NCBI RefSeq assembly: GCF_900129755.1
Contig: NZ_FQWT01000004.1
Coordinates: forward strand, 1 to 64,000
Direction: 5' to 3'
Source of the DNA: Chryseobacterium oranimense
GTDB lineage: Bacteria > Bacteroidota > Bacteroidia > Flavobacteriales > Weeksellaceae
Length of the DNA: 64,000 nt
A model generated the notes under the pieces. It saw nothing but the letters and a program-made list of their open reading frames with translations. It was not told the DNA's origin and did no database searches. The position numbers were made by a program, and so were the translations under genes. Shown here piece after piece: positions 1 through 64,000 of the stretch (the first letter of the stretch is position 1; each line of letters opens with the position of its first letter).

Positions 1-3
1 GGC

Positions 4-98
4 TCATATTTTTAGTGTGTAGTAAAACTAAAATATGAAAAAAGGAGCTACCTGAACAGATGGCTCCTTATATTTTTTTTGTCGGTTAGTAGTGATTT
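4..98. repeat. 95-bp direct repeat, copy A (hairpin plus terminator)
   Basis: Nearly identical to 1867-1960: one T-run length difference and one G/A change. The left part is an imperfect hairpin with arms TCATATTTTTAGT and ACTAAAATATGA. The right part has GGAGC/GCTCC arms followed by a T-run, which looks like a rho-independent terminator read rightward. The TAG stop of the acyltransferase at 48-653 lies inside the repeat, so the repeat supplies the last few codons of that protein. Confidence 0.85.
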
Positions 99-653
99 AA
101 TTTTATTATTAATGTATCCCATTGTAGCATTGGTATTGCTACTGATGCTTGCGGGATTGCCGATAACCACAGAATGATCAGGAATATCGAAATTCACATA
201 AGCGTTCGGTGCGATCAGAACATTGTTGCCAATTGATATTTTTCCCACCAACACCGCGTTTGGACCAATCCACACTTCGTCACCAATCACAGGAACGCCC
301 TCATTTTTTCTACGGTTGGCTTGGGCAATCGATACGCCTTGTGCGATGTTGCAGTTTTTTCCAATTTTCGCTTTTGGGTTGATCACCACGTTTCCCCAAT
401 GTCCCAAATAAAAACCCTCTCCAATTTGTGTTTCCGGATAGATTTGGAAGCCGTATTTAATTTGATGATGCCTTAAAACTAATCGCCAAAACATTCCTAA
501 TACAGAGTTTTTCCTATAATGCTGGGTTTTCCGTAAGATATAGATAAAATGCAAGTTGGGATTGATGCATTTTGCCCAAATTTGCAAAGGAGACAGCCAA
601 TTTCCGCTTTCCCTATAAAAATCCTTCTGGATACTAGTGTGATTACTTTGCAT
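48..653 (-). CDS. Hexapeptide-repeat acyltransferase (serine acetyltransferase-like), surface polysaccharide
   Basis: A 201-aa protein of the left-handed beta-helix acyltransferase superfamily. An N-terminal helical part of about 70 residues is followed by hexapeptide repeats at roughly residues 74-170 (IGEGFYLGHWG, IGKNCNIAQGVSI, IGDEVWIGPNAVLVG, IGNNVLIAPNAYV, then the end motif VVIGNPA). This arrangement is typical of the CysE/EpsE-like O-acetyltransferases found in exopolysaccharide and O-antigen clusters. The neighbouring glycosyltransferase remnant supports a polysaccharide role rather than cysteine synthesis, but that is inference. The C-terminal residues after about 190 are encoded by the direct repeat at 4-98, so the native tail may have been replaced. 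The start was chosen at the first ATG of the frame. Confidence 0.75.
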   Translation of the reverse strand: MQSNHTSIQKDFYRESGNWLSPLQIWAKCINPNLHFIYILRKTQHYRKNSVLGMFWRLVLRHHQIKYGFQIYPETQIGEGFYLGHWGNVVINPKAKIGKNCNIAQGVSIAQANRRKNEGVPVIGDEVWIGPNAVLVGKISIGNNVLIAPNAYVNFDIPDHSVVIGNPASISSNTNATMGYINNKIKSLLTDKKNIRSHLFR

Positions 654-662
654 AAGACAAAA

Positions 663-1219
663 TTAAAGATTATCGATGATTTTTTGAATGTGTTGCACAG
701 ATTTTTCGAGGGTAAATGGCATTTGGTAACCTTTCATATTTTCCAGGTATTTGTCGAAAGATTCTGGATTTTCAAGTGCTTTTTTCATTCCATCATAAAT
801 TCCCTGTTCGGAATTTTCTACAATAAGTCCTAATTTTCCGTTTTCCAGCATTTCGCTAACTCCCGAAACTTCGGTGGCGATAATTTTCTTTTTTAAAGTA
901 ATTGCTTCAAATAAAACCGTCGGAAAACCTTCATATCTCGAGCTCAGAACAAAGAAATCCGCATTCCGAAAGTGCGGATAAGGATTGCTTTTACCGGAAT
1001 ATCCTGAAGCCGGTTGGTGGTAATCATCTCGCCTTTGTTCAGGTAAATAACATTAATCCAATCTGGGATTTCACTCAGATATTTTCCGGAATACAAATTC
1101 AGTAGAAGATCAATTTCGTATTTATCGTCCGGAAGTTTTTTAAGAAAAGTCGCCAAAACTTTTTCTGCGCCGCCATGACGCAGAGAACCGATTCGGACGA
1201 GGATTTTCTTTTTTTTCAT
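663..1219 (-). pseudogene. Glycosyltransferase family 4 remnant, internally deleted
   Basis: Two pieces of one GT4-type glycosyltransferase lie in different frames. The N-terminal piece (1219 down to about 990) begins MKKKKILVRIGSLRHGGAEKV, the usual Rossmann start with a GGAEK motif. The C-terminal piece (about 1000 down to 663) carries the donor-site motif NPYPHFRNADFFVLSSRYEG and continues FPTVLFEA. GT4 enzymes are usually about 350-380 aa. Here only about 185 codons remain, so roughly half of the protein (the end of the acceptor domain and the start of the donor domain) is gone and the junction near 985-1005 is out of frame. Not expected to be functional. It belongs to the same decayed polysaccharide segment as the acyltransferases on either side. 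Confidence 0.85.
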
Positions 1220-1284
1220 GCTAAGGAAACCGTCTTTGCAAACTTAATTTTCATCAAATATACGTTTAGTCTTTTTTAAATTTT

Positions 1285-1292
1285 TATTTTTG
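1285..1292 (+). promoter_or_regulatory. Candidate -7 element (TATTTTTG) for the DUF4298 gene
   Basis: Matches the Bacteroidota consensus TAnnTTTG and ends 12 nt before the ATG at 1305. No good upstream TTG box was seen, so support is moderate. It argues against using the TTG at 1290 as a start codon. Confidence 0.45.
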
Positions 1293-1304
1293 AAGCAAAT
1301 TTTA

Positions 1305-1613
1305 ATGGAAATGGAAATTGATCTTGAAAGAATCACCGAGATGGAAAATGCCTTGAACCAAACCGACCAGTTGATCAAGGAAATGGAAAATCTATTGAAA
1401 AAATGGGAAGAGAACCTACCCAATTACCAAAAACTTTATAATTATTACTACAGCGAAGAATGGAGCAAAGATTTCGAAGCGGCGAACGAAAATAAATTTC
1501 CAGTCGGTTTCCCACACGGTGTTTTGAGTGAAGATGCGGCTTACAATACGTTGGGAGATTTCCGCGAACTGTCGCTAAGAATGTTGAAAATTGGCGTTAA
1601 GGGCGTGGAGTAG
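1305..1613 (+). CDS. DUF4298 family small protein
   Basis: About 102 aa, strongly helical and acidic in its N-terminal half (ENALNQTDQLIKEMENLLKKW), followed by YYYSEEWSKDFEA and a conserved-looking end VLSEDAAYNTLGDFREL. This is the pattern of the DUF4298 family, whose function is unknown. The ATG at 1305 is preferred over the in-frame TTG at 1290 because that TTG is part of a promoter-like TATTTTTG. A second Met two codons downstream is also possible. It is the only intact + strand gene inside the decayed polysaccharide segment, and its 3' end overlaps the acyltransferase remnant on the other strand by about 17 bp. Confidence 0.75.
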   Translation: MEMEIDLERITEMENALNQTDQLIKEMENLLKKWEENLPNYQKLYNYYYSEEWSKDFEAANENKFPVGFPHGVLSEDAAYNTLGDFRELSLRMLKIGVKGVE

Positions 1614-1866
1614 AATTTTTCACAGGTTTGTAGGTGTGCGGAAGATTTTTTTGGAGATAATCTTCGAGTGCTTTTCGGTTTTGTTCCAATTCTCGCGGAT
1701 ACATCACATTGTTCGTCAGCAATCGTTCGCCATATTCATCAATAGTACAAATGAATTTCGCGGGACTTCCAACATAATCCGAATTATCTGGAACAGAAGA
1801 ACTTACTACGCTTAAAGAACCGATAATACAGTTGTTTCCTATGGAAACTCCCGGCATGATAACACT
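1597..1866 (-). pseudogene. C-terminal fragment of a hexapeptide acyltransferase
   Basis: The reading frame encodes about 88 aa starting SVIMPGVSIGNNCIIGSLSV, a beta-helix hexapeptide run, followed by the usual end signature VGSPAKFICTIDEYGERLL. WcaF/maltose-acetyltransferase-like enzymes have about 90-100 more residues in front. Here the frame hits a TGA exactly at the edge of the 95-bp repeat copy B (1867), so the 5' part of the gene is missing and has been replaced by the repeat. There is no evident promoter. Treated as a truncated remnant created at the repeat boundary. Confidence 0.85.
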
Positions 1867-1960
1867 TCATATTTTTAGTGTGTAGTAAAACTAAAATATG
1901 AAAAAAGAAGCTACCTGAACAGATGGCTCCTTATATTTTTTTGTCGGTTAGTAGTGATTT
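1867..1960. repeat. 95-bp direct repeat, copy B
   Basis: 94 bp almost identical to 4-98 and in the same orientation. The terminator arm reads GAAGC instead of GGAGC, so its hairpin is weaker than that of copy A. Its left edge coincides with the truncation point of the acyltransferase remnant at 1597-1866. Confidence 0.85.
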
Positions 1961-2014
1961 TTTTTATGTAAATAGTTTGGCTTGTTTGAGGATAGCTTCT
2001 ATAAATACTTTTTA

Positions 2015-2062
2015 ACTATTTGTATTTCAAAATACTTCATATGAAAAAAACTAACAAATAGT
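2015..2062. promoter_or_regulatory. Inverted repeat upstream of the RteC-like gene
   Basis: ACTATTTGT at 2015-2023 and its complement ACAAATAGT at 2054-2062, with a second nested pair (GTATTT/AAATAC) between them. It ends 10 nt before the ATG at 2073. It could be an operator or an RNA hairpin; there is no direct evidence for either. Confidence 0.35.
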
Positions 2063-2072
2063 AGTTTACTAA

Positions 2073-2912
2073 ATGACATCTTCACTAAATCATATCATAT
2101 CGGAGATACAGCGAAAAGAAAATGCTATTTCGCTGTCTGCACCTAATACTATTGATGAAGCATATCAAATGACTATATACCTAAAAGAATATTTATGGTC
2201 AATAAGAGAAGACATTACAAAGCAAGGTTTTAAAAACCATTGGGAGGAGATCAATTTCTTTCGCAATATCAAGCCATATATTCTCTCCAAGCTTATTTAC
2301 CACAATAAGATATTTCGCATACAGACAGCTTGCCCTGTTGATGGAGGGAAAATGTATGCGAGTTATTTTTTGGAACAGTTGAAGGAATTAAAACAGGAAT
2401 ACAGGGAGCATATCTACAATTCAGATTTTTACAGATATTACCGTTCAGGAAGAACCGACCGTGATGAAACCTACTTTAGATTAGGTAATATTAATTTCCA
2501 CGATGGTTTGAATAGTTTTGTATTTGAAATTGACCCCCTGTTTTCAACTTATTATGATAACAAAGTGGCTCGGATAATAGCCAATGAACTACTCTATACC
2601 TACATTCTCCAAAAAATCAATGATGATGAAATGGCAGATTTTTCTGCGAGGGATATATCTGATAGCATCCTTTGGACGGATACCAAAAATGCCTTGATAG
2701 AACTGATTTATGCTCTTTACGCAAATAGCTCTCTTTCTGATGGTAAAATAGGAATACGCAAAATCAGTTTGGCTTTAGAAAGAATGTTTCAGATTTCTTT
2801 AGGAGATTTGCATCATTCTTTCCATCGAATGAAATATCGTGCAGGTTCCCGAACCGCATTTTTAGACCAACTGAAATCTTCTTTAGAAGAATATATGGAT
2901 AAAGATTTGTAA
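2073..2912 (+). CDS. rteC: RteC-like regulator (conjugative-transposon type)
   Basis: A 279-aa protein matching the RteC family in its central part: FFRNIKPYILSKLIYHNKIF, then CPVDGG, YYRSGRTDRDETYFRLG, and FEIDPLFSTYYDNKVARIIA. In Bacteroides CTnDOT, RteC is part of the tetracycline-responsive cascade that turns on excision. In flavobacteria, RteC homologues are often cargo or relics of such elements. No excision, mobilisation or tra genes are visible nearby, so this is either an orphan or the edge of an element. It lies 262 bp upstream of hsdM on the same strand, so an effect on the restriction locus is conceivable but unproven. An inverted repeat (2015-2062) sits just before the start. Confidence 0.8.
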   Translation: MTSSLNHIISEIQRKENAISLSAPNTIDEAYQMTIYLKEYLWSIREDITKQGFKNHWEEINFFRNIKPYILSKLIYHNKIFRIQTACPVDGGKMYASYFLEQLKELKQEYREHIYNSDFYRYYRSGRTDRDETYFRLGNINFHDGLNSFVFEIDPLFSTYYDNKVARIIANELLYTYILQKINDDEMADFSARDISDSILWTDTKNALIELIYALYANSSLSDGKIGIRKISLALERMFQISLGDLHHSFHRMKYRAGSRTAFLDQLKSSLEEYMDKDL

Positions 2913-3125
2913 ACGAATACTTCTAAGATAGCCTTGTCAAAAACAGATGAATAAAATGAAAGAAAAAAAAGTTCTTTAAATTATTATAGAAAGAAATAGA
3001 TGACTTCTCCTAGTATTACTTGTAATAAACGAATTTTTAAAATTTTCTAGACCAAATTTATCTATTCAAACAACCACCTTTTTTACAGCCTACATAATGT
3101 TTAGTAGCTAAAAGTTTACTATTTT

Positions 3126-3150
3126 AGTGGATTCTTAAGGATTAAAAATC
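3126..3150 (+). repeat. Imperfect direct repeat, left of the R-M locus
   Basis: AGTGGATTCTTAAGG followed by ATTAAAAATC resembles 12248-12272 (AGTAGGATTCATAAG, then AATCAAAAAT), about 20 of 25 positions with one gap. It lies 25 bp before hsdM. It could mark an insertion boundary of the restriction locus; weak evidence. Confidence 0.3.
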
Positions 3151-3174
3151 CCTAATCAAATAACGCTTATTTCA

Positions 3175-4725
3175 ATGTCAGAAGAACAGAAGAAAATATT
3201 AGAGCAACAGCTCTGGAATATAGCCAATACGTTACGTGGAAAAATGAATGCAGATGAATTCCGAGATTATATTTTGGGATTTATTTTTTATAAGTATTTG
3301 GCTGAAAAAATGGAAATCTATGCGAATTCCATTTTGGAAGAAGATCAAATCCAATTCAGAGATATCAAAGAAGATACGCCTAAAGGTTTAGAATATATTG
3401 GAGCTATTCGAGAAGAAGCTCTGGAAACATTGGGTTATTTTTTAAAGCCTTCTGAACTATTTAGCGAAATTACCAAAAGAGGTGATAACAATTTCATCCT
3501 TGAAGATTTACAAAAAATCCTGACCAATATCCAGCTCAGTACAATGGGAACACAAAGTGAAGAAGACTTTGAGGACTTGTTCTCTGATATGGATTTGAAT
3601 AGTAATAATCTGGGTAGAACTGCTGATGCTAGAAATACACTTATTGTAAAAGTTCTAAAGCATCTCGATGAAATTGACTTCAAATTGAATGATACAGAAT
3701 TGGATGTTTTAGGAGATGCTTATGAGTATTTGATCGGTCAGTTTGCCAGCGGTGCAGGAAAAAAAGCGGGAGAGTTTTATACGCCTCAAGAAGTATCCAA
3801 AATTCTTGCAAAAATTGTTACAACAGGTAAAAATCGTTTAAAATCGGTATATGACCCAACTTGTGGTTCAGGATCATTACTATTACGTGTTGCAAGAGAA
3901 GTAAAAGATGTCAATAATTTCTACGGACAAGAAATGAACCGTACAACGTACAATCTTGCTCGCATGAATATGATCTTGCATGGAGTGCATTATCGTCAGT
4001 TCGATATAAAACAAGAGGATACACTAGAACATCCACAGCATTTAAACGATATGCCATTTGAAGCAATTGTCGCAAATCCTCCTTTTTCAGCGAAATGGAG
4101 TGCCAATCCATTATTTTTAAATGATGACCGTTTTAGCCAATATGGAAAATTAGCTCCTTCAAGCAAAGCTGACTTTGCATTTGTGCAACACATGATTTAT
4201 CATTTGGCAGAGAATGGAACAATGGCTATTGTTCTGCCTCATGGTGTGTTGTTCCGTGGAGCATCAGAACTGCATATTCGTAAATACCTGATTGAACAGA
4301 AAAATTATTTGGATGCGGTCATAGGCTTACCTGCCAATATTTTCTACGGAACAAGTATACCAACTTGTATTCTGGTATTTAAAAAGTGTAAGGAAGATCC
4401 TGACAATATCTTATTTATTGATGCCAGTAAAGAATTCGAGAAAGTTAAGAACCAAAATATGTTACGGGAAGAACATATCGATAAGATTGTTGAAACCTAC
4501 CGTAACAGAACGACTATTGAAAAATACAGTCACTTAGCTACCCTAAAAGAAGTTGAAGAGAATGACTATAACCTCAACATTCCTCGCTACGTAGATACAT
4601 TTGAAGCCGAAGAAGAAATCGATATTCAATCCGTAATGCAGGAAATCAAATCTTTAGAAGCAAAACGAGCGCAACTGGACAAAGAGATTGATGTGTACTT
4701 CAAAGAATTGGGACTTGTTTTTTAA
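3175..4725 (+). CDS. hsdM: Type I restriction-modification methyltransferase subunit HsdM
   Basis: A 516-aa N6-adenine DNA methyltransferase subunit of a type I restriction-modification system. The N-terminal helical HsdM domain (residues 1-150, with LWNIANTLRGKMNADEFRDY) precedes the catalytic domain. The AdoMet-binding motif DPTCGSGS begins at about D227, and the catalytic NPPF starts at N301. HsdM pairs with HsdS to methylate host sites and adds HsdR for cleavage. The stop is 47 bp upstream of the expressed hsdS, so the two are probably co-transcribed. Length is normal for the family. The system's specificity depends on which hsdS arrangement sits downstream (see 4773-8333). Confidence 0.95.
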   Translation: MSEEQKKILEQQLWNIANTLRGKMNADEFRDYILGFIFYKYLAEKMEIYANSILEEDQIQFRDIKEDTPKGLEYIGAIREEALETLGYFLKPSELFSEITKRGDNNFILEDLQKILTNIQLSTMGTQSEEDFEDLFSDMDLNSNNLGRTADARNTLIVKVLKHLDEIDFKLNDTELDVLGDAYEYLIGQFASGAGKKAGEFYTPQEVSKILAKIVTTGKNRLKSVYDPTCGSGSLLLRVAREVKDVNNFYGQEMNRTTYNLARMNMILHGVHYRQFDIKQEDTLEHPQHLNDMPFEAIVANPPFSAKWSANPLFLNDDRFSQYGKLAPSSKADFAFVQHMIYHLAENGTMAIVLPHGVLFRGASELHIRKYLIEQKNYLDAVIGLPANIFYGTSIPTCILVFKKCKEDPDNILFIDASKEFEKVKNQNMLREEHIDKIVETYRNRTTIEKYSHLATLKEVEENDYNLNIPRYVDTFEAEEEIDIQSVMQEIKSLEAKRAQLDKEIDVYFKELGLVF

Positions 4726-4772
4726 TTTTTTACATCCTTAATGTTTTTACTAACGAAAATTGAATCATCGAG

Positions 4773-5972
4773 ATGATAAATAAAAAATTAAAAGTAGGTA
4801 ACGTTCCTAATTTGAGATTTCCTGAATTTACTGAGGAATGGGAAACTAAGAAGTTGGGGGAAGTGATGCACTTTAAAGTAACCAACTCCTTTTCTCGTGA
4901 AAATTTAAATTACGAAGTCGGTACGGTAAAAAATATCCATTACGGAGATATTCACACTAAATTTCAAACCTTATTTGACACTACTAAGGAAGTAGTCCCT
5001 TTCATAAATGAAGAAATAAATCTTGACAGGATTTCTGATGAAAATTATTGCAAAGAAGGAGATGTAATTTTTGCTGATGCTTCAGAAGATTTGAATGATG
5101 TGGGAAAAAGTATCGAAATTATAAATGTCAATAGCGAAAAATTATTATCAGGTTTACACACCTTATTAGGAAGACCAAAATCAAGTATTTTCCACTTGGG
5201 CTTTAATGGTTATTTATTCAAATCCAATTCTGTCAGAACCCAAATTCAAAAAGAATCCCAAGGGTCGAAGGTTTTAAGTATCAATACTGGAAGGATTTCA
5301 AAAATAGAATTATCATTTCCCTCCGTAAATGAGCAAGAAAGAATCACTATTTTATTGAGTTTGATGGATGAACGTATTCAAACCCAAAACAAAATAATTG
5401 AGGAGCTGAAGTTATTAAAGATTACGCTTCGCAATCAACTATACGAACAAATTCTTAATCAAGAAAATGAATATGTTCAAGTTAAGGATACTTTAAACTA
5501 TGAACAGCCAACTAAATATTTGGTTACAAATACAGATTATTCATCTGATATTTCGCTAATTCCAGTTCTAACTGCAAATAAAGCTTTTGTATTAGGATAT
5601 ACCGATGAAGAATTTGGTATTTATGACAAAGGTCAATGTATCATTTTCGATGATTTTACAATGGATATAAAGTTTGTTAATTTTATATTCAAAGTAAAAT
5701 CTTCAGCAATTAAAATACTGACAGCGAAACCAAATGTTAACCTAAAATTTATATTTGAGTATTTGTCATTTTTAAATCTATCATCAAATGAACACAAACG
5801 GCATTATATATCAGAAATTGAGCCTATGGAAATGCAATTACCAAATTATGTTCAACAAACATATGTTGCAGATTTTCTATCAAGTATTGACGATAAAATA
5901 AAAACTGAATTTGAAATTCATACGCTATTACTTAAGCAGAAACAATACTTGTTAGCTAATTTATTTATATAA
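4773..5972 (+). CDS. hsdS: Type I R-M specificity subunit HsdS, expressed copy
   Basis: A 399-aa specificity subunit with two target-recognition domains (TRDs). The first follows FPEFTEEWETKKLGE (about residues 17-31). The central conserved helix is ERIQTQNKIIEELK (about 199-212). The second TRD runs from about residue 230, and the C-terminal helix ends KQKQYLLANLFI. The start codon and the first ten codons lie outside the 56-bp inverted repeat that begins at 4803, so DNA inversion would replace everything after codon 10 while keeping this start. The 3' end overlaps the silent cassette on the opposite strand by 8 bp within a 48-bp palindrome. It is the only hsdS here with an ATG directly behind hsdM. 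Confidence 0.95.
   Translation: MINKKLKVGNVPNLRFPEFTEEWETKKLGEVMHFKVTNSFSRENLNYEVGTVKNIHYGDIHTKFQTLFDTTKEVVPFINEEINLDRISDENYCKEGDVIFADASEDLNDVGKSIEIINVNSEKLLSGLHTLLGRPKSSIFHLGFNGYLFKSNSVRTQIQKESQGSKVLSINTGRISKIELSFPSVNEQERITILLSLMDERIQTQNKIIEELKLLKITLRNQLYEQILNQENEYVQVKDTLNYEQPTKYLVTNTDYSSDISLIPVLTANKAFVLGYTDEEFGIYDKGQCIIFDDFTMDIKFVNFIFKVKSSAIKILTAKPNVNLKFIFEYLSFLNLSSNEHKRHYISEIEPMEMQLPNYVQQTYVADFLSSIDDKIKTEFEIHTLLLKQKQYLLANLFI
4803..4858 (+). repeat. Inverted repeat IR-left of the hsdS inversion
   Basis: 56 bp identical to the reverse complement of 8221-8276. It encodes VPNLRFPEFTEEWETKKLG near the HsdS N-terminus. Recombination with the right copy would invert 4803-8276 (about 3.5 kb) and fuse the fixed start codon to the other full-length hsdS body. 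Confidence 0.95.
5379..5401 (+). repeat. Central inverted repeat in hsdS
   Basis: 23 bp (CAAACCCAAAACAAAATAAT, then TGA) found inverted at 7726-7748. It encodes QTQNKII in the central helix between the two TRDs. Recombination here would exchange only the second TRD between the two full-length hsdS copies. Confidence 0.85.
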
Positions 5973-5992
5973 ATAAATTAGCTAACAAGTAT
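5945..5992. repeat. Perfect 48-bp palindrome at the hsdS / silent-cassette junction
   Basis: The sequence equals its own reverse complement over 48 bp, centred between 5968 and 5969. It encodes the shared C-terminus YLLANLFI on both strands, so the expressed hsdS (+) and the silent cassette (-) meet tail to tail, their stop codons overlapping. It also supplies a third recombination target and could form a cruciform or a bidirectional transcript end. Confidence 0.95.
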
Positions 5993-6597
5993 CTCTTTTG
6001 TTCTTCAAATTTATGCAATAGTTGGCTTTCAATATCAATCTTTGAATCTATAGATGAAAGGTAATCAGCAATCTTTTTTTGCTCTTCAATACAAGGTAAA
6101 TCAAATTTAATTCTCGCAAAATTGTCATAGAAAAGATAATCTCTTACTCCTCCTTCAACATTTTTTAAAACTTCTCTATTAAAAAAATCTGTCTTTAGAT
6201 ATTGATATAGAAAGTTATCATTTACGATGTTATCTGTTTTAAAACAAACATACAATGAACTGATAATAATATTCTCTAAGTTTTCACTATAGCCAATAGA
6301 TCCCACATTAATTCTTGCTGGATTATAGGCAAAGGTGTTCTTGTCAATTATTTTGTATAATTTAATATCGTAGCCTCTATCTTCGCTATCAACTCCCTCG
6401 AATTGCTCACTTTGCGGAACGAATCCTAATTTGTTATTTATAGAATAAACAGGAAGCTTTTCGTTATTTTTATTTCTCTTATTTATAAGAGTTGTAACCT
6501 CTCCCAACTTTTTAGTATTCCAATCTATATAATTTTTATTGTTTCCATTTTTAAATCTCAATTGACGTGAGAATAATTTCTTACTAATCGTAATCAC
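5965..6597 (-). pseudogene. Silent half-hsdS cassette 1 (second TRD only)
   Basis: About 210 codons encoding one recognition domain and the C-terminal helix. It starts ISKKLFSRQLRFKNG, then DWNTKKLGEVTTL, the usual opening of a second TRD, and ends EEQKRYLLANLFI. No first TRD is present, and the ATG at 6597 appears to be chance within what is normally an internal segment. The TRD differs from those of the expressed copy and of the long silent copy. It runs opposite to the expressed hsdS, the orientation needed for inversion to bring it into the expression site. Functionally a storage cassette rather than decay, because the frame is intact. Confidence 0.85.
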
Positions 6598-6601
6598 ATA
6601 G

Positions 6602-7153
6602 GAAATAAAATCCCTAATTAAAGGGCTTTGTCAGAAACTAATTCTAAATCAAGTACCAAATAAGAAAATAAATAATTGTGTTTCTTGCTATTCATCATCA
6701 TTAACAGAATCTGATGTAATTGATAAAAATGGAATTTACCCAGTTTATGGAGCTACAGGTGTTATTGCATTTACGGAAAATTCTCAAATTAATGAAGATG
6801 CGATTTTAATAATAAAAGATGGTTCTGGAGTTGGAAAGGTTCAATACGCATCGGATAAGTTTTCGGTTATTGGTACTTTGAACTATCTAACTGTAAAACC
6901 AGATGTTAATTTGAAGTATATTTTTTTCTGTTTAAAATTCTTCAACTTTGAGAAATACAAAGTTGGCTCTGGGATTCCGCATATCTATTTCAAAGATTAT
7001 GGAGAATCATTAATTTTTTGCCCATCACTTGATGAACAAGGTAATATTGAGAAATTACTATCATCACTTGATGAGAAAATAAATATTGAAAAGACGTTAT
7101 TAAAAAAATATGAAATACAAAAAAAGAACCTTTTACAGAACTTGTTTATATAA
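6602..7153 (+). pseudogene. Silent half-hsdS cassette 2 (second TRD only, no start)
   Basis: An open frame of about 183 codons from 6602 (SLIKGLCQKLILNQVPNKK) through a TRD (YPVYGATGVIAF, IIKDGSGVGKV, KVGSGIPHIYFKDYGE) to the C-terminal helix ending KKNLLQNLFI. The segment before the first Met at 6878 is clearly HsdS sequence, so the cassette has no start codon of its own. It lies head to head with cassette 1 (5 bp between them) and tail to tail with the long silent copy (8-bp overlap). TAATTAAAGGGCT at 6615-6627 recurs inverted at 7699-7711 in the long copy, a possible crossover site. A fourth distinct second-half TRD. Confidence 0.85.
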
Positions 7154-7725
7154 ATAGGCTCTGTAACAGATATTGTTTTTGACAATGGTATTTATCTAAA
7201 ATATTTTTTTCTGTTTGAATTTTTGTTTCAATAACAGAAAGAAAATTGGCAATGGTAGTTTGCTCATCTAAACAAGGAGATTTGATAGGCATAGATTGAA
7301 ACATTGGCAATCGTAATGACTTTACAGTAGAACCAACTGCTTTTGATTGTAAATATTTATCATCATTAAGTAAATGGTAATATAAATATTTTCCATTTAT
7401 TCCTCTGAAATCAAAAATCGCATATGTTCGTTGATGAAGATCAAATTTTCCTATAAAATATTTAGGGATAAATTCTTGCCCTTCTCCTGGAACAATTACT
7501 GCTTCTTTATCAAACAAAAATCTACTACTTGTTCTAATATCTTGTGACCTGTCAAAAAACGTATATTCTCCATTTAAAATAGAATCTTCTCGATTAGAAG
7601 AACCAGTTGTAATGGTTGATATTTCGCCTAACTTCTTCACCTCCCATTTCTCTGTGAATTTCTTAAACCTAATTTTCTGCGAATATATTTTTTCACTTAG
7701 CCCTTTAATTAAGGTTTCTAATTGT

Positions 7726-7748
7726 TCAATTATTTTGTTTTGGGTTTG
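7726..7748 (-). repeat. Central inverted repeat, right copy
   Basis: Reverse complement of 5379-5401 (23 bp), in the central helix of the silent full-length hsdS. Confidence 0.85.
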
Positions 7749-8220
7749 GATTCTTTCGTCAAGTAAAGCCAAAAATGAAGAAATTCTATTTTGCTCATTA
7801 AGCTTTGGTAGACTTAAAGAAAGAGAAGCTAGTTGACTTGAATATAAATGTACTACGGAAATACCTTGTGCTAAATTAGCTATTTCCATTTTCTTTTTAC
7901 TGTTTAGATAATAAGACAAAAAGATTCCATTATTCTTAGTCTTAATGATATTCAAATCACCTCCTAGTGCAATCCCAGATTTCAAGACACAGGAAGCTGT
8001 TGCAATATCGATTGTTGTTTCGCCAGAAGCAGGAATTATGACGTCATTCATTTCACTTAAGACTAAAGTCGATGTATTTACATTAGTCTTGGATTTTATT
8101 TCATTGATAACTTCTCTGTAATGTGTATAGAGTTCGCCATATCTTATACATTCAATAATTCCATTTTCTTCTATATCACTTTTAGAAATTCCCTTTCCCT
8201 TTGAAAACGTAGCAATATCT

Positions 8221-8276
8221 CCCAACTTCTTAGTTTCCCATTCCTCAGTAAATTCAGGAAATCTCAAATTAGGAAC
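8221..8276 (-). repeat. Inverted repeat IR-right of the hsdS inversion
   Basis: Perfect 56-bp reverse complement of 4803-4858. Beyond it the two copies diverge after a single shared TAA, which marks the outer limit of the invertible segment. Confidence 0.95.
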
Positions 8277-8351
8277 CTTAGTTCCAAATCCATCTGGGGG
8301 ATAAAGTGTCCTTAATTTCTTTCCTTTGAGATTTTAAAAAATTAAATTATA

Positions 8352-9278
8352 ATGAATGAACAAAAACAACTCTCAGAAGTTATCGATCTATGGAAAATAG
8401 ACAAAAAACAGTATGTAAAAAAGTCAAGTTTCTCAGCTTATACGCTATTGATTGAAAATCATCTACTGCCTAATTTCGGTAATAAAATTGCGATTGAAGA
8501 AGCTGATGTCCAAAGCTTTGTTTTTCAAAAGTTGGAAACAGGCTTAAGTCATAAAACAATTAAGGATATTTTAATTGTTCTGAAAATGATTTTGAAATTT
8601 GGAGCTAAAAACAAATGGTTGAAATATACCCCTTTTGATATTCAGTTTCCTACTGAACGAGAAAAGCACAATATTGAAGTGCTTACCAAGACTGATCAGA
8701 AAAAAATAATGAACTATATACAAGAGCATTTTACATTTAGGAATTTAGGTGTATATATATGTTTAAGTGCAGGAATGCGTATTGGGGAAGTATGTGCATT
8801 AACTTGGGAAGATATTGATACCGATAACGGAATTATCAGTGTTAACAGAACCATCCAGCGTATTTATATGATAGAAGATGGAACTCGTAGAACGGAATTG
8901 ATTCTGGATACCCCTAAAACTAAAAATTCTATTCGTGAAATTCCGATAAGTAAGGATTTATTAAGAATATTGAAACCATTTAAAAAGATTGTGAATCCTT
9001 TATTTTTTGTATTGACAAACGATGCTAAACCAACTGAACCCAGAACCTACAGAAGCTATTACAAAAATTTAATGAAAGAATTAAAAATGCCTGAACTTAA
9101 ATTTCACGGGTTAAGACATAGTTTCGCAACCCGATGTATTGAAAGTAATTGCGATTATAAAACGGTAAGTGTACTATTAGGGCATTCCAACATCAGCACT
9201 ACGTTAAATCTTTATGTACATCCTAATATGGAACAAAAGAAGAAAGCTATTGAGCAGATGTTTAAGGCTCTTAGATAA
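8352..9278 (+). CDS. Tyrosine recombinase, probable hsdS invertase
   Basis: A 308-aa phage-integrase-family recombinase. The N-terminal core-binding domain is at about residues 8-90. The catalytic residues are all present: R143 (SAGMRIGE), K189/K191 (TPKTKNS), H252-x-x-R255 (FHGLRHSF), H278 (LLGHSN) and nucleophile Y288 (TLNLYVHP). It lies directly between the right inverted repeat and hsdR on the hsdM strand. Recombinases in this position in Bacteroidota and streptococcal type I loci shuffle hsdS by site-specific inversion, so the same role is inferred here. A phage or transposon integrase is less likely because no other element genes are present. The start was chosen at the first ATG, which follows an A/T-rich stretch. 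Confidence 0.9.
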   Translation: MNEQKQLSEVIDLWKIDKKQYVKKSSFSAYTLLIENHLLPNFGNKIAIEEADVQSFVFQKLETGLSHKTIKDILIVLKMILKFGAKNKWLKYTPFDIQFPTEREKHNIEVLTKTDQKKIMNYIQEHFTFRNLGVYICLSAGMRIGEVCALTWEDIDTDNGIISVNRTIQRIYMIEDGTRRTELILDTPKTKNSIREIPISKDLLRILKPFKKIVNPLFFVLTNDAKPTEPRTYRSYYKNLMKELKMPELKFHGLRHSFATRCIESNCDYKTVSVLLGHSNISTTLNLYVHPNMEQKKKAIEQMFKALR

Positions 9279-9368
9279 GTTTTAGATTATGGATTAGGAG
9301 AACATTATATTTTGTTAAATTTGTACATAGGTAAAAAAAATAAGATAAACTCCTAATTCATAATTATT

Positions 9369-12236
9369 TTGAGCAAACAGTCCGAACAAATTCTAGAAGA
9401 GCAACTCATTGACCAATTACAGAAATTGGGATATAAATACGCTTTTATTGTTGATGAAATAGCTTTACTGGCAAACCTGAAAATACAATTAGAAAAGCAT
9501 AATCATATACAATTTAGCGATAGTGAATTTGAAAAAGTATTGAATATACTTAATAAAGGTTCTGTATTCGAAAAAGCCAAAGTATTGCGTGAAAAAAAAC
9601 ATCACATTATTCGGGATAATGGTGATAACCTGTATTTTGAATTTCTCAATGTAGAACATTGGTGTCAGAACGAATATCAGGTAACCAATCAAATTACACA
9701 AGAAGGGAAATATGAAAATCGTTATGATGTTACCTTACTGGTGAATGGATTGCCTTTAGTGCAAATCGAGCTGAAACGAAGAGGTTTGGAAATGAAAGAA
9801 GCATTCAACCAAATCAACCGTTATCAAAAACATAGCTTTGGTGCTGGAAAGGGTTTGTTTCATTTTGTACAATTATTCGTTATAAGTAACGGTGTAAATA
9901 CCAAATATTTCAGTAATTTTGGAACACATAAGCAGGAATATCTTCAGACGTTTCATTGGACAGACGAACAAAATAATCCATTAAATAATATTTTAAACGG
10001 CTTTACCGATTCTTTTTTAGAACCTTGTCATATCAGTAAAATGATCTGTAAGTATATCGTTCTGAATGAAACTGATAAACGTCTGATGGTACTTCGTCCA
10101 TATCAGTATTATGCGGTAGAAAGTATTATCAAAAAGGTAAAAGAAAACGAAATTCTGAATGGCTATAACATCGAAAAAAATGGCTACATCTGGCATACAA
10201 CTGGAAGTGGAAAAACCTTAACCAGTTTCAAAGCCAGTCAGATTCTATCCAAAATTCCAGCTATCAAAAAAGTGGTTTTTGTGGTAGATAGAAAAGATCT
10301 GGATTATCAAACCAACCAAGAGTATGATAAATTTAGTAAGGGCTCGGTAAGTTCTGCTACTAATACGGATGACCTCATTCGTAAATTAAACGACCCGAAT
10401 GTTCGCATCATCGTTACCACCATTCAAAAGCTAAATAATGCAATTTCAGGAAGAAACTTATCAAAAATGAAATCCATTCAGCACGAAAGGATGGTTTTTA
10501 TCTTTGACGAATGCCATCGTTCGCAATTTGGTGATACCCACAAAAACATCGTCAATTATTTTACCAATATTCAATTATTTGGCTTTACAGGCACTCCCAT
10601 TTTGGCAGAGAATGCAGATGGAGAAAAAACAACCGCAAGCTTGTTTGGAAAATGTCTGCATAAATATGTAATTACAGATGCCATACGTGATGAGAATGTA
10701 CTGAAGTTTTCTGTAGAATACATTCAGACTTTCAAACAGAAAGAACATATCATTGATTTAAAAGTAGAGCAAATCAATGAAACTGAAGTTTTTGAAGCTC
10801 CTGAACGAAAGGAAGCCATTGTAGATTACATCATTCAATACCACGATCAGAAAACCCAAAACAGGAAATTTTGTGCAATGATGTGTGTACAGGATATTGA
10901 TTCGGTCATTCAATACTATGAAATTTTCAAGCGTAAAAAACAAGAGGAACAGCACGATTTAAAAATAGCGACTATTTTTAGCTTTGCTCAGAATGAAGAG
11001 GAAATGGAAGATGCTGTTTATTCCCAATTAGGAATGGTTGCTGAACCACAAGCAGTTTACGGCTACAAACCTCATCGTAGAGAATTATTAGAAACGTATG
11101 TACAAGACTTTAATGAATTATTTGGAGAGAAACAGAACGTAAAAGATACCGAAGGATTTTACAACTATTACAATGCGGTAGCCAAAAAATCAAAGCAAAA
11201 CGAGACGGATATTTTGTTGGTAGCCAATATGTTTTTGACAGGATTTGATAGTAAGTATTTAAACACCTTATACGTTGATAAAAATCTGAAATATCATGGA
11301 TTGATACAAGCATTTAGCCGTACCAATCGTATTCTGGATAAGAATAAAACACAGGGAAATATTGTATGTTTCCGAAACCTAAAAGACAAGACAGACGAAG
11401 CCATCGCTTTATTCAGCAACAAAGAAGCAATTGATGAGATTATTGTAGAACCATACGAAGCGTATGTAGAAAAGTTTAACGAAGCCACGCAGAAATTATT
11501 AGAAATCGTTCCACAAGTAGTATCTGTTGACGGTTTATATTCGGAAGAAGATCAGCTACAATTTATTTTGGCTTTCCGTGCCATGATGCGTTTGCACAAA
11601 AAAATGAGCCATTACACAGAATTTACTTGGGATGATTTACAGATGGAGGAACAACTTTTTGCCGATTATACCAGTAAATATCTGGATTTAAAGGAAAAAC
11701 TCGATCCTACTGATCCGTCTAAAAAAGCGTCTATTCTTAATGATATAGATTTTGAATTGGAATTGATTAGGCGTGATACAATCAATGTAACTTACATACT
11801 TCAGTTATTGATTAAATTCAAGTCGAAACATAGTGCGAAAGACAAAGAAAGTATTGAAAAAGATATATTCAATTTACTGAACACCGAGGTCTCATTAAGA
11901 AGTAAAAGAGAATTGATTGAAAAATTTATTCAGGAAAGTTTACCACATATCGAAGATACGGATGCCATTCCAGAAGAGTTTGAAAAATTCTGGAATGTAG
12001 AGCAAGAAAAAGCACTTCAGGAACTAGTCAAAACAGAAAATCTTTCCGAAGAAAAAACAGAAAGACTGATAGAAAATTATTTGTTTACAGAACGTGAACC
12101 TTTGCGAAAAGAAATTTTAGATTTACGGAAAGAAGGAAGACCAAGTGTATTAAAATCTAAGGAAATCGGAGATCGTATTCTAAATAAAATCATTGGATTC
12201 GTAGATACTTTTGTTAATGGGATATCAGGAAATTAA
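9369..12236 (+). CDS. hsdR: Type I restriction endonuclease subunit HsdR
   Basis: A 955-aa motor/nuclease subunit. The N-terminal PD-(D/E)xK nuclease shows D120 and E134-x-K136 (YDVTLL, IELKRRG). The superfamily 2 translocase follows with Walker A GSGKT (K282), DECH at 380-383, and FTGTP. The C-terminal helical region fits HsdR, which binds the HsdM/HsdS core and cleaves after translocation. The start is unusual: an in-frame TAA at 9354-9356 is followed by no ATG, leaving TTG at 9369 as the best initiator (LSKQSEQILEEQL). It is separated from the recombinase by 90 bp and followed by a terminator hairpin at 12291. Confidence 0.93.
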   Translation: MSKQSEQILEEQLIDQLQKLGYKYAFIVDEIALLANLKIQLEKHNHIQFSDSEFEKVLNILNKGSVFEKAKVLREKKHHIIRDNGDNLYFEFLNVEHWCQNEYQVTNQITQEGKYENRYDVTLLVNGLPLVQIELKRRGLEMKEAFNQINRYQKHSFGAGKGLFHFVQLFVISNGVNTKYFSNFGTHKQEYLQTFHWTDEQNNPLNNILNGFTDSFLEPCHISKMICKYIVLNETDKRLMVLRPYQYYAVESIIKKVKENEILNGYNIEKNGYIWHTTGSGKTLTSFKASQILSKIPAIKKVVFVVDRKDLDYQTNQEYDKFSKGSVSSATNTDDLIRKLNDPNVRIIVTTIQKLNNAISGRNLSKMKSIQHERMVFIFDECHRSQFGDTHKNIVNYFTNIQLFGFTGTPILAENADGEKTTASLFGKCLHKYVITDAIRDENVLKFSVEYIQTFKQKEHIIDLKVEQINETEVFEAPERKEAIVDYIIQYHDQKTQNRKFCAMMCVQDIDSVIQYYEIFKRKKQEEQHDLKIATIFSFAQNEEEMEDAVYSQLGMVAEPQAVYGYKPHRRELLETYVQDFNELFGEKQNVKDTEGFYNYYNAVAKKSKQNETDILLVANMFLTGFDSKYLNTLYVDKNLKYHGLIQAFSRTNRILDKNKTQGNIVCFRNLKDKTDEAIALFSNKEAIDEIIVEPYEAYVEKFNEATQKLLEIVPQVVSVDGLYSEEDQLQFILAFRAMMRLHKKMSHYTEFTWDDLQMEEQLFADYTSKYLDLKEKLDPTDPSKKASILNDIDFELELIRRDTINVTYILQLLIKFKSKHSAKDKESIEKDIFNLLNTEVSLRSKRELIEKFIQESLPHIEDTDAIPEEFEKFWNVEQEKALQELVKTENLSEEKTERLIENYLFTEREPLRKEILDLRKEGRPSVLKSKEIGDRILNKIIGFVDTFVNGISGN

Positions 12237-12247
12237 TGTTTTATTCT

Positions 12248-12272
12248 AGTAGGATTCATAAGAATCAAAAAT
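12248..12272 (+). repeat. Imperfect direct repeat, right of the R-M locus
   Basis: Resembles 3126-3150 at about 20 of 25 positions. Together the two flank hsdM to hsdR. Weak evidence for an insertion boundary. Confidence 0.3.
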
Positions 12273-12290
12273 ATTTAAGAGCGATAAATA

Positions 12291-12325
12291 AAGGATAGGT
12301 TTTAATTTTCCTATCCTTCTATTTT
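12291..12325 (+). terminator. Rho-independent terminator after hsdR
   Basis: Perfect 9-bp stem AAGGATAGG / CCTATCCTT with a 10-nt A/T loop, followed by CTATTTTTG. It lies 55 bp after the hsdR stop. Confidence 0.8.
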
Positions 12326-12472
12326 TGTATATTTGCCTTGAGCTAACGGAAAGACGTTGAAAAGCAAAGCAGTAAGCACTGTTACCAAATCGTTACCTGA
12401 CTATCTTTGATAATCTTTATAAAAGCTTAGTATTCAACCTATACAGCTTTTTCCTGAAAACTTTAAAATAAA

Positions 12473-12496
12473 AAACCCCGTCCTGGGACGAGGTTT
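12473..12496 (-). terminator. Terminator for the lipoprotein gene
   Basis: On the minus strand, AAACCTCGTCC, a CA loop, and GGACGGGGTTT (one G-U pair) followed by a T-run. It is about 150 bp past the stop at 12647. Confidence 0.75.
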
Positions 12497-12646
12497 AAGT
12501 TATGTTCATAAGAATCCTAGCCCAGATCTGAGTTAAAAATTCTGTAATAATATGTTGCGTTATTGAAATTCACAGAGCGAAGGTATAAAATATTTTTTAA
12601 ACTCAGAATATTTTTGATTTTAATTCTCATCTTCATTCCGGTTTTA

Positions 12647-13129
12647 TTAATCGGCACTGTGGATAATTATTCTTTTTACATCCTTATCAAGCTGTTCCAG
12701 ACTTAAAGTTGTTACGCCGCCTTCAAACTGGAATTCAATGTCTGTCTTTTTAGGAGCAACGGTGTAGGTTATAGAGATAAGGCCGTCATTATTTATGTCT
12801 TTTGTAGCGCTTTTTTCCGGCAGATCGGCCAGTAGAAGCTCTGCCTTTTCAATGTCCTTATCTTTTATTGTTCTTTGATACACCTTGTCAATACTGATGT
12901 TTTTAAAGATACATTCCTGTTCAGTTTCGTATTCAATCTGTTTTTCTGTACATTCTTTCAGGACAGGAATTTCTTTGGTTTCAGCTGCAGGTCTATTTTC
13001 TGTAGTAGTGATTTGGACAGGAACACTGTCTTTTTTAGTAATTACAGTTTCATGCCCTGTTTTTTTTGATTCATTTTTACACGCCGTAAAAATGAAAAGA
13101 CCAAGGCATACCAGACTTATTTTTTTCAT
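12647..13129 (-). CDS. Hypothetical lipoprotein
   Basis: A 160-aa predicted lipoprotein. A type II signal peptide (KKISLVCLGLFIFTAC, lipobox Cys at about residue 17) is followed by a Lys/Thr-rich linker of about 45 residues and a small domain with three cysteines after the lipobox Cys (CTEKQIEYETEQECIF has two of them close together). No family recognised. It is expected to be anchored in the inner or outer membrane facing the periplasm. It is transcribed leftward and separated from the next gene upstream by about 60 bp, so the two may share a transcript. Confidence 0.7.
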   Translation of the reverse strand: MKKISLVCLGLFIFTACKNESKKTGHETVITKKDSVPVQITTTENRPAAETKEIPVLKECTEKQIEYETEQECIFKNISIDKVYQRTIKDKDIEKAELLLADLPEKSATKDINNDGLISITYTVAPKKTDIEFQFEGGVTTLSLEQLDKDVKRIIIHSAD

Positions 13130-13188
13130 ATAAAATTAGATTCAATTACTTTTTTCCGGAAATAATGCTTAAAAGTAGTGAATATTCT

Positions 13189-13719
13189 TTATTGGGCAGC
13201 AATACGCAGGCGTTCTTCTATTTCATGGATTCTTTTGATCCAGTAATCTATTCCTTCAAGGTTGCTTACCCCTTCCTTTTTAGCCTTATTGCTGACAGCT
13301 GATAGTTTTTGCCAGTTTCTCTGATAATCTTTTTCGCGCTCTATCTTATTTTCGGGTTCTGTACGGTTTCTCCAGAATGTAAGAGATTCCTGGTAATCGG
13401 AGCGGACCTGTTCCAGATAAGAAATCAGAGTTTCTTTGTCCTCAGGAATATATCCGGGCCCGGAACATCCGCAGGAATGAAAGGTAATTCCCACACGGTA
13501 CAGGCTTTTGATATGCTGCCACTGTTTGTCATCATTTTTTGCGGGAGATTTAAAATCAAGCCCCATATTGGCCATTAATTCTCCGCATTGCGGGCATTTG
13601 GCATCAACAGAAATGTCTGCATTCCTGTCAATATCTTTTAAAAGATAGCGCTTAAAGGTTTTTTGGCAGCTGAAACAGGCATAATGGGGCTTGTAAGCTA
13701 CCATAGCATATCGGCACAT
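13189..13719 (-). CDS. Zinc-ribbon hypothetical protein
   Basis: A 176-aa soluble protein. Two Cys pairs near the N-terminus, CFSC (about residues 15-18) and CPQC (about 40-43), are spaced as in a zinc ribbon, and a further SCGCSGPG follows at about 82-89. The remainder is helical and charged, with several WxxL-type segments. No enzymatic motif is seen. It is probably cytoplasmic and metal-binding by inference. The start is uncertain: M1 (MCRYAMVAYKPHY) or the Met at residue 6 are both possible. Confidence 0.65.
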   Translation of the reverse strand: MCRYAMVAYKPHYACFSCQKTFKRYLLKDIDRNADISVDAKCPQCGELMANMGLDFKSPAKNDDKQWQHIKSLYRVGITFHSCGCSGPGYIPEDKETLISYLEQVRSDYQESLTFWRNRTEPENKIEREKDYQRNWQKLSAVSNKAKKEGVSNLEGIDYWIKRIHEIEERLRIAAQ

Positions 13720-13789
13720 ACTGAATGTTTCTATAAATATACTGCTTTAGTGCTGTAATGTCCAAAATACAGTGGGAAAGGCCATGTCA

Positions 13790-16078
13790 TCAGGGATTAG
13801 AGATAATTAAGGTTGAAGGAATATCAGACAGCCAGAGACTTTTGGTATCGATCAGGTTTTTCCAGCTTTTGCTGCTGACCAGCATCAGATCCTGGGAGTT
13901 AAGAAAGTCTTTTTCAATCTTTTTTTCGTTATATAAAGTAATATGATTGGGTGCTACCTGCTCAATACTTCTGATTAATTCTTTTACTTCGATATTGTTA
14001 CGGATCTGTCCGGCTGCATCTAGAATGATAATCTGCGAATTGTTATTATTAATCAGTCTTTTGGCATACTCAAGAAGGTAAAAATCGCTCAGGTTAAAGA
14101 TAGGAATAAACACCCTGTCCGCCGATTTGAAATCTTTTTCCACAAGAACCCCTACCGGAATATTGGTCTTGTCCAGAATCTGCAGAGTAAAGTCGTCAAA
14201 AGGAGAATTATTGAAAATATTTCCTTTCCCTTTTACTGTATTCAGGAGTTTCTCGGGGTTGATGATCTTTGTGGTGAATCCCAGGAGCCTGCCCAGTAAG
14301 CTTCCTTCGTACATCGATTTGCCAAGCATGATCAGCAGAAGATCGTAATTTCCTTTATTCGAAATGCTCGTAAGATCGTTTTCAATATCTGTGGAAGCTT
14401 TGAAAAGGGTGGTTATTTCCAGATTCAGATCACGGGATGTTTCAATGATATCTTTGAACTGCTCTTTTTCATAATGGTTGATATCAAAAGTGTGAAGTTC
14501 ATCAACAGGGGCAATATGCATGGCGGTTACACTTTTATTCCCGTTCATTTTATGAGTGAGATTATCTGCAAGATGAATGAGGGTACTTCCTGATTTTGCC
14601 GTTTCAAAAGATAGAAGGACTCGGTATTTGGCATCATTTTCCTCTTCTTCATCCTCTTCTATCATTGATTTTTTACCTTTAAAAAGATAATTGATCAGAT
14701 CAAGACAAGGCCCGGTCATAAAAGTGGTAAAAAGTGCCATAATCACAAGCATGGCAAACAGCTCAGGGCCTAAAACCCCCAGATCATACCCGATATTCAG
14801 AACAATCAGCTCTGTAAGTCCTCTGGTATTCATCAACGCGCCAATGGTGAGGCTGTCTTTCCAGCTCATATTCAGAAATTTTGCGGTCAGTGCACTTCCT
14901 ACAAATTTACCGACTACCGCAGTGAGAATGATCAATCCTCCGATTTTCCATAAATGAGGATCATTCAGCAGTCCGATCTGGGTTCTCAATCCGGTAAATA
15001 CAAAGAAAAGAGGGAGTAATAAAACCAAAGCAATATCTTCTACTTTCTCTATGAAAAGATTTCTGAATTTTACATTTTCGGGCATGATAGCGCCAGCCAT
15101 GAATGCTCCAAAAAGTGCGTGGATACCAATAACTTCCGTTGCATAAGATGATATGATCAGTACCAGGAAAAAGATGGCAACCAGCCCTTTGCTGATGAAA
15201 CCTTTTCCTTTCTGAGACTCTGCGATTCTGTTCAGGAACGGTCTTACCGCCTTGATCATGATGAAAACATACAGAATGGCCATCAGGATCACAAATACTG
15301 ATCCTGAAAAAGATCCGGCTTTTACAATGGCAATAACGGCTGCCAGGATGCACCATGCCGTAATATCATCTGCCGCTGCACAGGTAATTACAACGGTTCC
15401 TATTTTTGTCTTGTGAAGGTTTCTTTCCTGTACAATCCTTGCCAGTACAGGAAAAGCTGTAATACTCATGGCAATAGCTATAAATAAGGCAAAGGAACTG
15501 AACTGGATACCTTCCGGAGCAAATTCCTTATAAATCAGGTAAGAGAGCCCGACTCCCAGCGCAAAAGGGATAATGATACTTGCATGGCTTATCACCACGG
15601 CATCATGCGCTTTTTTTCTAAGCACACTTAGATCAAGTTCCATTCCTACGATGTACATAAAAAGGATCAAACCGATCTGGCTTAGGAACTGTAGATTGGG
15701 TAATGATTCTTTTGGAAAAATAAAAGCTGAAAGTTCAGGGAAATAAAGTCCGAAAAGGGATGGACCGAGTACGATACCGGCAATCATTTCTCCGATTACT
15801 GAAGGCTGTTTTAACTTCACACAGATCCATCCGAAAAGTTTGGCTACCAGAATAATGGTAACGATCTGAGCTAGAAGCAGTGCGAGAGGATGATGAAGAT
15901 TTGTCAGAAAAGAATCCGAGAAGTTTTCCCACATTGTAGTGCCAGTGGACTTACCGGGGGTAATGTTTTCTCCTATTTCCAACGTCTTACCTTCAATAAA
16001 AAACCAGTACATCAGGCATGAAAAGAATGCAATGGTACTGATGTAAAAGATAATGTTTCTGTATTTTCCCCAATTCAT
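13790..16078 (-). CDS. Cation:proton antiporter (CPA2/KefB-like) with cytoplasmic stress-type domain
   Basis: A 762-aa inner-membrane antiporter. One N-terminal membrane segment is followed by the CPA2 exchanger domain at about residues 60-470, with GEMIAGIVLGPSLFG, ITAFPVLARIV and the ion-binding motif AAADDITAW. The last 280 residues are cytoplasmic and resemble two universal-stress-protein-like folds (YRVLLSFETAKSGSTLIHLA, then DRVFIPIFNLSDFYLLEYA). There is no TrkA-N domain, which separates it from classical KefB/KefC. It probably exchanges Na+ or K+ for H+ in pH or salt homeostasis; the ion cannot be read from sequence. A single gene on the minus strand, with about 200 bp to the next gene upstream. 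Confidence 0.88.
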   Translation of the reverse strand: MNWGKYRNIIFYISTIAFFSCLMYWFFIEGKTLEIGENITPGKSTGTTMWENFSDSFLTNLHHPLALLLAQIVTIILVAKLFGWICVKLKQPSVIGEMIAGIVLGPSLFGLYFPELSAFIFPKESLPNLQFLSQIGLILFMYIVGMELDLSVLRKKAHDAVVISHASIIIPFALGVGLSYLIYKEFAPEGIQFSSFALFIAIAMSITAFPVLARIVQERNLHKTKIGTVVITCAAADDITAWCILAAVIAIVKAGSFSGSVFVILMAILYVFIMIKAVRPFLNRIAESQKGKGFISKGLVAIFFLVLIISSYATEVIGIHALFGAFMAGAIMPENVKFRNLFIEKVEDIALVLLLPLFFVFTGLRTQIGLLNDPHLWKIGGLIILTAVVGKFVGSALTAKFLNMSWKDSLTIGALMNTRGLTELIVLNIGYDLGVLGPELFAMLVIMALFTTFMTGPCLDLINYLFKGKKSMIEEDEEEENDAKYRVLLSFETAKSGSTLIHLADNLTHKMNGNKSVTAMHIAPVDELHTFDINHYEKEQFKDIIETSRDLNLEITTLFKASTDIENDLTSISNKGNYDLLLIMLGKSMYEGSLLGRLLGFTTKIINPEKLLNTVKGKGNIFNNSPFDDFTLQILDKTNIPVGVLVEKDFKSADRVFIPIFNLSDFYLLEYAKRLINNNNSQIIILDAAGQIRNNIEVKELIRSIEQVAPNHITLYNEKKIEKDFLNSQDLMLVSSKSWKNLIDTKSLWLSDIPSTLIISNP

Positions 16079-16277
16079 GATTCCGATATTTTAATGCAAA
16101 GTTGATAAGAATATATTGATGTTAACAACTTCTCTTTTTAAAATGTAATAAATGTTCTGAAAAATGTAATAAAATGGATTTTAATAAACACAGCTTTTTA
16201 AAATCATCCCGTTAAAAAGGGTGATATGAGAGAAATGAAGCCTGCAAATTATCAAATACTAATCATGCGAAGTGAAG

Positions 16278-16985
16278 TTACTTTCCAAACAGTTCCATTA
16301 ATGAATGCTTATAAGCTTCGCCAATCTGTAACTTCAGGGAATTATTTTCTATCTGAACAGTGGTAATGATTTCGTTGGTAGAAAAAGCTTTGATGGAAGA
16401 CAGGGCAATGATCTCTTTTTTATTTACCTGTGCAAAGTCTTTAGGAGGAAGCATTTCAAGAAGATTCTTAAAAGTCAGGTTTTTCAGGACGATGGTAGTG
16501 CCGTCGTTCAGGATTATGTCTTTGTCGCGGCTGTCGATCTCAGAGGTTTTAATATAAGTGATCTGTTCCGTGAAAATCACGGTTCTGCCGATATTGGTGT
16601 TCCACTCAATTAAATCTTTTTTATGAGGAACATCTACCAGCTCTTTTGCTTTTTCGAAGGCCTGGATCAGTCTTTCTTTTTTGATGGGTTTTCTCACGTA
16701 ATCTACCACATTAAGGTCGAAAGCTTCTGCCGCATATTCTTTGTAGGCGGTGGTAAATATGATTTTTTTAGACCCGGAAATGCGCTCTGCTACCTGGAGG
16801 CCTGTCATACCCGGCATTTCAATGTCAAGGATGCAGAGATTGCAGTCGAGGCTGTCTATTTCATTCAGAAAAATTTTAGGATCATTAAATGCTTTTACCA
16901 CTTCTACATTTTCGATCTGCTCACATAGAAGTTTTAAATAGCTGATGGCCAGTAATTCATCATCAAGAATAACGCATTTTATCAT
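16278..16985 (-). CDS. LytTR-family response regulator
   Basis: A 235-aa response regulator. The receiver domain at residues 1-120 has the acidic pocket DDE (8-10), phospho-acceptor D54 (LDIEMPG), T/S and K105-region KPI. A LytTR DNA-binding domain occupies about 140-235 (KTSEIDSRDKDIILNDGT, LPPKDFAQVNKKEIIA). LytTR regulators bind direct-repeat promoters and pair with LytS-type kinases. Its partner is the histidine kinase encoded just upstream; the two genes overlap by 23 bp, implying coupled translation. Target genes are not evident from the window. Confidence 0.9.
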   Translation of the reverse strand: MIKCVILDDELLAISYLKLLCEQIENVEVVKAFNDPKIFLNEIDSLDCNLCILDIEMPGMTGLQVAERISGSKKIIFTTAYKEYAAEAFDLNVVDYVRKPIKKERLIQAFEKAKELVDVPHKKDLIEWNTNIGRTVIFTEQITYIKTSEIDSRDKDIILNDGTTIVLKNLTFKNLLEMLPPKDFAQVNKKEIIALSSIKAFSTNEIITTVQIENNSLKLQIGEAYKHSLMELFGK

Positions 16986-17733
16986 AGAATTCTCCTAAAT
17001 TGATTTTTAATTCTGCTGTGAATATACCGTTTTTCGAACTTTTTTCCATATGGTAATGGTTGTTGTAGATCATTTTAAGCCTCTGGTCCAGAGACTGGCT
17101 TCCAAAACCGCTGTTTTCTTTTGCAAGACTGTTTTTTAACGAAGCCTTGTTGCTCACTTTCATCATAAAAATCCTGTTTTCAAGCTCCATATGGATTGAA
17201 ATGAAAGAATCCTGGGCCAGAAAATCGGTATGCTTGAAGGCATTTTCAATAAGGTCAACGGATATCAGAGGAGCAAAAACCTTTTCTTCGTAGAGGGCAT
17301 CAGATTTATCGATCCTGGATTTGATCCTGAAATCAAAAAGAGGATTGATCTTTATTTTATTGATTTCAATAAGGCTTAAGGCAAAATCCAGTTCCTCTTT
17401 GGGACTTACAAATTTGTTATTGCTCTCGTAGAGGATATAATCCAGGACGTTGGCGAGCTTATCCAGGGACATATACGTCTGGTAGGCATGCGACTGTACG
17501 GAGTTCAGGATATTTTTAAACAGGTGCGGATTCAGCTTTGTACCGATATGTTCCAGCTGAACTTCATTCAGCTTCTGTTCGATGAGTTTGTTGGTCTCGG
17601 AAAGACGGGTATTTCTCTGTTTGATCCTGTTGTTTTGACTGAACAGGTAAATACTGACGGTAAGCAGAAAGAAAATAGCAAAAACTCCAATGAATATCAG
17701 ATAATCGTGGATCATGTAGTAATTGCCTTCCAT
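16963..17733 (-). CDS. LytS-like sensor histidine kinase
   Basis: A 256-aa kinase of the His_kinase (PF06580) type. One membrane segment at about residues 8-28 is followed by a short coiled coil and the phospho-acceptor region LNPHLFKNILNSV, which corresponds to the INPHFLFNSLN box of LytS/YehU. The ATPase domain shows the N-box DLIENAFKHTD and the G-box NSGFGSQSLDQRL. No extracellular sensor domain is present, so the signal may be membrane-borne or come from a partner. It overlaps the LytTR regulator gene by 23 bp. Confidence 0.88.
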   Translation of the reverse strand: MEGNYYMIHDYLIFIGVFAIFFLLTVSIYLFSQNNRIKQRNTRLSETNKLIEQKLNEVQLEHIGTKLNPHLFKNILNSVQSHAYQTYMSLDKLANVLDYILYESNNKFVSPKEELDFALSLIEINKIKINPLFDFRIKSRIDKSDALYEEKVFAPLISVDLIENAFKHTDFLAQDSFISIHMELENRIFMMKVSNKASLKNSLAKENSGFGSQSLDQRLKMIYNNHYHMEKSSKNGIFTAELKINLGEFYDKMRYS

Positions 17734-17781
17734 AAAAATAGCTTTAATGATCTTTCAGCAAAATTAACTAAAAGATCAGGA

Positions 17782-18153
17782 TTATTTAAGTTTTTTCAGG
17801 CTGTTTAAAGTCGCTGTTTCCTCACATTTTTCAAATGTAATTTCGTAAACAGGATTCTTTTCAGGATAGGTGAGAACGTAGTCGGGGCAAGGTTTTTTCT
17901 GTGCATGACTTCTGTCGAAATCCACTTTTCCTTTGGTAATGATACTGTCTTTTACAAATTTTTCATCAATTTTATACGTGCTCATTCCGTTTTTGAAATC
18001 TTCAGAATAGGTGAACTCTTTAGACAGGGTTTCTGCAATTACACGACTGTTGGGAAGGTATCCGCTGCAGCTTGCCCCTTTTTTGTTCAAAATAAAAAAT
18101 ACGAGGATCAGCCCCGGAATAAGACCTATTAAATAGAATTTAAGTTTTTTCAT
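17782..18153 (-). CDS. Hypothetical single-pass membrane protein
   Basis: A 123-aa protein with an N-terminal hydrophobic segment (FYLIGLIPGLILVFFIL) and a periplasmic part with three or four cysteines (GASCSGYLP, KKPCPDYV, FEKCEET). No family recognised. Its start ATG touches the stop of the alanine-dehydrogenase-like gene (shared base at 18153), so they are very likely one transcript. The function cannot be inferred from the neighbour. Confidence 0.65.
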   Translation of the reverse strand: MKKLKFYLIGLIPGLILVFFILNKKGASCSGYLPNSRVIAETLSKEFTYSEDFKNGMSTYKIDEKFVKDSIITKGKVDFDRSHAQKKPCPDYVLTYPEKNPVYEITFEKCEETATLNSLKKLK

Positions 18154-19346
18154 TAGAAAATTAAAAGATTGATATCATGATAGGTAAGCCCGAAACGGTC
18201 GCAGATCACTTTTTTGGTATGTCTTCCTTTGTACATATACAGGCTCTGCTTCATTTCGTTTTTGCGGATCAGCATGTTTTCAAAACCGCCTTCTTCATCA
18301 TAGTTAAGAATATAGGAAAGGAAGAAATTAGAGATCGCTTTTGTTGTAGTTCTCGGCATTCTGGACGTAAGGTTCGGAAGTCCGCAGTGGATCACGCCGT
18401 GTTTGATGACGTAAGGATTATCCATCGTCGTAAGCTCGGAAGTTTCGATCACCTTGCCATTGTCTATCGTAATATCAATAATAACGCTGCCTTTTTTCAT
18501 TCTTGTGACCATTTCTTCTGTAACGATCGGGGTCATATTCAATCTTGGAAGGGCACCGATAACAACATCTGCACGTCTTAATGCTTTGCTTAATTCTTTC
18601 GGATCGATAATGGAAGTCGGAACTCGGCTGTCTACAAGGGTATGAAGCCTTCTCAGCTTTGAAAGTGAATTGTCAAAAACCCTTACACTTGCTCCAAGTC
18701 CTATCGCTGCTTTTGTGGCGAATTCACCCACAATACCTGCTCCTAAAATAACAACTTCTGCAGGTCTTACTCCTGTGATGCCTCCCAGCATTAAACCATT
18801 TGACAAAGCAAGGAGCTCTGACGCATATAAAATAGAGACCGTTCCTGCAATTTCGCCAACCAGCCTTACCAAAGCAAGCTGCTTGTACTCGTCTACAATA
18901 AATTCAAATGCAATGGCGTTGATTTTTCTTTCCGCCAGCTTTAAAAAGTAATCTTTATCCCTGAGATTGATCTGAAGTGCTGAAACCAGATAAGTATTCG
19001 GCTTCATGTATTCAATTTCTTCTTCCGTAGGAGGATTGATCTTTAAGATAAGATCCTGCCCGAAAGCCTCTTTAGGATCATTGGTGATCTTTGCTCCGGA
19101 TTCGGAATACTGAAGATCTGTAAAAAAAGAACCTTCCCCGGCACCTGCTTCTATAATAAGTTCATGGCCATGTTCTACCAGTACCTGTACAGCGTCGGGA
19201 GTAATGCACGTTCTCCTTTCGTTAAGACAGGTTTCCTTAGGAATCCCAATGCTGAATTGTTTTCCTTTCTTGATAACTTCCAACTTTTCTTCCTTCGGCA
19301 TCAATTCTTCTTCAGTAAAAGGAGTAAAAATGTTTGTAGTACTCAT
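18153..19346 (-). CDS. ald: Alanine dehydrogenase / PNT-family oxidoreductase
   Basis: A 397-aa protein of the alanine dehydrogenase/transhydrogenase alpha family. The N-terminal half contains GIPKETCLNERRTCITPDAV, the family opening with its substrate-binding Arg. The NAD-binding Rossmann motif is VVILGAGIVGEFA, and VIIDITIDNG retains the conserved Asp. The reaction would be reversible NAD-dependent oxidative deamination of alanine. Two departures from characterised AlaDH: an extension of about 30 residues at the N-terminus, and the usual catalytic His in the TYLHLA motif appears replaced (SALQINLRD). It is therefore a divergent member whose substrate is less certain. Co-transcribed with the small membrane protein downstream. 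Confidence 0.8.
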   Translation of the reverse strand: MSTTNIFTPFTEEELMPKEEKLEVIKKGKQFSIGIPKETCLNERRTCITPDAVQVLVEHGHELIIEAGAGEGSFFTDLQYSESGAKITNDPKEAFGQDLILKINPPTEEEIEYMKPNTYLVSALQINLRDKDYFLKLAERKINAIAFEFIVDEYKQLALVRLVGEIAGTVSILYASELLALSNGLMLGGITGVRPAEVVILGAGIVGEFATKAAIGLGASVRVFDNSLSKLRRLHTLVDSRVPTSIIDPKELSKALRRADVVIGALPRLNMTPIVTEEMVTRMKKGSVIIDITIDNGKVIETSELTTMDNPYVIKHGVIHCGLPNLTSRMPRTTTKAISNFFLSYILNYDEEGGFENMLIRKNEMKQSLYMYKGRHTKKVICDRFGLTYHDINLLIF

Positions 19347-19414
19347 TCTTTAATTAAATTAGATCTTACAGGTTGTTATTTTACTATGAATTAGTAAGCA
19401 AAGATACATAATAT

Positions 19415-19822
19415 TTACTCGAATAAAACTTCTCTTTCATCACCCGTATTCACAATGCTCATAGTGTGGTAGTTAAGCCCGTAGAGCTCTTCTTCATACA
19501 CTTCAGGCCATTCTATAATGCATAGAAAAGCATTGTCCAGGTACTCTTCAATACCGATGTCATACACCTCTTCGATATTTTTTAAACGGTAAAGATCAAA
19601 ATGGTAAACCTTCCCCTTTGGGGTATTATATTCGTTGACAATGGAGTAAGTAGGAGAGTTCACTTCATCGCTGCTTTCCAGTTTTTTAAGAAGAAACTGG
19701 GTAAATGTGGTTTTGCCTGCCCCCAGATTCCCTTTTAAAAGGAGAATGTTATGTTTTAATTGCGGAATGATGCTGTCAACAACTTCCTGCCAGTCTTCAA
19801 TTTTATTAATAGTGAACTGCAT
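19415..19822 (-). CDS. tsaE: tRNA threonylcarbamoyladenosine biosynthesis ATPase TsaE
   Basis: A 135-aa P-loop protein of normal TsaE length. Walker A GNLGAGKT (31-38), the family segment NSPTYSIVNEY, YHFDLYRL, and the acidic IIEWPEVYEE are all present. TsaE works with TsaB and TsaD to load threonylcarbamoyl onto A37 of ANN-decoding tRNAs. It is divergent from dnaG with about 100 bp between the starts, and it follows the ald gene on the same strand with a 68-bp gap. Confidence 0.93.
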   Translation of the reverse strand: MQFTINKIEDWQEVVDSIIPQLKHNILLLKGNLGAGKTTFTQFLLKKLESSDEVNSPTYSIVNEYNTPKGKVYHFDLYRLKNIEEVYDIGIEEYLDNAFLCIIEWPEVYEEELYGLNYHTMSIVNTGDEREVLFE

Positions 19823-19891
19823 AGTATACCTAATTTGTTTTGCAAAAATAATGATAAAACCTACTAAATGTAATGCACATATATTATATAA

Positions 19892-19921
19892 TTGTAAGGT
19901 TTTTTTTTATGTGTATTTTTG
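19892..19921 (+). promoter_or_regulatory. dnaG promoter, probably giving a leaderless mRNA
   Basis: TTG at 19892-19894, 19 nt, then TATTTTTG at 19914-19921: a full match to the Bacteroidota -33/-7 consensus. The expected start of transcription, 4-7 nt downstream, falls at or next to the dnaG ATG at 19926. Confidence 0.7.
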
Positions 19922-19925
19922 TATT

Positions 19926-21908
19926 ATGATTTCCAAACAGACCATAGACAAAATTTTCTCAACGATACGGGTAGAAGAAATTGTAGGAGAGTACGTTCAG
20001 CTGAAAAGAGCGGGGTCTAATTTCAAAGGGCTCAGTCCTTTTCATGAGGAAAAATCACCAAGTTTTGTTGTTTCACCCAGCAAGCAGATCTGGAAGGATT
20101 TCTCAACAGGTAAAGGGGGAACTGCCATCTCTTTCCTGATGGAGATCGAAAACTTTACTTATCCCGAAGCTCTTCGCCATGCAGCTAAGAAATACGGGAT
20201 CGAAGTTGAGGAAGATCAGCGCGAGTTTTCTGAAGAAGCAAAACATGCACAAACCGAGAAAGACCAGCTGTATAAAATTCATGAAGTGGCAAACAGCTAT
20301 TATCAGGAAGTTCTTTGGGATTCTGAAGAAGGGAAAAGTATTGGTTTGGCCTACTTCAGAGAACGTGAGCTGAAAGACGATATCATTAAGAAATTCCAGC
20401 TTGGTTATTCACCCGAGAAGAAAAATGCTTTCACAGCGTATGCCGAAGAAAAAGGATATACAAAAGAAATCCTTGAAAAATCCGGACTGTCTATATTTCC
20501 TGAAAACACACCTTCAGGAATCGACCGTTTCCGGGAAAGGGTTATTTTCCCGATTCACAGTTTTTCGGGCCGGGTTTTAGGTTTCGGAGCGAGAATTCTT
20601 AAGAATAATGTAAAAACAGCCAAATATCTCAATTCTCCGGAGACAGAAATTTATCACAAATCCAATGTACTTTATGGATTAAACCAGAGTAAGCAGGCAA
20701 TTTCAAGAAAAAACGTATGTCTTCTTGTAGAAGGATATATGGATGTCATTGCGCTTCATATGTCCGGGATAGAGAATGTTGTGGCCAGTTCGGGAACATC
20801 CCTGACAACAGAGCAGATCAAACTCATCAAAAGGCTTACAGAAAATGTGACTATTCTTTTTGACGGTGATAATGCAGGAATCAAGGCCAGTTTCAGGAGT
20901 ATTGATATGCTTCTGACCGAAGGGATGAATATCCGTGTTCTCCTGTTCCCGGATGGGGACGATCCTGATTCCTTTTCCAGAAAACATTCGCAGGAATATG
21001 TAGAAAAATTCATCGAAAATGAGGCGATGGATTTTATTGATTTTAAAGCTGAAATTCTTTTAAAGGAAGTCGGAAATGATCCGATCAAAAAAGCTGAAGC
21101 CATCAGGGATATTGTAAAATCTGTCGGCTTTGTTCAGAACGCTTTGAAAAGAGAAGTTTATCTGAAAGAGGTTTCCAATAAATTCGGACTTTCCGAGCAG
21201 AGCCTTTTCAATGAGCTGGATGTCCAGAAGCAGATCACCCAGAACCAGAATCAGCATGTTCAGCAGCAGAAGGAAAAAGTTCAGCCCAAACTGGAAATTG
21301 TTCCTTTAGATGAAGAGAAGGAAGATCCCTATTTATATGATGTCCTGTTTATGGAAAGCAAACTGGTTGATCATATGCTGATGTTTGGAGATATTGTTTT
21401 GAAAAGAAGAAATGAAAAGAATGAAGAGTATCAGATTACGGTTATTGAAGAAATCCTGATGCATTTTGAAGAAGAACAGTATAATTTTCTGGTAAAAGGA
21501 AATGAAATTATCATCAACCAGGTAAAAGAAGGTATCCAGAAAGATGAACTGAGGAGCGGTAATTTTTTTGTGACATTTATGGATGAAGAAATTACTTCCA
21601 AGGTGGTTGATGCCTTAATGCCTCTGGATGAACTTGAAAACTGGGGCTCCAGAAATATCTACCCACCCAATTACGGAGACAAAATAGCCGAACAGGTACA
21701 AGGCGACGTCCTGCTGCATAAATACAGGTATATTGATTACCTGATCAAAGAAACAGCCCGCCAGCTGGATGAATACAGAGGCACGGATGAGGCAAAATAT
21801 TACGAACTCATTAAAAAGATCACCCTGTTGAAACAAGCTTCAATCAGATTGAGCAATATTATCGAATATTCGCCCATCAAAGGCATCTACGTTGATAGGA
21901 AAAGATAG
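19926..21908 (+). CDS. dnaG: DNA primase DnaG with degenerate zinc-binding domain
   Basis: A 660-aa primase that makes RNA primers at the replication fork. The start ATG at 19926 (ISKQTIDKIFSTIRVEEIVG) aligns with the usual DnaG N-terminus; the frame is open further upstream but that part is not primase-like. Domains: zinc-binding region at 1-100, RNA polymerase/TOPRIM domain at about 120-430 (VLGFGARIL, LLVEGYMDVIALH, ILFDGDNAGIKA with the catalytic acidic residues), then a C-terminal DnaB-interacting helical region. In the zinc region, three of four ligands are replaced: C to S37, H40 kept, C to D58, C to T61 (FKGLSPFHEEKSPSF, WKDFST). The region therefore probably folds without zinc. Confidence 0.95.
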   Translation: MISKQTIDKIFSTIRVEEIVGEYVQLKRAGSNFKGLSPFHEEKSPSFVVSPSKQIWKDFSTGKGGTAISFLMEIENFTYPEALRHAAKKYGIEVEEDQREFSEEAKHAQTEKDQLYKIHEVANSYYQEVLWDSEEGKSIGLAYFRERELKDDIIKKFQLGYSPEKKNAFTAYAEEKGYTKEILEKSGLSIFPENTPSGIDRFRERVIFPIHSFSGRVLGFGARILKNNVKTAKYLNSPETEIYHKSNVLYGLNQSKQAISRKNVCLLVEGYMDVIALHMSGIENVVASSGTSLTTEQIKLIKRLTENVTILFDGDNAGIKASFRSIDMLLTEGMNIRVLLFPDGDDPDSFSRKHSQEYVEKFIENEAMDFIDFKAEILLKEVGNDPIKKAEAIRDIVKSVGFVQNALKREVYLKEVSNKFGLSEQSLFNELDVQKQITQNQNQHVQQQKEKVQPKLEIVPLDEEKEDPYLYDVLFMESKLVDHMLMFGDIVLKRRNEKNEEYQITVIEEILMHFEEEQYNFLVKGNEIIINQVKEGIQKDELRSGNFFVTFMDEEITSKVVDALMPLDELENWGSRNIYPPNYGDKIAEQVQGDVLLHKYRYIDYLIKETARQLDEYRGTDEAKYYELIKKITLLKQASIRLSNIIEYSPIKGIYVDRKR

Positions 21909-22029
21909 ATTACAGACATTCTGCTGATCATCAGGCAGATATTCTGTGACAAAAAGTCCTATAAAATTTTAGGAATAAAAGTTGTAATTTAAACTTTGAA
22001 AAAAATAGTTAATAATACATAATAGAAAT

Positions 22030-22716
22030 ATGGACATTAAAAAAGACTTCAGAGATTTCTCTGTAAAGCATTTAGGAAACAGCGGTCTGGCTACCGATCA
22101 GTATATGGGAATGTACGGCCCAACGAACCTTACGCCGTATATCATGGAAGAAAGAAGATTAAACGTTGCACAGATGGACGTATTTTCACGTCTGATGATG
22201 GACAGAATCATCTTTTTAGGAACAGGAATCGACGACCAGGTTGCCAATATTGTAACCGCACAGCTTTTATTCTTGGAAAGTGCAGATCCATCGAAGGATA
22301 TCCAGATCTACATCAACTCTCCGGGGGGTAGCGTGTATGCAGGTTTGGGAATTTATGACACTATGCAGATCATTAAGCCGGATGTAGCAACCATCTGTAC
22401 AGGTATTGCAGCTTCAATGGGAGCGGTTTTACTTGTGGCAGGAGAAAAAGGAAAACGTTCAGCGCTTAAGCATTCAAGAGTAATGATTCACCAGCCTTCA
22501 GGAGGTGCTCAAGGGGTGGCTTCCGATATGGAGATCAACCTGAGAGAGATGTTAAAACTTAAAAAAGAGCTTTATGACATTATTGCTCAGCACTCAGGCC
22601 AAACATACGACTGGGTTGAAAAAGCTTCAGACAGAGATTACTGGATGACTTCCGAGGAAGCAAAAGGCTACGGAATGGTAGACGAAGTTTTACAGAGATC
22701 TACAGAGAAAAAATAA
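22030..22716 (+). CDS. clpP: ATP-dependent Clp protease proteolytic subunit ClpP
   Basis: A 228-aa serine protease subunit that forms the double heptamer degrading substrates unfolded by ClpX or ClpA/C. Catalytic Ser at about 129 (GIAASMGAVLL) and His at about 154 (MIHQPSGGAQG) are clear, and the handle region KKELYDIIAQHSGQ is present. The N-terminus has about 25 residues before the mature-like start. It lies 121 bp downstream of dnaG and ends with a strong terminator at 22739. clpX is not in the window. Confidence 0.96.
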   Translation: MDIKKDFRDFSVKHLGNSGLATDQYMGMYGPTNLTPYIMEERRLNVAQMDVFSRLMMDRIIFLGTGIDDQVANIVTAQLLFLESADPSKDIQIYINSPGGSVYAGLGIYDTMQIIKPDVATICTGIAASMGAVLLVAGEKGKRSALKHSRVMIHQPSGGAQGVASDMEINLREMLKLKKELYDIIAQHSGQTYDWVEKASDRDYWMTSEEAKGYGMVDEVLQRSTEKK

Positions 22717-23046
22717 TTCCTTTTTCAGGAATATTGAAAAACGCACCCGATGAGGTGCGTTTTTTTATTTTAACCATGAAAGATCCAAAAAACCTTTTTA
22801 CACTTTAGTTATTTTGAAGTTTGAGCCTTTTGAAAAAGAAGATCACTTAAGTTCTATGAAATCTCGAATTTTCATAATGACAATGACACAATTCGTCGGA
22901 TCAAAATTCCCCTCCCGTGGAGGGGTGGCAAAAATTCAAAGAAATTTTGACGGGTGGTTTTCAAAAACATATTCTTAAAATATAATTATCATTAAGTTCA
23001 GGCTGAGTTTACAATCAATGTATATTTTCGCGGCATAAAAGTAATT
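22717..23046. other. 330-bp intergenic region with REP-like repeat
   Basis: Holds the clpP terminator (22739-22768) and a REP-like element around 22905-22970: hairpin CCCCTCC / GGAGGGG at 22909-22925, followed by AAAATTCAAAGAAATTTT and ACGGGTGGTT. Elements with this shape are common between genes in flavobacteria. Nothing else recognised. Confidence 0.6.
22739..22768 (+). terminator. clpP terminator
   Basis: AAACGCACC / GGTGCGTTT stem with a 6-nt loop, then a T-run. Confidence 0.9.
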
Positions 23047-24309
23047 ATGAAAAAACTGCTGTTATCTGCTATACTGTTCACAGCGCTCGTATCATGTAAA
23101 GATGACGACAAGATGAACAGCCAGGATATCAATTATGCCAAACTTCCCCAGGAATTTCCTTTTTCAAACCTGGTGACCGTTAATGGAGTAAACATCATTA
23201 ACGGTGGATTCGGTTCCGGTGCAGCTGCACATCCAACTAGAAAAGGAGAATTTTACGCGATCACCGACCGGGGTCCGAATACAGACTATCTGAACGGAAA
23301 GAAATTTTCGGTTCCTGATTTTACCCCAACCATTATGCATTTTAAGATCAATGCAGAGGGTAATATTGAAGTCATTAAGTATATTAAACTGAAAAACCCT
23401 TCCGGAAAACCGATCACCGGCCTTCCAAACCCTGCAGGAATGGGAAGTACAGGAGAAACAGCCTATGATTCATCAGGAAATGTTTTAGGAACGGATAATT
23501 ACGGACTGGACAGTGAGAGTATTGTAGCAGCGGCAGACGGAACTTTTTGGGTGTCTGATGAATACGGTCCGCACATCGTCCATTATAATGCAGATGGGGT
23601 AGAGCTGGAAAGAATAAGCCCGATAGGAGTGAATACCGGCCCAAGAAAACTGCCGGCTGTTCTGGCAAAAAGGAGAGCCAACAGAGGAATGGAAGGATTA
23701 TGCATTACTCCTGACGGAAAAACATTGGTAGGAACCATGCAGTCTACTATGTATGTGCCGACTAAAGCCTTAGCCACAAACACAACCTTAACAAGAATCG
23801 TCACTTTCGATATTGCAACCGGACAAACCAAGCAGTATCTGTATAAGCAAAACGGAAATGGTTCAGATTCAGTATGTGACATTACAGCGATCAGCAATAC
23901 GGAATTCCTGGTCATCGAAAGAGACGGAAACTTCGGATCGCAGGGCGGGACCAAAAAAGTATACAGGATCAATATAGCCGGTGCTTCGGATGTAACCGGA
24001 ACCGATATTGCAGCTGTGGACGGAATGAAAATCAATAATAAAACGCTGGAACAATCCACCTGGGATGAAATTGCCAATGCAGGGATAAAACCGGTATCCA
24101 AAGTTTTAGCCGTAGATCTGGTTGCAAAATTAGGCTATGAGCATGATAAATTTGAAGGCATTGTTTATTTGGGAAATAATAAACTGGCAGTTTTCAATGA
24201 TGACGATTTTGGGATTTTAGATGACGGCAACGGCAATCCGAAAGCCAAAATCCTTCCTAAAACTGGGAAAGTAGACAAAGGAACAATGTATGTAGTCGAT
24301 ATTCAATAA
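23047..24309 (+). CDS. Phytase-like esterase-domain lipoprotein
   Basis: A 420-aa secreted lipoprotein. A type II signal peptide ends LVSCKDDD (lipobox Cys at about 17). The body matches the esterase-like activity of phytase family (PF13449 type): FYAITDRGPNTDY, GLDSESIVAAADGTFWVSDEYGPHIV, NRGMEGLCITPDGKTLVG, FLVIERDGNFG, DKFEGIVYLGNNKLAVFNDDDFG. These are beta-propeller blades with the DRGP and EYGP signatures. A role in periplasmic or surface phosphoester hydrolysis is suggested by the family but the substrate is unknown. A single-gene unit closed by a strong hairpin at 24325. Confidence 0.82.
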   Translation: MKKLLLSAILFTALVSCKDDDKMNSQDINYAKLPQEFPFSNLVTVNGVNIINGGFGSGAAAHPTRKGEFYAITDRGPNTDYLNGKKFSVPDFTPTIMHFKINAEGNIEVIKYIKLKNPSGKPITGLPNPAGMGSTGETAYDSSGNVLGTDNYGLDSESIVAAADGTFWVSDEYGPHIVHYNADGVELERISPIGVNTGPRKLPAVLAKRRANRGMEGLCITPDGKTLVGTMQSTMYVPTKALATNTTLTRIVTFDIATGQTKQYLYKQNGNGSDSVCDITAISNTEFLVIERDGNFGSQGGTKKVYRINIAGASDVTGTDIAAVDGMKINNKTLEQSTWDEIANAGIKPVSKVLAVDLVAKLGYEHDKFEGIVYLGNNKLAVFNDDDFGILDDGNGNPKAKILPKTGKVDKGTMYVVDIQ

Positions 24310-24324
24310 TTAGATTTTTTTTAG

Positions 24325-24356
24325 AAAACGGCGGCATCTTCGATGCCGCCGTTTTT
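24325..24356 (+). terminator. Terminator of the phytase-like gene
   Basis: 14-bp stem AAAACGGCGGCATC / GATGCCGCCGTTTT with a 3-nt loop, then T-rich sequence. Confidence 0.9.
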
Positions 24357-24379
24357 GATTTTATATAGTTTGTAAAAAC

Positions 24380-24434
24380 ATTCAATAGGAATGGGCTAAA
24401 GCCCATTGAATGAAAAATTATAATCCCATCGGCT
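24380..24434. repeat. REP-like palindromic pair
   Basis: ATTCAAT/ATTGAAT and ATGGGC/GCCCAT arms form one nested hairpin around TAAA, followed by CGGCTTTAGCCG. The two cores (GGGCTAAAGCCC and CGGCTTTAGCCG) are complementary in style, as in bipartite REP elements. It lies between convergent genes. Confidence 0.6.
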
Positions 24435-24445
24435 TTAGCCGAAAT

Positions 24446-25207
24446 CTACGAATTAAATCCCTCAATAATTTTAGAGAAATCCTCCAATTTTAAAGCAGCA
24501 CCTCCGATCAGTCCACCATCGATATCAGGCTGGGAGAAAATTTCTTTAGCATTATCCGGCTTTACAGAACCTCCGTAAAGGATAGAAACTTCATCAGCTA
24601 CTTCCTGACCATATTTTGCAGCAATAATGCTTCTGATGTGCGCATGAATCTCCTGAGCCTGCTCCGGAGTAGCTGTCTCACCGGTACCGATTGCCCAAAC
24701 AGGTTCGTAAGCAATCACTACTTTTTTGATCTCTTCGGCAGTAAGGGTGAAAAGAGCAACTTCAGTCTGGTTTTTTACCACATCAAAATGCTGTCCCGCT
24801 TTTCTCTGTTCAAGCGTTTCACCGTTACAATATACAGGGATCAGTCCTTTATCAAGAGCTAATTTGATCTTTCTGTTGCAGTGAGAATCCGTTTCACCGT
24901 GATACTGTCTTCTTTCCGAATGTCCGATCAGTGAACCGGTTACATCGATAGATTCCAGCATATCTGCCGATATCTCGCCTGTGTAAGCACCACTTTCATG
25001 CTCGCTCATATCCTGAGAAAATACACCGATCTCGTCTTTTTCGAAGATATCTTTGGCCATCATTAAATATAAAGAAGGTGGCGCAATCCATACCTCGCAG
25101 TTCGTTGTATTATTATTTTTATAGCTCAGTAATTGAATCATTAACTGTTGGGCGTCAATGACATTTTTGTTCATTTTCCAGTTTCCTGCAACTATTTTTC
25201 TTCTCAT
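24446..25207 (-). CDS. tpiA: Triosephosphate isomerase
   Basis: A 253-aa glycolytic enzyme interconverting dihydroxyacetone phosphate and glyceraldehyde 3-phosphate. Catalytic residues N9 and K11 (AGNWKMN), the electrophilic His in IGHSERR, the base Glu in AYEPVWAIGTG, and the phosphate loop YGGSVKPDN / GGLIGGAALK are intact. The ATG at 25207 is chosen because MRRKIVAGNWKMN is the standard N-terminus; the frame extends 14 codons upstream without family similarity. It is last in a leftward run with the TerB-like, DoxX-like and DUF1599 genes. Confidence 0.97.
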   Translation of the reverse strand: MRRKIVAGNWKMNKNVIDAQQLMIQLLSYKNNNTTNCEVWIAPPSLYLMMAKDIFEKDEIGVFSQDMSEHESGAYTGEISADMLESIDVTGSLIGHSERRQYHGETDSHCNRKIKLALDKGLIPVYCNGETLEQRKAGQHFDVVKNQTEVALFTLTAEEIKKVVIAYEPVWAIGTGETATPEQAQEIHAHIRSIIAAKYGQEVADEVSILYGGSVKPDNAKEIFSQPDIDGGLIGGAALKLEDFSKIIEGFNS

Positions 25208-25336
25208 AGTCTTATTAAAGTTATTTATTGGTATTGTTGGCAGATTCATTAAATGCTATGACGATCTGCTTGGATATTATTTGTTAATTTTTTCCAGGTG
25301 ATCACACCTTCTCTGATTTTCTACGCTAAATTTTTT

Positions 25337-25687
25337 CTACGCTAAATTCCACAGATTTTTCAAAAGCTTGTAGAACGTATGCTCCTCATCAGTTACCTTA
25401 TTGTCAGCTTTGATCAGTGTTTTGGCAAATTCGGCAAACTTTACACGCTCCTCTTCCGTAGAATCATCATGGAAGCATCTGGCATGGAATTCAAAGTGAT
25501 CTTTCCATTCCTCAGGCTGTAGAAGAGCCAGTACTTCCAGTTCATTGTCAAGATTCATCCTGAATGGAAACTCTTCCGCCAGATACTGCTGAACCAGCAT
25601 TCCTTCTTCAGGAGCAAACTCCCCGTCTACAGAAGAAAGGATCATTAAAAGGTGATAACCGGCGATTGATTTATTTGATTTTTGCAT
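25337..25687 (-). CDS. TerB-like small protein
   Basis: A 116-aa all-helical protein similar to the TerB/tellurite-resistance fold: GYHLLMILSSVDGEFAPEE near the N-terminus and FAEFAKTLIKADNKVTDEEHTF near the C-terminus, each a helix with acidic positions as in metal-binding TerB repeats. No enzymatic function is assigned in this family; a link to tellurite is not implied. Encoded between tpiA and the DoxX-like gene on the same strand. Confidence 0.7.
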   Translation of the reverse strand: MQKSNKSIAGYHLLMILSSVDGEFAPEEGMLVQQYLAEEFPFRMNLDNELEVLALLQPEEWKDHFEFHARCFHDDSTEEERVKFAEFAKTLIKADNKVTDEEHTFYKLLKNLWNLA

Positions 25688-25852
25688 TGTTAAATGTATG
25701 TTTAAGTTTAGTGTTTAAATTTGATATTTGATGATCCAGATTTTATAGTCAAATGAAATTTTTGAATTAATAATTTACTCATTAGTCTTTCACTCCGAAA
25801 CAGTCTGTTTTAAAATTCACTTATTGACGATTCACCATTCCCCGTCAACATC

Positions 25853-26962
25853 CTACTTCACGTAGTCTTTCGCAGGCTGCTTATCTACAATTTTCCCCTT
25901 TTCCAGTGTCAGGACGAATGGGTTGCTTCTCGCAATCGTTTTGATTGCAGTTCCGTCCATCATAGCATTTTTAATGGTTTTAAAAGTATTATGATCTGTG
26001 GAAATACCATAGATAACAGCTCCTTTCTGAGCATTCACTTTGGCTTCAACCTTTCGTAAAAGATCCGCAGAAACCTCTTTAGGGTGATAAGAAAACACAA
26101 GCACAGCTTTTGGAGCATTGATGATCTCATCCGTAAGCTCCATACCCGTAGGATCTTCTATTTTGAACTTACCGATTTCAGATTTATAGCCCTCTTTCGT
26201 CAGAACGGATTCGTTTTTCCCTTCTTCAATTTTCCATGGAGAACCTTCCGACCAGTATTTTGTTTCTTTGATATAGTCATCCTGATTTACCTTCAGAACC
26301 TCTCCGGTTTTTTGATTTTTAAGTGAATAAAAAGTTTTGTATTCAGAAGGATTCTTATTGATTTTTCCCTTTTCAGCTTTAATATCGGTGCCAACCTTAT
26401 AATCACGGAAATCAATAACCGGCTCATGCATAATTCCCTGAGCCATAATATAAATCATGACCACTGAAAAAAGGCCTAAAAGAATATATTTGAACTTACC
26501 TGAAGATTCCTTTGCAGTACTTCCGTAGGCATCCTTTTTAGTAAAATCTTTTCTGTAAAGAATAAACAGAATAATAAGGCCTGCAAGAAGCACAATATCC
26601 TTAATAAAACTCTGCCATGGGGTAAACTTTATGGCATCGCCGAAACACCCGCAGTCCGTCACCACATTGAAATAGGCAGAATAGAATGTAAGAAATCCAA
26701 AGAAAATACAAAGCGCAATTAATGCTGAAAGAGTAAACTTAAGTTTCAGTTTCAGAAGCAGCATAAATCCTAACAATAGCTCCAGTACCACCATAATAAC
26801 CGAAAACAGAAGTGCAAATTTTTCCAGGAACGGCATATTGAAAACCGGCGGTGCAAAGTATTCCTCCATCTTGAAAGAAAAACCTACCAGATCCACCGCT
26901 TTTACGAAGCCTGAAAGAATGAATATAACAGCAATAATAAAACGTAATAAACCTTTGATCAT
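25853..26962 (-). CDS. DoxX-like membrane protein with thioredoxin-like C-terminus (BT_3928 type)
   Basis: A 369-aa inner-membrane protein. Residues 1-150 carry four hydrophobic segments of the DoxX/MauE type (FIIAVIFILSGFVKAVDLVG; FSVIMVVLELLLGF; VVTDCGCFGDAIKF), and a fifth lies at about 157-178. The remaining 190 residues are soluble and end in a thioredoxin-like fold (KAVLVFSYHPKEVSADLLRK, GAVIYGISTDHNTF) without a CxxC. MauE/DoxX proteins with a CGCFG motif are linked to disulfide or quinone redox, so a periplasmic redox role is plausible. Its start is 1 bp from the stop of the DUF1599 gene, so the two are probably co-translated. Confidence 0.78.
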   Translation of the reverse strand: MIKGLLRFIIAVIFILSGFVKAVDLVGFSFKMEEYFAPPVFNMPFLEKFALLFSVIMVVLELLLGFMLLLKLKLKFTLSALIALCIFFGFLTFYSAYFNVVTDCGCFGDAIKFTPWQSFIKDIVLLAGLIILFILYRKDFTKKDAYGSTAKESSGKFKYILLGLFSVVMIYIMAQGIMHEPVIDFRDYKVGTDIKAEKGKINKNPSEYKTFYSLKNQKTGEVLKVNQDDYIKETKYWSEGSPWKIEEGKNESVLTKEGYKSEIGKFKIEDPTGMELTDEIINAPKAVLVFSYHPKEVSADLLRKVEAKVNAQKGAVIYGISTDHNTFKTIKNAMMDGTAIKTIARSNPFVLTLEKGKIVDKQPAKDYVK

Positions 26963-26963
26963 A

Positions 26964-27530
26964 TTAATTATTTTTTGATTCGGAAATTTGCTCTTTTTCA
27001 GAGAACTTGATCAGGCAGAAAACGGCATAGTTCAGCATATCGAAATAGTTGGCATCCAGTCCCTCGGAAACGATAGTTTTCCCTTGGTTGTCCTCGATCT
27101 GCTTCGTTCTCAATACCTTCTGATAAATAAGATCGGTAATGGATGAAATTCTCATATCCCTCCATGCTTCACCGTAATCATGATTTTTTCTTTCCATTAA
27201 AGCCCGGGCTTCATCAGCATATTGATCATAGAGGTTTAAAATTTCCTCCTTATTTTCATTGAAATCATTGGAAAGCCCTTTTTCAAGTTGAATAAGTCCG
27301 ATGATAGAATAATTCACAATCGCAATGAACTCATCCTCTTCGCTTTCATCCACCATTTTTTTATCCGTCATCTGCAGCGTACGGATCCTGTTCACTTTAA
27401 TGTAAATCTGATCTGTAATGGAGCTGGGCCTCAAAACCCTCCATGCTGCCCCGTAATCCTGTAATTTTTTACTAAAAAGATCACGGCACTGACTGATAAC
27501 TTTCCCGAACTGTACTGATGTTTCTGACAT
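26964..27530 (-). CDS. DUF1599 family protein
   Basis: A 188-aa soluble protein made of two similar halves: KKLQDYGAAWRVLRPSSITDQIYIKVNRI at 21-49 and RKNHDYGEAWRDMRISSITDLIYQKVLR at about 113-140. This internal duplication is the signature of DUF1599, sometimes called a nucleotide-modification-associated domain. Biochemical function is unknown. It begins a leftward gene run (DUF1599, DoxX-like, TerB-like, tpiA) and is divergent from folP. I recall a similar order in other Bacteroidota, but this was not checked. Confidence 0.85.
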   Translation of the reverse strand: MSETSVQFGKVISQCRDLFSKKLQDYGAAWRVLRPSSITDQIYIKVNRIRTLQMTDKKMVDESEEDEFIAIVNYSIIGLIQLEKGLSNDFNENKEEILNLYDQYADEARALMERKNHDYGEAWRDMRISSITDLIYQKVLRTKQIEDNQGKTIVSEGLDANYFDMLNYAVFCLIKFSEKEQISESKNN

Positions 27531-27894
27531 AAATTTTCTTAATCTCCCAAATATACGAATTAGGTTTTAGGTAGCAGGAATCATGGGTTGATTTTTGTCA
27601 GCGTTTGGTTTTTGGGTACGGGTTTCGGGGTGAGAGGGTTTGAGAGTTGCTGGTTTCTGGTTGTCAGTTTAAAGAAGTTGTATTTTCAGTTGTAATGTTC
27701 AAAATTTAAAGTTTGATGTTTAAGGTTTAAAATCTGACGTTTTAATTTTTCACAACTTTAAAGCATTTAAACGAAAAGCTTTTTAACAACTAATAACCAG
27801 CAACTAAAAAACCAGCAACAGCCAACATTCCCCAATAAGTAGTAATTTTGCAGAATACAGATCAATCATAAATCATCATTTATCACTCATAAAC
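27531..27894. other. 364-bp divergent intergenic region with low-complexity repeats
   Basis: Carries GAGGGTTTGAGAGTT (about 27634-27648), whose complement AACTCTCAAACCCTC recurs at about 27904-27918 inside folP, and GTTGCTGGTT-like text matched by AACCAGCAAC further right, giving a long loose inverted arrangement. TAATTTTG at 27843-27850 is a candidate -7 element for folP. No gene seen. Confidence 0.5.
27843..27850 (+). promoter_or_regulatory. Candidate folP -7 element
   Basis: TAATTTTG fits TAnnTTTG, 44 nt before the ATG; no convincing TTG box upstream. Confidence 0.4.
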
Positions 27895-28776
27895 ATGCTC
27901 CCAAACTCTCAAACCCTCAAACCCTCAAACTCTCCCACGCAATATCACTCCATCAACTGCAATGGAAGACTGGTAGAACTGGATACTCCAAAAATTATGG
28001 GAATCCTGAATCTGACACCGGATTCTTTCTCCGACGGCGGGAAGTTTAACAGTGAAAAAGCAGCATTGGAGCACACTGAAAAACTTTTGAAAGACGGGGC
28101 AGACATCATTGATATCGGGCCGCAATCTACACGTCCGCATGCTGAATTTCTGAGTAGCAAAGAAGAAATTGAGAGAATAGGAAATATCATTTCTCAGATT
28201 AAAAAAAATTTTCCACAAGCATTGATTTCACTTGATACCTTCTATTCAGAAACCGTAAAATTCGGTTTTAATGAAGGAATTGATATGATCAATGATATTT
28301 CCGGCGGACAGTTTGACCCTGAAATGTTTCATACAGCAGCTAAAACAAAACTTCCCTACATTCTGATGCATGTAAACCCTTCGTATGAAGCCATGCATGA
28401 TAAAATAAAATTTGAAGATATTACCCTCGAGGTCAACCGCTATTTTTTTAAAAAAGCTAACGAACTTCTTGAAAAAGGAGTCAAGGATATTATCCTTGAT
28501 CCGGGCTTTGGCTTTGGGAAAACGGTAGAAGATCAGATGAAAATGATCGGTGAAACTGAGTATCTGGGATTTGAAAAATTTTCTTTATTAATCGGTATTT
28601 CAAGAAAATCATTCATCTATAAACCGTTAGGGAAATCTCCTCTGGACATCAATGAAGAAACCCAGAAACTTCATATGAAAGTTTTGGAAAAGGGAGCCCG
28701 GATTTTAAGAGTTCATGATGTCGCCGAAGCTGCACTTACGATCAGGCAATTTTGTGAAAAAAATAAAAAGTGTTAA
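27895..28776 (+). CDS. folP: Dihydropteroate synthase
   Basis: A 293-aa folate-pathway enzyme joining p-aminobenzoate to the pterin diphosphate; the sulfonamide target. Family motifs: MGILNLTPDSFSDGG (about 35-49), DIIDIGPQSTRP, ISLDTFYSE, MINDISGG, YILMHV, DIILDPGFGFGK, LLIGISRKSFI and a final RVHDVAE. The start is ATG 27895, the only upstream Met. The first 15 or so residues (LPNSQTLKPSNSPT) are encoded by CCCTCAAA-type low-complexity DNA continuous with the intergenic repeats, so this part of the protein is probably a recent non-functional extension. It ends 7 bp before the ilv promoter. Confidence 0.95.
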   Translation: MLPNSQTLKPSNSPTQYHSINCNGRLVELDTPKIMGILNLTPDSFSDGGKFNSEKAALEHTEKLLKDGADIIDIGPQSTRPHAEFLSSKEEIERIGNIISQIKKNFPQALISLDTFYSETVKFGFNEGIDMINDISGGQFDPEMFHTAAKTKLPYILMHVNPSYEAMHDKIKFEDITLEVNRYFFKKANELLEKGVKDIILDPGFGFGKTVEDQMKMIGETEYLGFEKFSLLIGISRKSFIYKPLGKSPLDINEETQKLHMKVLEKGARILRVHDVAEAALTIRQFCEKNKKC

Positions 28777-28782
28777 AAAAGC

Positions 28783-28812
28783 TTGCGTAATACTTAAAAG
28801 TTTATACATTTG
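28783..28812 (+). promoter_or_regulatory. ilv operon promoter
   Basis: TTG at 28783-28785, 19 nt, then TACATTTG at 28805-28812, matching TTG-N19-TAnnTTTG. Transcription should begin near 28817-28820, just upstream of the first leader peptide. Confidence 0.75.
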
Positions 28813-28843
28813 CAGTATGAATTTTACGAATCAGAAAAATATT

Positions 28844-28900
28844 ATGGTCATTTCTACTATTATTGTTGTAATTAGCAGCAGTAAAGAAACGGCCTTGTAA
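28844..28900 (+). CDS. ilv leader peptide 1 (Ile/Val-rich)
   Basis: An 18-codon ORF, MVISTIIVVISSSKETAL, with seven Ile/Val codons in the first nine sense codons. An in-frame ATG at 28817 would add nine residues, but it falls at the predicted transcription start, so 28844 is preferred. The last codons contain GAAACGGCCTT (28886-28896), which can pair with the 5' arm of terminator 1. A ribosome stalled at the Ile/Val codons would leave that segment free to form the antiterminator; a ribosome reaching the TAA (28898-28900) would cover it and let the terminator form. Confidence 0.8.
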   Translation: MVISTIIVVISSSKETAL

Positions 28901-28924
28901 AATATTTTAATTTAAATTATATAG

Positions 28925-28955
28925 AAGCCGTTTCATATTGAAACGGCTTTTTTTA
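28925..28955 (+). terminator. Attenuator terminator 1
   Basis: 11-bp perfect stem AAGCCGTTTCA / TGAAACGGCTT, 3-nt loop, T-run. Its 5' arm is complementary to 28886-28896 in leader peptide 1 with one bulged C. Confidence 0.9.
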
Positions 28956-28966
28956 TTTCAGAAATT

Positions 28967-29023
28967 ATGAATCAGCTATTAGCAGTAATTATTATCGTCA
29001 TTATTATTCCCTTGCGTATGTGA
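28967..29023 (+). CDS. ilv leader peptide 2 (Ile/Val/Leu-rich)
   Basis: An 18-codon ORF, MNQLLAVIIIVIIIPLRM. Eleven of the 18 residues are Ile, Val or Leu, with eight Ile/Val codons in a row (28985-29008). The stop TGA (29021-29023) lies inside TGTGAGAAGG (29019-29028), which can pair with CCCTCTCACA in the 5' arm of terminator 2 at nine of ten positions. It has the same layout as leader 1, so this is a second complete attenuator in series. Too short to be a functional protein; its role is to report charging of branched-chain tRNAs. Confidence 0.82.
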   Translation: MNQLLAVIIIVIIIPLRM

Positions 29024-29052
29024 GAAGGATAGAATATGACTGTACATATCTG

Positions 29053-29083
29053 GGCCCTCTCACATCGTGAGAGGGCCTTTTTT
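29053..29083 (+). terminator. Attenuator terminator 2
   Basis: 11-bp perfect stem GGCCCTCTCAC / GTGAGAGGGCC, ATC loop, then six T. It ends 35 bp before the ilvE start. Confidence 0.92.
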
Positions 29084-29117
29084 ATTCCCTTTTGTTAATT
29101 TTTTAAAACTCTATACA

Positions 29118-29990
29118 ATGTATTACAGCGACAACACTATCGTGTATTTTAACGGAAACTTTCTCAAGGCAAGCGAAGCCGGAACGAATCTTTATGGGCA
29201 ATCTCTGCATTACGGTTACTCCGTTTTTGAAGGTATAAAGTCCTACCGGACTGATCAGGGAACCAGGATCTTTAAGGCAGAAGAGCACTATGAAAGACTT
29301 AAAAGATCGGCAGAGCTCATGCATATTCCATTTCATTATTCAGTCTCTCAGCTTACAGACCTTACCTATGAACTTTTAGAACGCAACGGATTCAGTGATG
29401 CTTATATCCGTCCGCTTGTAACCTGTTCTCCCAATATGTCACTTTCGAAAGGAAAAGAATCTTACCTCTCCCTGCTTGCCTGGGAATGGAGCAACGGCTA
29501 TCTCGCAGACAAAATGAAAATCATGACCTCAGGTTTTCAGCGCCCAAATCCTAAAGCCTTTAAGGTGGAGGCCAAAGTAGGAGGGCATTATGTTAATTCC
29601 ATTCTGGCCTGCCAGGATGCCAAAGATAAAGGCTATGACGAAGCCCTGTTACTCGACGAAAACGGAAATGTCGCCGAAAGTTCTGGAGCCAATATATTCT
29701 ACGAAAAAGATGGAACATTATTTACCCCTGCAAAAGGAAACATATTGCCTGGAATTACAAGACAGACGGTATTTGAAATATGCAGTGAACTTAATATCCC
29801 CGTGAAAGAAACCTTCTTTAAACCTGAAGAAATGAGAGGTGCAGATGCTGCTTTCTTCTGTGGTACGGCAGCTGAAATTGTAGCACTGGATTCTTTGGAT
29901 GATGTCCCCTTTACCAAGAACTGGAAAGATACGGCAAGTGACAAAGTACAGCAGGCCTATATGAAACGGGTAAGACTTCTGTCATTGTAA
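29118..29990 (+). CDS. ilvE: Branched-chain amino acid aminotransferase
   Basis: A 290-aa class IV PLP-dependent aminotransferase for the last step of Ile, Val and Leu synthesis. Motifs: SLHYGYSVFEGIKSY near the N-terminus; KVGGHYVNSILACQDAKDKG, with the PLP Lys in the KVGG region; YDEALLLDENGNVAESSGANIF; and the phosphate loop GITRQTVFEI. The start at 29118 (MYYSDNTIVYFNG) is chosen since the frame upstream of it runs into the attenuator terminator. First gene of the ilvE-D-B-N-C-A operon, controlled by the two attenuators upstream. Confidence 0.93.
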   Translation: MYYSDNTIVYFNGNFLKASEAGTNLYGQSLHYGYSVFEGIKSYRTDQGTRIFKAEEHYERLKRSAELMHIPFHYSVSQLTDLTYELLERNGFSDAYIRPLVTCSPNMSLSKGKESYLSLLAWEWSNGYLADKMKIMTSGFQRPNPKAFKVEAKVGGHYVNSILACQDAKDKGYDEALLLDENGNVAESSGANIFYEKDGTLFTPAKGNILPGITRQTVFEICSELNIPVKETFFKPEEMRGADAAFFCGTAAEIVALDSLDDVPFTKNWKDTASDKVQQAYMKRVRLLSL

Positions 29991-30191
29991 ATTTTTATAT
30001 TATAAAATATTGATTATCAGTTAAATGTGTTCAGTTATTAAACCGTTGAATATTGTAATTTTCTTAAAAGTGAAAATGAAAAAAATATTACAAGCTATAG
30101 CTTTGGACCAAAATTAAGCAAAAAACTTCCTTTATGAATTCCGGAAAAATTAGAATTTTTCATTCTACACTCAGATATGATAAAACAGTAA

Positions 30192-31883
30192 ATGCAGGAT
30201 TATATGTTAAATAAATATTCAAAAACATTCACACAAAACAGCGAACAGCCTGCTGCAAAAGCCATGCTTTATGGAATAGGCTTTACAGAAGAAGATATGC
30301 ATAAGGCCCAGATCGGGATTGCCAGTATGGGGTACGATGGGAACACCTGCAATATGCATCTCAATGATCTTGCCAAAGTAGTCAAAAAAGGGACCTGGGA
30401 TCATGGCCTTGCCGGTTTGATCTTCAACACGATAGGGGTAAGCGATGGAATGAGCAATGGTACAGACGGCATGAGGTATTCACTGGTGAGCCGTGATGTT
30501 ATTGCAGACAGTATTGAAGCGATCTGCGGGGCACAATACTACGACGGAATTATTGCATTACCGGGTTGTGACAAAAATATGCCGGGAACCATTATCGCAA
30601 TGGGCAGGCTGGACAGACCTTCAATTATGGTGTACGGCGGAACGATCGCTCCGGGATGTTATAAAAACGAACCGCTTAATATTGTTTCTGCTTTTGAAGC
30701 CTTAGGAAAAAAAATAGCAGGGGAAATTTCAGAAGAAGATTTTAACGGAGTGATTAAAAATTCCTGTCCCGGGGCAGGAGCTTGCGGAGGAATGTATACC
30801 GCCAATACCATGTCTTCTGCCATTGAGGCATTGGGAATGAGCCTTCCTTATTCATCATCCAACCCTGCATTGAGCAAAGAAAAACAAAATGAGTGCCTTG
30901 AAGCAGGCAGGTATATCAAATTACTGCTGGAGAAAGACATCAAACCGTCAGATATAATGACCCGTAAGGCCTTTGAAAATGCACTTCGTCTTATTGTTAT
31001 TTTAGGCGGAAGCACCAATGCCGTTCTTCATTTTATAGCTATGGCAAAAAGTGTCGGAGTTACAATAACCCAGGATGATTTCCAGAAAATGAGTGACTGT
31101 ACTCCCGTACTCGCTGATCTTAAACCAAGTGGAAAATATCTGATGCAGGACCTTCATGAGCATGGCGGAACACCTGCCGTAATGAAATACCTGCTGGAAG
31201 AAGGGCTGTTACATGGCGACTGCCTGACAGTTACCGGAAAAACCATCGCTGAAAACCTTGAAAATGTTCCAGGTCTGGACTTTGCAAAGCAAAAAATTAT
31301 CAGACCCTTATCAGATCCCATCAAAGAAACAGGACATCTCAGAATACTGTATGGAAACCTTGCAGAGAAAGGAAGTGTAGCAAAAATAACAGGAAAAGAA
31401 GGCGAAAAGTTTTCAGGTAAAGCCAGGGTATTTGACGGAGAAAAAGACCTGATCAAAGGAATTGAAAATGGAAGAGTACAGCACGGAGACGTCATTGTAA
31501 TCCGGCATGAAGGTCCAAAAGGAGCGCCCGGAATGCCTGAAATGCTGAAACCTACAAGTGCCCTGATCGGAGCAGGTTTGGGTGGAAGTGTTGCTTTAAT
31601 TACCGATGGACGGTTCAGCGGCGGGACCCATGGCTTTGTAGTGGGGCATATTACTCCCGAAGCATACGAAGGTGGCCTCATTGCTTTTGTAAAAGATGAC
31701 GACCTGATTGAAATAGACGCCATAAACAATACCATACAGCTGAAAGTTTCCGAAGAAGAAATACTGGAGAGAAAAAAGGGATGGCAAAAACCTGAGCTCA
31801 AAGTAAAAAAAGGATTGCTTTACAAATATGCACTTACCGTATCATCAGCTGCTGAAGGCTGTGTAACAGACGAAATCACTTAA
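30192..31883 (+). CDS. ilvD: Dihydroxy-acid dehydratase
   Basis: A 563-aa iron-sulfur dehydratase, third step of Ile/Val synthesis. Cluster-type cysteines lie in TCNMHL (about 53-55), GCDKNMPG and [12 protein letters not shown]; the motifs [16 protein letters not shown] and [22 protein letters not shown] are typical. The start is either M1 ([12 protein letters not shown]) or the Met at residue 5; the first is used. A 201-bp gap from ilvE is longer than the other spacings in the operon, but I saw no terminator in it. It ends 9 bp before ilvB. Confidence 0.95.
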
Positions 31884-31892
31884 TAAAATAGA

Positions 31893-33620
31893 ATGAAGAA
31901 TCTAAATGTATCCAGAGAAAAAGAAATCAGCGGAAGCCGGATCATCCTTGAAGCATTTCTTCAGGAAGGGGTAAAAACGATATTCGGATATCCGGGAGGA
32001 GCTATTATTCCAATTTATGATGCCCTTTACGATTATAAAGATCAGTTGGAACATATTCTGGTCCGCCACGAACAGGGAGCTGTACATGCAGCGCAGGGAT
32101 TTGCAAGAGTTTCAGGAGAAGTGGGTGTGGTGCTGGCTACCAGCGGCCCTGGAGCAACCAATCTTGTGACAGGTCTGGCCGATGCTTTACTTGATAATAC
32201 TCCTATAGTATGCATTACAGGGCAGGTTTTCGAACATCTTTTGGGAACCGATGCCTTCCAGGAAATTGATGTGATGAACGTTACCAGCCCTGTTACGAAA
32301 TGGAGCTACCAGATTACCGATGCAGATGAACTTTCCGAAGTGTTGGCAAAAGCATTTTACATTGCAAGGTCAGGAAGACCAGGTCCGGTATTGATAGATA
32401 TTACAAAAAACGCTCAGCTGCAAAAGGTTTTATATAGAGAGTATACACCTTGTCACGCTTTGCGGAGTTACAAACCTAATCCCGTTCCTCAGATAGAAAA
32501 TATTGAAAAAGCCAGTATGCTGATCAATAATGCAGAAAAACCGTTCATTATTGCTGGTCAGGGAATTATGCTCGGAAATGCAGAAAAGGAATTCTTACAG
32601 TTTGCTGAAAAATCAGGGATTCCTGTAGCATGGACAGTTCTGGGAATGAGCGCTATTCCAACCGATCATCCACAGGCAGTAGGAATGGTAGGCATGCACG
32701 GAAATTACGGACCTAATATTCTTACCAATGAATGCGATGTTTTGGTTGCAGTAGGAATGCGTTTTGATGACCGCGTAACCGGGAAACTGGATCAGTATGC
32801 CAGGCAGGCCAGAATTATTCATTTAGATATTGACAAAGCGGAAATCAATAAAAATGTAAAAGTTGAAGTACCCGTTCTGGGAAATTGTAAAGAAACCTTA
32901 CCCATTCTTACCCAGCTCATAAACCAAAGAGAGCATGCAGACTGGCATCAGAAATTTAAAGATTGCTATGAAATAGAGCATGACCAACTGATCAGTCACG
33001 AACTGCATCCTTCAGAAGGTGAAATTACAATGGGAGAAGTGATCCGTCACCTTAACGAGATGACAAAAGGCGAAGCTGTAATTGTCAGCGATGTTGGACA
33101 GCATCAGATGGCCACCTGCAGATATTCAAGTTTCAGGCATTCCAGAAGTAATATTACCAGCGGCGGATTGGGAACTATGGGATTTTGCCTTCCTGCTGCA
33201 ATAGGAGCAGCTTATGGAGAAACCAAACGTCCGGTTATCGCAGTGATGGGAGACGGAGGAGCCCAGATGAATATTCAGGAGCTTGGAACGCTGATGCAGT
33301 ACAAGCCTGATGTCAAGATCTTAATTCTTAATAACTGCTACCTGGGAATGGTAAGGCAATGGCAGGAATTGTTTCATGAAGAAAGATACTCTTCAGTAGA
33401 TATTCAGAGCCCGGATTTTGTACAGGTGGCCAAAGGCTATCATATTCCAGGGAAAAGAGTTTCAGAAAGGGAAGAACTGGAAGCCGGCCTTAAGGAAATG
33501 CTTCAGCATGAAGGAGCTTTTCTTCTGGAAGTGATGACGGGAAAGGAGCATAATGTTTTCCCAATGATTCCTCAGGGAAAAAGTGTTTCGGAGATCGTAC
33601 TGACCAACAATAAAGCATAA
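31893..33620 (+). CDS. ilvB: Acetolactate synthase, catalytic subunit
   Basis: A 575-aa thiamine-diphosphate enzyme making acetolactate or acetohydroxybutyrate. The catalytic Glu sits in LVRHEQGAVHAAQGFAR; the FAD/middle domain shows GMHGNYGPNI and VAVGMRFDDRVTG; the ThDP/Mg motif GDGGAQMN runs into NNCYLGMVRQWQE. Full length with no interruptions. It is followed 18 bp later by its regulatory subunit. Confidence 0.96.
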   Translation: MKNLNVSREKEISGSRIILEAFLQEGVKTIFGYPGGAIIPIYDALYDYKDQLEHILVRHEQGAVHAAQGFARVSGEVGVVLATSGPGATNLVTGLADALLDNTPIVCITGQVFEHLLGTDAFQEIDVMNVTSPVTKWSYQITDADELSEVLAKAFYIARSGRPGPVLIDITKNAQLQKVLYREYTPCHALRSYKPNPVPQIENIEKASMLINNAEKPFIIAGQGIMLGNAEKEFLQFAEKSGIPVAWTVLGMSAIPTDHPQAVGMVGMHGNYGPNILTNECDVLVAVGMRFDDRVTGKLDQYARQARIIHLDIDKAEINKNVKVEVPVLGNCKETLPILTQLINQREHADWHQKFKDCYEIEHDQLISHELHPSEGEITMGEVIRHLNEMTKGEAVIVSDVGQHQMATCRYSSFRHSRSNITSGGLGTMGFCLPAAIGAAYGETKRPVIAVMGDGGAQMNIQELGTLMQYKPDVKILILNNCYLGMVRQWQELFHEERYSSVDIQSPDFVQVAKGYHIPGKRVSEREELEAGLKEMLQHEGAFLLEVMTGKEHNVFPMIPQGKSVSEIVLTNNKA

Positions 33621-33638
33621 CATTTAATATAGAAAAAG

Positions 33639-33920
33639 ATGAAATCAGAAAACAAGGAATATACCATAACAGCCTACACAGAAGACTACCTTGGGCTGAT
33701 CGGCAGGATCAATGCTATTTTTTCAAGGAGAAGAATCCCCATTGTGAATTTTAATGCAGGGCCTTCTGATATTGAAAAGGTTAAAAAATTTGTAATCGTT
33801 ATCCGGGAAACAGAAGAATCTGTACAGAAGATCACCCGGCAGATGGAAAAACAGGTAGATGTACTGGAAGTGCATTACCATAAAAACCCATACCTGACAG
33901 CTATTGTACATGCAAGCTGA
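33639..33920 (+). CDS. ilvN: Acetolactate synthase, small regulatory subunit (short form)
   Basis: A 93-aa protein with a single ACT domain (YTITAYTEDYLGLIGRINAIFSRR), the fold that binds valine for feedback control of IlvB. Most IlvN/IlvH proteins are about 160-180 aa with a second domain; this one ends after the ACT domain, like the short E. coli IlvN. The stop is clean, with no obvious frame continuing past it. It lies between ilvB (18 bp) and ilvC (50 bp). Confidence 0.88.
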   Translation: MKSENKEYTITAYTEDYLGLIGRINAIFSRRRIPIVNFNAGPSDIEKVKKFVIVIRETEESVQKITRQMEKQVDVLEVHYHKNPYLTAIVHAS

Positions 33921-33970
33921 TCAGAAAATTAAACTAAAAAATTATTAACAACAATAAAAAATTTAAAGAA

Positions 33971-35017
33971 ATGGCAAAATTGAATTTTGGCGGAGTAGAA
34001 GAAAATGTAGTAACAAGAGAGGAATTTCCATTGCAGAAAGCCCAGGAAGTACTGAAAGATGAAGTAGTAGCTGTGATCGGTTACGGAGTACAGGGGCCGG
34101 GGCAGGCGCTTAATCAAAAAGACAATGGCATTAATGTAATTGTTGGCCAGAGGAAAAACTCAAAATCCTGGGATAAGGCATTGGCGGACGGATTTGTTCC
34201 CGGAGAAACATTATTCGAAATAGAAGAAGCTCTGCAAAAAGGAACCATTATCTGCTATCTCTTAAGTGATGCAGCCCAGATTGAATACTGGCCGAAAGTG
34301 AAGCAGCATCTTACCCCCGGAAAAGCTTTATATTTTTCCCACGGTTTCGGAATTACCTTTAATGAACGTACAGGAATTGTTCCTCCTGCTGAGGTTGATG
34401 TGTTTCTGGTTGCTCCAAAAGGATCAGGAACTTCATTAAGAAGAATGTTCTTACAAAATCGCGGACTGAACAGTAGTTTTGCCGTATATCAGGATGCTAC
34501 AGGAAAGGCTAGGGAAAGGGTAACCGCATTAGGAATAGCCATAGGAAGCGGTTATTTATTTGAAACCGACTTTAAAAAAGAAGTATTCAGTGATCTCGCA
34601 GGAGAAAGGGGAACATTAATGGGAGCCGTACAGGGAATATTTGCAGCACAATATGATGTTTTAAGGAAAAATGGGCACAGCCCTTCTGAAGCCTTTAACG
34701 AAACAGTAGAGGAACTTACACAGTCATTAATGCCTTTGGTTGCAGAAAACGGAATGGACTGGATGTATGCCAACTGCAGTACCACAGCCCAAAGAGGAGC
34801 TCTGGACTGGTGGAAACGTTTTAGGGATGCTACCTCTCCGTTATTTGAAGAACTGTATGACAGTGTGGCAAAAGGTGACGAAGCCCAGCGATCTATCGAC
34901 AGCAACAGTAAATCTGACTACAGGGAAAAACTTGAAGTTGAGCTTACAGAGCTTAGAGAAAGTGAAATGTGGAGAGCAGGGAAGACCGTCCGCAGTCTCA
35001 GACCTGAGAACAATTAA
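33971..35017 (+). CDS. ilvC: Ketol-acid reductoisomerase
   Basis: A 348-aa NADPH-dependent enzyme converting acetolactate to dihydroxyisovalerate. The Rossmann motif is VVAVIGYGVQGPGQALNQKD, with basic residues after beta2 (VGQRKNSKSW). Other motifs are YFSHGFGITF, VAPKGSGTSLRR and the metal site DLAGERGTLMG. The length suits the short (class I) form. In other KARIs the loop usually reads GSQGHAHALN; the GVQGPGQALN variant appears to be a lineage difference. It ends 12 bp before ilvA. Confidence 0.94.
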   Translation: MAKLNFGGVEENVVTREEFPLQKAQEVLKDEVVAVIGYGVQGPGQALNQKDNGINVIVGQRKNSKSWDKALADGFVPGETLFEIEEALQKGTIICYLLSDAAQIEYWPKVKQHLTPGKALYFSHGFGITFNERTGIVPPAEVDVFLVAPKGSGTSLRRMFLQNRGLNSSFAVYQDATGKARERVTALGIAIGSGYLFETDFKKEVFSDLAGERGTLMGAVQGIFAAQYDVLRKNGHSPSEAFNETVEELTQSLMPLVAENGMDWMYANCSTTAQRGALDWWKRFRDATSPLFEELYDSVAKGDEAQRSIDSNSKSDYREKLEVELTELRESEMWRAGKTVRSLRPENN

Positions 35018-35029
35018 TTATCACCAACT

Positions 35030-36292
35030 ATGATAAAAGAAGAAACGTATCCTTCTGTGTTGGACAATGTTTATCAGGCAGCCCGGAGACTTAAAAATGT
35101 AGTGGTGAGGACGCCTTTGGTCATTAATAACAATCTGTCGGGTATTTATGGCGCAAAAATTAGCTTTAAAAGGGAAGATCTGCAGCAGGTGAGATCCTAC
35201 AAAATCAGGGGAGCTTACAATAAAATGGCAGTGATGCCCTCTGAAGATCTTGCGAAAGGTGTGGTTTGCGCCAGTGCAGGAAACCATGCCCAGGGAGTGG
35301 CTTTTGCCTGCAATACCATGAAGGTGAAAGGAACTATTTTTATGCCTTTACCTACTCCGGGACAGAAGCTGGAACAGGTAAAAATGTTTGGAGGCGATTA
35401 TATAGATGTTGTTCTTTTTGGAGATACTTTTGATGAGGCCAAAGATGCGGCACTGGAGTTTTGCTGTGATAAGCAGGGAATATTTATTCATCCGTTTGAT
35501 GATCAGGATATTATTGACGGTCAGGCTACAGCTGCTTTGGAAATTCTTGAACAGTCGGGCGAACCTGTTGATTATCTTTTTGTTCCTGTAGGCGGCGGCG
35601 GTCTGGCTGCCGGAATTTGTACAGTGTTCCGGGAATTGTCTCCACAGACGAAAATTATCGGAGTTGAACCTTCTGCAGCGGCCAGCATGAAAAAAGCCCT
35701 GGAAAACGGAAAGCCGGTGCTTCTTGAAAAAATCAGCCGTTTTGTGGATGGGGCAGCGGTACAAAAAGTAGGTAATCTTAATTTTGAACATTGTAAAAAT
35801 GTACTCCATGAAATGGCTGTTGTGGATGAAGGATTAGTATGTGAAACTATTCTCTCACTTTACAACAAGGATGCTGTGGTGGTAGAACCCGCCGGAGCTC
35901 TTTCTGTGGCTGCTTTGAAAAAATATCAGGATCAGATTAAAGGGAAAAATGTGGTGTGCATTATCAGTGGAAGCAATAATGATATCACCCGGATGGAAGA
36001 AATCAAAGAAAAGGCTCTGCTGTATGCGGGCTTGAAACATTATTTTCTGGTGAGGTTTGCCCAGCGCCCGGGAGCTCTGAAGAACTTTGTTCTGAATGTT
36101 CTGGGACCAAATGATGATATTACTTTCTTTGAATACACTCAAAAGAATTCAAAAGAAAAGGGAATTGCTGTAGTGGGAATCGGATTGAAACAAAGTGAAG
36201 ATTTTACACCATTGCTCAATAATATGAAGAAGTATGACTTTTTTGTCAATTATCTGAATAATGATCCGTCTTTGATGAATCTGCTTATTTAA
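35030..36292 (+). CDS. ilvA: Threonine deaminase (biosynthetic)
   Basis: A 420-aa PLP enzyme converting threonine to 2-oxobutanoate, the committed step to isoleucine. PLP Lys in VRSYKIRGAYNKM; glycine loop VPVGGGGLAAG; SAGNHAQGVAFAC. The C-terminal 80-90 residues (HYFLVRFAQRPGALKNFV onward) form a single ACT-like regulatory domain, as in the Bacillus and actinobacterial short form, rather than the two found in E. coli IlvA. Last gene of the operon. Confidence 0.94.
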   Translation: MIKEETYPSVLDNVYQAARRLKNVVVRTPLVINNNLSGIYGAKISFKREDLQQVRSYKIRGAYNKMAVMPSEDLAKGVVCASAGNHAQGVAFACNTMKVKGTIFMPLPTPGQKLEQVKMFGGDYIDVVLFGDTFDEAKDAALEFCCDKQGIFIHPFDDQDIIDGQATAALEILEQSGEPVDYLFVPVGGGGLAAGICTVFRELSPQTKIIGVEPSAAASMKKALENGKPVLLEKISRFVDGAAVQKVGNLNFEHCKNVLHEMAVVDEGLVCETILSLYNKDAVVVEPAGALSVAALKKYQDQIKGKNVVCIISGSNNDITRMEEIKEKALLYAGLKHYFLVRFAQRPGALKNFVLNVLGPNDDITFFEYTQKNSKEKGIAVVGIGLKQSEDFTPLLNNMKKYDFFVNYLNNDPSLMNLLI

Positions 36293-36320
36293 AAAATTGA
36301 ATTGATTTAATTATTATTGC

Positions 36321-36600
36321 TCACAGATTTTGCAGATTACTTAGATTTTGAGCTAAAGATTTTAAGGATTGATAGAGATGTTTTTTAGGGTAGTCAATAT
36401 CGACATTAGAAAATGGAGCGTTAAGAAAATGAATCCTGTGAACGTTAAGAAAATTCTACTGTCCGAAGCGCGGGACTTTATTTGATTCTTAACATAGATT
36501 GTTACCGCGCAAGTTTTAGAATTTTTAGAGAACAGGATTTATTTTTAGCGGAAGTTTCCCAGTCTTGAACTTTTGATTCTTTTGTTTCAAGACAAAAGAG
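36321..36600. repeat. Tandem intergenic repeat, unit 1
   Basis: Shares long exact blocks with 36611-36903, for example AAATGGAGCGTTAAGAAAAT and CTGTCCGAAGCGCGGGACTT. It opens with a CAGATTTTGCAGATTAC mini-repeat and closes with a CTTTTGT/ACAAAAG hairpin. Spacing to the second unit is 290 bp at the start and 303 bp after a small insertion in unit 2. Confidence 0.85.
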
Positions 36601-36610
36601 TATAGGTCTC

Positions 36611-36903
36611 TCGCAGATTTTGCAGATTACGCAGATTTTTGAGCTATGGGTTTAAGGATTGATCCAGATATTTTGAGGATAATCTTTATAACAGCGGCAA
36701 TCTCGACATAGGAAAATGGAGCGTTAAGAAAATGAATCCTGTGAACGTTAAGAAAATTCTACTGTCCGAAGCGCGGGACTTTATTTGATTCTTAACATAG
36801 ATTGCTACCGCGCAAGTTTTAGAATTTTTAGAGAACAGGATTTATTTTTAGCGAAAGTTTCCCGGTCTTGAATTTTTGATTCTTTTGTTTCAATACAAAA
36901 GAA
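36611..36903. repeat. Tandem intergenic repeat, unit 2
   Basis: Second copy of the unit at 36321-36600, with about 13 extra bases (around 36681-36700) and scattered substitutions. Confidence 0.85.
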
Positions 36904-36934
36904 TAATATTAAATCTCTACATCATTGTGAACCC

Positions 36935-36972
36935 GGAGGAGATTGCTTCGTCGCTATGCTCCTCGCAATGAC
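36935..36972. repeat. REP-like hairpin
   Basis: GGAG/CTCC and ATTGC/GCAAT arms within GGAGATTGCTTCGTCGCTAT and GCTCCTCGCAATGAC. Similar interspersed sequences occur in many bacterial genomes (from memory). Confidence 0.5.
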
Positions 36973-36980
36973 AAAAATAA

Positions 36981-37010
36981 GCTTCGGCGGCCCATCCGGG
37001 CCGCCGAAGC
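36981..37010 (-). terminator. M28 peptidase terminator
   Basis: 13-bp perfect GC-rich stem GCTTCGGCGGCCC / GGGCCGCCGAAGC with a 4-nt loop. On the minus strand it is followed by TTATTTTTG. It begins 1 bp after the peptidase stop codon. Confidence 0.85.
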
Positions 37011-37011
37011 T

Positions 37012-38481
37012 TTATCTCTCAAGCGTAAAATTTGAAATAACTTTTGGACGTTCCGCCTCATTGGCTACTTTCCAGGATGTTCTGTACATCCATTCCGTCA
37101 TTTTATAAAGCTTTTTGTAGTTGATATTCTCAGATTCATCCTGCGGCGTATGATACTGATCGTGCAGCACGCTGGTGAAAAATATAGCAGGAATACCGTT
37201 TTTTGCGTAGGGTAAATGATCACTTCTGAAATAGAAATACTCTGCATGATTCGGAGAATCCCAATCTTTTAAGTATTTGAATTTTGTGCTTTCGTTGTTG
37301 GCTTCCTCTGCCATTTGTACCAGTTCTTCAGAATTTTTGTGTGGTGAATTTCCACCCAGAAGGGCAGCTTCATTATTGTCATTTCTTCCGATCATATCGC
37401 CGTTCAGCACTGCAACAATTTTTTCCTTCGGAACTACCGGATGGGCGGCATGCCATCTGGATCCCAGCAATCCTCTTTCTTCTGCACCATGGAAAACAAA
37501 CAGAATACTTCTTTTTCCGGGCTGTTTTTTGTAGGCTCTGGCCATTGCCAGCATGGCAACACAAGTGCTGGCGTTATCATCTGCGCCGTTGTATATTGTA
37601 TCATTTTTTACGGGATGTCTGATTCCGTCATGGTCCTGATGTCCGCTCAACAGAACATATTCCTCTTTAAGCTTGGGATCTGTGCCTTCAATTTTCCCGA
37701 TGATGTTTACTGAAGGGTATTTATAGGTTTCTGTGATGAGGTTAAGAGAGATTTTAGGATTATTTTTTACCCAGTCTGCATGTTCTCTTTTAATCCATAA
37801 AACAGGGATGTTATTGGTGATTTTTTCTCTCAGGCCTTCTACGCCATAGGTTCCTCTTGTCATCTGTGGAAGGACTTCAACCCAGCTTTTTTCGGAAATA
37901 TCATCGGTGATGAAAATAATTGCTTTAGCTCCCAGCTCATAGGCTTTATTGTAATATTTAGTCCGTACAAATCCGGGATATCTTCTTACAAAAAGAGTCA
38001 TTTCCTTATCTATATTTTTATCGGAAGCATTTACAGCAAGGACTTTTCCTTTGATATTCAATTGGGAAAGGCCTTCAGGTTCTGTATTTCCGGCATAGAC
38101 TATTTCAGAATCAACGGAGGAGTTTACAGGTTCTGCCACCAGAAAATCTTTCCATAGCTTAAGGCTGTTGTCTCCGATTTTTAAACTGCTTTGAGGAATC
38201 ACCTGATGCCTGTACATATCAAAAAACTGGAAAAATGTACCATTATCGCCGGCTGGTTTCATCCCGGCTTCTTTAGCTTTATCAGCAAGCCACATGGATA
38301 CTTTTAATTCATCTAAAGTTCCTGCCTCGCGTCCCCAGAACTGATCTGCAGCAAGCTCATACATGTCTTGTCGAAGATCAGCTTCTTTGATCGCGGAAAC
38401 CAACGGCTTTTTATAATTCTGGGCATTTCCGAAACTAAAGAGAAGAAAACCCAGAATAGAGAATATATAATTTTTATTCAT
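37012..38481 (-). CDS. Secreted M28-family metallopeptidase
   Basis: A 489-aa zinc aminopeptidase-like protein. A signal peptide ends FGNAQ (about residue 20). A PA-like insert (EPEGLSQLNIKGKVLAVN, YELGAKAIIFITDD) precedes the catalytic domain: SGHQDHDG (zinc His and the following Asp), NGADDNAS (bridging Asp), FHGAEERGLLGS (catalytic Glu-Glu), LNGDMIGR (zinc Asp), and a C-terminal HDQYHTPQD (zinc His). All metal ligands are present. Periplasmic or secreted peptide hydrolysis is inferred. It follows the 78-aa hypothetical gene by 9 bp on the same strand. Confidence 0.9.
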   Translation of the reverse strand: MNKNYIFSILGFLLFSFGNAQNYKKPLVSAIKEADLRQDMYELAADQFWGREAGTLDELKVSMWLADKAKEAGMKPAGDNGTFFQFFDMYRHQVIPQSSLKIGDNSLKLWKDFLVAEPVNSSVDSEIVYAGNTEPEGLSQLNIKGKVLAVNASDKNIDKEMTLFVRRYPGFVRTKYYNKAYELGAKAIIFITDDISEKSWVEVLPQMTRGTYGVEGLREKITNNIPVLWIKREHADWVKNNPKISLNLITETYKYPSVNIIGKIEGTDPKLKEEYVLLSGHQDHDGIRHPVKNDTIYNGADDNASTCVAMLAMARAYKKQPGKRSILFVFHGAEERGLLGSRWHAAHPVVPKEKIVAVLNGDMIGRNDNNEAALLGGNSPHKNSEELVQMAEEANNESTKFKYLKDWDSPNHAEYFYFRSDHLPYAKNGIPAIFFTSVLHDQYHTPQDESENINYKKLYKMTEWMYRTSWKVANEAERPKVISNFTLER

Positions 38482-38490
38482 CTAAAATTT

Positions 38491-38727
38491 TTAATTGAAG
38501 TTAGCCAATTTATCTGAAAACTGTTTTGAAAATTCTTTTCTGTCTTCCTCCAGTTTTTCCTGTTCAGAAGGAAGGATATAGTTGAAAAGGATTTTGCTTT
38601 CATTGTCCAGAAATATAATTTCCTTTTCATTGCCGTCGATCATTTGTGAAAAAATTTCCCACATCGAGGTATCTTTTAATTTTAATAATTCAAAAAACTG
38701 TTCTGCTTTTATTTCTATTCTCTGCAT
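38491..38727 (-). CDS. Hypothetical 78-aa protein
   Basis: A small acidic, helical protein (RIEIKAEQFFELLKLKDTSMW, KLEEDRKEFSKQFSDKLANFN) without a signal peptide or recognised domain. It is encoded 9 bp upstream of the M28 peptidase and is likely co-transcribed. An 8-bp tandem repeat begins 6 bp before its start codon. Confidence 0.6.
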   Translation of the reverse strand: MQRIEIKAEQFFELLKLKDTSMWEIFSQMIDGNEKEIIFLDNESKILFNYILPSEQEKLEEDRKEFSKQFSDKLANFN

Positions 38728-38733
38728 ATTTTG

Positions 38734-38764
38734 ATTTATGTATTTATGTATTTATGTATTTATG
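38734..38764. repeat. ATTTATGT tandem repeat, about four units
   Basis: Three full 8-bp units and a seven-base fourth unit, directly upstream (minus-strand sense) of the 78-aa gene. Copy number could vary by slippage and change promoter-to-start spacing. Confidence 0.8.
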
Positions 38765-38806
38765 ATGTTGACTAAAGTCGAAGGAAATTTTAAAGTTTGG
38801 CAGGCT

Positions 38807-41221
38807 TTAAAATTCCAGAAGTTTCAGTTTAAACTGGATGGCAAAATTCTGTTTAAAATTGGGAGTGGTATAGTAACCGACCCTGTAAAATAATCCTAAA
38901 TTGAAATAACTGGAAAGGAAATTGTTCCATTCGAGGCCGACTTCCTGGTAAAGGTGGTCCAGTTTTCTGAATTTAAAATCATGGTATTCCGGATGCTTCA
39001 TATCTCCGATAGTTCCTCTTAATACGAAGTCAAAGCTGGAAATATTCTGCCCGAAACTTTTGAAATACAGAGGAAGCTTGTGGGTGAAATAATAGGCAAT
39101 GAATTTATCATTATAATATTTTCCGCCTTCCAGCGTAGCAAAGCCCAGGTAAGAGGTAAGGTTGAAATTAAAATCCTTTTTCGGAGAAGCCAGCCCGTTC
39201 ATGGTAAAATGCTTCCATATCGGTGCTTCACCAAATACTATTCCTCCATACAGCCTGAATCCTGTAGTTCCCAGCATGGTTTTGAAGTTATGGACGAACA
39301 GTGCATCAAAACGGGTATAATTGAAATCTCCACCCAACATTTTGTAACTCTGTTCATAATTGAAATACAGCTCAGGATATTTTTGATCAATGATCGATTT
39401 TCCCTGAGGCGTCATGATATTGGTAGAGTTCGGTGAATATTTTAAGGTGAACAGGGTATTGAAATTATCAAATTCTCCGCCTCTTCCTCTGAAGGCATAA
39501 TCAAACTTAGCTTCTTCAATGTTTCTTTTTGCGGCAAAAACCAATGTCAGTCCATTGGTGACATCGTTCAGGTAGGATAGGGAAGCACCTCTGAAATGAT
39601 AGTATTTATCATTATTAATGTTATTTCCGTAATTCATTGTCCTCATCTTGAAATTCCAGAGCCTTCTGTAGAACTCTCCCGATGCTGTTACATCGTTGTA
39701 ATATTCAATCCTGAAAAATGAATTTTTGTCCAGGGTAGTTTTCATATCCAGCCCGATTCCGTACTTCCACTTATCATCCTTAAAACCATACGCAAAATAA
39801 TAATCGGGTGAAAAATAGGGATTGAAAGTCTCATTCAGTTTAGCTTTTAAACCTACTCTGAAACCTTCATACAAGTTGTAGTTTACAATTTCGTCTACTG
39901 CAAAATCTACGATACCCATCCTGATCTGCCCGTTGATAAGGCCGGTCAGTACTTTAGCTTTGCTGTCGATATTATACTTTTTGCCCAGGCTGTCGATGGT
40001 GGTGTAGGTGTTTTTTTCCCTTTCCGTAAGGGGTTCGGTCCTGTACTGGTCCAGCAGACGTCCATCTGCATTTTTTACAGAAAAAGTATAGCCTTTAAAA
40101 TCACTTTTGGTTTCTTCAATAGGTGACTTGAAATCAAAGTAAGTAGAGGTAAGGAAAGCATAGGTTCCGAAGCTGGTCTTGTCTTTCTTTTCAGGATGTT
40201 CCTCCGTTTTCTTTTTGCTATCCTCTTCCATAGCCACCCTGCTCATCCTGAGTTTTACCTTTTCCTGGGCCAGGAACCATTTGTTATTATAGAAAACCCA
40301 GGTACTGGTAATGATGCCGTCGTTTTTATTCTTGCTGAAATTTTCAATCTTCTGGATTCCGTAGGTTTCCGTATCTATATAAATGGCGCCGTTGTATTTT
40401 CTTTTTTTGTCCTGTTTTTTGTAATTCACTTCACGGAAGCGGATCACAAACGTTTTTCTTCCGTTCACTTCAATGGTATCGGAAAGGAAAAAGCGGTAAA
40501 GGCCTCTGTTTTCCTGCTTGATCTGGTTTGGAATTTTATCCCTGTTGCTTTGCTGCACAGCGATCATTTCATAAATAGGCTGCTTAAGGCCTGAAATTCT
40601 GTTGTCCAGAATATTGATTTTTTCACCATACTGTTTGGCATACAGAAACTCCTGGGCCCTTTCCCATAAGAAGAGCTTGCTCTTTGAAAAGATTTGTTTT
40701 GCCGAGATATTGCTTATAGAATCTTTCTCTCTCTTTTTCTTAAAAAAATCAGTATCGTTGAAGAATTTATTAAACTGGCTGATGCTGTCCTGATCTATAT
40801 CCAGAGAGACTTTTTCGTAGGATTTAAAAGAATAGGAATCTAAACTTTTAGGTGAATTTTCCTTAAATAACCGGTTGACTTTTTTCAGGATTTCCAAAGC
40901 TCTTGGATCACTACGGTCTTCAATGACTACTGTTTCAATATCAGTAGTTTTTGATGTTTTTCTCAATAGGGAAACTTCCATATCAGCCTCTACGGAAGCC
41001 GTTTCTTTCTGGTAACGTTCCGCCTGGATTTCAATGGTGCCGCACGATGCCTTAAATTCCAATGAACCCTGGATGTCGGTAAATCCTAAAATTTTTCCGT
41101 CGCAGGATATTTTAGCATTGGATATTGGTTTCTGGTCAGTTTCGTCAATGACCCTGATCTTTGATTGGGAATAACCAAAGAAGGACATTAAAAAAAACAG
41201 TAAGAGTAAAAACCTTTTCAT
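38807..41221 (-). CDS. DUF5686 outer-membrane protein with carboxypeptidase-like N-terminal domain
   Basis: An 804-aa protein. A signal peptide ends FFGYSQS. Residues about 20-90 form a CarboxypepD_reg-like beta domain (IRVIDETDQKPISNAKISCDGK, GFTDIQGSLEF), followed by a helical linker (DRSDPRALEILKKVNRLFKEN) and a long region rich in alternating aromatic and polar residues that ends with an aromatic-type strand (FKQNFAIQFKLKLLEF). This layout is DUF5686, thought to form an outer-membrane beta barrel related to TonB-dependent receptors, but without a plug. Substrate unknown. It stands alone between two leftward units. Confidence 0.85.
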   Translation of the reverse strand: MKRFLLLLFFLMSFFGYSQSKIRVIDETDQKPISNAKISCDGKILGFTDIQGSLEFKASCGTIEIQAERYQKETASVEADMEVSLLRKTSKTTDIETVVIEDRSDPRALEILKKVNRLFKENSPKSLDSYSFKSYEKVSLDIDQDSISQFNKFFNDTDFFKKKREKDSISNISAKQIFSKSKLFLWERAQEFLYAKQYGEKINILDNRISGLKQPIYEMIAVQQSNRDKIPNQIKQENRGLYRFFLSDTIEVNGRKTFVIRFREVNYKKQDKKRKYNGAIYIDTETYGIQKIENFSKNKNDGIITSTWVFYNNKWFLAQEKVKLRMSRVAMEEDSKKKTEEHPEKKDKTSFGTYAFLTSTYFDFKSPIEETKSDFKGYTFSVKNADGRLLDQYRTEPLTEREKNTYTTIDSLGKKYNIDSKAKVLTGLINGQIRMGIVDFAVDEIVNYNLYEGFRVGLKAKLNETFNPYFSPDYYFAYGFKDDKWKYGIGLDMKTTLDKNSFFRIEYYNDVTASGEFYRRLWNFKMRTMNYGNNINNDKYYHFRGASLSYLNDVTNGLTLVFAAKRNIEEAKFDYAFRGRGGEFDNFNTLFTLKYSPNSTNIMTPQGKSIIDQKYPELYFNYEQSYKMLGGDFNYTRFDALFVHNFKTMLGTTGFRLYGGIVFGEAPIWKHFTMNGLASPKKDFNFNLTSYLGFATLEGGKYYNDKFIAYYFTHKLPLYFKSFGQNISSFDFVLRGTIGDMKHPEYHDFKFRKLDHLYQEVGLEWNNFLSSYFNLGLFYRVGYYTTPNFKQNFAIQFKLKLLEF

Positions 41222-41321
41222 GCAAAAACTAGATCAAAAGTAATGATATTTCTTGTTGTGAGAAAGTTTTTATGATGAGTTAATAGATGATTTAATCTAA
41301 ATTTTTAATAGAAAAAAAGAA

Positions 41322-41348
41322 AAACTCCCGGAGATTTTCCGGGAGTTT
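41322..41348 (-). terminator. alaS terminator
   Basis: 11-bp stem AAACTCCCGGA / TCCGGGAGTTT with a 5-nt loop. The minus-strand 3' side is T-rich. It lies 26 bp after the alaS stop. Confidence 0.9.
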
Positions 41349-41374
41349 AGTATTTGTTATTAAAGAATATAATC

Positions 41375-43978
41375 CTAAACAGTTAAAGCCTTTTGGTAAG
41401 CATTTTCCAAACCGTCAATGTTTTTACCTCCAGCAGTTGCGAAGCCAGGATTTCCGCCGCCGCCGCCCTGGATCTCTTTTGCAAGATCTTTAACGATAGC
41501 TCCGGCCTGGTACTCTGCAGCAAGGTCATCAGACACCCCGACAGTAATCATTGGTTTTCCGTCGGCATTGGAAAGAATAATGGTTACGGATGAAGGAATC
41601 TCTTTTTTCAGCTGGAATACAATATCTTTTACAGAACCTGCATCAAGGGAAGTTTTCTTCACCAGCAGCTGTTTGTTTCCTTTCTGCTCGTAAGCATTCT
41701 TCCAGTCTCCGATTTCTCCTTTTGCCTTTTCCTTTTTGAAGGCTTCAACTTCAGCCTTTAATGAAGCATTTTCCTCCATCAGCTTTTCGATGGATTTTAC
41801 AACATCTTTGGATTTCAATAATTGGGAAAGCTCAGTGATTTGTTTTTCCAGATTGCTGAAGTATTCCTCAGATTTATCTCCGGAAATGGCTTCAATTCTT
41901 CTGATTCCCGCAGCAGCTGAACTTTCAGAAACAATTTTGAAATGGCCGATCTCGATGGTATTTTTTACGTGGGTTCCCCCGCAAAGCTCTTTTGAGCTTC
42001 CGAACTGGATCATTCTCACATTGTCGCCGTACTTTTCACCGAACAAAGCCATAGCTCCTTTATCCAAAGCCTCCTGAATAGGGATGCTTCTGAATTCCTG
42101 TAAGGCAATACTTTCCTTGATCTTATGGTTTACTTTTTCTTCTACCAAAGCCAGTTCCTCTTCCGTCATTTTATTGAAATGGGAGAAGTCGAAACGAAGG
42201 TAATCCGGGCCTACGTAAGAACCTTTCTGTTCCACGTGAGTTCCCAGAACCTCTCTCAGAGCTTCATGTAAAAGGTGGGTTACAGAGTGGTTGGCCTGAG
42301 AATTTTTTCTGTCAGCAGCATTTACTTTGGCATAGAAAACAGCTCCTGCATCTTTCGGAAGACCGTTGATTAAAGAGATAATCAATCCGTTTTCTTTCTT
42401 AGTTTCTAAAACCTCAAAGCTTTCAACAGCATTTTCCAGAACTCCTTTATCGCCAACCTGGCCTCCGCCTTCCGGATAGAAAGGAGAATTGCTTAATACC
42501 ACCTGGTAAAATTCCCCGTCTTTATTTTCTACTTTTCTGTATCTTGTAATATAGGTTTCAGCTTCAATCTGGTCGTAACCTACAAAGTTTTCACTTCTTT
42601 CCTCCAGTGTTACCCAATCGTACACTTTCTGGGCAGAATCAGCTTTTGAACGAAGTTTCTGTTTCTCCATTTCAGCTTTGAATCCGGCTTCATCAATCGT
42701 CAAACCTTTTTCTTCCGCAATAATTCTCGTTAGATCATCAGGAAATCCGTAAGTATCGTACAATTCAAAAACTTCTACACTTGGTAATACTTTTGAACTG
42801 TCTGCAATCGTTTGCTGAATTAATTTTTCAACTCTGATCAAACCGTTTTCAATCGTTTTTAAGAATGAATCTTCTTCACTTTTTATTACTTCAGCAACCA
42901 GTTTTCCCTGTTTTTCAATTTCAGGGAAGAAAGATCCCATCTGCTCCTGAAGCACGGCAACAAGTTTGTAAAGGAAAGGTTCTTTTATATCCAAAAACCG
43001 GTAAGAATAAGAAATTGCTCTTCTTAAAATTCTTCTGATCACATATCCGGCACCTCCGTTTGAAGGCAATTGTCCGTCTGCAATAGCAAAAGCAACAGCT
43101 CTGATGTGATCCACCACAACGCGGATGGCAATATCTTTTTCGTCCTCTAAAATTCCGGTGTATTTTTTACCTGAAAGTTCTTCCACTTTAGCAATAAGCG
43201 GTGTGAAAACATCGGTGTCATAGTTGGAAGATTTTCCCTGAAGTGCCATACAAAGACGTTCGAAGCCCATTCCTGTATCCACATGCTGTGCAGGAAGTTT
43301 TTCCAGAGATTTGTCTGCCTTTCTGTTGAATTCCATGAAAACCAGGTTCCATACTTCCACTACCTGAGGATGGTCATTATTAACTAATTCAAGTCCTGAA
43401 ATTTTAGCTTTTTCTTCTTCACTTCTTAAATCAACATGGATTTCCGAGCATGGTCCGCAAGGTCCGCTTTCACCCATTTCCCAGAAATTATCTTTTTTGT
43501 TTCCGTTGATAATCCTGTCTTCAGAAATGTGTGATTTCCAGAAATCGTAAGCGTCCTGGTCTCTTTCAAGATTTTCGGAGGCATCCCCTTCGAAAATAGT
43601 TACATATAAATTCTCTTTTGGAATTCCGAATACTTCAGTCAGTAATTCCCAGGCAAAAGCAATAGCATCTTTTTTGAAATAATCACCGAAAGACCAGTTC
43701 CCCAGCATTTCGAACATGGTGTGGTGATACGTATCTCTACCTACATCATCCAGGTCGTTGTGTTTTCCGGAAACTCTTAGACATTTCTGTGTGTCGGCAA
43801 TTCTTGGGGCGGTAGGTGTTTTGTAGCCTAAGAAAAAATCCTTGAACTGCGTCATTCCTGAGTTGGAAAACATAAGGGTAGGGTCGTCTTTCAGCACGAT
43901 AGGAGCTGAAGGAACGATCAGGTGGTCTTTACTTTTAAAATAATCTAAAAATTTTTGACGTATCTCTTGTGATGTCAT
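41375..43978 (-). CDS. alaS: Alanyl-tRNA synthetase
   Basis: An 867-aa class II synthetase charging tRNA-Ala. Class II motifs include [18 protein letters not shown] and GMGFERLCM. The editing domain has [12 protein letters not shown] and the CGGTH motif ([10 protein letters not shown]), so mischarged Ser/Gly clearance should work. The C-Ala domain ends with [14 protein letters not shown]. Length is normal. A single-gene unit with a strong terminator; about 280 bp separate it from the divergent sigma-factor gene. Confidence 0.97.
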
Positions 43979-44261
43979 AGTATTGCTTTGCTTTTAAAAC
44001 TATCAGATTTTTGATAAGATGCAAATTTAATGTTTTTAGGCGATTTGTAATAATTTTATGCTATGTTTTGAATGGTGTGGTGTATGGTTACTATTTAATG
44101 GATTTTAATGCATATGAAGAGTTTCATATTTAATAAACCCAATGATGCGGAATAAAATTTTGTATGGTATCATTTAACTTTTTATATTCGTTTTAATATT
44201 AAATAAAGACTTTTAAGATTCAGGTCTGCCGGGGTTATAAAATAATATCAAAGGATAAAAA

Positions 44262-44816
44262 ATGACGAAAAACGAAGTGCTGAAAAGCTGGGTAGAACAT
44301 TATTCCGGACCTCTCCTGAAAAGAGCGGTCTATTTACTTTCAAACAAAGAGGAAGCTGAAGATCTGGTACAGGAAGTTTTTTTGGCTGCATTTTCGTCTT
44401 ACGGATCTTTTGAAGGGAAAAGCCAGCCGCTGACCTGGCTGAATGCTATTTTAAACAGGAAAGCTGCAGATTTTTACCGGAAAAAATATAAATCCGAACC
44501 TCAGATCAATCTGGATCATTTTTTTGATGAGACTGGTTCATGGAAAAGTGACAGTGTTTTAAATGACTGGAATGTCTCAGAAAAAGAAACCGAGCTGCTG
44601 GATAATGATGATTTTAATAAAACCCTGGAAGATTGCATTGAGGATTTGCCCGCCAGATGGAAGATTCCACTGAAAATGTATTACCTTCAGGAGAAAAAAG
44701 CACCCGAAGTAAGTCAGGAATTGCAGATTTCTGCGACTAACCTGTGGAAGGTTCTTCAGCGAAGCAGAATGCAGCTGAGGGAATGCCTTGATAATAACTG
44801 GTTTGCCAAACTATAA
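44262..44816 (+). CDS. ECF-type RNA polymerase sigma factor
   Basis: A 184-aa sigma-70 family factor with only regions 2 and 4. Region 2: LLKRAVYLLSNKEEAEDLVQEVFLA, then QPLTWLNAILNRKAADFYRKK. Region 4: LEDCIEDLPARWKIPLKMYYL and the helix-turn-helix APEVSQELQISATNLWKVLQRSR. It is followed 12 bp later by a zinc-finger anti-sigma-like gene, the usual ECF pairing. The neighbours downstream (DUF417 and MsrA-MsrB) suggest oxidant or hypochlorite stress as the signal; this is inference from context. Confidence 0.9.
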   Translation: MTKNEVLKSWVEHYSGPLLKRAVYLLSNKEEAEDLVQEVFLAAFSSYGSFEGKSQPLTWLNAILNRKAADFYRKKYKSEPQINLDHFFDETGSWKSDSVLNDWNVSEKETELLDNDDFNKTLEDCIEDLPARWKIPLKMYYLQEKKAPEVSQELQISATNLWKVLQRSRMQLRECLDNNWFAKL

Positions 44817-44828
44817 CCATACCATAAC

Positions 44829-45101
44829 ATGTTGAGAAAATTAATTCATATTCTGTTCCTGCCATGCAGCAAAGCAACCTTACTGATGGAAAAGAGGAAT
44901 GCACAGCTCATCTCCCGAAAGGAAGACCGGCAGCTTTCCATGCATTTAAAAATCTGCAAGTGGTGCCGGGCTTATGAAGAAAAGCTGAAAATCCTGGATG
45001 ATATTTTAAAAAGAAAACGTTCTCACAAAGAAAATATTGAAATAAATGATTCTGATATTCAGTATTTTAAAAATAAAATTTTAAATAAACTGGATATTTA
45101 A
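44829..45101 (+). CDS. Zinc-finger anti-sigma-like protein
   Basis: A 90-aa protein with an H-x3-C-x2-C motif (HLKICKWC), the zinc-binding core of ZAS anti-sigma factors, preceded by a Cys at residue 13 (LPCSKATLLMEKR). It lacks an obvious membrane segment, so it would be a cytoplasmic redox-sensitive anti-sigma as in RsrA/ChrR-type pairs: oxidation releases zinc and frees the sigma factor. That mechanism is inferred from the motif and position. Confidence 0.75.
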   Translation: MLRKLIHILFLPCSKATLLMEKRNAQLISRKEDRQLSMHLKICKWCRAYEEKLKILDDILKRKRSHKENIEINDSDIQYFKNKILNKLDI

Positions 45102-45120
45102 ATAAAATACTGTCAGGATT

Positions 45121-45146
45121 TTGAAATGGTTCCGACTATACTTTTG
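45121..45146 (+). promoter_or_regulatory. Candidate promoter for DUF417-msrAB
   Basis: TTG (45121-45123), 15 nt, TACTTTTG (45139-45146). The spacing is shorter than usual. If real, the DUF417-msrAB pair has its own housekeeping promoter in addition to any read-through from the sigma gene. Confidence 0.35.
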
Positions 45147-45180
45147 AAAATAATAAAGTATCATTCAAAATCTAAAAGAC

Positions 45181-45630
45181 ATGAACGGAACATCAACCAT
45201 TAACGTTGAATCTGCAACGTACAAATCAGGGTATTATATTTCGCTTTTCGGGGCCGCTTTGATTCTGCTCTGGATCGGGATATTCAAATTTACACCCACA
45301 GAGGCTGCTGCCATCAAACCTTTGGTAGAAAACCATTTTCTTACTTTTTTCGTATATAAAATAGCAGGGATTCAAGCGGTGTCAAATGCTATCGGAGCGA
45401 TAGAAATTATCATTGCATTACTACTGATATTTAGTGTGAAATTTGCATCTCTAAGGAAGTATGCCGCGATCGGGATGATAGTCACCTTTCTGGTAACGCT
45501 GAGCTATCTTTTTACAACCCCCGGAGTCTGGAAAGTTGTAGATGGAGTTCCTGTCACAGATTTCTTTATACTGAAGGATGTGATGCTGTTAGGATTTGGT
45601 TTAATGATCTTACAAAACAATAAAAAGTAA
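45181..45630 (+). CDS. DUF417 membrane protein (RclC/YkgB-like)
   Basis: A 149-aa protein with four membrane segments ([20 protein letters not shown] with the family FKF-TxxEAxxIxPLV sequence, [53 protein letters not shown]). DUF417 includes E. coli RclC, part of the reactive-chlorine-resistance operon. Its stop codon overlaps the ATG of the methionine sulfoxide reductase gene (TAATG), which ties it to repair of oxidised protein. Confidence 0.85.
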
Positions 45631-46745
45631 TGGATAAAAAGAAAAAAATGAAAAATATATTTATCGTGCTCGGAATTATTCTGGGTGTCGCAGTTTTTGC
45701 TGCAGGATCGGGACTTTTTAAGAATTCTAAGTCCAAGGAATTAACAAAAGAAAAGGAAAATGAGGAAATTATGGATAATAAAAATGTAAGAGAAATTTAT
45801 TTTGCAGGGGGATGTTTTTGGGGTACGGAACACTTTTTTCAGCAGATTCGAGGGGTTGTAGGAACTGAAGTAGGCTATGCCAACGGAAATACCCAGAATC
45901 CTACTTATGAACAGGTGGTGAGCCATACCACAGGTTTTGCGGAAACAGTGAAAGTAAAATATGATCCTGACCAGGTTGATCTGAAGTTGCTGATTGATCT
46001 TTATTTTAAAACAATTGATCCTACAAGTCTTAACAAACAAGGAAACGACAGGGGAGATCAGTACAGAACGGGAATTTATTTCACAAATAAAAGAGATGAA
46101 ACCGTAGTGAAAAATGAAGTGTCGAAATTGTCTGCCAATTATTCCCAGCCTGTAGTGGTAGAGACTGTTGAACTGAAAAACTTCTATAAAGCAGAAGATT
46201 ATCATCAGGATTACCTGGATAAAAATCCGGGAGGTTACTGCCATATTGAACCGGGACTTTTTGAAATGGCTAAAAATGCCAACCCGCTTCCTGAAACAAA
46301 ATACAAGAAGCAGGACAAAAAAGTGTTAAAAGAAAAACTGACAGCAGAACAGTATAACGTGACTCAGGAAAACGCAACGGAAAGACCTTTCCAAAATGAA
46401 TACTGGGATGAAACACGTGAAGGAATTTATGTAGATATCACAACAGGGGAACCTTTATTTATTTCTACCGATAAATTCGAATCTGGTTGCGGATGGCCAA
46501 GCTTCTCAAAACCGATCACCAAAAAACTGATCGAAGAGAAAATGGATAAATCTGCAGGAATGGTAAGAGTTGAAGTAAGAAGCAAAACCGGAGACGCCCA
46601 CCTTGGACATGTTTTCACAGACGGTCCTGCTGATAAAGGAGGACTTAGATATTGTATCAACAGTGCATCGCTGAAGTTTATACCGAAAGCAGAAATGGAG
46701 AAAAAAGGCTACGGAGATTATATCTCTTTGCTGGATAAAAAGTAA
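45630..46745 (+). CDS. msrAB: Methionine sulfoxide reductase MsrA-MsrB fusion, membrane-anchored
   Basis: A 371-aa bifunctional enzyme. One N-terminal hydrophobic segment ([18 protein letters not shown]) suggests secretion or anchoring to the periplasmic side. MsrA: GGCFWG with catalytic C62, then GYANG and [14 protein letters not shown]. Msr[21 protein letters not shown] and [11 protein letters not shown] with catalytic C342. The zinc CxxC pairs of some MsrB proteins are absent, as in many fusion forms. It reduces both S- and R-methionine sulfoxides, repairing proteins after hypochlorite or peroxide damage. The start overlaps the DUF417 stop. Confidence 0.93.
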
Positions 46746-46753
46746 TATGAAGG

Positions 46754-46783
46754 AAGACCGCTGAAAAGCGGTCTTTGTTTTGC
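46754..46783 (+). terminator. msrAB terminator
   Basis: AAGACCGCT / AGCGGTCTT stem with a GAAA tetraloop, then TTGTTTTG. Confidence 0.9.
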
Positions 46784-46853
46784 CTAGGATAAAATAAATA
46801 TAAAACTCTCCCGCAGATTTGTAGATGAAGCAGTTGTTTGTGTTTTATTAATT

Positions 46854-46886
46854 AAACCTTATAGGTTTCTAAAACCTATAAGGTTT
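46854..46886. repeat. Perfect 15-bp palindromic hairpin (REP-like)
   Basis: AAACCTTATAGGTTT, CTA, AAACCTATAAGGTTT. Each arm is itself nearly palindromic. It lies between convergent genes and could serve as a transcription end for both strands. Confidence 0.75.
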
Positions 46887-46931
46887 ATTGTATAATTAAT
46901 AACCAAGACAGGCTCCAAAATAAAAGACCTT

Positions 46932-47555
46932 TTAGTACTGAATTTGAAATCTTTCTTTTATACTGAGCATTGAAAAATTCAAAAGGAACAGAAATCCAAA
47001 GATAACATAAAATGACTGTTTGGGAAGGTTCTTTACAAGGTTTTCAAGATCAGAAAAATTGATGTGATCTCTTATTTCATGATATTCGCCTCCAACCGTA
47101 CATCCAGCACTGGAATAAATATCTTTATTAGGATCTTTATAAAAATGAACGGCAAAAAAATGACCGGTTTTTCCTACATCAACACCAAAGGTTTCCTGTT
47201 GGGCAAGTTCCATAGTACTCATTAATGATATGAAATCCTGGTAACTGTTATGATCATTAATAATAAATTCAATTCCCGTCTCTTTTTCATTTCTAGCCTG
47301 GAGTTTTTTCAATTCTAAAACATAATATTGCTGGTTTTGAATAGCTGTATTAGGTTTTACTACAATTTTTTTGTAGTTCCAATTCCTGTAAGGCTCAAGC
47401 GTATTGTCTAAAGTATCATTGTATTTATGTTTTGCCGGAATTCCCAAATCCATCACCGTATATTGTGGATGAACTCTCTTATTTCCATAATACCAGAACA
47501 GCAGCGGAATGAGTACAGCGCTGATCAGTCCCGGCAAATAATAAATTTTTTTCAT
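46932..47555 (-). CDS. Hypothetical membrane protein with two terminal membrane segments
   Basis: A 207-aa protein with hydrophobic segments at both ends (YYLPGLISAVLIPLLFWYYG and FYVIFGFLFLLNFSML) and a periplasmic core of about 150 residues containing one Cys (SSAGCTVGGEY). No family recognised. It follows the ABC-transporter permease gene on the same strand after about 160 bp; a link to it is possible but not shown. Confidence 0.65.
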   Translation of the reverse strand: MKKIYYLPGLISAVLIPLLFWYYGNKRVHPQYTVMDLGIPAKHKYNDTLDNTLEPYRNWNYKKIVVKPNTAIQNQQYYVLELKKLQARNEKETGIEFIINDHNSYQDFISLMSTMELAQQETFGVDVGKTGHFFAVHFYKDPNKDIYSSAGCTVGGEYHEIRDHINFSDLENLVKNLPKQSFYVIFGFLFLLNFSMLSIKERFQIQY

Positions 47556-47712
47556 TTCTGTCCTTTTGATAAAATTAACGAAAAATCGAATACCTGAACA
47601 AGGAAGAATTCATTTTTAACATGATGTATCTGTTAAAAACAAAAAAGTGATCCTATGGACCACTTAATCTTTAAATTTTTTAATCTTTGAATATTTAAAT
47701 TAAATTGTAAAT

Positions 47713-48558
47713 CTACCAATCCCTTTTTCTCAATATCCAGTAAGAGCCCGCAATAAAGATCACAGACCAGATGATACAGGCGATCATACTTTCTGTAGGA
47801 TAGTGAGCTTCATACTTTACGCCCATTACTTTAACAAGATTCAGACGCATTAAAGGATTGGGGATTAGATTAGACATGCTTTCCAAAGGTAAAAGGTTGG
47901 TAATGAAAAAATCATTTTCAAGGACTGCTTTTCTCTGCTCTCCCTGCATTCCGCTTAGTTTCTGGTAAGCCTCAATCCCTGTTAAAATCTTTTCAGCCAC
48001 CCAATAAGCAAAGAAACCAAGGAATACAAACATGGATTTTCTCAGCAATACCGAAAGGAACATCAGAAAAGAGAAGAATGTAAATAGTTTCACAAAATAA
48101 TTTACGATATAATAAACCTCCTCATACGTTTTTGCAGGATCGGTTACTTTGGAATATTGATGGCCCAAAAACATCGTGATGATAAACACAATCAGTGTAG
48201 AAACAGTCGTAAAAATGGTGATCGTTAAAAGTTTTGATCCTATAAATTCCTTCCTGCTCAGTCCGTCGATGGTGTTTTGCTTAAACATCCTGTTGGTGAA
48301 TTCCTGGGAGATTGAAAAAACAATGATCAGCCCCAGGAAAATTTTCAGCAGGGCAACAATCCATGTGGTGAAGTTCCATATTTCAGGGAAATTATAAATT
48401 CCCTGTTCCTTCAGATTGATGGTTCCTCCGAAAACATCCAGATCTACCAGCCCGATAAACAAAAGAGCAATCAGAATAGCAAAATAAAGGATGGTGAAAA
48501 TCTTGAACGGTCTGTAGTTCAGATTTTTATAATATTCTAGTTTGAGTAATTTAAGCAT
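47713..48558 (-). CDS. ABC transporter permease (ABC-2 type)
   Basis: A 281-aa protein with six hydrophobic segments (ILYFAILIALLFIGL, IVALLKIFLGLIIVFSI, LTITIFTTVSTLIVFIITMF, LFTFFSFLMFLSVLL, FVFLGFFAYWVAE, IACIIWSVIFIAGSYWIL). This is the topology of ABC-2/CcmB-like export permeases such as those of NatA/NatB or lantibiotic-immunity type. Its start overlaps the ATPase gene by 8 bp. Substrate unknown. Confidence 0.85.
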   Translation of the reverse strand: MLKLLKLEYYKNLNYRPFKIFTILYFAILIALLFIGLVDLDVFGGTINLKEQGIYNFPEIWNFTTWIVALLKIFLGLIIVFSISQEFTNRMFKQNTIDGLSRKEFIGSKLLTITIFTTVSTLIVFIITMFLGHQYSKVTDPAKTYEEVYYIVNYFVKLFTFFSFLMFLSVLLRKSMFVFLGFFAYWVAEKILTGIEAYQKLSGMQGEQRKAVLENDFFITNLLPLESMSNLIPNPLMRLNLVKVMGVKYEAHYPTESMIACIIWSVIFIAGSYWILRKRDW

Positions 48559-49462
48559 GGGTATTCGTGTTTTTTACAAGTTCAAGGAATTGGGTCTCTA
48601 AGGACAGCTTTTTCTTTGTTAAATGAGAAAGATAGATTCCCTTTTCGGCAAGTTTCTGGTTTAATGTCGAAGCAGATACCGAAGCATCCTCACGAATCTG
48701 GGCTTTAATGATCTCACCTTCGGTTTTCACGGCGCTGAACCACTGAAGTTCTTGCAGAGCATTTAAAAGCAGCGTGTTGTTATCGGCTTTTAATTCAAAA
48801 TACCCGTTATTGGCAGTCATCTCATCCACTCTTCCGCTGTAGATGGCATTTCCTTCTTTCAAAACAATAACGTGGCTGCAGATCTTTTCAATTTCGTCCA
48901 GAAGGTGGCTGGCAATGATAATCGTAATGCCCTGTCTGGCAATATTGCTGATAATATCCCGGATCTGGATAATTCCTTCCGGATCCAGACCATTGGTAGG
49001 CTCATCAAGGATCATCACCTCCGGATTGTTCAGCATGGCAGATGCGATGGACAGACGTTGCTTCATTCCCAGAGAATAGGTTTTGAAAGCATCTTTTTTT
49101 CTTTCCAGCAGGCCGACTGTTTTTAGAACTTCGTCAATCCTTGTATAAGGAGTTCCTTTAATCTCAGCTACTATCTTAAGATTGGTTTCGGCATCCAGAT
49201 AAGGATAAAAATTGGGCTGCTCAATAATAGCTCCTATTTTTTTCAGGGTTTCCGGATCCGTCCCTTTTTTACCAAACCAGTACCAGTCTCCGCTGGTTGG
49301 GTTGATCGTGGACAGCAGCATTCCGAATGTCGTTGACTTCCCGCTTCCGTTGGGACCTAATAAACCATACACATTTCCTCTTTCTACATCAAAGGAAATA
49401 TTATTTACCACAGTCCTTTTGAATTTTTTGGTTAAATTCTTTACTGACAAAATTTTTTCCAT
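48551..49462 (-). CDS. ABC transporter ATP-binding protein
   Basis: A 303-aa ABC ATPase. Walker A GPNGSGKS (36-43), signature YSLGMKQRLSIASAM, Walker B VMILDEPTNGLDP, switch His in IIIASHLLDE, plus an 80-residue C-terminal extension (LQELQWFSAVKTEGEI onward) typical of export-type transporters with ABC-2 permeases. The ATG at 49462 is chosen because MEKILSVKNLTKKF is the standard opening; the longer frame upstream is not conserved-looking. It forms a two-gene unit with the permease. Confidence 0.92.
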   Translation of the reverse strand: MEKILSVKNLTKKFKRTVVNNISFDVERGNVYGLLGPNGSGKSTTFGMLLSTINPTSGDWYWFGKKGTDPETLKKIGAIIEQPNFYPYLDAETNLKIVAEIKGTPYTRIDEVLKTVGLLERKKDAFKTYSLGMKQRLSIASAMLNNPEVMILDEPTNGLDPEGIIQIRDIISNIARQGITIIIASHLLDEIEKICSHVIVLKEGNAIYSGRVDEMTANNGYFELKADNNTLLLNALQELQWFSAVKTEGEIIKAQIREDASVSASTLNQKLAEKGIYLSHLTKKKLSLETQFLELVKNTNTHA

Positions 49463-49640
49463 GTAATTTGTTTTACATAGTAGTAGTCTGTATAACTGAA
49501 GAATTGTTACAACCCCTGTTTTATTCTGATTCATTAAAATACAGTGGAATGTAATAATGATCAGCCTGTTATTGTCTTAAGGGTGTAACTATTTCCCCGG
49601 AACAGAGACCCATTAAAAAACAATTACTTAAAAAATAACT

Positions 49641-50636
49641 ATGAATACCCTTAAATGGATAAAAAGAATACTGATGGCCTTGCTATTAATCATCTTCCTT
49701 TTGTTGATGGCCGGATTTGTTTTTGAAAGAATATCCCGTTCAATAGCTGAAAAAATAAAGCCTGACGGACAGTTCGCAGAAGTTGAAAACCATAAGATGC
49801 ATTACCTGCAACAAGGGAAAGGAGGTCCTACAGTAGTTTTTGAAACCGCTTTCGATCCTGCGGGGCATTTACAGTGGTATCATATTCAGCAGAATCTTCC
49901 GAAATCCTATACCACATTTTCCTATGACAGGTCAGGAATTTTATGGAGTGAAAGAGGAGCAAATCCCAAAACAGGCGAGAAAATGGCCGAAGAACTTCAT
50001 ACACTTCTGGAAAAATCCAAAGCTCCCAAACCTTACATCCTGGTTGGGCATTCTTTCGGAGGAATGCTTACCCGTTTTTTTGTTCAGAAATATCCAAAAG
50101 ACGTTGCTGGAGTGATCCTGGTAGACAGCCAGTATCCTGCTGATGAAAAATACCTGTCCCCGCAATTATATAAAATGGTGAATCAGGGCCTGCCGGGCGG
50201 GTTTTTAAAATTTGCCAATACATTCGGGGCAGCAAGGCTGATGTTTAAAAATATGTTTCCCGAAAATAATCAATATCAATATCAGAATTCTGTGATGCCG
50301 GCCCTGCTTTACAAAAGTGCCGATGCTACCCTGGAAGAGCAGGATCACATGAAATCTGTTAAAACAGAGGCAGCGGCCATCAATACCTTTGGCTCTGTTC
50401 CTTTGTATGTTATTACGGCAGGAGATAAAACAAAATATGACAGTTTCATTAAAGATCAGAAAATAAAAAATGAAATGCTGGGGGCATGGGACAAAATGCA
50501 GAAAGATTTGCTGAATTTATCCACCGACAGCAAACAGATTATAGCTGAAAAAAGTGGTCATTACATCAATCAGGACCAGCCGGAAGTGATAGAAAAAGCG
50601 GTAAATGATATGGTTGAAAAAGTTTCCGTTCAATAA
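49641..50636 (+). CDS. Membrane-anchored alpha/beta hydrolase
   Basis: A 331-aa protein. A membrane segment at about residues 10-26 is followed by an alpha/beta-hydrolase domain with the nucleophile elbow GHSFGG (Ser138), SYDRSGILWSE before it, and VILVDSQYP after. The acid and the final His (SGHYINQDQPE) are present. Likely a periplasm-facing esterase or lipase; no substrate can be inferred. Monocistronic and divergent from the ABC transporter. Confidence 0.82.
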   Translation: MNTLKWIKRILMALLLIIFLLLMAGFVFERISRSIAEKIKPDGQFAEVENHKMHYLQQGKGGPTVVFETAFDPAGHLQWYHIQQNLPKSYTTFSYDRSGILWSERGANPKTGEKMAEELHTLLEKSKAPKPYILVGHSFGGMLTRFFVQKYPKDVAGVILVDSQYPADEKYLSPQLYKMVNQGLPGGFLKFANTFGAARLMFKNMFPENNQYQYQNSVMPALLYKSADATLEEQDHMKSVKTEAAAINTFGSVPLYVITAGDKTKYDSFIKDQKIKNEMLGAWDKMQKDLLNLSTDSKQIIAEKSGHYINQDQPEVIEKAVNDMVEKVSVQ

Positions 50637-50760
50637 AGAACTCCCGGCATAGACTTCTGTTTTTTGACAGCTTTGGTGGAATATGAATATTTATTTTACC
50701 ATATTTTCAATAGATTTATAAGATTAAAATATTAAATTTGATTGAATTAATCGGTAGTTT

Positions 50761-52122
50761 ATGAAGTTAATTGAGTTAGCCAAAGAGCTGAATGTTTCCG
50801 CAGAAGCCATCAAGCAGTTTATCCAGGATTTTGACCTTGAGCTTGGTGAGTGTATCAGTACCAATTTTGAAGTAAAAGAAGATTTTGAAAAATTTGCCCG
50901 CGAGAATATGGATTTTTTAAAGCTTTATGAAGAGGATCTGGACAAAAATAAAACCGTGGAGCAGATTGCAGAAGTGATCAATCAGCCTAAGGATAAAGTG
51001 GAAAAAGCCATCAAGGAAACCAATCCCAATATTTTTGATAACGGATTTTTCCGCTCATCGATCTCAAGCTATGGTATCGATAATAAACTAGGTGGAAATT
51101 ATCAGTTTGTCTATGATTATTTCGGACAGAAAACCAGCCTGAAGTATAGAGACTTTATTGGCTACAGGGATTTGTTCTTTTACATATCAGGCGTTTTGGA
51201 GCCCTTCCTGAACCCTCAGCAGATCAAAGACTGGGGAATTCACAAACCTGCGGGAATTGTCCTGTATGGACCTCCGGGAAGCGGGAAAATCTTCTGGGCA
51301 ACAAAAATTGCAGAGATTATCGGGTATCAATTTAAAGAAGTCAAAAAACATTATCTGGGAACCTCTTTCATAGACGGCAATAAAACCAATTTCAATGATT
51401 TTCTGCTTACTATGATGAAAGAAGAGAAAGTGCTGCTTTTCCTTGATGATTTTGATGAGATCATGATGGAAAGAAGGGCAGAAACAGACCTTGCTTCCTG
51501 CAATCTGGAAACCCAGGAACTGATTCTTCATTACATCGGCAAATTTGAAAAAGAAGAATTGCTGATGGTAGGTTCCGCCAATTCTGTTTCGGAGATAGAT
51601 GAAGAAATTCTTGCTCCGGGAAGATTTGATGTGATGATCCCGATATTCCCACCCAATGCAGCAGAACGTTCTGAAATTATTCTGTACGCGATGACCAAAG
51701 AGCTTGAAGAAGATTCCCTGCTTTATAAAATTCTTAAAAAGAACAAAGCTGATAAGGTTCCGTTCTGGCATGAAGTATCGTCTAAAATGAAGGCATTCAG
51801 CAATACAATGCTGATTGATTTTACACAGAGCCTTAAAAAACGTCTTAAAAATCAGTACCAGCGAACCCGAAATGAAAATATTAAGATTGATCAGCAACTT
51901 TTAGATGCAGCGTTAAGAGACGCAGCCGGAAAACTTACCGAAGAATACCTGGATCAGGTTGCAAGATTCCTGGCAGATACAATCATCAATAATTTCGATG
52001 AATTTAAATTCAGAATCCAGGCCCTGAAAAAAGAACTGGATACTTACAAAGCCGTTGAAGAGCCGCGAAGAGCAATCGGATTCCAGCATAATGAGGAAGA
52101 GGACGGTAAGTCACAAGGGTAA
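50761..52122 (+). CDS. AAA-family ATPase with N-terminal IF2-N-like helices
   Basis: A 453-aa ATPase. The first 100 residues hold two similar small helical units (IELAKELNVSAEAIKQFIQ and TVEQIAEVINQPKDKVEKAI) like the IF2 N-terminal domain. The AAA core begins about residue 130: Walker A GPPGSGKI (170-177; the usual Thr/Ser is Ile177), Walker B VLLFLDDFDEI, sensor-like VGSANS and the arginine-finger region LAPGRFDVMI, all in Cdc48/FtsH-like order. No protease or membrane domain follows. A soluble unfoldase or remodelling role is inferred; the Walker A change may weaken nucleotide hydrolysis. Confidence 0.75.
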   Translation: MKLIELAKELNVSAEAIKQFIQDFDLELGECISTNFEVKEDFEKFARENMDFLKLYEEDLDKNKTVEQIAEVINQPKDKVEKAIKETNPNIFDNGFFRSSISSYGIDNKLGGNYQFVYDYFGQKTSLKYRDFIGYRDLFFYISGVLEPFLNPQQIKDWGIHKPAGIVLYGPPGSGKIFWATKIAEIIGYQFKEVKKHYLGTSFIDGNKTNFNDFLLTMMKEEKVLLFLDDFDEIMMERRAETDLASCNLETQELILHYIGKFEKEELLMVGSANSVSEIDEEILAPGRFDVMIPIFPPNAAERSEIILYAMTKELEEDSLLYKILKKNKADKVPFWHEVSSKMKAFSNTMLIDFTQSLKKRLKNQYQRTRNENIKIDQQLLDAALRDAAGKLTEEYLDQVARFLADTIINNFDEFKFRIQALKKELDTYKAVEEPRRAIGFQHNEEEDGKSQG

Positions 52123-52355
52123 CGTAGTGGCTGGTTACGAGATTCGAGATGCGGGGTTTGTATGGAGAGTTAGAGTATTTTAATGTATGAATGAAACTTT
52201 GTAACACTATAAATAACTTTTATAATGACCAAGTTTAAACTTGTACCTGCATCTTACATCTACTATCTAAAAACCTCCAGTCTGAAATCTGATATCTAGC
52301 ATCTGACATCTACATCATCATCAATACATCAATACCTTTTACATTTTACAAAAAA

Positions 52356-53474
52356 ATGAACAGCATTTGGGAACTGGAAACCTTTTACAGGAAAAGAGAT
52401 ATTGTTATTATCGGTGCCGGATTTTCCGGGCTTTGGACAGCCATATCCATTAAAGAAAAATATCCGCAAAAGACTGTTCTGATCATTGAAAGAAATACCA
52501 TTCCGTTAGGCGCTTCAACCAGGAATGCGGGTTTTGCATGTTTTGGAAGCCTGACAGAAGTAATTGCTGATTCCCAGAAAATGGGATGGGAAAAGACACT
52601 CGAATTGGTTAAAATGAGATTCGAAGGACTTCAAAAAATCAGAACCTGTTTCAAGAGTAACGAAATAGATTTTGAATTAAGTGGCGGATACGAAATTTTA
52701 AATAACAGTGAACCCCTGCAACATTTAGATGCTGTAAATGAAAAGCTGAGAACCATAACAGGCCTTGAGCGAACCTATGTCCTTAACCAGAAAAAAATAA
52801 CAGAATTCGGTCTCGGAAAATCTGAATTTTTGATTGAAAATCCCTGTGAGGGAAGTCTGCATTCAGGGAAACTGCTTCAGAAACTCCTTGAAAAATGCCA
52901 TTAGCTGAAAATCGAATTTCTTTTTGGAACCGATGTGAAAACGATTGATGAAAATCCGGATGAAATAAAGATCCATATTTCAGAAAATCTTGCTGTGGAG
53001 GCTGATAAAATAATTTACTGCACGAACGCATTCAGTTCAAAATTTCTTGAAAAAGAGGAAATTATTCCTGCACGCGGACAGATTCTCCTGACAGAACCTA
53101 TTGACGGACTGAAACTCAGAGGAACCTTCCATTATGATGAAGGATTTTATTATTTCAGGAATCTGGACAACAGAGTTCTCCTGGGTGGCGGACGAAATCA
53201 GGATTTTAAAACTGAAGAAACAACGGATTTCGAAACCACAGAATTTCTGCAGAAACATTTGGAAAATTTTTTACGGGAAGTCATTTTGCCCGGACAGGAC
53301 TTTAAGATTGCGCTTCGCTGGTCAGGAATAATGGCAATAGGTTCAGAAAAAACGCCGATTGTAAAACAAATTTCGGAAAGACAGTTTTGTGCCGTAAGAC
53401 TTTCAGGAATGGGCGTTGCTTTAGCTCCGAAGATTGGTGAAATGATGGCTGAAATGATATCGATACTTATCTAA
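52356..53474 (+). pseudogene. FAD-dependent amino-acid oxidoreductase (DadA-like), broken by an in-frame TAG
   Basis: A 373-codon frame of the D-amino-acid dehydrogenase/glycine-oxidase family, interrupted once by TAG at 52902-52904. The first half has the FAD-binding IIGAGFSGLW (GxGxxG at 20-25) and IIERNTIPLGASTRNAGFA; the second half resumes directly in the same frame (LKIEFLFGTDVKT) with IPARGQILLTEP, LGGGRNQDF and RLSGMGVALAP. Everything else is intact, so a single CAG-to-TAG change is the simplest explanation. The two pieces are unlikely to work as separate proteins. The gene after it begins 6 bp past the stop and may have lost expression through polarity. Confidence 0.88.
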
Positions 53475-53479
53475 TACCC

Positions 53480-53965
53480 ATGAAATACTTGCCATTTGAG
53501 CGTATTACGTACAAAACGAACTTATCTGAACAGGAAGTTTTAACAAGACTTTCCGGCTTTGTTGAACCTAAAAAATTTGGTTTAGGAAGGAATCCAATAA
53601 AGGAATATGAAGGATCTGTGAATAGTAACAGTTTTGAAATAAGCAGAGTTATTCAATACAGAAATTCCTTTCTCCCTAAAATAAATGGAATCATTCAAAA
53701 AAATAACTATGAGACAGAAATACAGGTAACCATGAAGTTGGATTTGTTTGTATTAATTTTTCTAATATTTTGGTGTTCAATCACAGCTAGTGTTTTTATC
53801 ATGATAAGTTTAACGGAGAAAAAAATATCGATAGAATTTTTCATGTCTTTGTTAATGCTGGTATTTGTTTATATCATGACAATGCTCTGCTTCAAATTTG
53901 AAAGTAAAAAATCTAAAGAATTTCTGAAGAAAAGCTTTGAAGCTGAGATAATAAAAAATAGTTAG
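53480..53965 (+). CDS. Hypothetical membrane protein
   Basis: A 161-aa protein with a cytoplasmic N-terminal half (YLPFERITYKTNLSEQEVLTRL, IQYRNSFLPKINGII) and two membrane segments (LDLFVLIFLIFWCSITASVF and FFMSLLMLVFVYIMTMLCF). No family recognised. Encoded 6 bp downstream of the broken FAD oxidoreductase gene, so probably transcribed with it. Confidence 0.65.
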   Translation: MKYLPFERITYKTNLSEQEVLTRLSGFVEPKKFGLGRNPIKEYEGSVNSNSFEISRVIQYRNSFLPKINGIIQKNNYETEIQVTMKLDLFVLIFLIFWCSITASVFIMISLTEKKISIEFFMSLLMLVFVYIMTMLCFKFESKKSKEFLKKSFEAEIIKNS

Positions 53966-54030
53966 ATTTTTCATTAAACCCGAAACCTGAAAACTCGAAA
54001 CTCAAAACACTTCACTCTAAAAGAATTCCG

Positions 54031-54038
54031 TATTTTTG
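54031..54038 (+). promoter_or_regulatory. Candidate prfB -7 element
   Basis: TATTTTTG (TAnnTTTG), 16 nt before the GTG start of prfB. No clear TTG box. Confidence 0.45.
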
Positions 54039-54054
54039 TATAAAATAAAAATTC

Positions 54055-55167
54055 GTGATCAACAACGACCAGATAAAAGAAGTACAGGCCAGAATCGGCG
54101 ACTTATATAAATACCTTCAGATCGAAAAAAAGAAGATAGAAATAGCCAATGATGATGAAAAAACCGCTGCTCCGGAATTTTGGGATAATCCAAAAGAAGC
54201 AGAGGTATTTCTGAAGCAGCTCCGTTCCAAAAAGAAATGGGTAGAAGATTATGAAGAAATCAGTACCCAGTTTGAAGATCTGCAGGTGCTGGCAGAATTT
54301 GCCAAAGAAGATCCCGACTCTGAAAAAGAGCTGGATGAAACATTCCCACAGCTTGTAGAGAAAATAGAAGACCTTGAATTTAAAAACATGCTTTCCAATG
54401 AGGGCGACGAACTTTCTGCGGTGCTTCAGATCACTGCGGGAGCAGGAGGTACGGAAAGCTGCGACTGGGCATCCATGTTAATGAGAATGTATACCATGTG
54501 GGCGGAAAAACAAGGGTATAAAATTCGTGAGCTCAACTATCAGGAGGGCGATGTAGCCGGAGTAAAAACCGTTACCCTGGAAATTGATGGTGAATATGCT
54601 TTCGGATATCTGAAAGGAGAGAACGGAGTACACAGGCTGGTGAGAATTTCACCTTTTGACAGTAATGCCAAACGACATACCAGCTTCGTTTCAGTATATG
54701 TTTATCCGTTGGTGGATGATACTATTGAAATCAACATCAATCCTGCCGACATTTCATTTGAAACCATGAGATCTTCCGGAGCCGGTGGACAGAACGTTAA
54801 CAAGGTAGAAACCGCCGTACGTCTTCGCCACGCACCGACCGGAATTATCATTGAAAACTCCGAATCCCGTTCTCAGCTTCAAAATAAAGAGAAAGCCATG
54901 CAGCTTCTTCGTTCAAGACTCTATGAAATGGAGCTTGAAGCCCGTATGAAAGCCAGAAACGAGATAGAAGCCAACAAAATGAAAATAGAGTGGGGAAGCC
55001 AGATCAGAAACTATGTGATGCATCCTTATAAACTGGTAAAAGACGTCCGCTCTGCTTACGAAACTTCAGATGTGGATTCTGTGATGAACGGAAATATCAC
55101 ACCATTCCTGAAAGCCTTTCTGATGGCCGATGGAACTGCAGTTTCAGACGATGATATGGACTTGTAA
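54055..55167 (+). CDS. prfB: Peptide chain release factor 2
   Basis: A 370-aa release factor recognising UAA and UGA. The anticodon-like tripeptide SPF ([16 protein letters not shown]) and the catalytic [17 protein letters not shown] are intact. Many bacteria need a programmed +1 frameshift near codon 25; here the equivalent region ([12 protein letters not shown]) is in one continuous frame with no internal TGA. The start is GTG at 54055 ([17 protein letters not shown]), as no ATG suits. It is expressed alone from a nearby TATTTTTG box. Confidence 0.95.
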
Positions 55168-55254
55168 AATATCATGCCCGGATTTTAGTTAAAAACTTAT
55201 AATTAATTTTTGTTTCAGACTTTTTACGCTTATTTTTGTTGTTAATCGTTATAT

Positions 55255-55950
55255 ATGGAAGATTTCAATAGCTGGAAGGATTTACTGAATCCCGAGTTTT
55301 ATATTAAAATGGGTGGGTTCTGGCTTATTTTATTTATTATTTTTGCAGAAACAGGCCTTTTTGTAGGATTTTTCCTGCCGGGTGACTCATTATTGTTTGT
55401 GTCGGGTATTTACGCCGTTGAAATCATCAAAGAGACTTTTGGCTCCACCGGGAGCGATTTCTTAGATACCACTATTCTTGCTTCGTGTGTAGCGCTTGCT
55501 GCCATTATAGGAAACGAAATAGGTTATTATTTTGGAGTGAAAACAGGTCCTGCTTTATACAAGAAGCAAGACACAATGCTTTTCAAGAAAAAATATCTTT
55601 ATCAGGCTCATGATTTTTTTGAAAAACATGGGGCGTTGGCCATCATTATGGCCAGATTTTTACCGGTGGTAAGAACATTTACTCCTATTGTTGCCGGGAT
55701 TGTAAAAATGGATAAAAAAGAGTTTTTAAGAGATAACATTATCGGAGCAGTGCTTTGGTCATTTATCCTGATCTTTGCAGGGCATTATCTGGACAAACTT
55801 TTCCAGGAGCAGTTCGGCATCAATTTAAAAGAAAAGCTGGAACTGATTATCATTGTAATTGTTCTGATCACAACACTTCCTGTAATTATCAAATTTGTTT
55901 TTGGTAAAAAAGAAGATTTTTCAAAATACGAGGACAAAGATTCTGAATAA
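55255..55950 (+). CDS. DedA-family membrane protein
   Basis: A 231-aa inner-membrane protein. Family motifs are FAETGLFVGFFLPGDSLLFVSG, GNEIGYYFGVKTG, FEKHGALAIIMARFLPVVRT (the conserved RFLPxxRT with its Arg) and GAVLWSFILIFAGHYLD. DedA proteins are thought to flip lipids such as undecaprenyl phosphate or phosphatidylethanolamine and to affect envelope and pH homeostasis. Ends with a charged tail. It follows prfB by 87 bp and closes with a terminator. Confidence 0.92.
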   Translation: MEDFNSWKDLLNPEFYIKMGGFWLILFIIFAETGLFVGFFLPGDSLLFVSGIYAVEIIKETFGSTGSDFLDTTILASCVALAAIIGNEIGYYFGVKTGPALYKKQDTMLFKKKYLYQAHDFFEKHGALAIIMARFLPVVRTFTPIVAGIVKMDKKEFLRDNIIGAVLWSFILIFAGHYLDKLFQEQFGINLKEKLELIIIVIVLITTLPVIIKFVFGKKEDFSKYEDKDSE

Positions 55951-55971
55951 GAAAAATACTGAAAAATATAG

Positions 55972-56000
55972 ATAACCTGCTTTCCTGCAGGTTATTTTTT
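55972..56000 (+). terminator. Terminator after the DedA gene
   Basis: ATAACCTGC / GCAGGTTAT stem, 6-nt loop, T-run. Its right arm covers the stop codon of the convergent hydrolase gene. Confidence 0.85.
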
Positions 56001-56861
56001 TACCCATTCAAGAATATTCGGGTAGATGATGCTGTCTCTTTTTTTCTTGCTGAAAAACCGTGGAGCATGACCCGTTCTTTTCATAAACACGAGTTTGTGA
56101 GGTACATTCTGCTTTGTAAGTGCAGAATCCATAGAAAGGCCCTGATGCTGGTTGACAAGAAAATCATTATTTCCCTGAAACAGTAACGTGGGAACATTGG
56201 ATATATTGGCGATCGGACTTGCTTCTTTAAAGGCTTCAGATACATTTTTACGGTTAAATTTCGTTCCTACCACTTTCTGGAATGTTGGAGAAGTATATTT
56301 TGAATAAAATGAATTCAGGTATTCCGGGCTGTAAAAATCTGTAGGGCCGCTCATGGAAACAATCTTTTTGATCTGTTCGGGATGTTTGTAGCCGTAGAGC
56401 AGGGCTAAATGCCCGCCTGCACTTTCTCCCAGAAGAATATAATTGTCCGGCTGAAGTTCTGCTTTTTCGGCCAGAGAATTAAATTTATTAATTGCCAATC
56501 CGATATCTTCCAGCTGCTGTTTATAAGTGATGCCTTTCCGTTTAGATACCAGTCTGTAATTCATATTGATACTGGGAATCTTATTTTCAAACAGCATTTT
56601 CTGGACCTTGATCATATGTTCCTTTTTTCCGAGAGTCCAGGCGCCTCCGTGTACGATAAGAACTACAGGAGCGTCTTGTGCATAATCCAGCGGAAGAAAA
56701 ACATCCATTTTCTGTCTTTTATGTTCCCCGTATTTTAAATTGTATATTTTCTGCTGGCCGCCGGTACCTACCCAGACCCTGAACTTTGTATTGCATGACT
56801 GCATCAGGAAACTGAGGCATCCTACAACAAAAAAATGGTATCTGAGAATTAGCTTTTTCAT
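55992..56861 (-). CDS. Alpha/beta-hydrolase lipoprotein (BD-FAE-like esterase)
   Basis: A 289-aa exported esterase. The N-terminal hydrophobic segment ends LMQSC with lipobox Cys23. The hydrolase has HGGAW (oxyanion hole, from His71), GESAGG (Ser147), the acid in FQGNNDFLV and the final His in RTGHAPRF. This is the pattern of carbohydrate acetyl-esterase/feruloyl-esterase-like lipases (BD-FAE) and hormone-sensitive-lipase relatives. Substrate unknown. It lies downstream of the serine hydrolase on the same strand with 73 bp between them. Confidence 0.85.
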   Translation of the reverse strand: MKKLILRYHFFVVGCLSFLMQSCNTKFRVWVGTGGQQKIYNLKYGEHKRQKMDVFLPLDYAQDAPVVLIVHGGAWTLGKKEHMIKVQKMLFENKIPSINMNYRLVSKRKGITYKQQLEDIGLAINKFNSLAEKAELQPDNYILLGESAGGHLALLYGYKHPEQIKKIVSMSGPTDFYSPEYLNSFYSKYTSPTFQKVVGTKFNRKNVSEAFKEASPIANISNVPTLLFQGNNDFLVNQHQGLSMDSALTKQNVPHKLVFMKRTGHAPRFFSKKKRDSIIYPNILEWVKK

Positions 56862-56934
56862 TAATTAAATGTAAATAAAAATTACAGCATAAAAGATTTT
56901 TGAAGAATGATGTTTGACAGTTTCAAGGTCTTTA

Positions 56935-58323
56935 TTACAGCTTTTCAGCTGTTTGGGATGAAAGTCCTTTTTTTATCGTAACGATATTTTTTTCTCCTTT
57001 TTTCAGAGTAAAAGTGATCTCAGCATCATCATCGGCAACGAAAAAGACATCCTCCTTTTCAGCCAGCATCCTCACTTTAGGATCATTATTATTCTGAATA
57101 AAAAGTTGTCCGTTTTCATATAGAATATGGATGATTTTATTTTCCGGCAGGGCATAGTCGCCTGCGTACCTTTTAAGCAATGAAGCGTCAAGCGTTACTT
57201 CTTTTTTAGGCTTTGGAAGATCGAAAGGCTGATCTAAAAGTGCGGCTAAAATTGTATTGCCGGCCTTCTCAAGCTTTTTGCTGGTAATATTGTTGAGTAA
57301 TATAATGCAGATGTCATCTTCTGGAAGCATTGCCAGGTAACTTGTTGCTCCTTCAATATTCCCTCCGTGATTGATCACTTTTTTTCCGTAAAGATCATCA
57401 ATAAACCAGCCGTAACCATAACCGCTCAGAAAAGGTGTGGTCATTTTTCTGAATGATTCTTTCGAAACAATTTTATAGTTTTTGAGCCCCTGATAATATT
57501 TGTACAGGTCTTCAGCAGTAGTGTAGATCTGTCCGGCCGGGCCGGTTAATTCAGGATTCCATATCTCCGTTTTTTCATGCTTTGTTTTTGACAGGTATGA
57601 ATAAGGAACTGTTTTATATGGACTTTTCAGTGCTAAATAATCAAAGCCTGTATGACTCATTTTTAACGGATCTAAAATAATTTTTCTTACAGCATCTTCA
57701 TAAGAAAGTCCTGTAACTTTTTCAATAATGATCCCAAGCAAGATGTATCCGGAATTGGTATAGGAAAACTGGGTGCTTGGCTCGAAATCTAAAGGTTCAT
57801 CTTTAAAAAAGGAGAGTTCCCTGCTTTCGGTAATGCTTTCTTTGGTATGAAGCAGCCGGAAGTATTCTTTATTGCGTAATGGTTCATAAATTCCTGATGT
57901 ATGGGTAAGCAGGTTCTCAATGGTAATTTCATTTCCCCTGGGATAATCTGCAATGAATTTGGAGACAGGATCTTTTACAGAGAGTTTTCCTTCTTCGCTA
58001 AGCTTTACAATAACCAATGCAGTGAAAGATTTGGTTAAAGAAGCAATCTGATAAATACTTTCATTTCTGCTTGGGATCTTATTTTCTGCATCTTGCCAGC
58101 CATAAGACTTTTCGAATAAGGTTGTATTGTGATAGTGAATCAAAGCGGTTCCGTTGAACTTATTCACATTTGCATATGCCCTGATGATGCTGTCTGTTTC
58201 CTTTTTTTTCCTTTCTACACTCTCTCTTTCTGTAGTCGGTTTATTTTGTGCTTTGAAAGGAGAACAGAATGCACAGAATATAAAAGTTATACCTAAAATT
58301 AGTACATGGGACTTATTGAGCAT
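56935..58323 (-). CDS. Beta-lactamase-fold serine hydrolase
   Basis: A 462-aa exported protein with a signal peptide (VLILGITFIFCAFCSPFKAQ). The class C/penicillin-binding fold has SLTK (catalytic Ser and Lys), YTNSGY (the YxN motif), and HGGNIEGATS in place of KTG. The C-terminal 130 residues (KRYAGDYALPENKIIHILY onward) form the small beta domain found in many such hydrolases. This family includes D-aminopeptidases and esterases as well as beta-lactamases, so drug resistance should not be assumed. First of two leftward hydrolase genes. Confidence 0.87.
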   Translation of the reverse strand: MLNKSHVLILGITFIFCAFCSPFKAQNKPTTERESVERKKKETDSIIRAYANVNKFNGTALIHYHNTTLFEKSYGWQDAENKIPSRNESIYQIASLTKSFTALVIVKLSEEGKLSVKDPVSKFIADYPRGNEITIENLLTHTSGIYEPLRNKEYFRLLHTKESITESRELSFFKDEPLDFEPSTQFSYTNSGYILLGIIIEKVTGLSYEDAVRKIILDPLKMSHTGFDYLALKSPYKTVPYSYLSKTKHEKTEIWNPELTGPAGQIYTTAEDLYKYYQGLKNYKIVSKESFRKMTTPFLSGYGYGWFIDDLYGKKVINHGGNIEGATSYLAMLPEDDICIILLNNITSKKLEKAGNTILAALLDQPFDLPKPKKEVTLDASLLKRYAGDYALPENKIIHILYENGQLFIQNNNDPKVRMLAEKEDVFFVADDDAEITFTLKKGEKNIVTIKKGLSSQTAEKL

Positions 58324-58483
58324 GATTATTGTTTTAAAACAGAGTAAAAGTAAGCAGAGTTTTTACAAATAGTACGTTCATTGGCAGAAAATATTTAAAA
58401 TTAATATACAGAATCAAATAAAAACAGATTTTAATAATTATTTTTGCCCGACTTAACATATATTAAAAAAATATTAAAATAAT

Positions 58484-59383
58484 ATGGCATCTGGTTTTTT
58501 TGCAATTTTAGATGATATCGCAGCACTGATGGATGATGTGGCTGTTACAAGTAAAATAGCGACACAGAAAACAGCAGGTATCCTTGGCGATGATCTGGCA
58601 GTAAATGCAGAGAAGGCTACAGGTTTTCTTTCTTCAAGGGAAATCCCGGTCTTATGGGCCATTACAAAAGGATCTTTTATCAATAAACTCATTATTCTTC
58701 CTGTCGTATTTCTTCTCAACTGGCTCTATGCTCCGGCGATCAACTATGTCTTGATTCTGGGAGGGTTATATCTGTCTTTTGAAGGGGTTGAAAAAATCAT
58801 AGAATTTCTTTTCCACCGTGACAAAGAAGGTCATGAAGTAGTGGAAGAAATTATAGAAGATGAAAGAAGTGATGAGGAAATAGAAAAAGCGAAGGTAAAA
58901 TCAGCCATTACCACAGATTTTATTTTATCCATTGAGATCGTCATCATTGCCTTAGGAACAGTTTTGGAAGAAAGCCACCCTTTCATTACACAGATTTTGG
59001 TAACGAGTCTTGTTGCCTTTATAGCCACAGTGGGAGTTTACGGTATAGTTGCTTTGATCGTAAGAATGGATGATGCAGGTTTTAAATTAATCAAAAAAAG
59101 TAACGACAAAGGCTTCTTTGGAAAGCTCGGCCATTTATTGGTAAAAGCATTGCCTATTGTAATTAAGGCTTTGGGAGTTATCGGCACGATTGCTCTAATT
59201 ATGGTTGCCGGTGGTATTTTTGCTCACAGAGTAGAATTTCTTCACCATGTTTTGCCTTCCTGGTCTTCTAACGAAATCCTTACTATTTTAAAAGAAATCA
59301 TTCTTGGACTTGCAGGAGGTTTATTTGCTGTTGCCCTTTTTACAATGGGAAAAGGTGTTGTTTCTTTGGTAAAAAAGAAATAG
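58484..59383 (+). CDS. DUF808 membrane protein (YedI-like)
   Basis: A 299-aa membrane protein. The N-terminus MASGFFAILDDIAALMDDVA and the motif TAGILGDDLAVNAEKATGF identify DUF808 (E. coli YedI). Several hydrophobic segments follow (LIILPVVFLLNWLYAPAI, FILSIEIVIIALGTVLEE, ILVTSLVAFIATVGVYGIVA, VIGTIALIMVAGGIF, IILGLAGGLFAVALF). Function unknown. Monocistronic with a very strong hairpin downstream. Confidence 0.9.
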   Translation: MASGFFAILDDIAALMDDVAVTSKIATQKTAGILGDDLAVNAEKATGFLSSREIPVLWAITKGSFINKLIILPVVFLLNWLYAPAINYVLILGGLYLSFEGVEKIIEFLFHRDKEGHEVVEEIIEDERSDEEIEKAKVKSAITTDFILSIEIVIIALGTVLEESHPFITQILVTSLVAFIATVGVYGIVALIVRMDDAGFKLIKKSNDKGFFGKLGHLLVKALPIVIKALGVIGTIALIMVAGGIFAHRVEFLHHVLPSWSSNEILTILKEIILGLAGGLFAVALFTMGKGVVSLVKKK

Positions 59384-59397
59384 AACTAGAATATATA

Positions 59398-59448
59398 TTT
59401 TAAAAGTTTCGGCGCGGCTTCGTAGAAGCCGCGCCGAAACTTTTAAAA
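59398..59448. terminator. 24-bp perfect hairpin after the DUF808 gene
   Basis: TTTTAAAAGTTTCGGCGCGG then CTTC pairs perfectly with its complement across a GTA loop. It is flanked by A/T on both sides, so it could end transcription in both directions. The GC-rich core resembles the hairpin at 36981. Confidence 0.85.
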
Positions 59449-59455
59449 ACAAAAA

Positions 59456-59475
59456 AGAGGCTTTTTTAAGCCTCT
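59456..59475 (-). terminator. dnaJ terminator
   Basis: AGAGGCTT / AAGCCTCT with a 4-nt loop. The minus-strand 3' side is a T-run (complement of AAAAA at 59451). It ends 8 bp from the dnaJ stop. Confidence 0.85.
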
Positions 59476-59482
59476 AAATATT

Positions 59483-60601
59483 TTAATTGAATAAATCCTT
59501 TACTTTATCAAAAAAAGTTTTTTCTTTTCCGGAAGGTTCTGCAACCATTTCTCCGCTTGACATCTGCTTTTCAAAGAAATCTTTTTGTTCTTTAGTCAGC
59601 TTCTGAGGAGTCCATACATTAATGTGGATGAACATATCACCTTTTCCATAGCTGTCGATGCTTGGAAGACCCTTTCCTGCCAGTCTGAGGATCTTTCCGG
59701 ACTGAGTTCCCGGGTCAACGGTAATTTTCACTTTTCCGCCTACTGTAGGAACTTCTTTTTTAGTTCCTAAAGCTGCTTCTGCAAAAGAAACATATAATTC
59801 CTGGTGAAGATTATCGCCTTCTCTCTTGATCGTTTTATCTACTTCCTCTTCAATGATCACCAATAAATCTCCCGGAATTCCGCCGAAAGGTGCATCATTT
59901 CCTTTTCCTCTTACATTAAGCTGGATGCCGTCCCTTGCTCCTGCCGGAATATTGATGGAAATTTCTTCCTCATCCTTGATTAGTCCCTGTGCATTAGCGC
60001 CTGCAGGAATTTTATCTGCAACTTTCCCGATTCCCTGGCAGGTACCGCAGGTAGTCTGAGTCTGCATCTGTCCGAACATTGTGTTCATCACTTTAAGCTG
60101 AACACCAGAACCGTTACATGTAGGACACACTTTTGAGGTGGCACCTTCTGCCATTTTCATTTTCTTAACTTTGATGGTTTTCTGGGTTCCGTTCACCATT
60201 TCTTCAAGATTCAGCTTAATTCTGATTCTCAAATTGGAGCCCTTCACCTGCTGGCGTCCTCCGCCATTTCCACCAAAGCCTCCGAAGCCTCCGCCAAAAA
60301 TATCTCCAAACTGGCTGAAAATATCTTCCATGTTCATTCCTCCGCCGAAGCCTCCGCCTCCGAAACCTCCGTTACCACCCATTCCGGCATGGCCAAACTG
60401 GTCGTATCTTGCACGTTTCTGATCGTCGCTCAGTACTTCATAGGCTTCTGCAGCTTCCTTGAATTTTTCCTCAGCATCCTTATCTCCCGGGTTTTTATCC
60501 GGGTGATATTTGATGGCCATTTTACGGTATGCTTTTTTTATCTCGTCGGAAGATGCAGATTTACTGATCTCAAGAACTTCGTAATAATCTCTTTTTGACA
60601 T
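59483..60601 (-). CDS. dnaJ: Chaperone DnaJ with a reduced zinc-finger domain
   Basis: A 372-aa Hsp40 co-chaperone. The J domain has HPD at 33-35, then a long Gly/Phe-rich linker (about 75-120), the zinc domain and the client-binding beta domains with a C-terminal dimer helix. Canonical DnaJ has four CxxCxGxG repeats; here only two are found, CPTCNGSG and CGTCQGIG. By position and context ([14 protein letters not shown]) these are repeats 2 and 3, which make zinc site II; repeats 1 and 4, which make site I, are absent. It follows grpE on the same strand with about 105 bp between them. Confidence 0.95.
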
Positions 60602-60706
60602 ATTGATTATAATTGATTATTGATAAATGATAATTGAAGCCTATTGCTTATGGTTTGAAACCTGCTGTCAATCAATTATCTCTCATCATTTATCATTTAT
60701 TTACTA

Positions 60707-61243
60707 TTAGTTTCCTGTTACTACTTTTGCAAAACGGATCACTTTATCGTTCAAAGTGTATCCTGTTTCAATAACATCTACGATTTTGCCTTTCAGATCT
60801 TCAGATGGCGCAGGAATCTGGGTAATAGCTTCATGATAATCTACATTGAATGCATCACCTGCATTTACCTCCATCGCTTTTAACCCTTTTTCAGTAAGTC
60901 TGTTCTTGAATTTCTGATAGATAAGCTCTACTCCCTGAAGGTCCGATGCATTGCCGTTTTTAGCAATTTCTTTTAAAGCTCTTTCAAAATCATCTAAAAT
61001 TCCAAGCATAGAGATCATCAGATCCTGGTTGGCATATTGGAAGAATTCCATCTTCTCTTTTGCCGTTCTTTTTTTATAATTTTCGAATTCAGCGTATAAT
61101 CTGATGTAACGGTCTTTTTCTTCTGCCAAAAGTTCCTCTGCAGAAGGTTTTGCTGTCACACTTTCTTCAGATGCCGCTTCGTTCTGAATGTTGTTTTCTT
61201 CCTGATTATTGATGCTTTCTTCGTTAATATCCTGATTTTCCAT
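60707..61243 (-). CDS. grpE: Nucleotide exchange factor GrpE
   Basis: A 178-aa DnaK nucleotide-exchange factor. An acidic disordered N-terminus of about 35 residues (NEESINNQEENNIQNEAAS) is followed by the long coiled-coil dimer helix (YIRLYAEFENYKKRTAKEKM) and the beta domain (MEVNAGDAFNVDYHEAI, VIETGYTLNDKVIRFAKVVT). Encoded upstream of dnaJ; dnaK is not in the window. Confidence 0.95.
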   Translation of the reverse strand: MENQDINEESINNQEENNIQNEAASEESVTAKPSAEELLAEEKDRYIRLYAEFENYKKRTAKEKMEFFQYANQDLMISMLGILDDFERALKEIAKNGNASDLQGVELIYQKFKNRLTEKGLKAMEVNAGDAFNVDYHEAITQIPAPSEDLKGKIVDVIETGYTLNDKVIRFAKVVTGN

Positions 61244-61432
61244 AATTCAATATTTATTTAAAGAATTGTTTGACAAAGAACCTGCCAAATACAAAAAATG
61301 GACATTAAGGCAGAAAAAGGAATAGAGAATGAGCTGTGAACGGTCAATTTTGCTATGAAGCAAATAGTGAATTGTTGGGCTTAGAAATTAAACTTTGACG
61401 ATTCACTATTGACATTATTTTTTCTCACATTT

Positions 61433-62764
61433 CTATCCTGTAAATGTTTGGTAAAGCAGGTAAAGGTTTAGAATAATGATAATAACAGAAATAATCCAGA
61501 CTGCTATTTTTAGCAAGGGTTTGTTCACAAATTCTCCCATTTTGGCCTTGTCGTTGGTAAACATAACTAAAGGCACAACTGCAAAACTCAGCTGCATGGA
61601 TAAAATGACCTGACTTAAAACCAATAAATCAGTTGTTCCCTTTTCGCCATAGAGGATCGTAACTATTAAAGCGGGAATTACGGCAATCAGTCTTGTAATT
61701 AATCTTCTGAGCCATGGTTTTAGCCGTATATTAAGGAAGCCTTCCATCACAATCTGTCCCGCAAGGGTTCCTGTAAGTGTGGAATTTTGTCCTGATGCCA
61801 ATAAAGCAATGGCAAAAGCAATACTTGCCATAGAAGCTCCCAATATGGGGGTAAGCATTTTGTAGGCATCGTGAATATCTGCCACATTTTTATTCCCGGT
61901 AGTATGGAAGGTTGCCGCCGCCAGAATAAGAATAGCTGCATTAATAAAGAAAGCCAGCATTAGCGATACTGTGCTGTCGATCGTTGCAAATTTTATGGCT
62001 TCTTTTTTCCCTTCTTTGTCTCTTGGATAATCCCTTGTCTGAACTATGCTGCTGTGGAGGTATAAATTATGAGGCATAACGGTAGCGCCCAGAATTCCGA
62101 TCGCAATATAAAGCATTGCCGGATTTTGAATGATTTCTTTTTGAGGTACCAGCCCGCCAATAATTTCATTAAAGGCCGGCTGTGAAATGACAATTTCATA
62201 GATAAAGCATGCAAGAATGATAAAAATAAGTCCGCCGACAATACTTTCTATCCACCTGAAGCCCTTGGCCTGAAGTAAGAGAATGATCAGAACATCTACA
62301 GTCGTTATCACAATTCCCCAGGTTAAAGGAATATGAAAAAGAAGATTCAATGCTATGGCAGAACCAATTACCTCGGCGAGGTCACAGGCTGCAATGGCTA
62401 TTTCACAGAATATCCATAAAATAAAATTGGTGGTAGGACTAAAATGGTCACGGCAGGCCTGTGCAAGATCCCTTTCCGCAACAACACCTAACTTTACAGA
62501 TAAATGCTGTAAAACCATCGCAAAAATATTTGAAATAAGGATTACCGAAAGGAGGGTATACCCAAACTGTGCTCCACCCGCAATATCCGTTGCCCAGTTT
62601 CCCGGATCCATGTATCCAACGGCAATCATCAGCCCCGGCCCTGCAAAGGCTAGGTATTTTCTCCAAAATGGAGCATTTCGGGGAACTTTTATAGAGGAAT
62701 ATACCTCAGAGAGGGAATGGGATGTTTTATCTTTACGCCAGGCGTTATTTAATTTTAAATTCAT
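61433..62764 (-). CDS. mntH: Nramp-family divalent metal transporter
   Basis: A 443-aa proton-coupled Mn2+/Fe2+ importer with 11 or so membrane segments. Metal-binding DPGN (GYMDPGNWATDIAGG) in segment 1 and MPHNLYLHSS in segment 6 are intact; TGTLAGQIVMEGFLNI is also conserved. The start is at 62764; the first 30 residues are cytoplasmic. Monocistronic. No Fur or MntR operator could be recognised by eye in the upstream 110 bp. Confidence 0.92.
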   Translation of the reverse strand: MNLKLNNAWRKDKTSHSLSEVYSSIKVPRNAPFWRKYLAFAGPGLMIAVGYMDPGNWATDIAGGAQFGYTLLSVILISNIFAMVLQHLSVKLGVVAERDLAQACRDHFSPTTNFILWIFCEIAIAACDLAEVIGSAIALNLLFHIPLTWGIVITTVDVLIILLLQAKGFRWIESIVGGLIFIILACFIYEIVISQPAFNEIIGGLVPQKEIIQNPAMLYIAIGILGATVMPHNLYLHSSIVQTRDYPRDKEGKKEAIKFATIDSTVSLMLAFFINAAILILAAATFHTTGNKNVADIHDAYKMLTPILGASMASIAFAIALLASGQNSTLTGTLAGQIVMEGFLNIRLKPWLRRLITRLIAVIPALIVTILYGEKGTTDLLVLSQVILSMQLSFAVVPLVMFTNDKAKMGEFVNKPLLKIAVWIISVIIIILNLYLLYQTFTG

Positions 62765-62830
62765 AAATGTTAGAAATGACTAACAAATTTAATTAAATAA
62801 ATATAAATATGAAAGTCAGGAAATAAAAAA

Positions 62831-62854
62831 ATCCCGGAAACTAGTTTCCGGGAT
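62831..62854 (-). terminator. Terminator of the OmpA-like gene
   Basis: ATCCCGGAAA / TTTCCGGGAT stem with a CTAG loop; the minus-strand 3' side is T-rich. Confidence 0.88.
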
Positions 62855-62878
62855 CGTATTTTTAAAGATTCTAAAGAT

Positions 62879-64000
62879 CTATTTTGCAAATCTAACAGAC
62901 ATTTTTCTGTCAGCTGCTCTTTCTGCATCAGAAGCTTTAGCATCTACTGTAGCAAATTTACTTCCGTAGCCTTCAGCTCCTAAAACCTGAGCACCAACTC
63001 CTGCTTTTCCTAAAGCATTCTTGATGAAATCAGCTCTTGCCTGAGACAATTTTACGTTGGAAGCTTCGTTTCCTGTTTTATCAGTATAACCTCCGATTTT
63101 GATTTTTGCATCCGGGAAAGCCTTCAAGATAGCTACCAGGTTGTCAAGCTGCCCCTGGGAACCTGCTTCCAGTTCACTAGAACTTCCCATTTTGAAGTTT
63201 ACATGGTCAAAATCATACCACTTATCTTTTAATGCTGCATCATCAGCTGCATTTTTATAATTTCCTGATTTCAGGAAAGTAATCATCTGATCTTCCATAC
63301 CTCCTTTGTAACCTTTCAGCATAACACCGTTAAGATCAATATTTTCATCTGTTCTTGTTACCGGTGCGGCAGCTGTTGTTGAAGCCGTATCTGTAGTTGT
63401 AACAGTAGCAGCTGTATCAGTAGGCGTTGCTGTCGAGTCTGCGGTAGTGGTCGTTGTAGTCGTCTGTTTTTTATCACACTGTTTCCAGATGAAATAAGCA
63501 GCAGCAATTAAAAGTAAAAGCGGAAGCAACCATTTCCAGATTGAACCTCCGCCATCATTATTGTTTCTGTCAGGATTGGTTCCTGCAGATGTAGTACTTC
63601 TTGTAACTTCTACTTTGGGTGCCTCACTGGCTGCTGGTCTGATAGCATCATTATCATTATCAAATTTATAGCCTTTTGCCCAGTCACCTATATTAAGAGA
63701 GGCAAGAGAAAGTCCTGCAGGCAAAAGTGAAGAAATAATTCCTTTTTGCTCACCCAACAGGTTAGAAATACCAGTCTTACCTAAATTATTATCAGCAGCA
63801 TATTTACCGATAGAACCTACCGTAGCTCCTGTTACTAAATTCAGCAGTGAACTGGAAGAGTTATTGCTGATTCCTGCATAGGTAGCAATAGCATTCACAA
63901 TTCCACTGATCTTATCTCCAAAAATAGAGGTCAACAGATTGGAAATTACGGGGTTGCTTGATGAACCTCCTAATAAATTTCCTAAAATTCCGCTTGACGA
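62879..64000 (-). CDS. OmpA-family protein with DUF937-like N-terminus (5' end outside the window)
   Basis: At least 374 codons in frame; the frame stays open to the right edge, so the start lies beyond 64000. The visible N-terminal part (GNLLGGSSSNPVISNLLTS, SNNSSSSLLNLVTGATVGS) is a DUF937-like helical repeat region. A membrane segment (WLLPLLLLIAAAYFIWK) is followed by a Thr/Ala-rich linker and a C-terminal OmpA/Pal peptidoglycan-binding domain (IKIGGYTDKTGNEASNVKLS, QARADFIKNAL). The Asp and Arg that bind diaminopimelate are present. It is thought to tether membrane to peptidoglycan. Confidence 0.88.
   Translation of the reverse strand, partial: SSSGILGNLLGGSSSNPVISNLLTSIFGDKISGIVNAIATYAGISNNSSSSLLNLVTGATVGSIGKYAADNNLGKTGISNLLGEQKGIISSLLPAGLSLASLNIGDWAKGYKFDNDNDAIRPAASEAPKVEVTRSTTSAGTNPDRNNNDGGGSIWKWLLPLLLLIAAAYFIWKQCDKKQTTTTTTTADSTATPTDTAATVTTTDTASTTAAAPVTRTDENIDLNGVMLKGYKGGMEDQMITFLKSGNYKNAADDAALKDKWYDFDHVNFKMGSSSELEAGSQGQLDNLVAILKAFPDAKIKIGGYTDKTGNEASNVKLSQARADFIKNALGKAGVGAQVLGAEGYGSKFATVDAKASDAERAADRKMSVRFAK

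What the first reader, a model, noticed from the sequence alone, without database searches (positions are those of the whole stretch)
4773..9278. Type I restriction locus with an invertible hsdS store and its own recombinase
Behind hsdM lies one expressed hsdS, then two half-size silent cassettes, then a full-length hsdS on the opposite strand, then a tyrosine recombinase. A perfect 56-bp inverted repeat (4803-4858 / 8221-8276) and a 23-bp central inverted repeat (5379-5401 / 7726-7748) provide crossover sites. Two first-half TRDs and four second-half TRDs are present, so up to eight specificities could be produced. Each switch would change genome-wide methylation and thus gene expression across the population (a phasevarion). 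The general principle is known in streptococci and Bacteroides; this cassette arrangement may be new for this lineage.
Basis: partly seen in the sequence, partly recalled or inferred. Interest (0 to 1): 0.85.

Follow-up and report, generated by a model that had tools for sequence, protein, structure and literature searches.

The report
Eight-way DNA-inversion switch, restriction enzyme
A bacterium of the Chryseobacterium group carries a restriction enzyme whose DNA-reading part can be rebuilt in eight ways by flipping four nested pieces of DNA, a known kind of switch whose flips can here be read by comparing related genomes.

Summary
Behind hsdM lie one readable hsdS (x-a), two head-to-head half cassettes (b, c), a silent hsdS (y-d) and a tyrosine recombinase. 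The named 56-bp (R1) and 23-bp (R2) repeats alone give four proteins. The sites are nested, R1 > R2 > {P, Q}; all eight hsdS genes stay in frame. Three pairs of natural genomes show each inversion. The clearest is another species with the same 12-kb island, where R2 and P inversions explain the rearrangement with no substitution in 9.9 kb. The same four-cassette plan was found in 13 other distinct loci and 6 of 12 fetched Bacteroides-genus loci. An eight-way hsdS shufflon is published for B. fragilis NCTC 9343. So it is real, and a new member of a known kind. Less familiar: P and Q are unlike, which would let the store reshuffle without deleting cassettes (inference). Switching within one culture, the role of the recombinase, and effects on gene expression were not tested.

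The parts
3175..4725 (+). hsdM, type I methyltransferase subunit
   Evidence: TIGR00497 475 bits over a cut-off of 243; N6_Mtase, HsdM_N
4773..5972 (+). readable hsdS (x-a): TRD1 x joined to TRD2 a; it has an ATG outside R1
4803..4858 (+). R1 left arm, 56 bp, inside the codons for VPNLRFPEFTEEWETKKLG
8221..8276 (-). R1 right arm
5379..5401 (+). R2 left arm, 23 bp, between TRD1 and TRD2
   Evidence: closely related R2 copies in relatives
7726..7748 (-). R2 right arm
5402..5426 (+). P linker ending in outer P core GATTACG (5420-5426)
6589..6595 (-). inner P core (GATTACG on - strand), head of cassette b; the only other copy between 4773 and 8276
   Evidence: natural recombinants
5427..5972 (+). 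TRD2 cassette a
   Evidence: no Methylase_S match of its own
5965..6588 (-). TRD2 half cassette b (silent)
   Evidence: Methylase_S 50 bits; joined to y in L116
5945..5992 (+). 48-bp perfect palindrome where the tails of a and b meet and overlap at the stop codons
6596..6614 (.). inner spacer between the heads of b and c
   Evidence: same spacer, but for one base (C or T), in L116, L117, L118, L036, L039, L056
6615..6627 (+). inner Q core TAATTAAAGGGCT, head of cassette c
6628..7153 (+). TRD2 half cassette c (silent)
   Evidence: Methylase_S 56 bits; in the full-length silent hsdS of L036 and L039
7699..7725 (-). Q linker with outer Q core (7699-7711)
7146..7698 (-). TRD2 cassette d of the silent gene
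   Evidence: joined to x in L116
7726..8276 (-). TRD1 y of the silent gene (no ATG in the 69 nt upstream in frame, which hold a stop)
   Evidence: at the expressed end in L118
8352..9278 (+). tyrosine recombinase; residues R143, K189/K191, H252, R255, H278, Y288 fit the catalytic set as I recall it
   Evidence: Phage_integrase 103 bits; residues located
9369..12236 (+). hsdR, restriction subunit, open frame
   Evidence: TIGR00348 490 bits over a cut-off of 285

Best explanation
[quoted passage not shown] The readable hsdS frame starts at 4773. The recombinase encoded next door flips four nested segments. R1 swaps the two TRD1s (x, y) together with everything behind them. R2 swaps the a/b block against the c/d block. 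P swaps a with b. Q swaps c with d. Two TRD1s times four TRD2s give eight in-frame HsdS proteins from 16 arrangements. P and Q differ in sequence, so each core has one partner in the locus, and that partner is inverted; flips would then reshuffle and not delete. Shown here: the sites, the frames, and that each of the four inversions separates natural genomes. Inferred: that the adjacent tyrosine recombinase does it (very likely for the 7-bp and 13-bp sites; R1 could also use homologous recombination), that it goes on in growing cultures, that unlike cores protect against deletion, and that each protein gives a different methylation and restriction specificity.
For:: inverting the window in silico at R2 and then at P gives a sequence collinear with L116 (genome G052) over window 2501-12396 with 0 substitutions and 4 gap bases, apart from an insertion in cassette c. 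R2 alone and P alone do not; elsewhere G052 matches the window at about 79% (one 6-kb probe), so this is another species sharing a nearly identical stretch of 12.5 kb. L117 with R1 and P inverted becomes collinear with L118 over 6.5 kb (6 substitutions, 9 gap bases); as is, R1 alone, P alone and R1+R2+P do not; the R2-to-R2 part of L036 with R2 and Q inverted becomes collinear with L056 over all 2445 bases (29 substitutions, no gap); 8 of 8 combinations are open, 378-426 codons. GATTACG occurs exactly twice, and the Q 13-mer exactly twice, in 4773-8276, each pair inverted; in 173 genomes of the genus, 17 places spell TQNKIIE; the 12 with the exact R2 spelling lie in 7 genomes, all recombinase-bearing; the other 5 use five other spellings (whether those are hsdS was not checked); contigs end within 250 bp upstream of the recombinase in 20 of 80 loci against 1 of 80 downstream; in 16 of those 20 the end lies at or near R1 (11 by motif search, 5 by eye).
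Against: No reads were available, so switching within one culture is not shown. The window's own assembly runs through the locus in one arrangement. No test ties the recombinase to any site. In pneumococcus the local recombinase PsrA drives only the 15-bp repeat and not the two longer ones (PMC4948785, passages). P is too short for a blind repeat search to single it out in the window: one search returned other matches of 8-9 bp. Of 20 four-cassette loci searched that way, P came out as the longest inverted match in 12. Direct matches to the linkers of 7-14 bp also exist, so length alone does not set the sites apart. The exact R2 spelling is in only 7 of the 35 recombinase-bearing genomes of the genus; others have variants such as ACCCAAAAGAAAATAATTGA. 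Two loci with the recombinase and 5-8 kb upstream, L096 and L110, show no hsdS match. Contig ends at repeats can also arise from assembly alone.
Confidence: 0.92

Rival explanations
1. The arrangements differ because of rare homologous recombination between the repeats over evolutionary time. The recombinase is incidental, and the locus is fixed within a strain.
For: R1 is 56 bp, long enough for homologous recombination (general knowledge). TRD alleles have also moved between P-type and Q-type heads (TRD d sits behind a P head in L041), which looks like ordinary homologous exchange. The window assembly shows a single state.
Against: P shares only 7 bp (GATTACG) between partners, and both reciprocal products are present in L116. 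Two inversions with no substitution in 9.9 kb. The recombinase is kept at 68-99% identity in the 80 loci kept, and three box motifs around catalytic residues were found in 109 of 109 copies longer than 295 aa (of 110 loci, duplicates included; the tyrosine itself was not tested across loci).
Confidence: 0.06
2. A phasevarion: switching specificity mainly serves to change gene expression across the population. (This is about purpose and does not exclude the best explanation.)
For: Shown for pneumococcal hsdS inversion and colony phase (PMC4948785, passages). PMC7394358 (passages) says that wherever a methyltransferase was shown to phase vary it also made up a phasevarion.
Against: Nothing in this locus bears on gene expression. 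HsdR is open and adjacent, so varying phage restriction explains it equally well. PMC8287963 (listing and start of abstract) reports that three non-phase-variable type I systems do not influence gene regulation in E. coli.
Confidence: 0.4
3. A decaying cassette store in which most silent TRDs are no longer used.
For: Cassette c in G052 is split by an insertion whose two genes I read as IS21-like istA/istB (by eye). The inner spacer of L044 holds about 1 kb of extra DNA. In L117 several hsdS pieces, b and c among them, have broken frames, perhaps through sequencing errors.
Against: In the window all four TRD2s and both TRD1s are open and in frame in every combination. b sits in a full-length gene in 5 relatives and c in 2.
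Confidence: 0.05

Closest known systems
Bacteroides fragilis NCTC 9343 hsdS shufflon BB (BF1839-1842)
   Same: Eight HsdS combinations, four sets of inverted repeats, tyrosine integrase next to the last hsdS (PMC3090145, passages). Locus L169, from an unnamed Bacteroides-genus genome with a 5,205,140-bp contig (from memory the size of the NCTC 9343 chromosome), shows the same order: full +, half -, half +, full -, recombinase (72% identical). Its repeats are R1-like 47 bp, R2 29 bp, Q-like 20 bp and P-like 16 bp.
   Different: Different TRDs and host; P is only 7 bp here. The published repeat matches R2 of L169 at 33 and 32 of 38 bases, not exactly, which counts against L169 being NCTC 9343 unless the printed repeat is the 638R version; the paper gives 32/38 between the two strains. 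The original description (Cerdeno-Tarraga 2005) was not available to read.
Pneumococcal SpnD39III / Spn556II (cod locus) with PsrA
   Same: hsdS inversions at repeats of different length, with a local tyrosine recombinase (PMC4948785, passages).
   Different: Three repeat pairs (15, 298 and 85 bp); six alternate HsdS proteins (PMC7394358, passages). PsrA drives only the 15-bp pair. The passage on form S9 implies that psrA lies among the hsdS genes, not outside them as here.
Inverton group 145 of gut bacteria (PMC11892184)
   Same: Inversions overlapping restriction S-subunit genes, with tyrosine recombinase, relaxase and MobC nearby (passages). Relaxase and MobC genes also lie some kilobases upstream of the G052 copy.
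   Different: Gut species. The sequence of group 145 was not compared.

Membership tests
[quoted passage not shown]
[quoted passage not shown]
[quoted passage not shown]
   R1 and R2
[quoted passage not shown]
[quoted passage not shown]
   no reads; contig ends are only indirect
[quoted passage not shown]
   needs long-read methylome data
Bacteroides hsdS shufflon (shufflon BB type) | Order full +, half -, half +, full -, recombinase | tested here: met
   window; L169 and five other Bacteroides-genus loci, 6 of 12 fetched. That the published shufflon has this order was not read in a paper
Bacteroides hsdS shufflon (shufflon BB type) | Four inverted site pairs giving eight HsdS | tested here: met
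   published count in PMC3090145
Bacteroides hsdS shufflon (shufflon BB type) | Related recombinase and conserved R2 repeat | tested here: inconclusive
   L169 recombinase 72% identical, shared ACCCAAAACAAAAT; but L169 is only tentatively NCTC 9343, and the printed repeat differs from it at 5-6 of 38 bases
Phasevarion | Switching changes expression of many genes | not testable with these tools
   no expression data

The most novel reading that the evidence does not exclude
The four-cassette hsdS shufflons of Bacteroidota form one phylum-wide, inversion-only recombination code. One recombinase family serves four nested site pairs. The two inner pairs (P and Q) are kept unlike in sequence, while the two copies within a pair are kept alike, so that matching cores are never direct repeats and the cassette store is not deleted. 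Whole islands carrying the switch move between species and reshuffle before more than a few point mutations accumulate.
Probability: 0.5. Interest if true: 0.62.

Novelty: new member of a known kind. Interest (0 to 1): 0.48.

Why it matters
The locus gives crossover sites narrowed to 7-23 bases (56 for R1) and pairs of natural genomes that differ by known flips, so recombinase and site can be tested directly. A system that shuffles specificity without losing cassettes, and that has moved between species, bears on how bacteria vary phage defence within a clone. The idea that unlike cores protect against deletion is simple, testable and useful for building memory switches in laboratory strains.

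Tried and rejected
A four-way switch from R1 and R2 only: rejected, because b and c occupy full-length genes in relatives.

P found by repeat search: failed in the window. A blind longest-match search returned other matches of 8-9 bp. Over the 20 four-cassette loci P came out as the longest inverted match in 12 (7 of 14, 5 of 6); partners of 16 bases or more were found for Q in 14 of 20 and for P in 4 of 20. The same searches gave direct matches of 7-14 bp (longest: 14 in L117), mostly away from the cores; in L172 the near-palindromic Q gives a direct match of 12.

Finding the published B. fragilis repeat: 0 of 2 genomes (up to 3 mismatches) and 0 of 158 (up to 1 mismatch). L169 came from a protein search in the same 158 genomes (34 of 158 matched at 1e-60), of which 12 loci were fetched. 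The closest copy of the published repeat in them was in L180 (2 mismatches).

A common arm motif shared by R1, R2, P and Q: looked for by eye only, nothing convincing.

Promoters: the sigma-70-type scan gave 37 sites against 33.7 expected, no use; Bacteroidota promoters differ (recalled).

Rows dropped: 12 loci that I took for duplicates from the second collection were left out, L092 was left out as a copy of L089. The P/Q score thresholds were chosen after seeing the sequences, so the Fisher value is descriptive. The 42 other loci are mostly pairs of full-length hsdS, but not all (L040 and L074 have further pieces). One search, for Chryseobacterium with hsdS and inversion, returned one review, which I did not read.

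Full report
OBSERVATION. ORFs and Pfam/NCBIfam matches give hsdM, a readable hsdS, two half-length hsdS cassettes, a full-length hsdS on the other strand, a tyrosine recombinase, and hsdR. The 56-bp (R1) and 23-bp (R2) inverted repeats are perfect. The window starts at the end of contig C9. In the whole genome, all five Methylase_S matches lie in this locus.

NAMES. TRD1: x (4803-5401) and y (7726-8276, minus). TRD2: a (5427-5972), b (5965-6588, minus), c (6628-7153), d (7146-7698, minus). The order is x-a> <b c> <d-y, recombinase. Amino-acid identities among the six run from 21 to 38%. The first gene has an ATG outside R1; the 69 nt upstream of y in frame have a stop and no ATG.

TWO MORE SITES. 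R1 and R2 can only give xa, xd, ya and yd. Comparison with relatives showed how b and c get in. After R2 the gene continues with one of two linkers. The P linker ends in GATTACG and is followed by a or b. The Q linker ends in TAATTAAAGGGCT and is followed by c or d. Between the heads of b and c lies a spacer with one P core and one Q core. In 4773-8276 GATTACG occurs twice and the Q 13-mer twice, inverted each time. Hence the nesting R1 > R2 > {P, Q}, 16 arrangements and 8 proteins, all eight in frame at 378-426 codons.

NATURAL EXPERIMENTS. (i) G052 (L116) shares window 1-12475, outside the shuffled part, at 99.9-100%, while a 6-kb probe from window 30000-36000 matches G052 at about 79%. So the stretch moved between species recently. 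Its order is x-d> <c a> <b-y. Inverting the window at R2 and P reproduces it with 0 substitutions and 4 gap bases over window 2501-12396; R2 alone or P alone does not. A few differences lie outside that part (1959 of 1961 identical in 1-1961; 674 of 675 in 11801-12475). The other change is an insertion in c, whose flanks overlap by 5 bp, with two genes that I read as IS21-type istA/istB (by eye). (ii) L117 to L118: R1 and P, 6.5 kb, 6 substitutions, 9 gap bases. (iii) L036 (Flavobacteriaceae PS02336) to L056 (Myroides phaeus), R2-to-R2 segment: R2 and Q, 2445 of 2445 bases aligned, 29 substitutions; with Q alone the segment matches in reverse, so R2 is judged by its orientation within the locus. 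P was needed in two pairs, R2 in two, R1 in one and Q in one.

HOW WIDESPREAD. The recombinase is in 35 of 173 genomes of the genus, the window's own included, at E of 1e-30 or better. In genome contigs 211 stretches encode relatives, of which the best 80 were kept. Of 110 loci laid out (at least 12 of them duplicates between the collections, and many cut by contig ends), 14 distinct ones, window included, have four cassettes: L116, L117, L118, L036, Myroides L039 and L056, Sphingobacterium L044, Epilithonimonas L041, a Bacteroidetes MAG L075, Dysgonomonas L081, L089, L106 and L107. In the genus of a Bacteroides MAG (G173), 34 of 158 genomes matched the recombinase at 1e-60; of 12 loci fetched, 6 have four cassettes, 3 have two full-length hsdS, 2 are cut by contig ends and 1 shows no hsdS. 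L096 and L110 hold the recombinase with 5-8 kb upstream but no hsdS match.

UNLIKE CORES. Among four-cassette loci, 13 of 14 have one P and one Q linker by my score, and the 14th (L089) has a Q and a diverged P-like linker. Among 42 other loci 9 have P and Q, 6 Q and Q, 2 P and P, and 25 include an unclassified linker. All 6 Bacteroides-genus four-cassette loci pair a P-like with a Q-like linker, read by eye; so does the two-gene locus L177, while L170 and L174 are Q and Q. The core changes between lineages (GATTACG, GAATACG, GAGTACG, GACTGCAC...; GGGCT, GGACT, GGGAT), but the two copies inside a locus agree for P in the 14 loci (by eye) and for Q over 9 bases or more; in L044, whose spacer holds extra DNA, only TAAAGGGCT is shared. 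If all heads shared one core, the heads of a and c, and of b and d, would be direct repeats and recombination would delete cassettes. Unlike cores avoid that. This is my inference; direct matches of 7-14 bp to the linkers exist outside this scheme.

IS IT STILL FLIPPING? Contigs end within 250 bp upstream of the recombinase in 20 of 80 loci, against 1 of 80 downstream (Fisher 6e-6). In 11 of these 20 an R1 match lies within 122 bp of the contig end, in 5 more the contig starts inside R1 (by eye), and in 4 it does not or is unclear. L052, L059, L078 and L113 end within 40 bp of R2. R2 is about 20 bp there; if k127 in the name of the L052 contig is its word size, a static repeat of that length should not break it. 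This fits mixed orientations in cultures or samples but is indirect. 39 of 80 loci have no upstream contig end within 8 kb, and the window's own assembly is unbroken.

DNA-LEVEL CONSTRAINT ON R2. In 173 genomes of the genus, 17 places spell TQNKIIE. The 12 with ACCCAAAACAAAATAATTGA are in 7 recombinase-bearing genomes; the 5 others have five other spellings and were not checked to be hsdS. The remaining recombinase-bearing genomes have variant R2 copies, such as ACCCAAAAGAAAATAATTGA, or were not resolved. One of the 12 (G157, C74) lies on a contig that ends 100 bp beyond R2, while the contig with the recombinase (C107) starts 6 bp from R2.

COMPARISON. PMC3090145 (passages) describes the NCTC 9343 shufflon: eight HsdS, four inverted-repeat sets, adjacent tyrosine integrase. 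L169 fits that count, with repeats of 47, 29, 20 and 16 bp. That it is NCTC 9343 rests on my memory of the chromosome size, and the printed repeat differs from it at 5 and 6 of 38 bases, so this is tentative. PMC7394358 (passages) lists B. fragilis among REBASE hits and has no occurrence of Chryseobacterium in its main text; its search kept only repeats longer than those shown before to work (passage cut there), so P and Q would probably escape it. PMC11892184 (passages) ties S-subunit invertons to relaxase and MobC genes, which also lie in the G052 flank. PMC4948785 (passages) shows that a local recombinase may drive only the shortest site.

VERDICT. Real, rearranged in recent evolution, and a new member of a known kind. 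Confidence that it is an eight-way inversion switch: 0.92. That switching acts as a phasevarion: open.

Noticed in passing
window 1-12475; L116, L162, L163: This stretch, outside the shuffled part, is 99.9-100% identical in G052, a different species (about 79% at one probe elsewhere). RteC (2073-2912) lies in it, and Relaxase and MobC genes lie some kilobases beyond it in G052: perhaps part of a mobile element.
   Followed up: partly
L116 4145-6707: Insertion with genes that look like IS21-type istA/istB inside cassette c of G052.
   Followed up: partly
L044, about -2843 to -1792 from the recombinase: About 1 kb of extra DNA with an ORF that looks Fic-like by eye, between the two half cassettes in Sphingobacterium multivorum.
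   Followed up: no
L081, L106, L041: TRD a falls in one single-linkage DNA cluster (80%) with TRDs of Dysgonomonas, and TRD d clusters with one behind a P-type head in Epilithonimonas bovis: TRDs move between genera and between P and Q groups.
   Followed up: partly
window 5945-5992: 48-bp perfect palindrome formed by the identical tails of a and b; terminator-like on both strands.
   Followed up: no
L054, L094: Contigs binned as Ignatzschineria and Azovibrio MAGs carry this recombinase and hsdR; probably binning errors.
   Followed up: no
G157:C107 and G157:C74: The locus appears split at R2 over two contigs in one genome, a possible trace of mixed orientations.
   Followed up: partly
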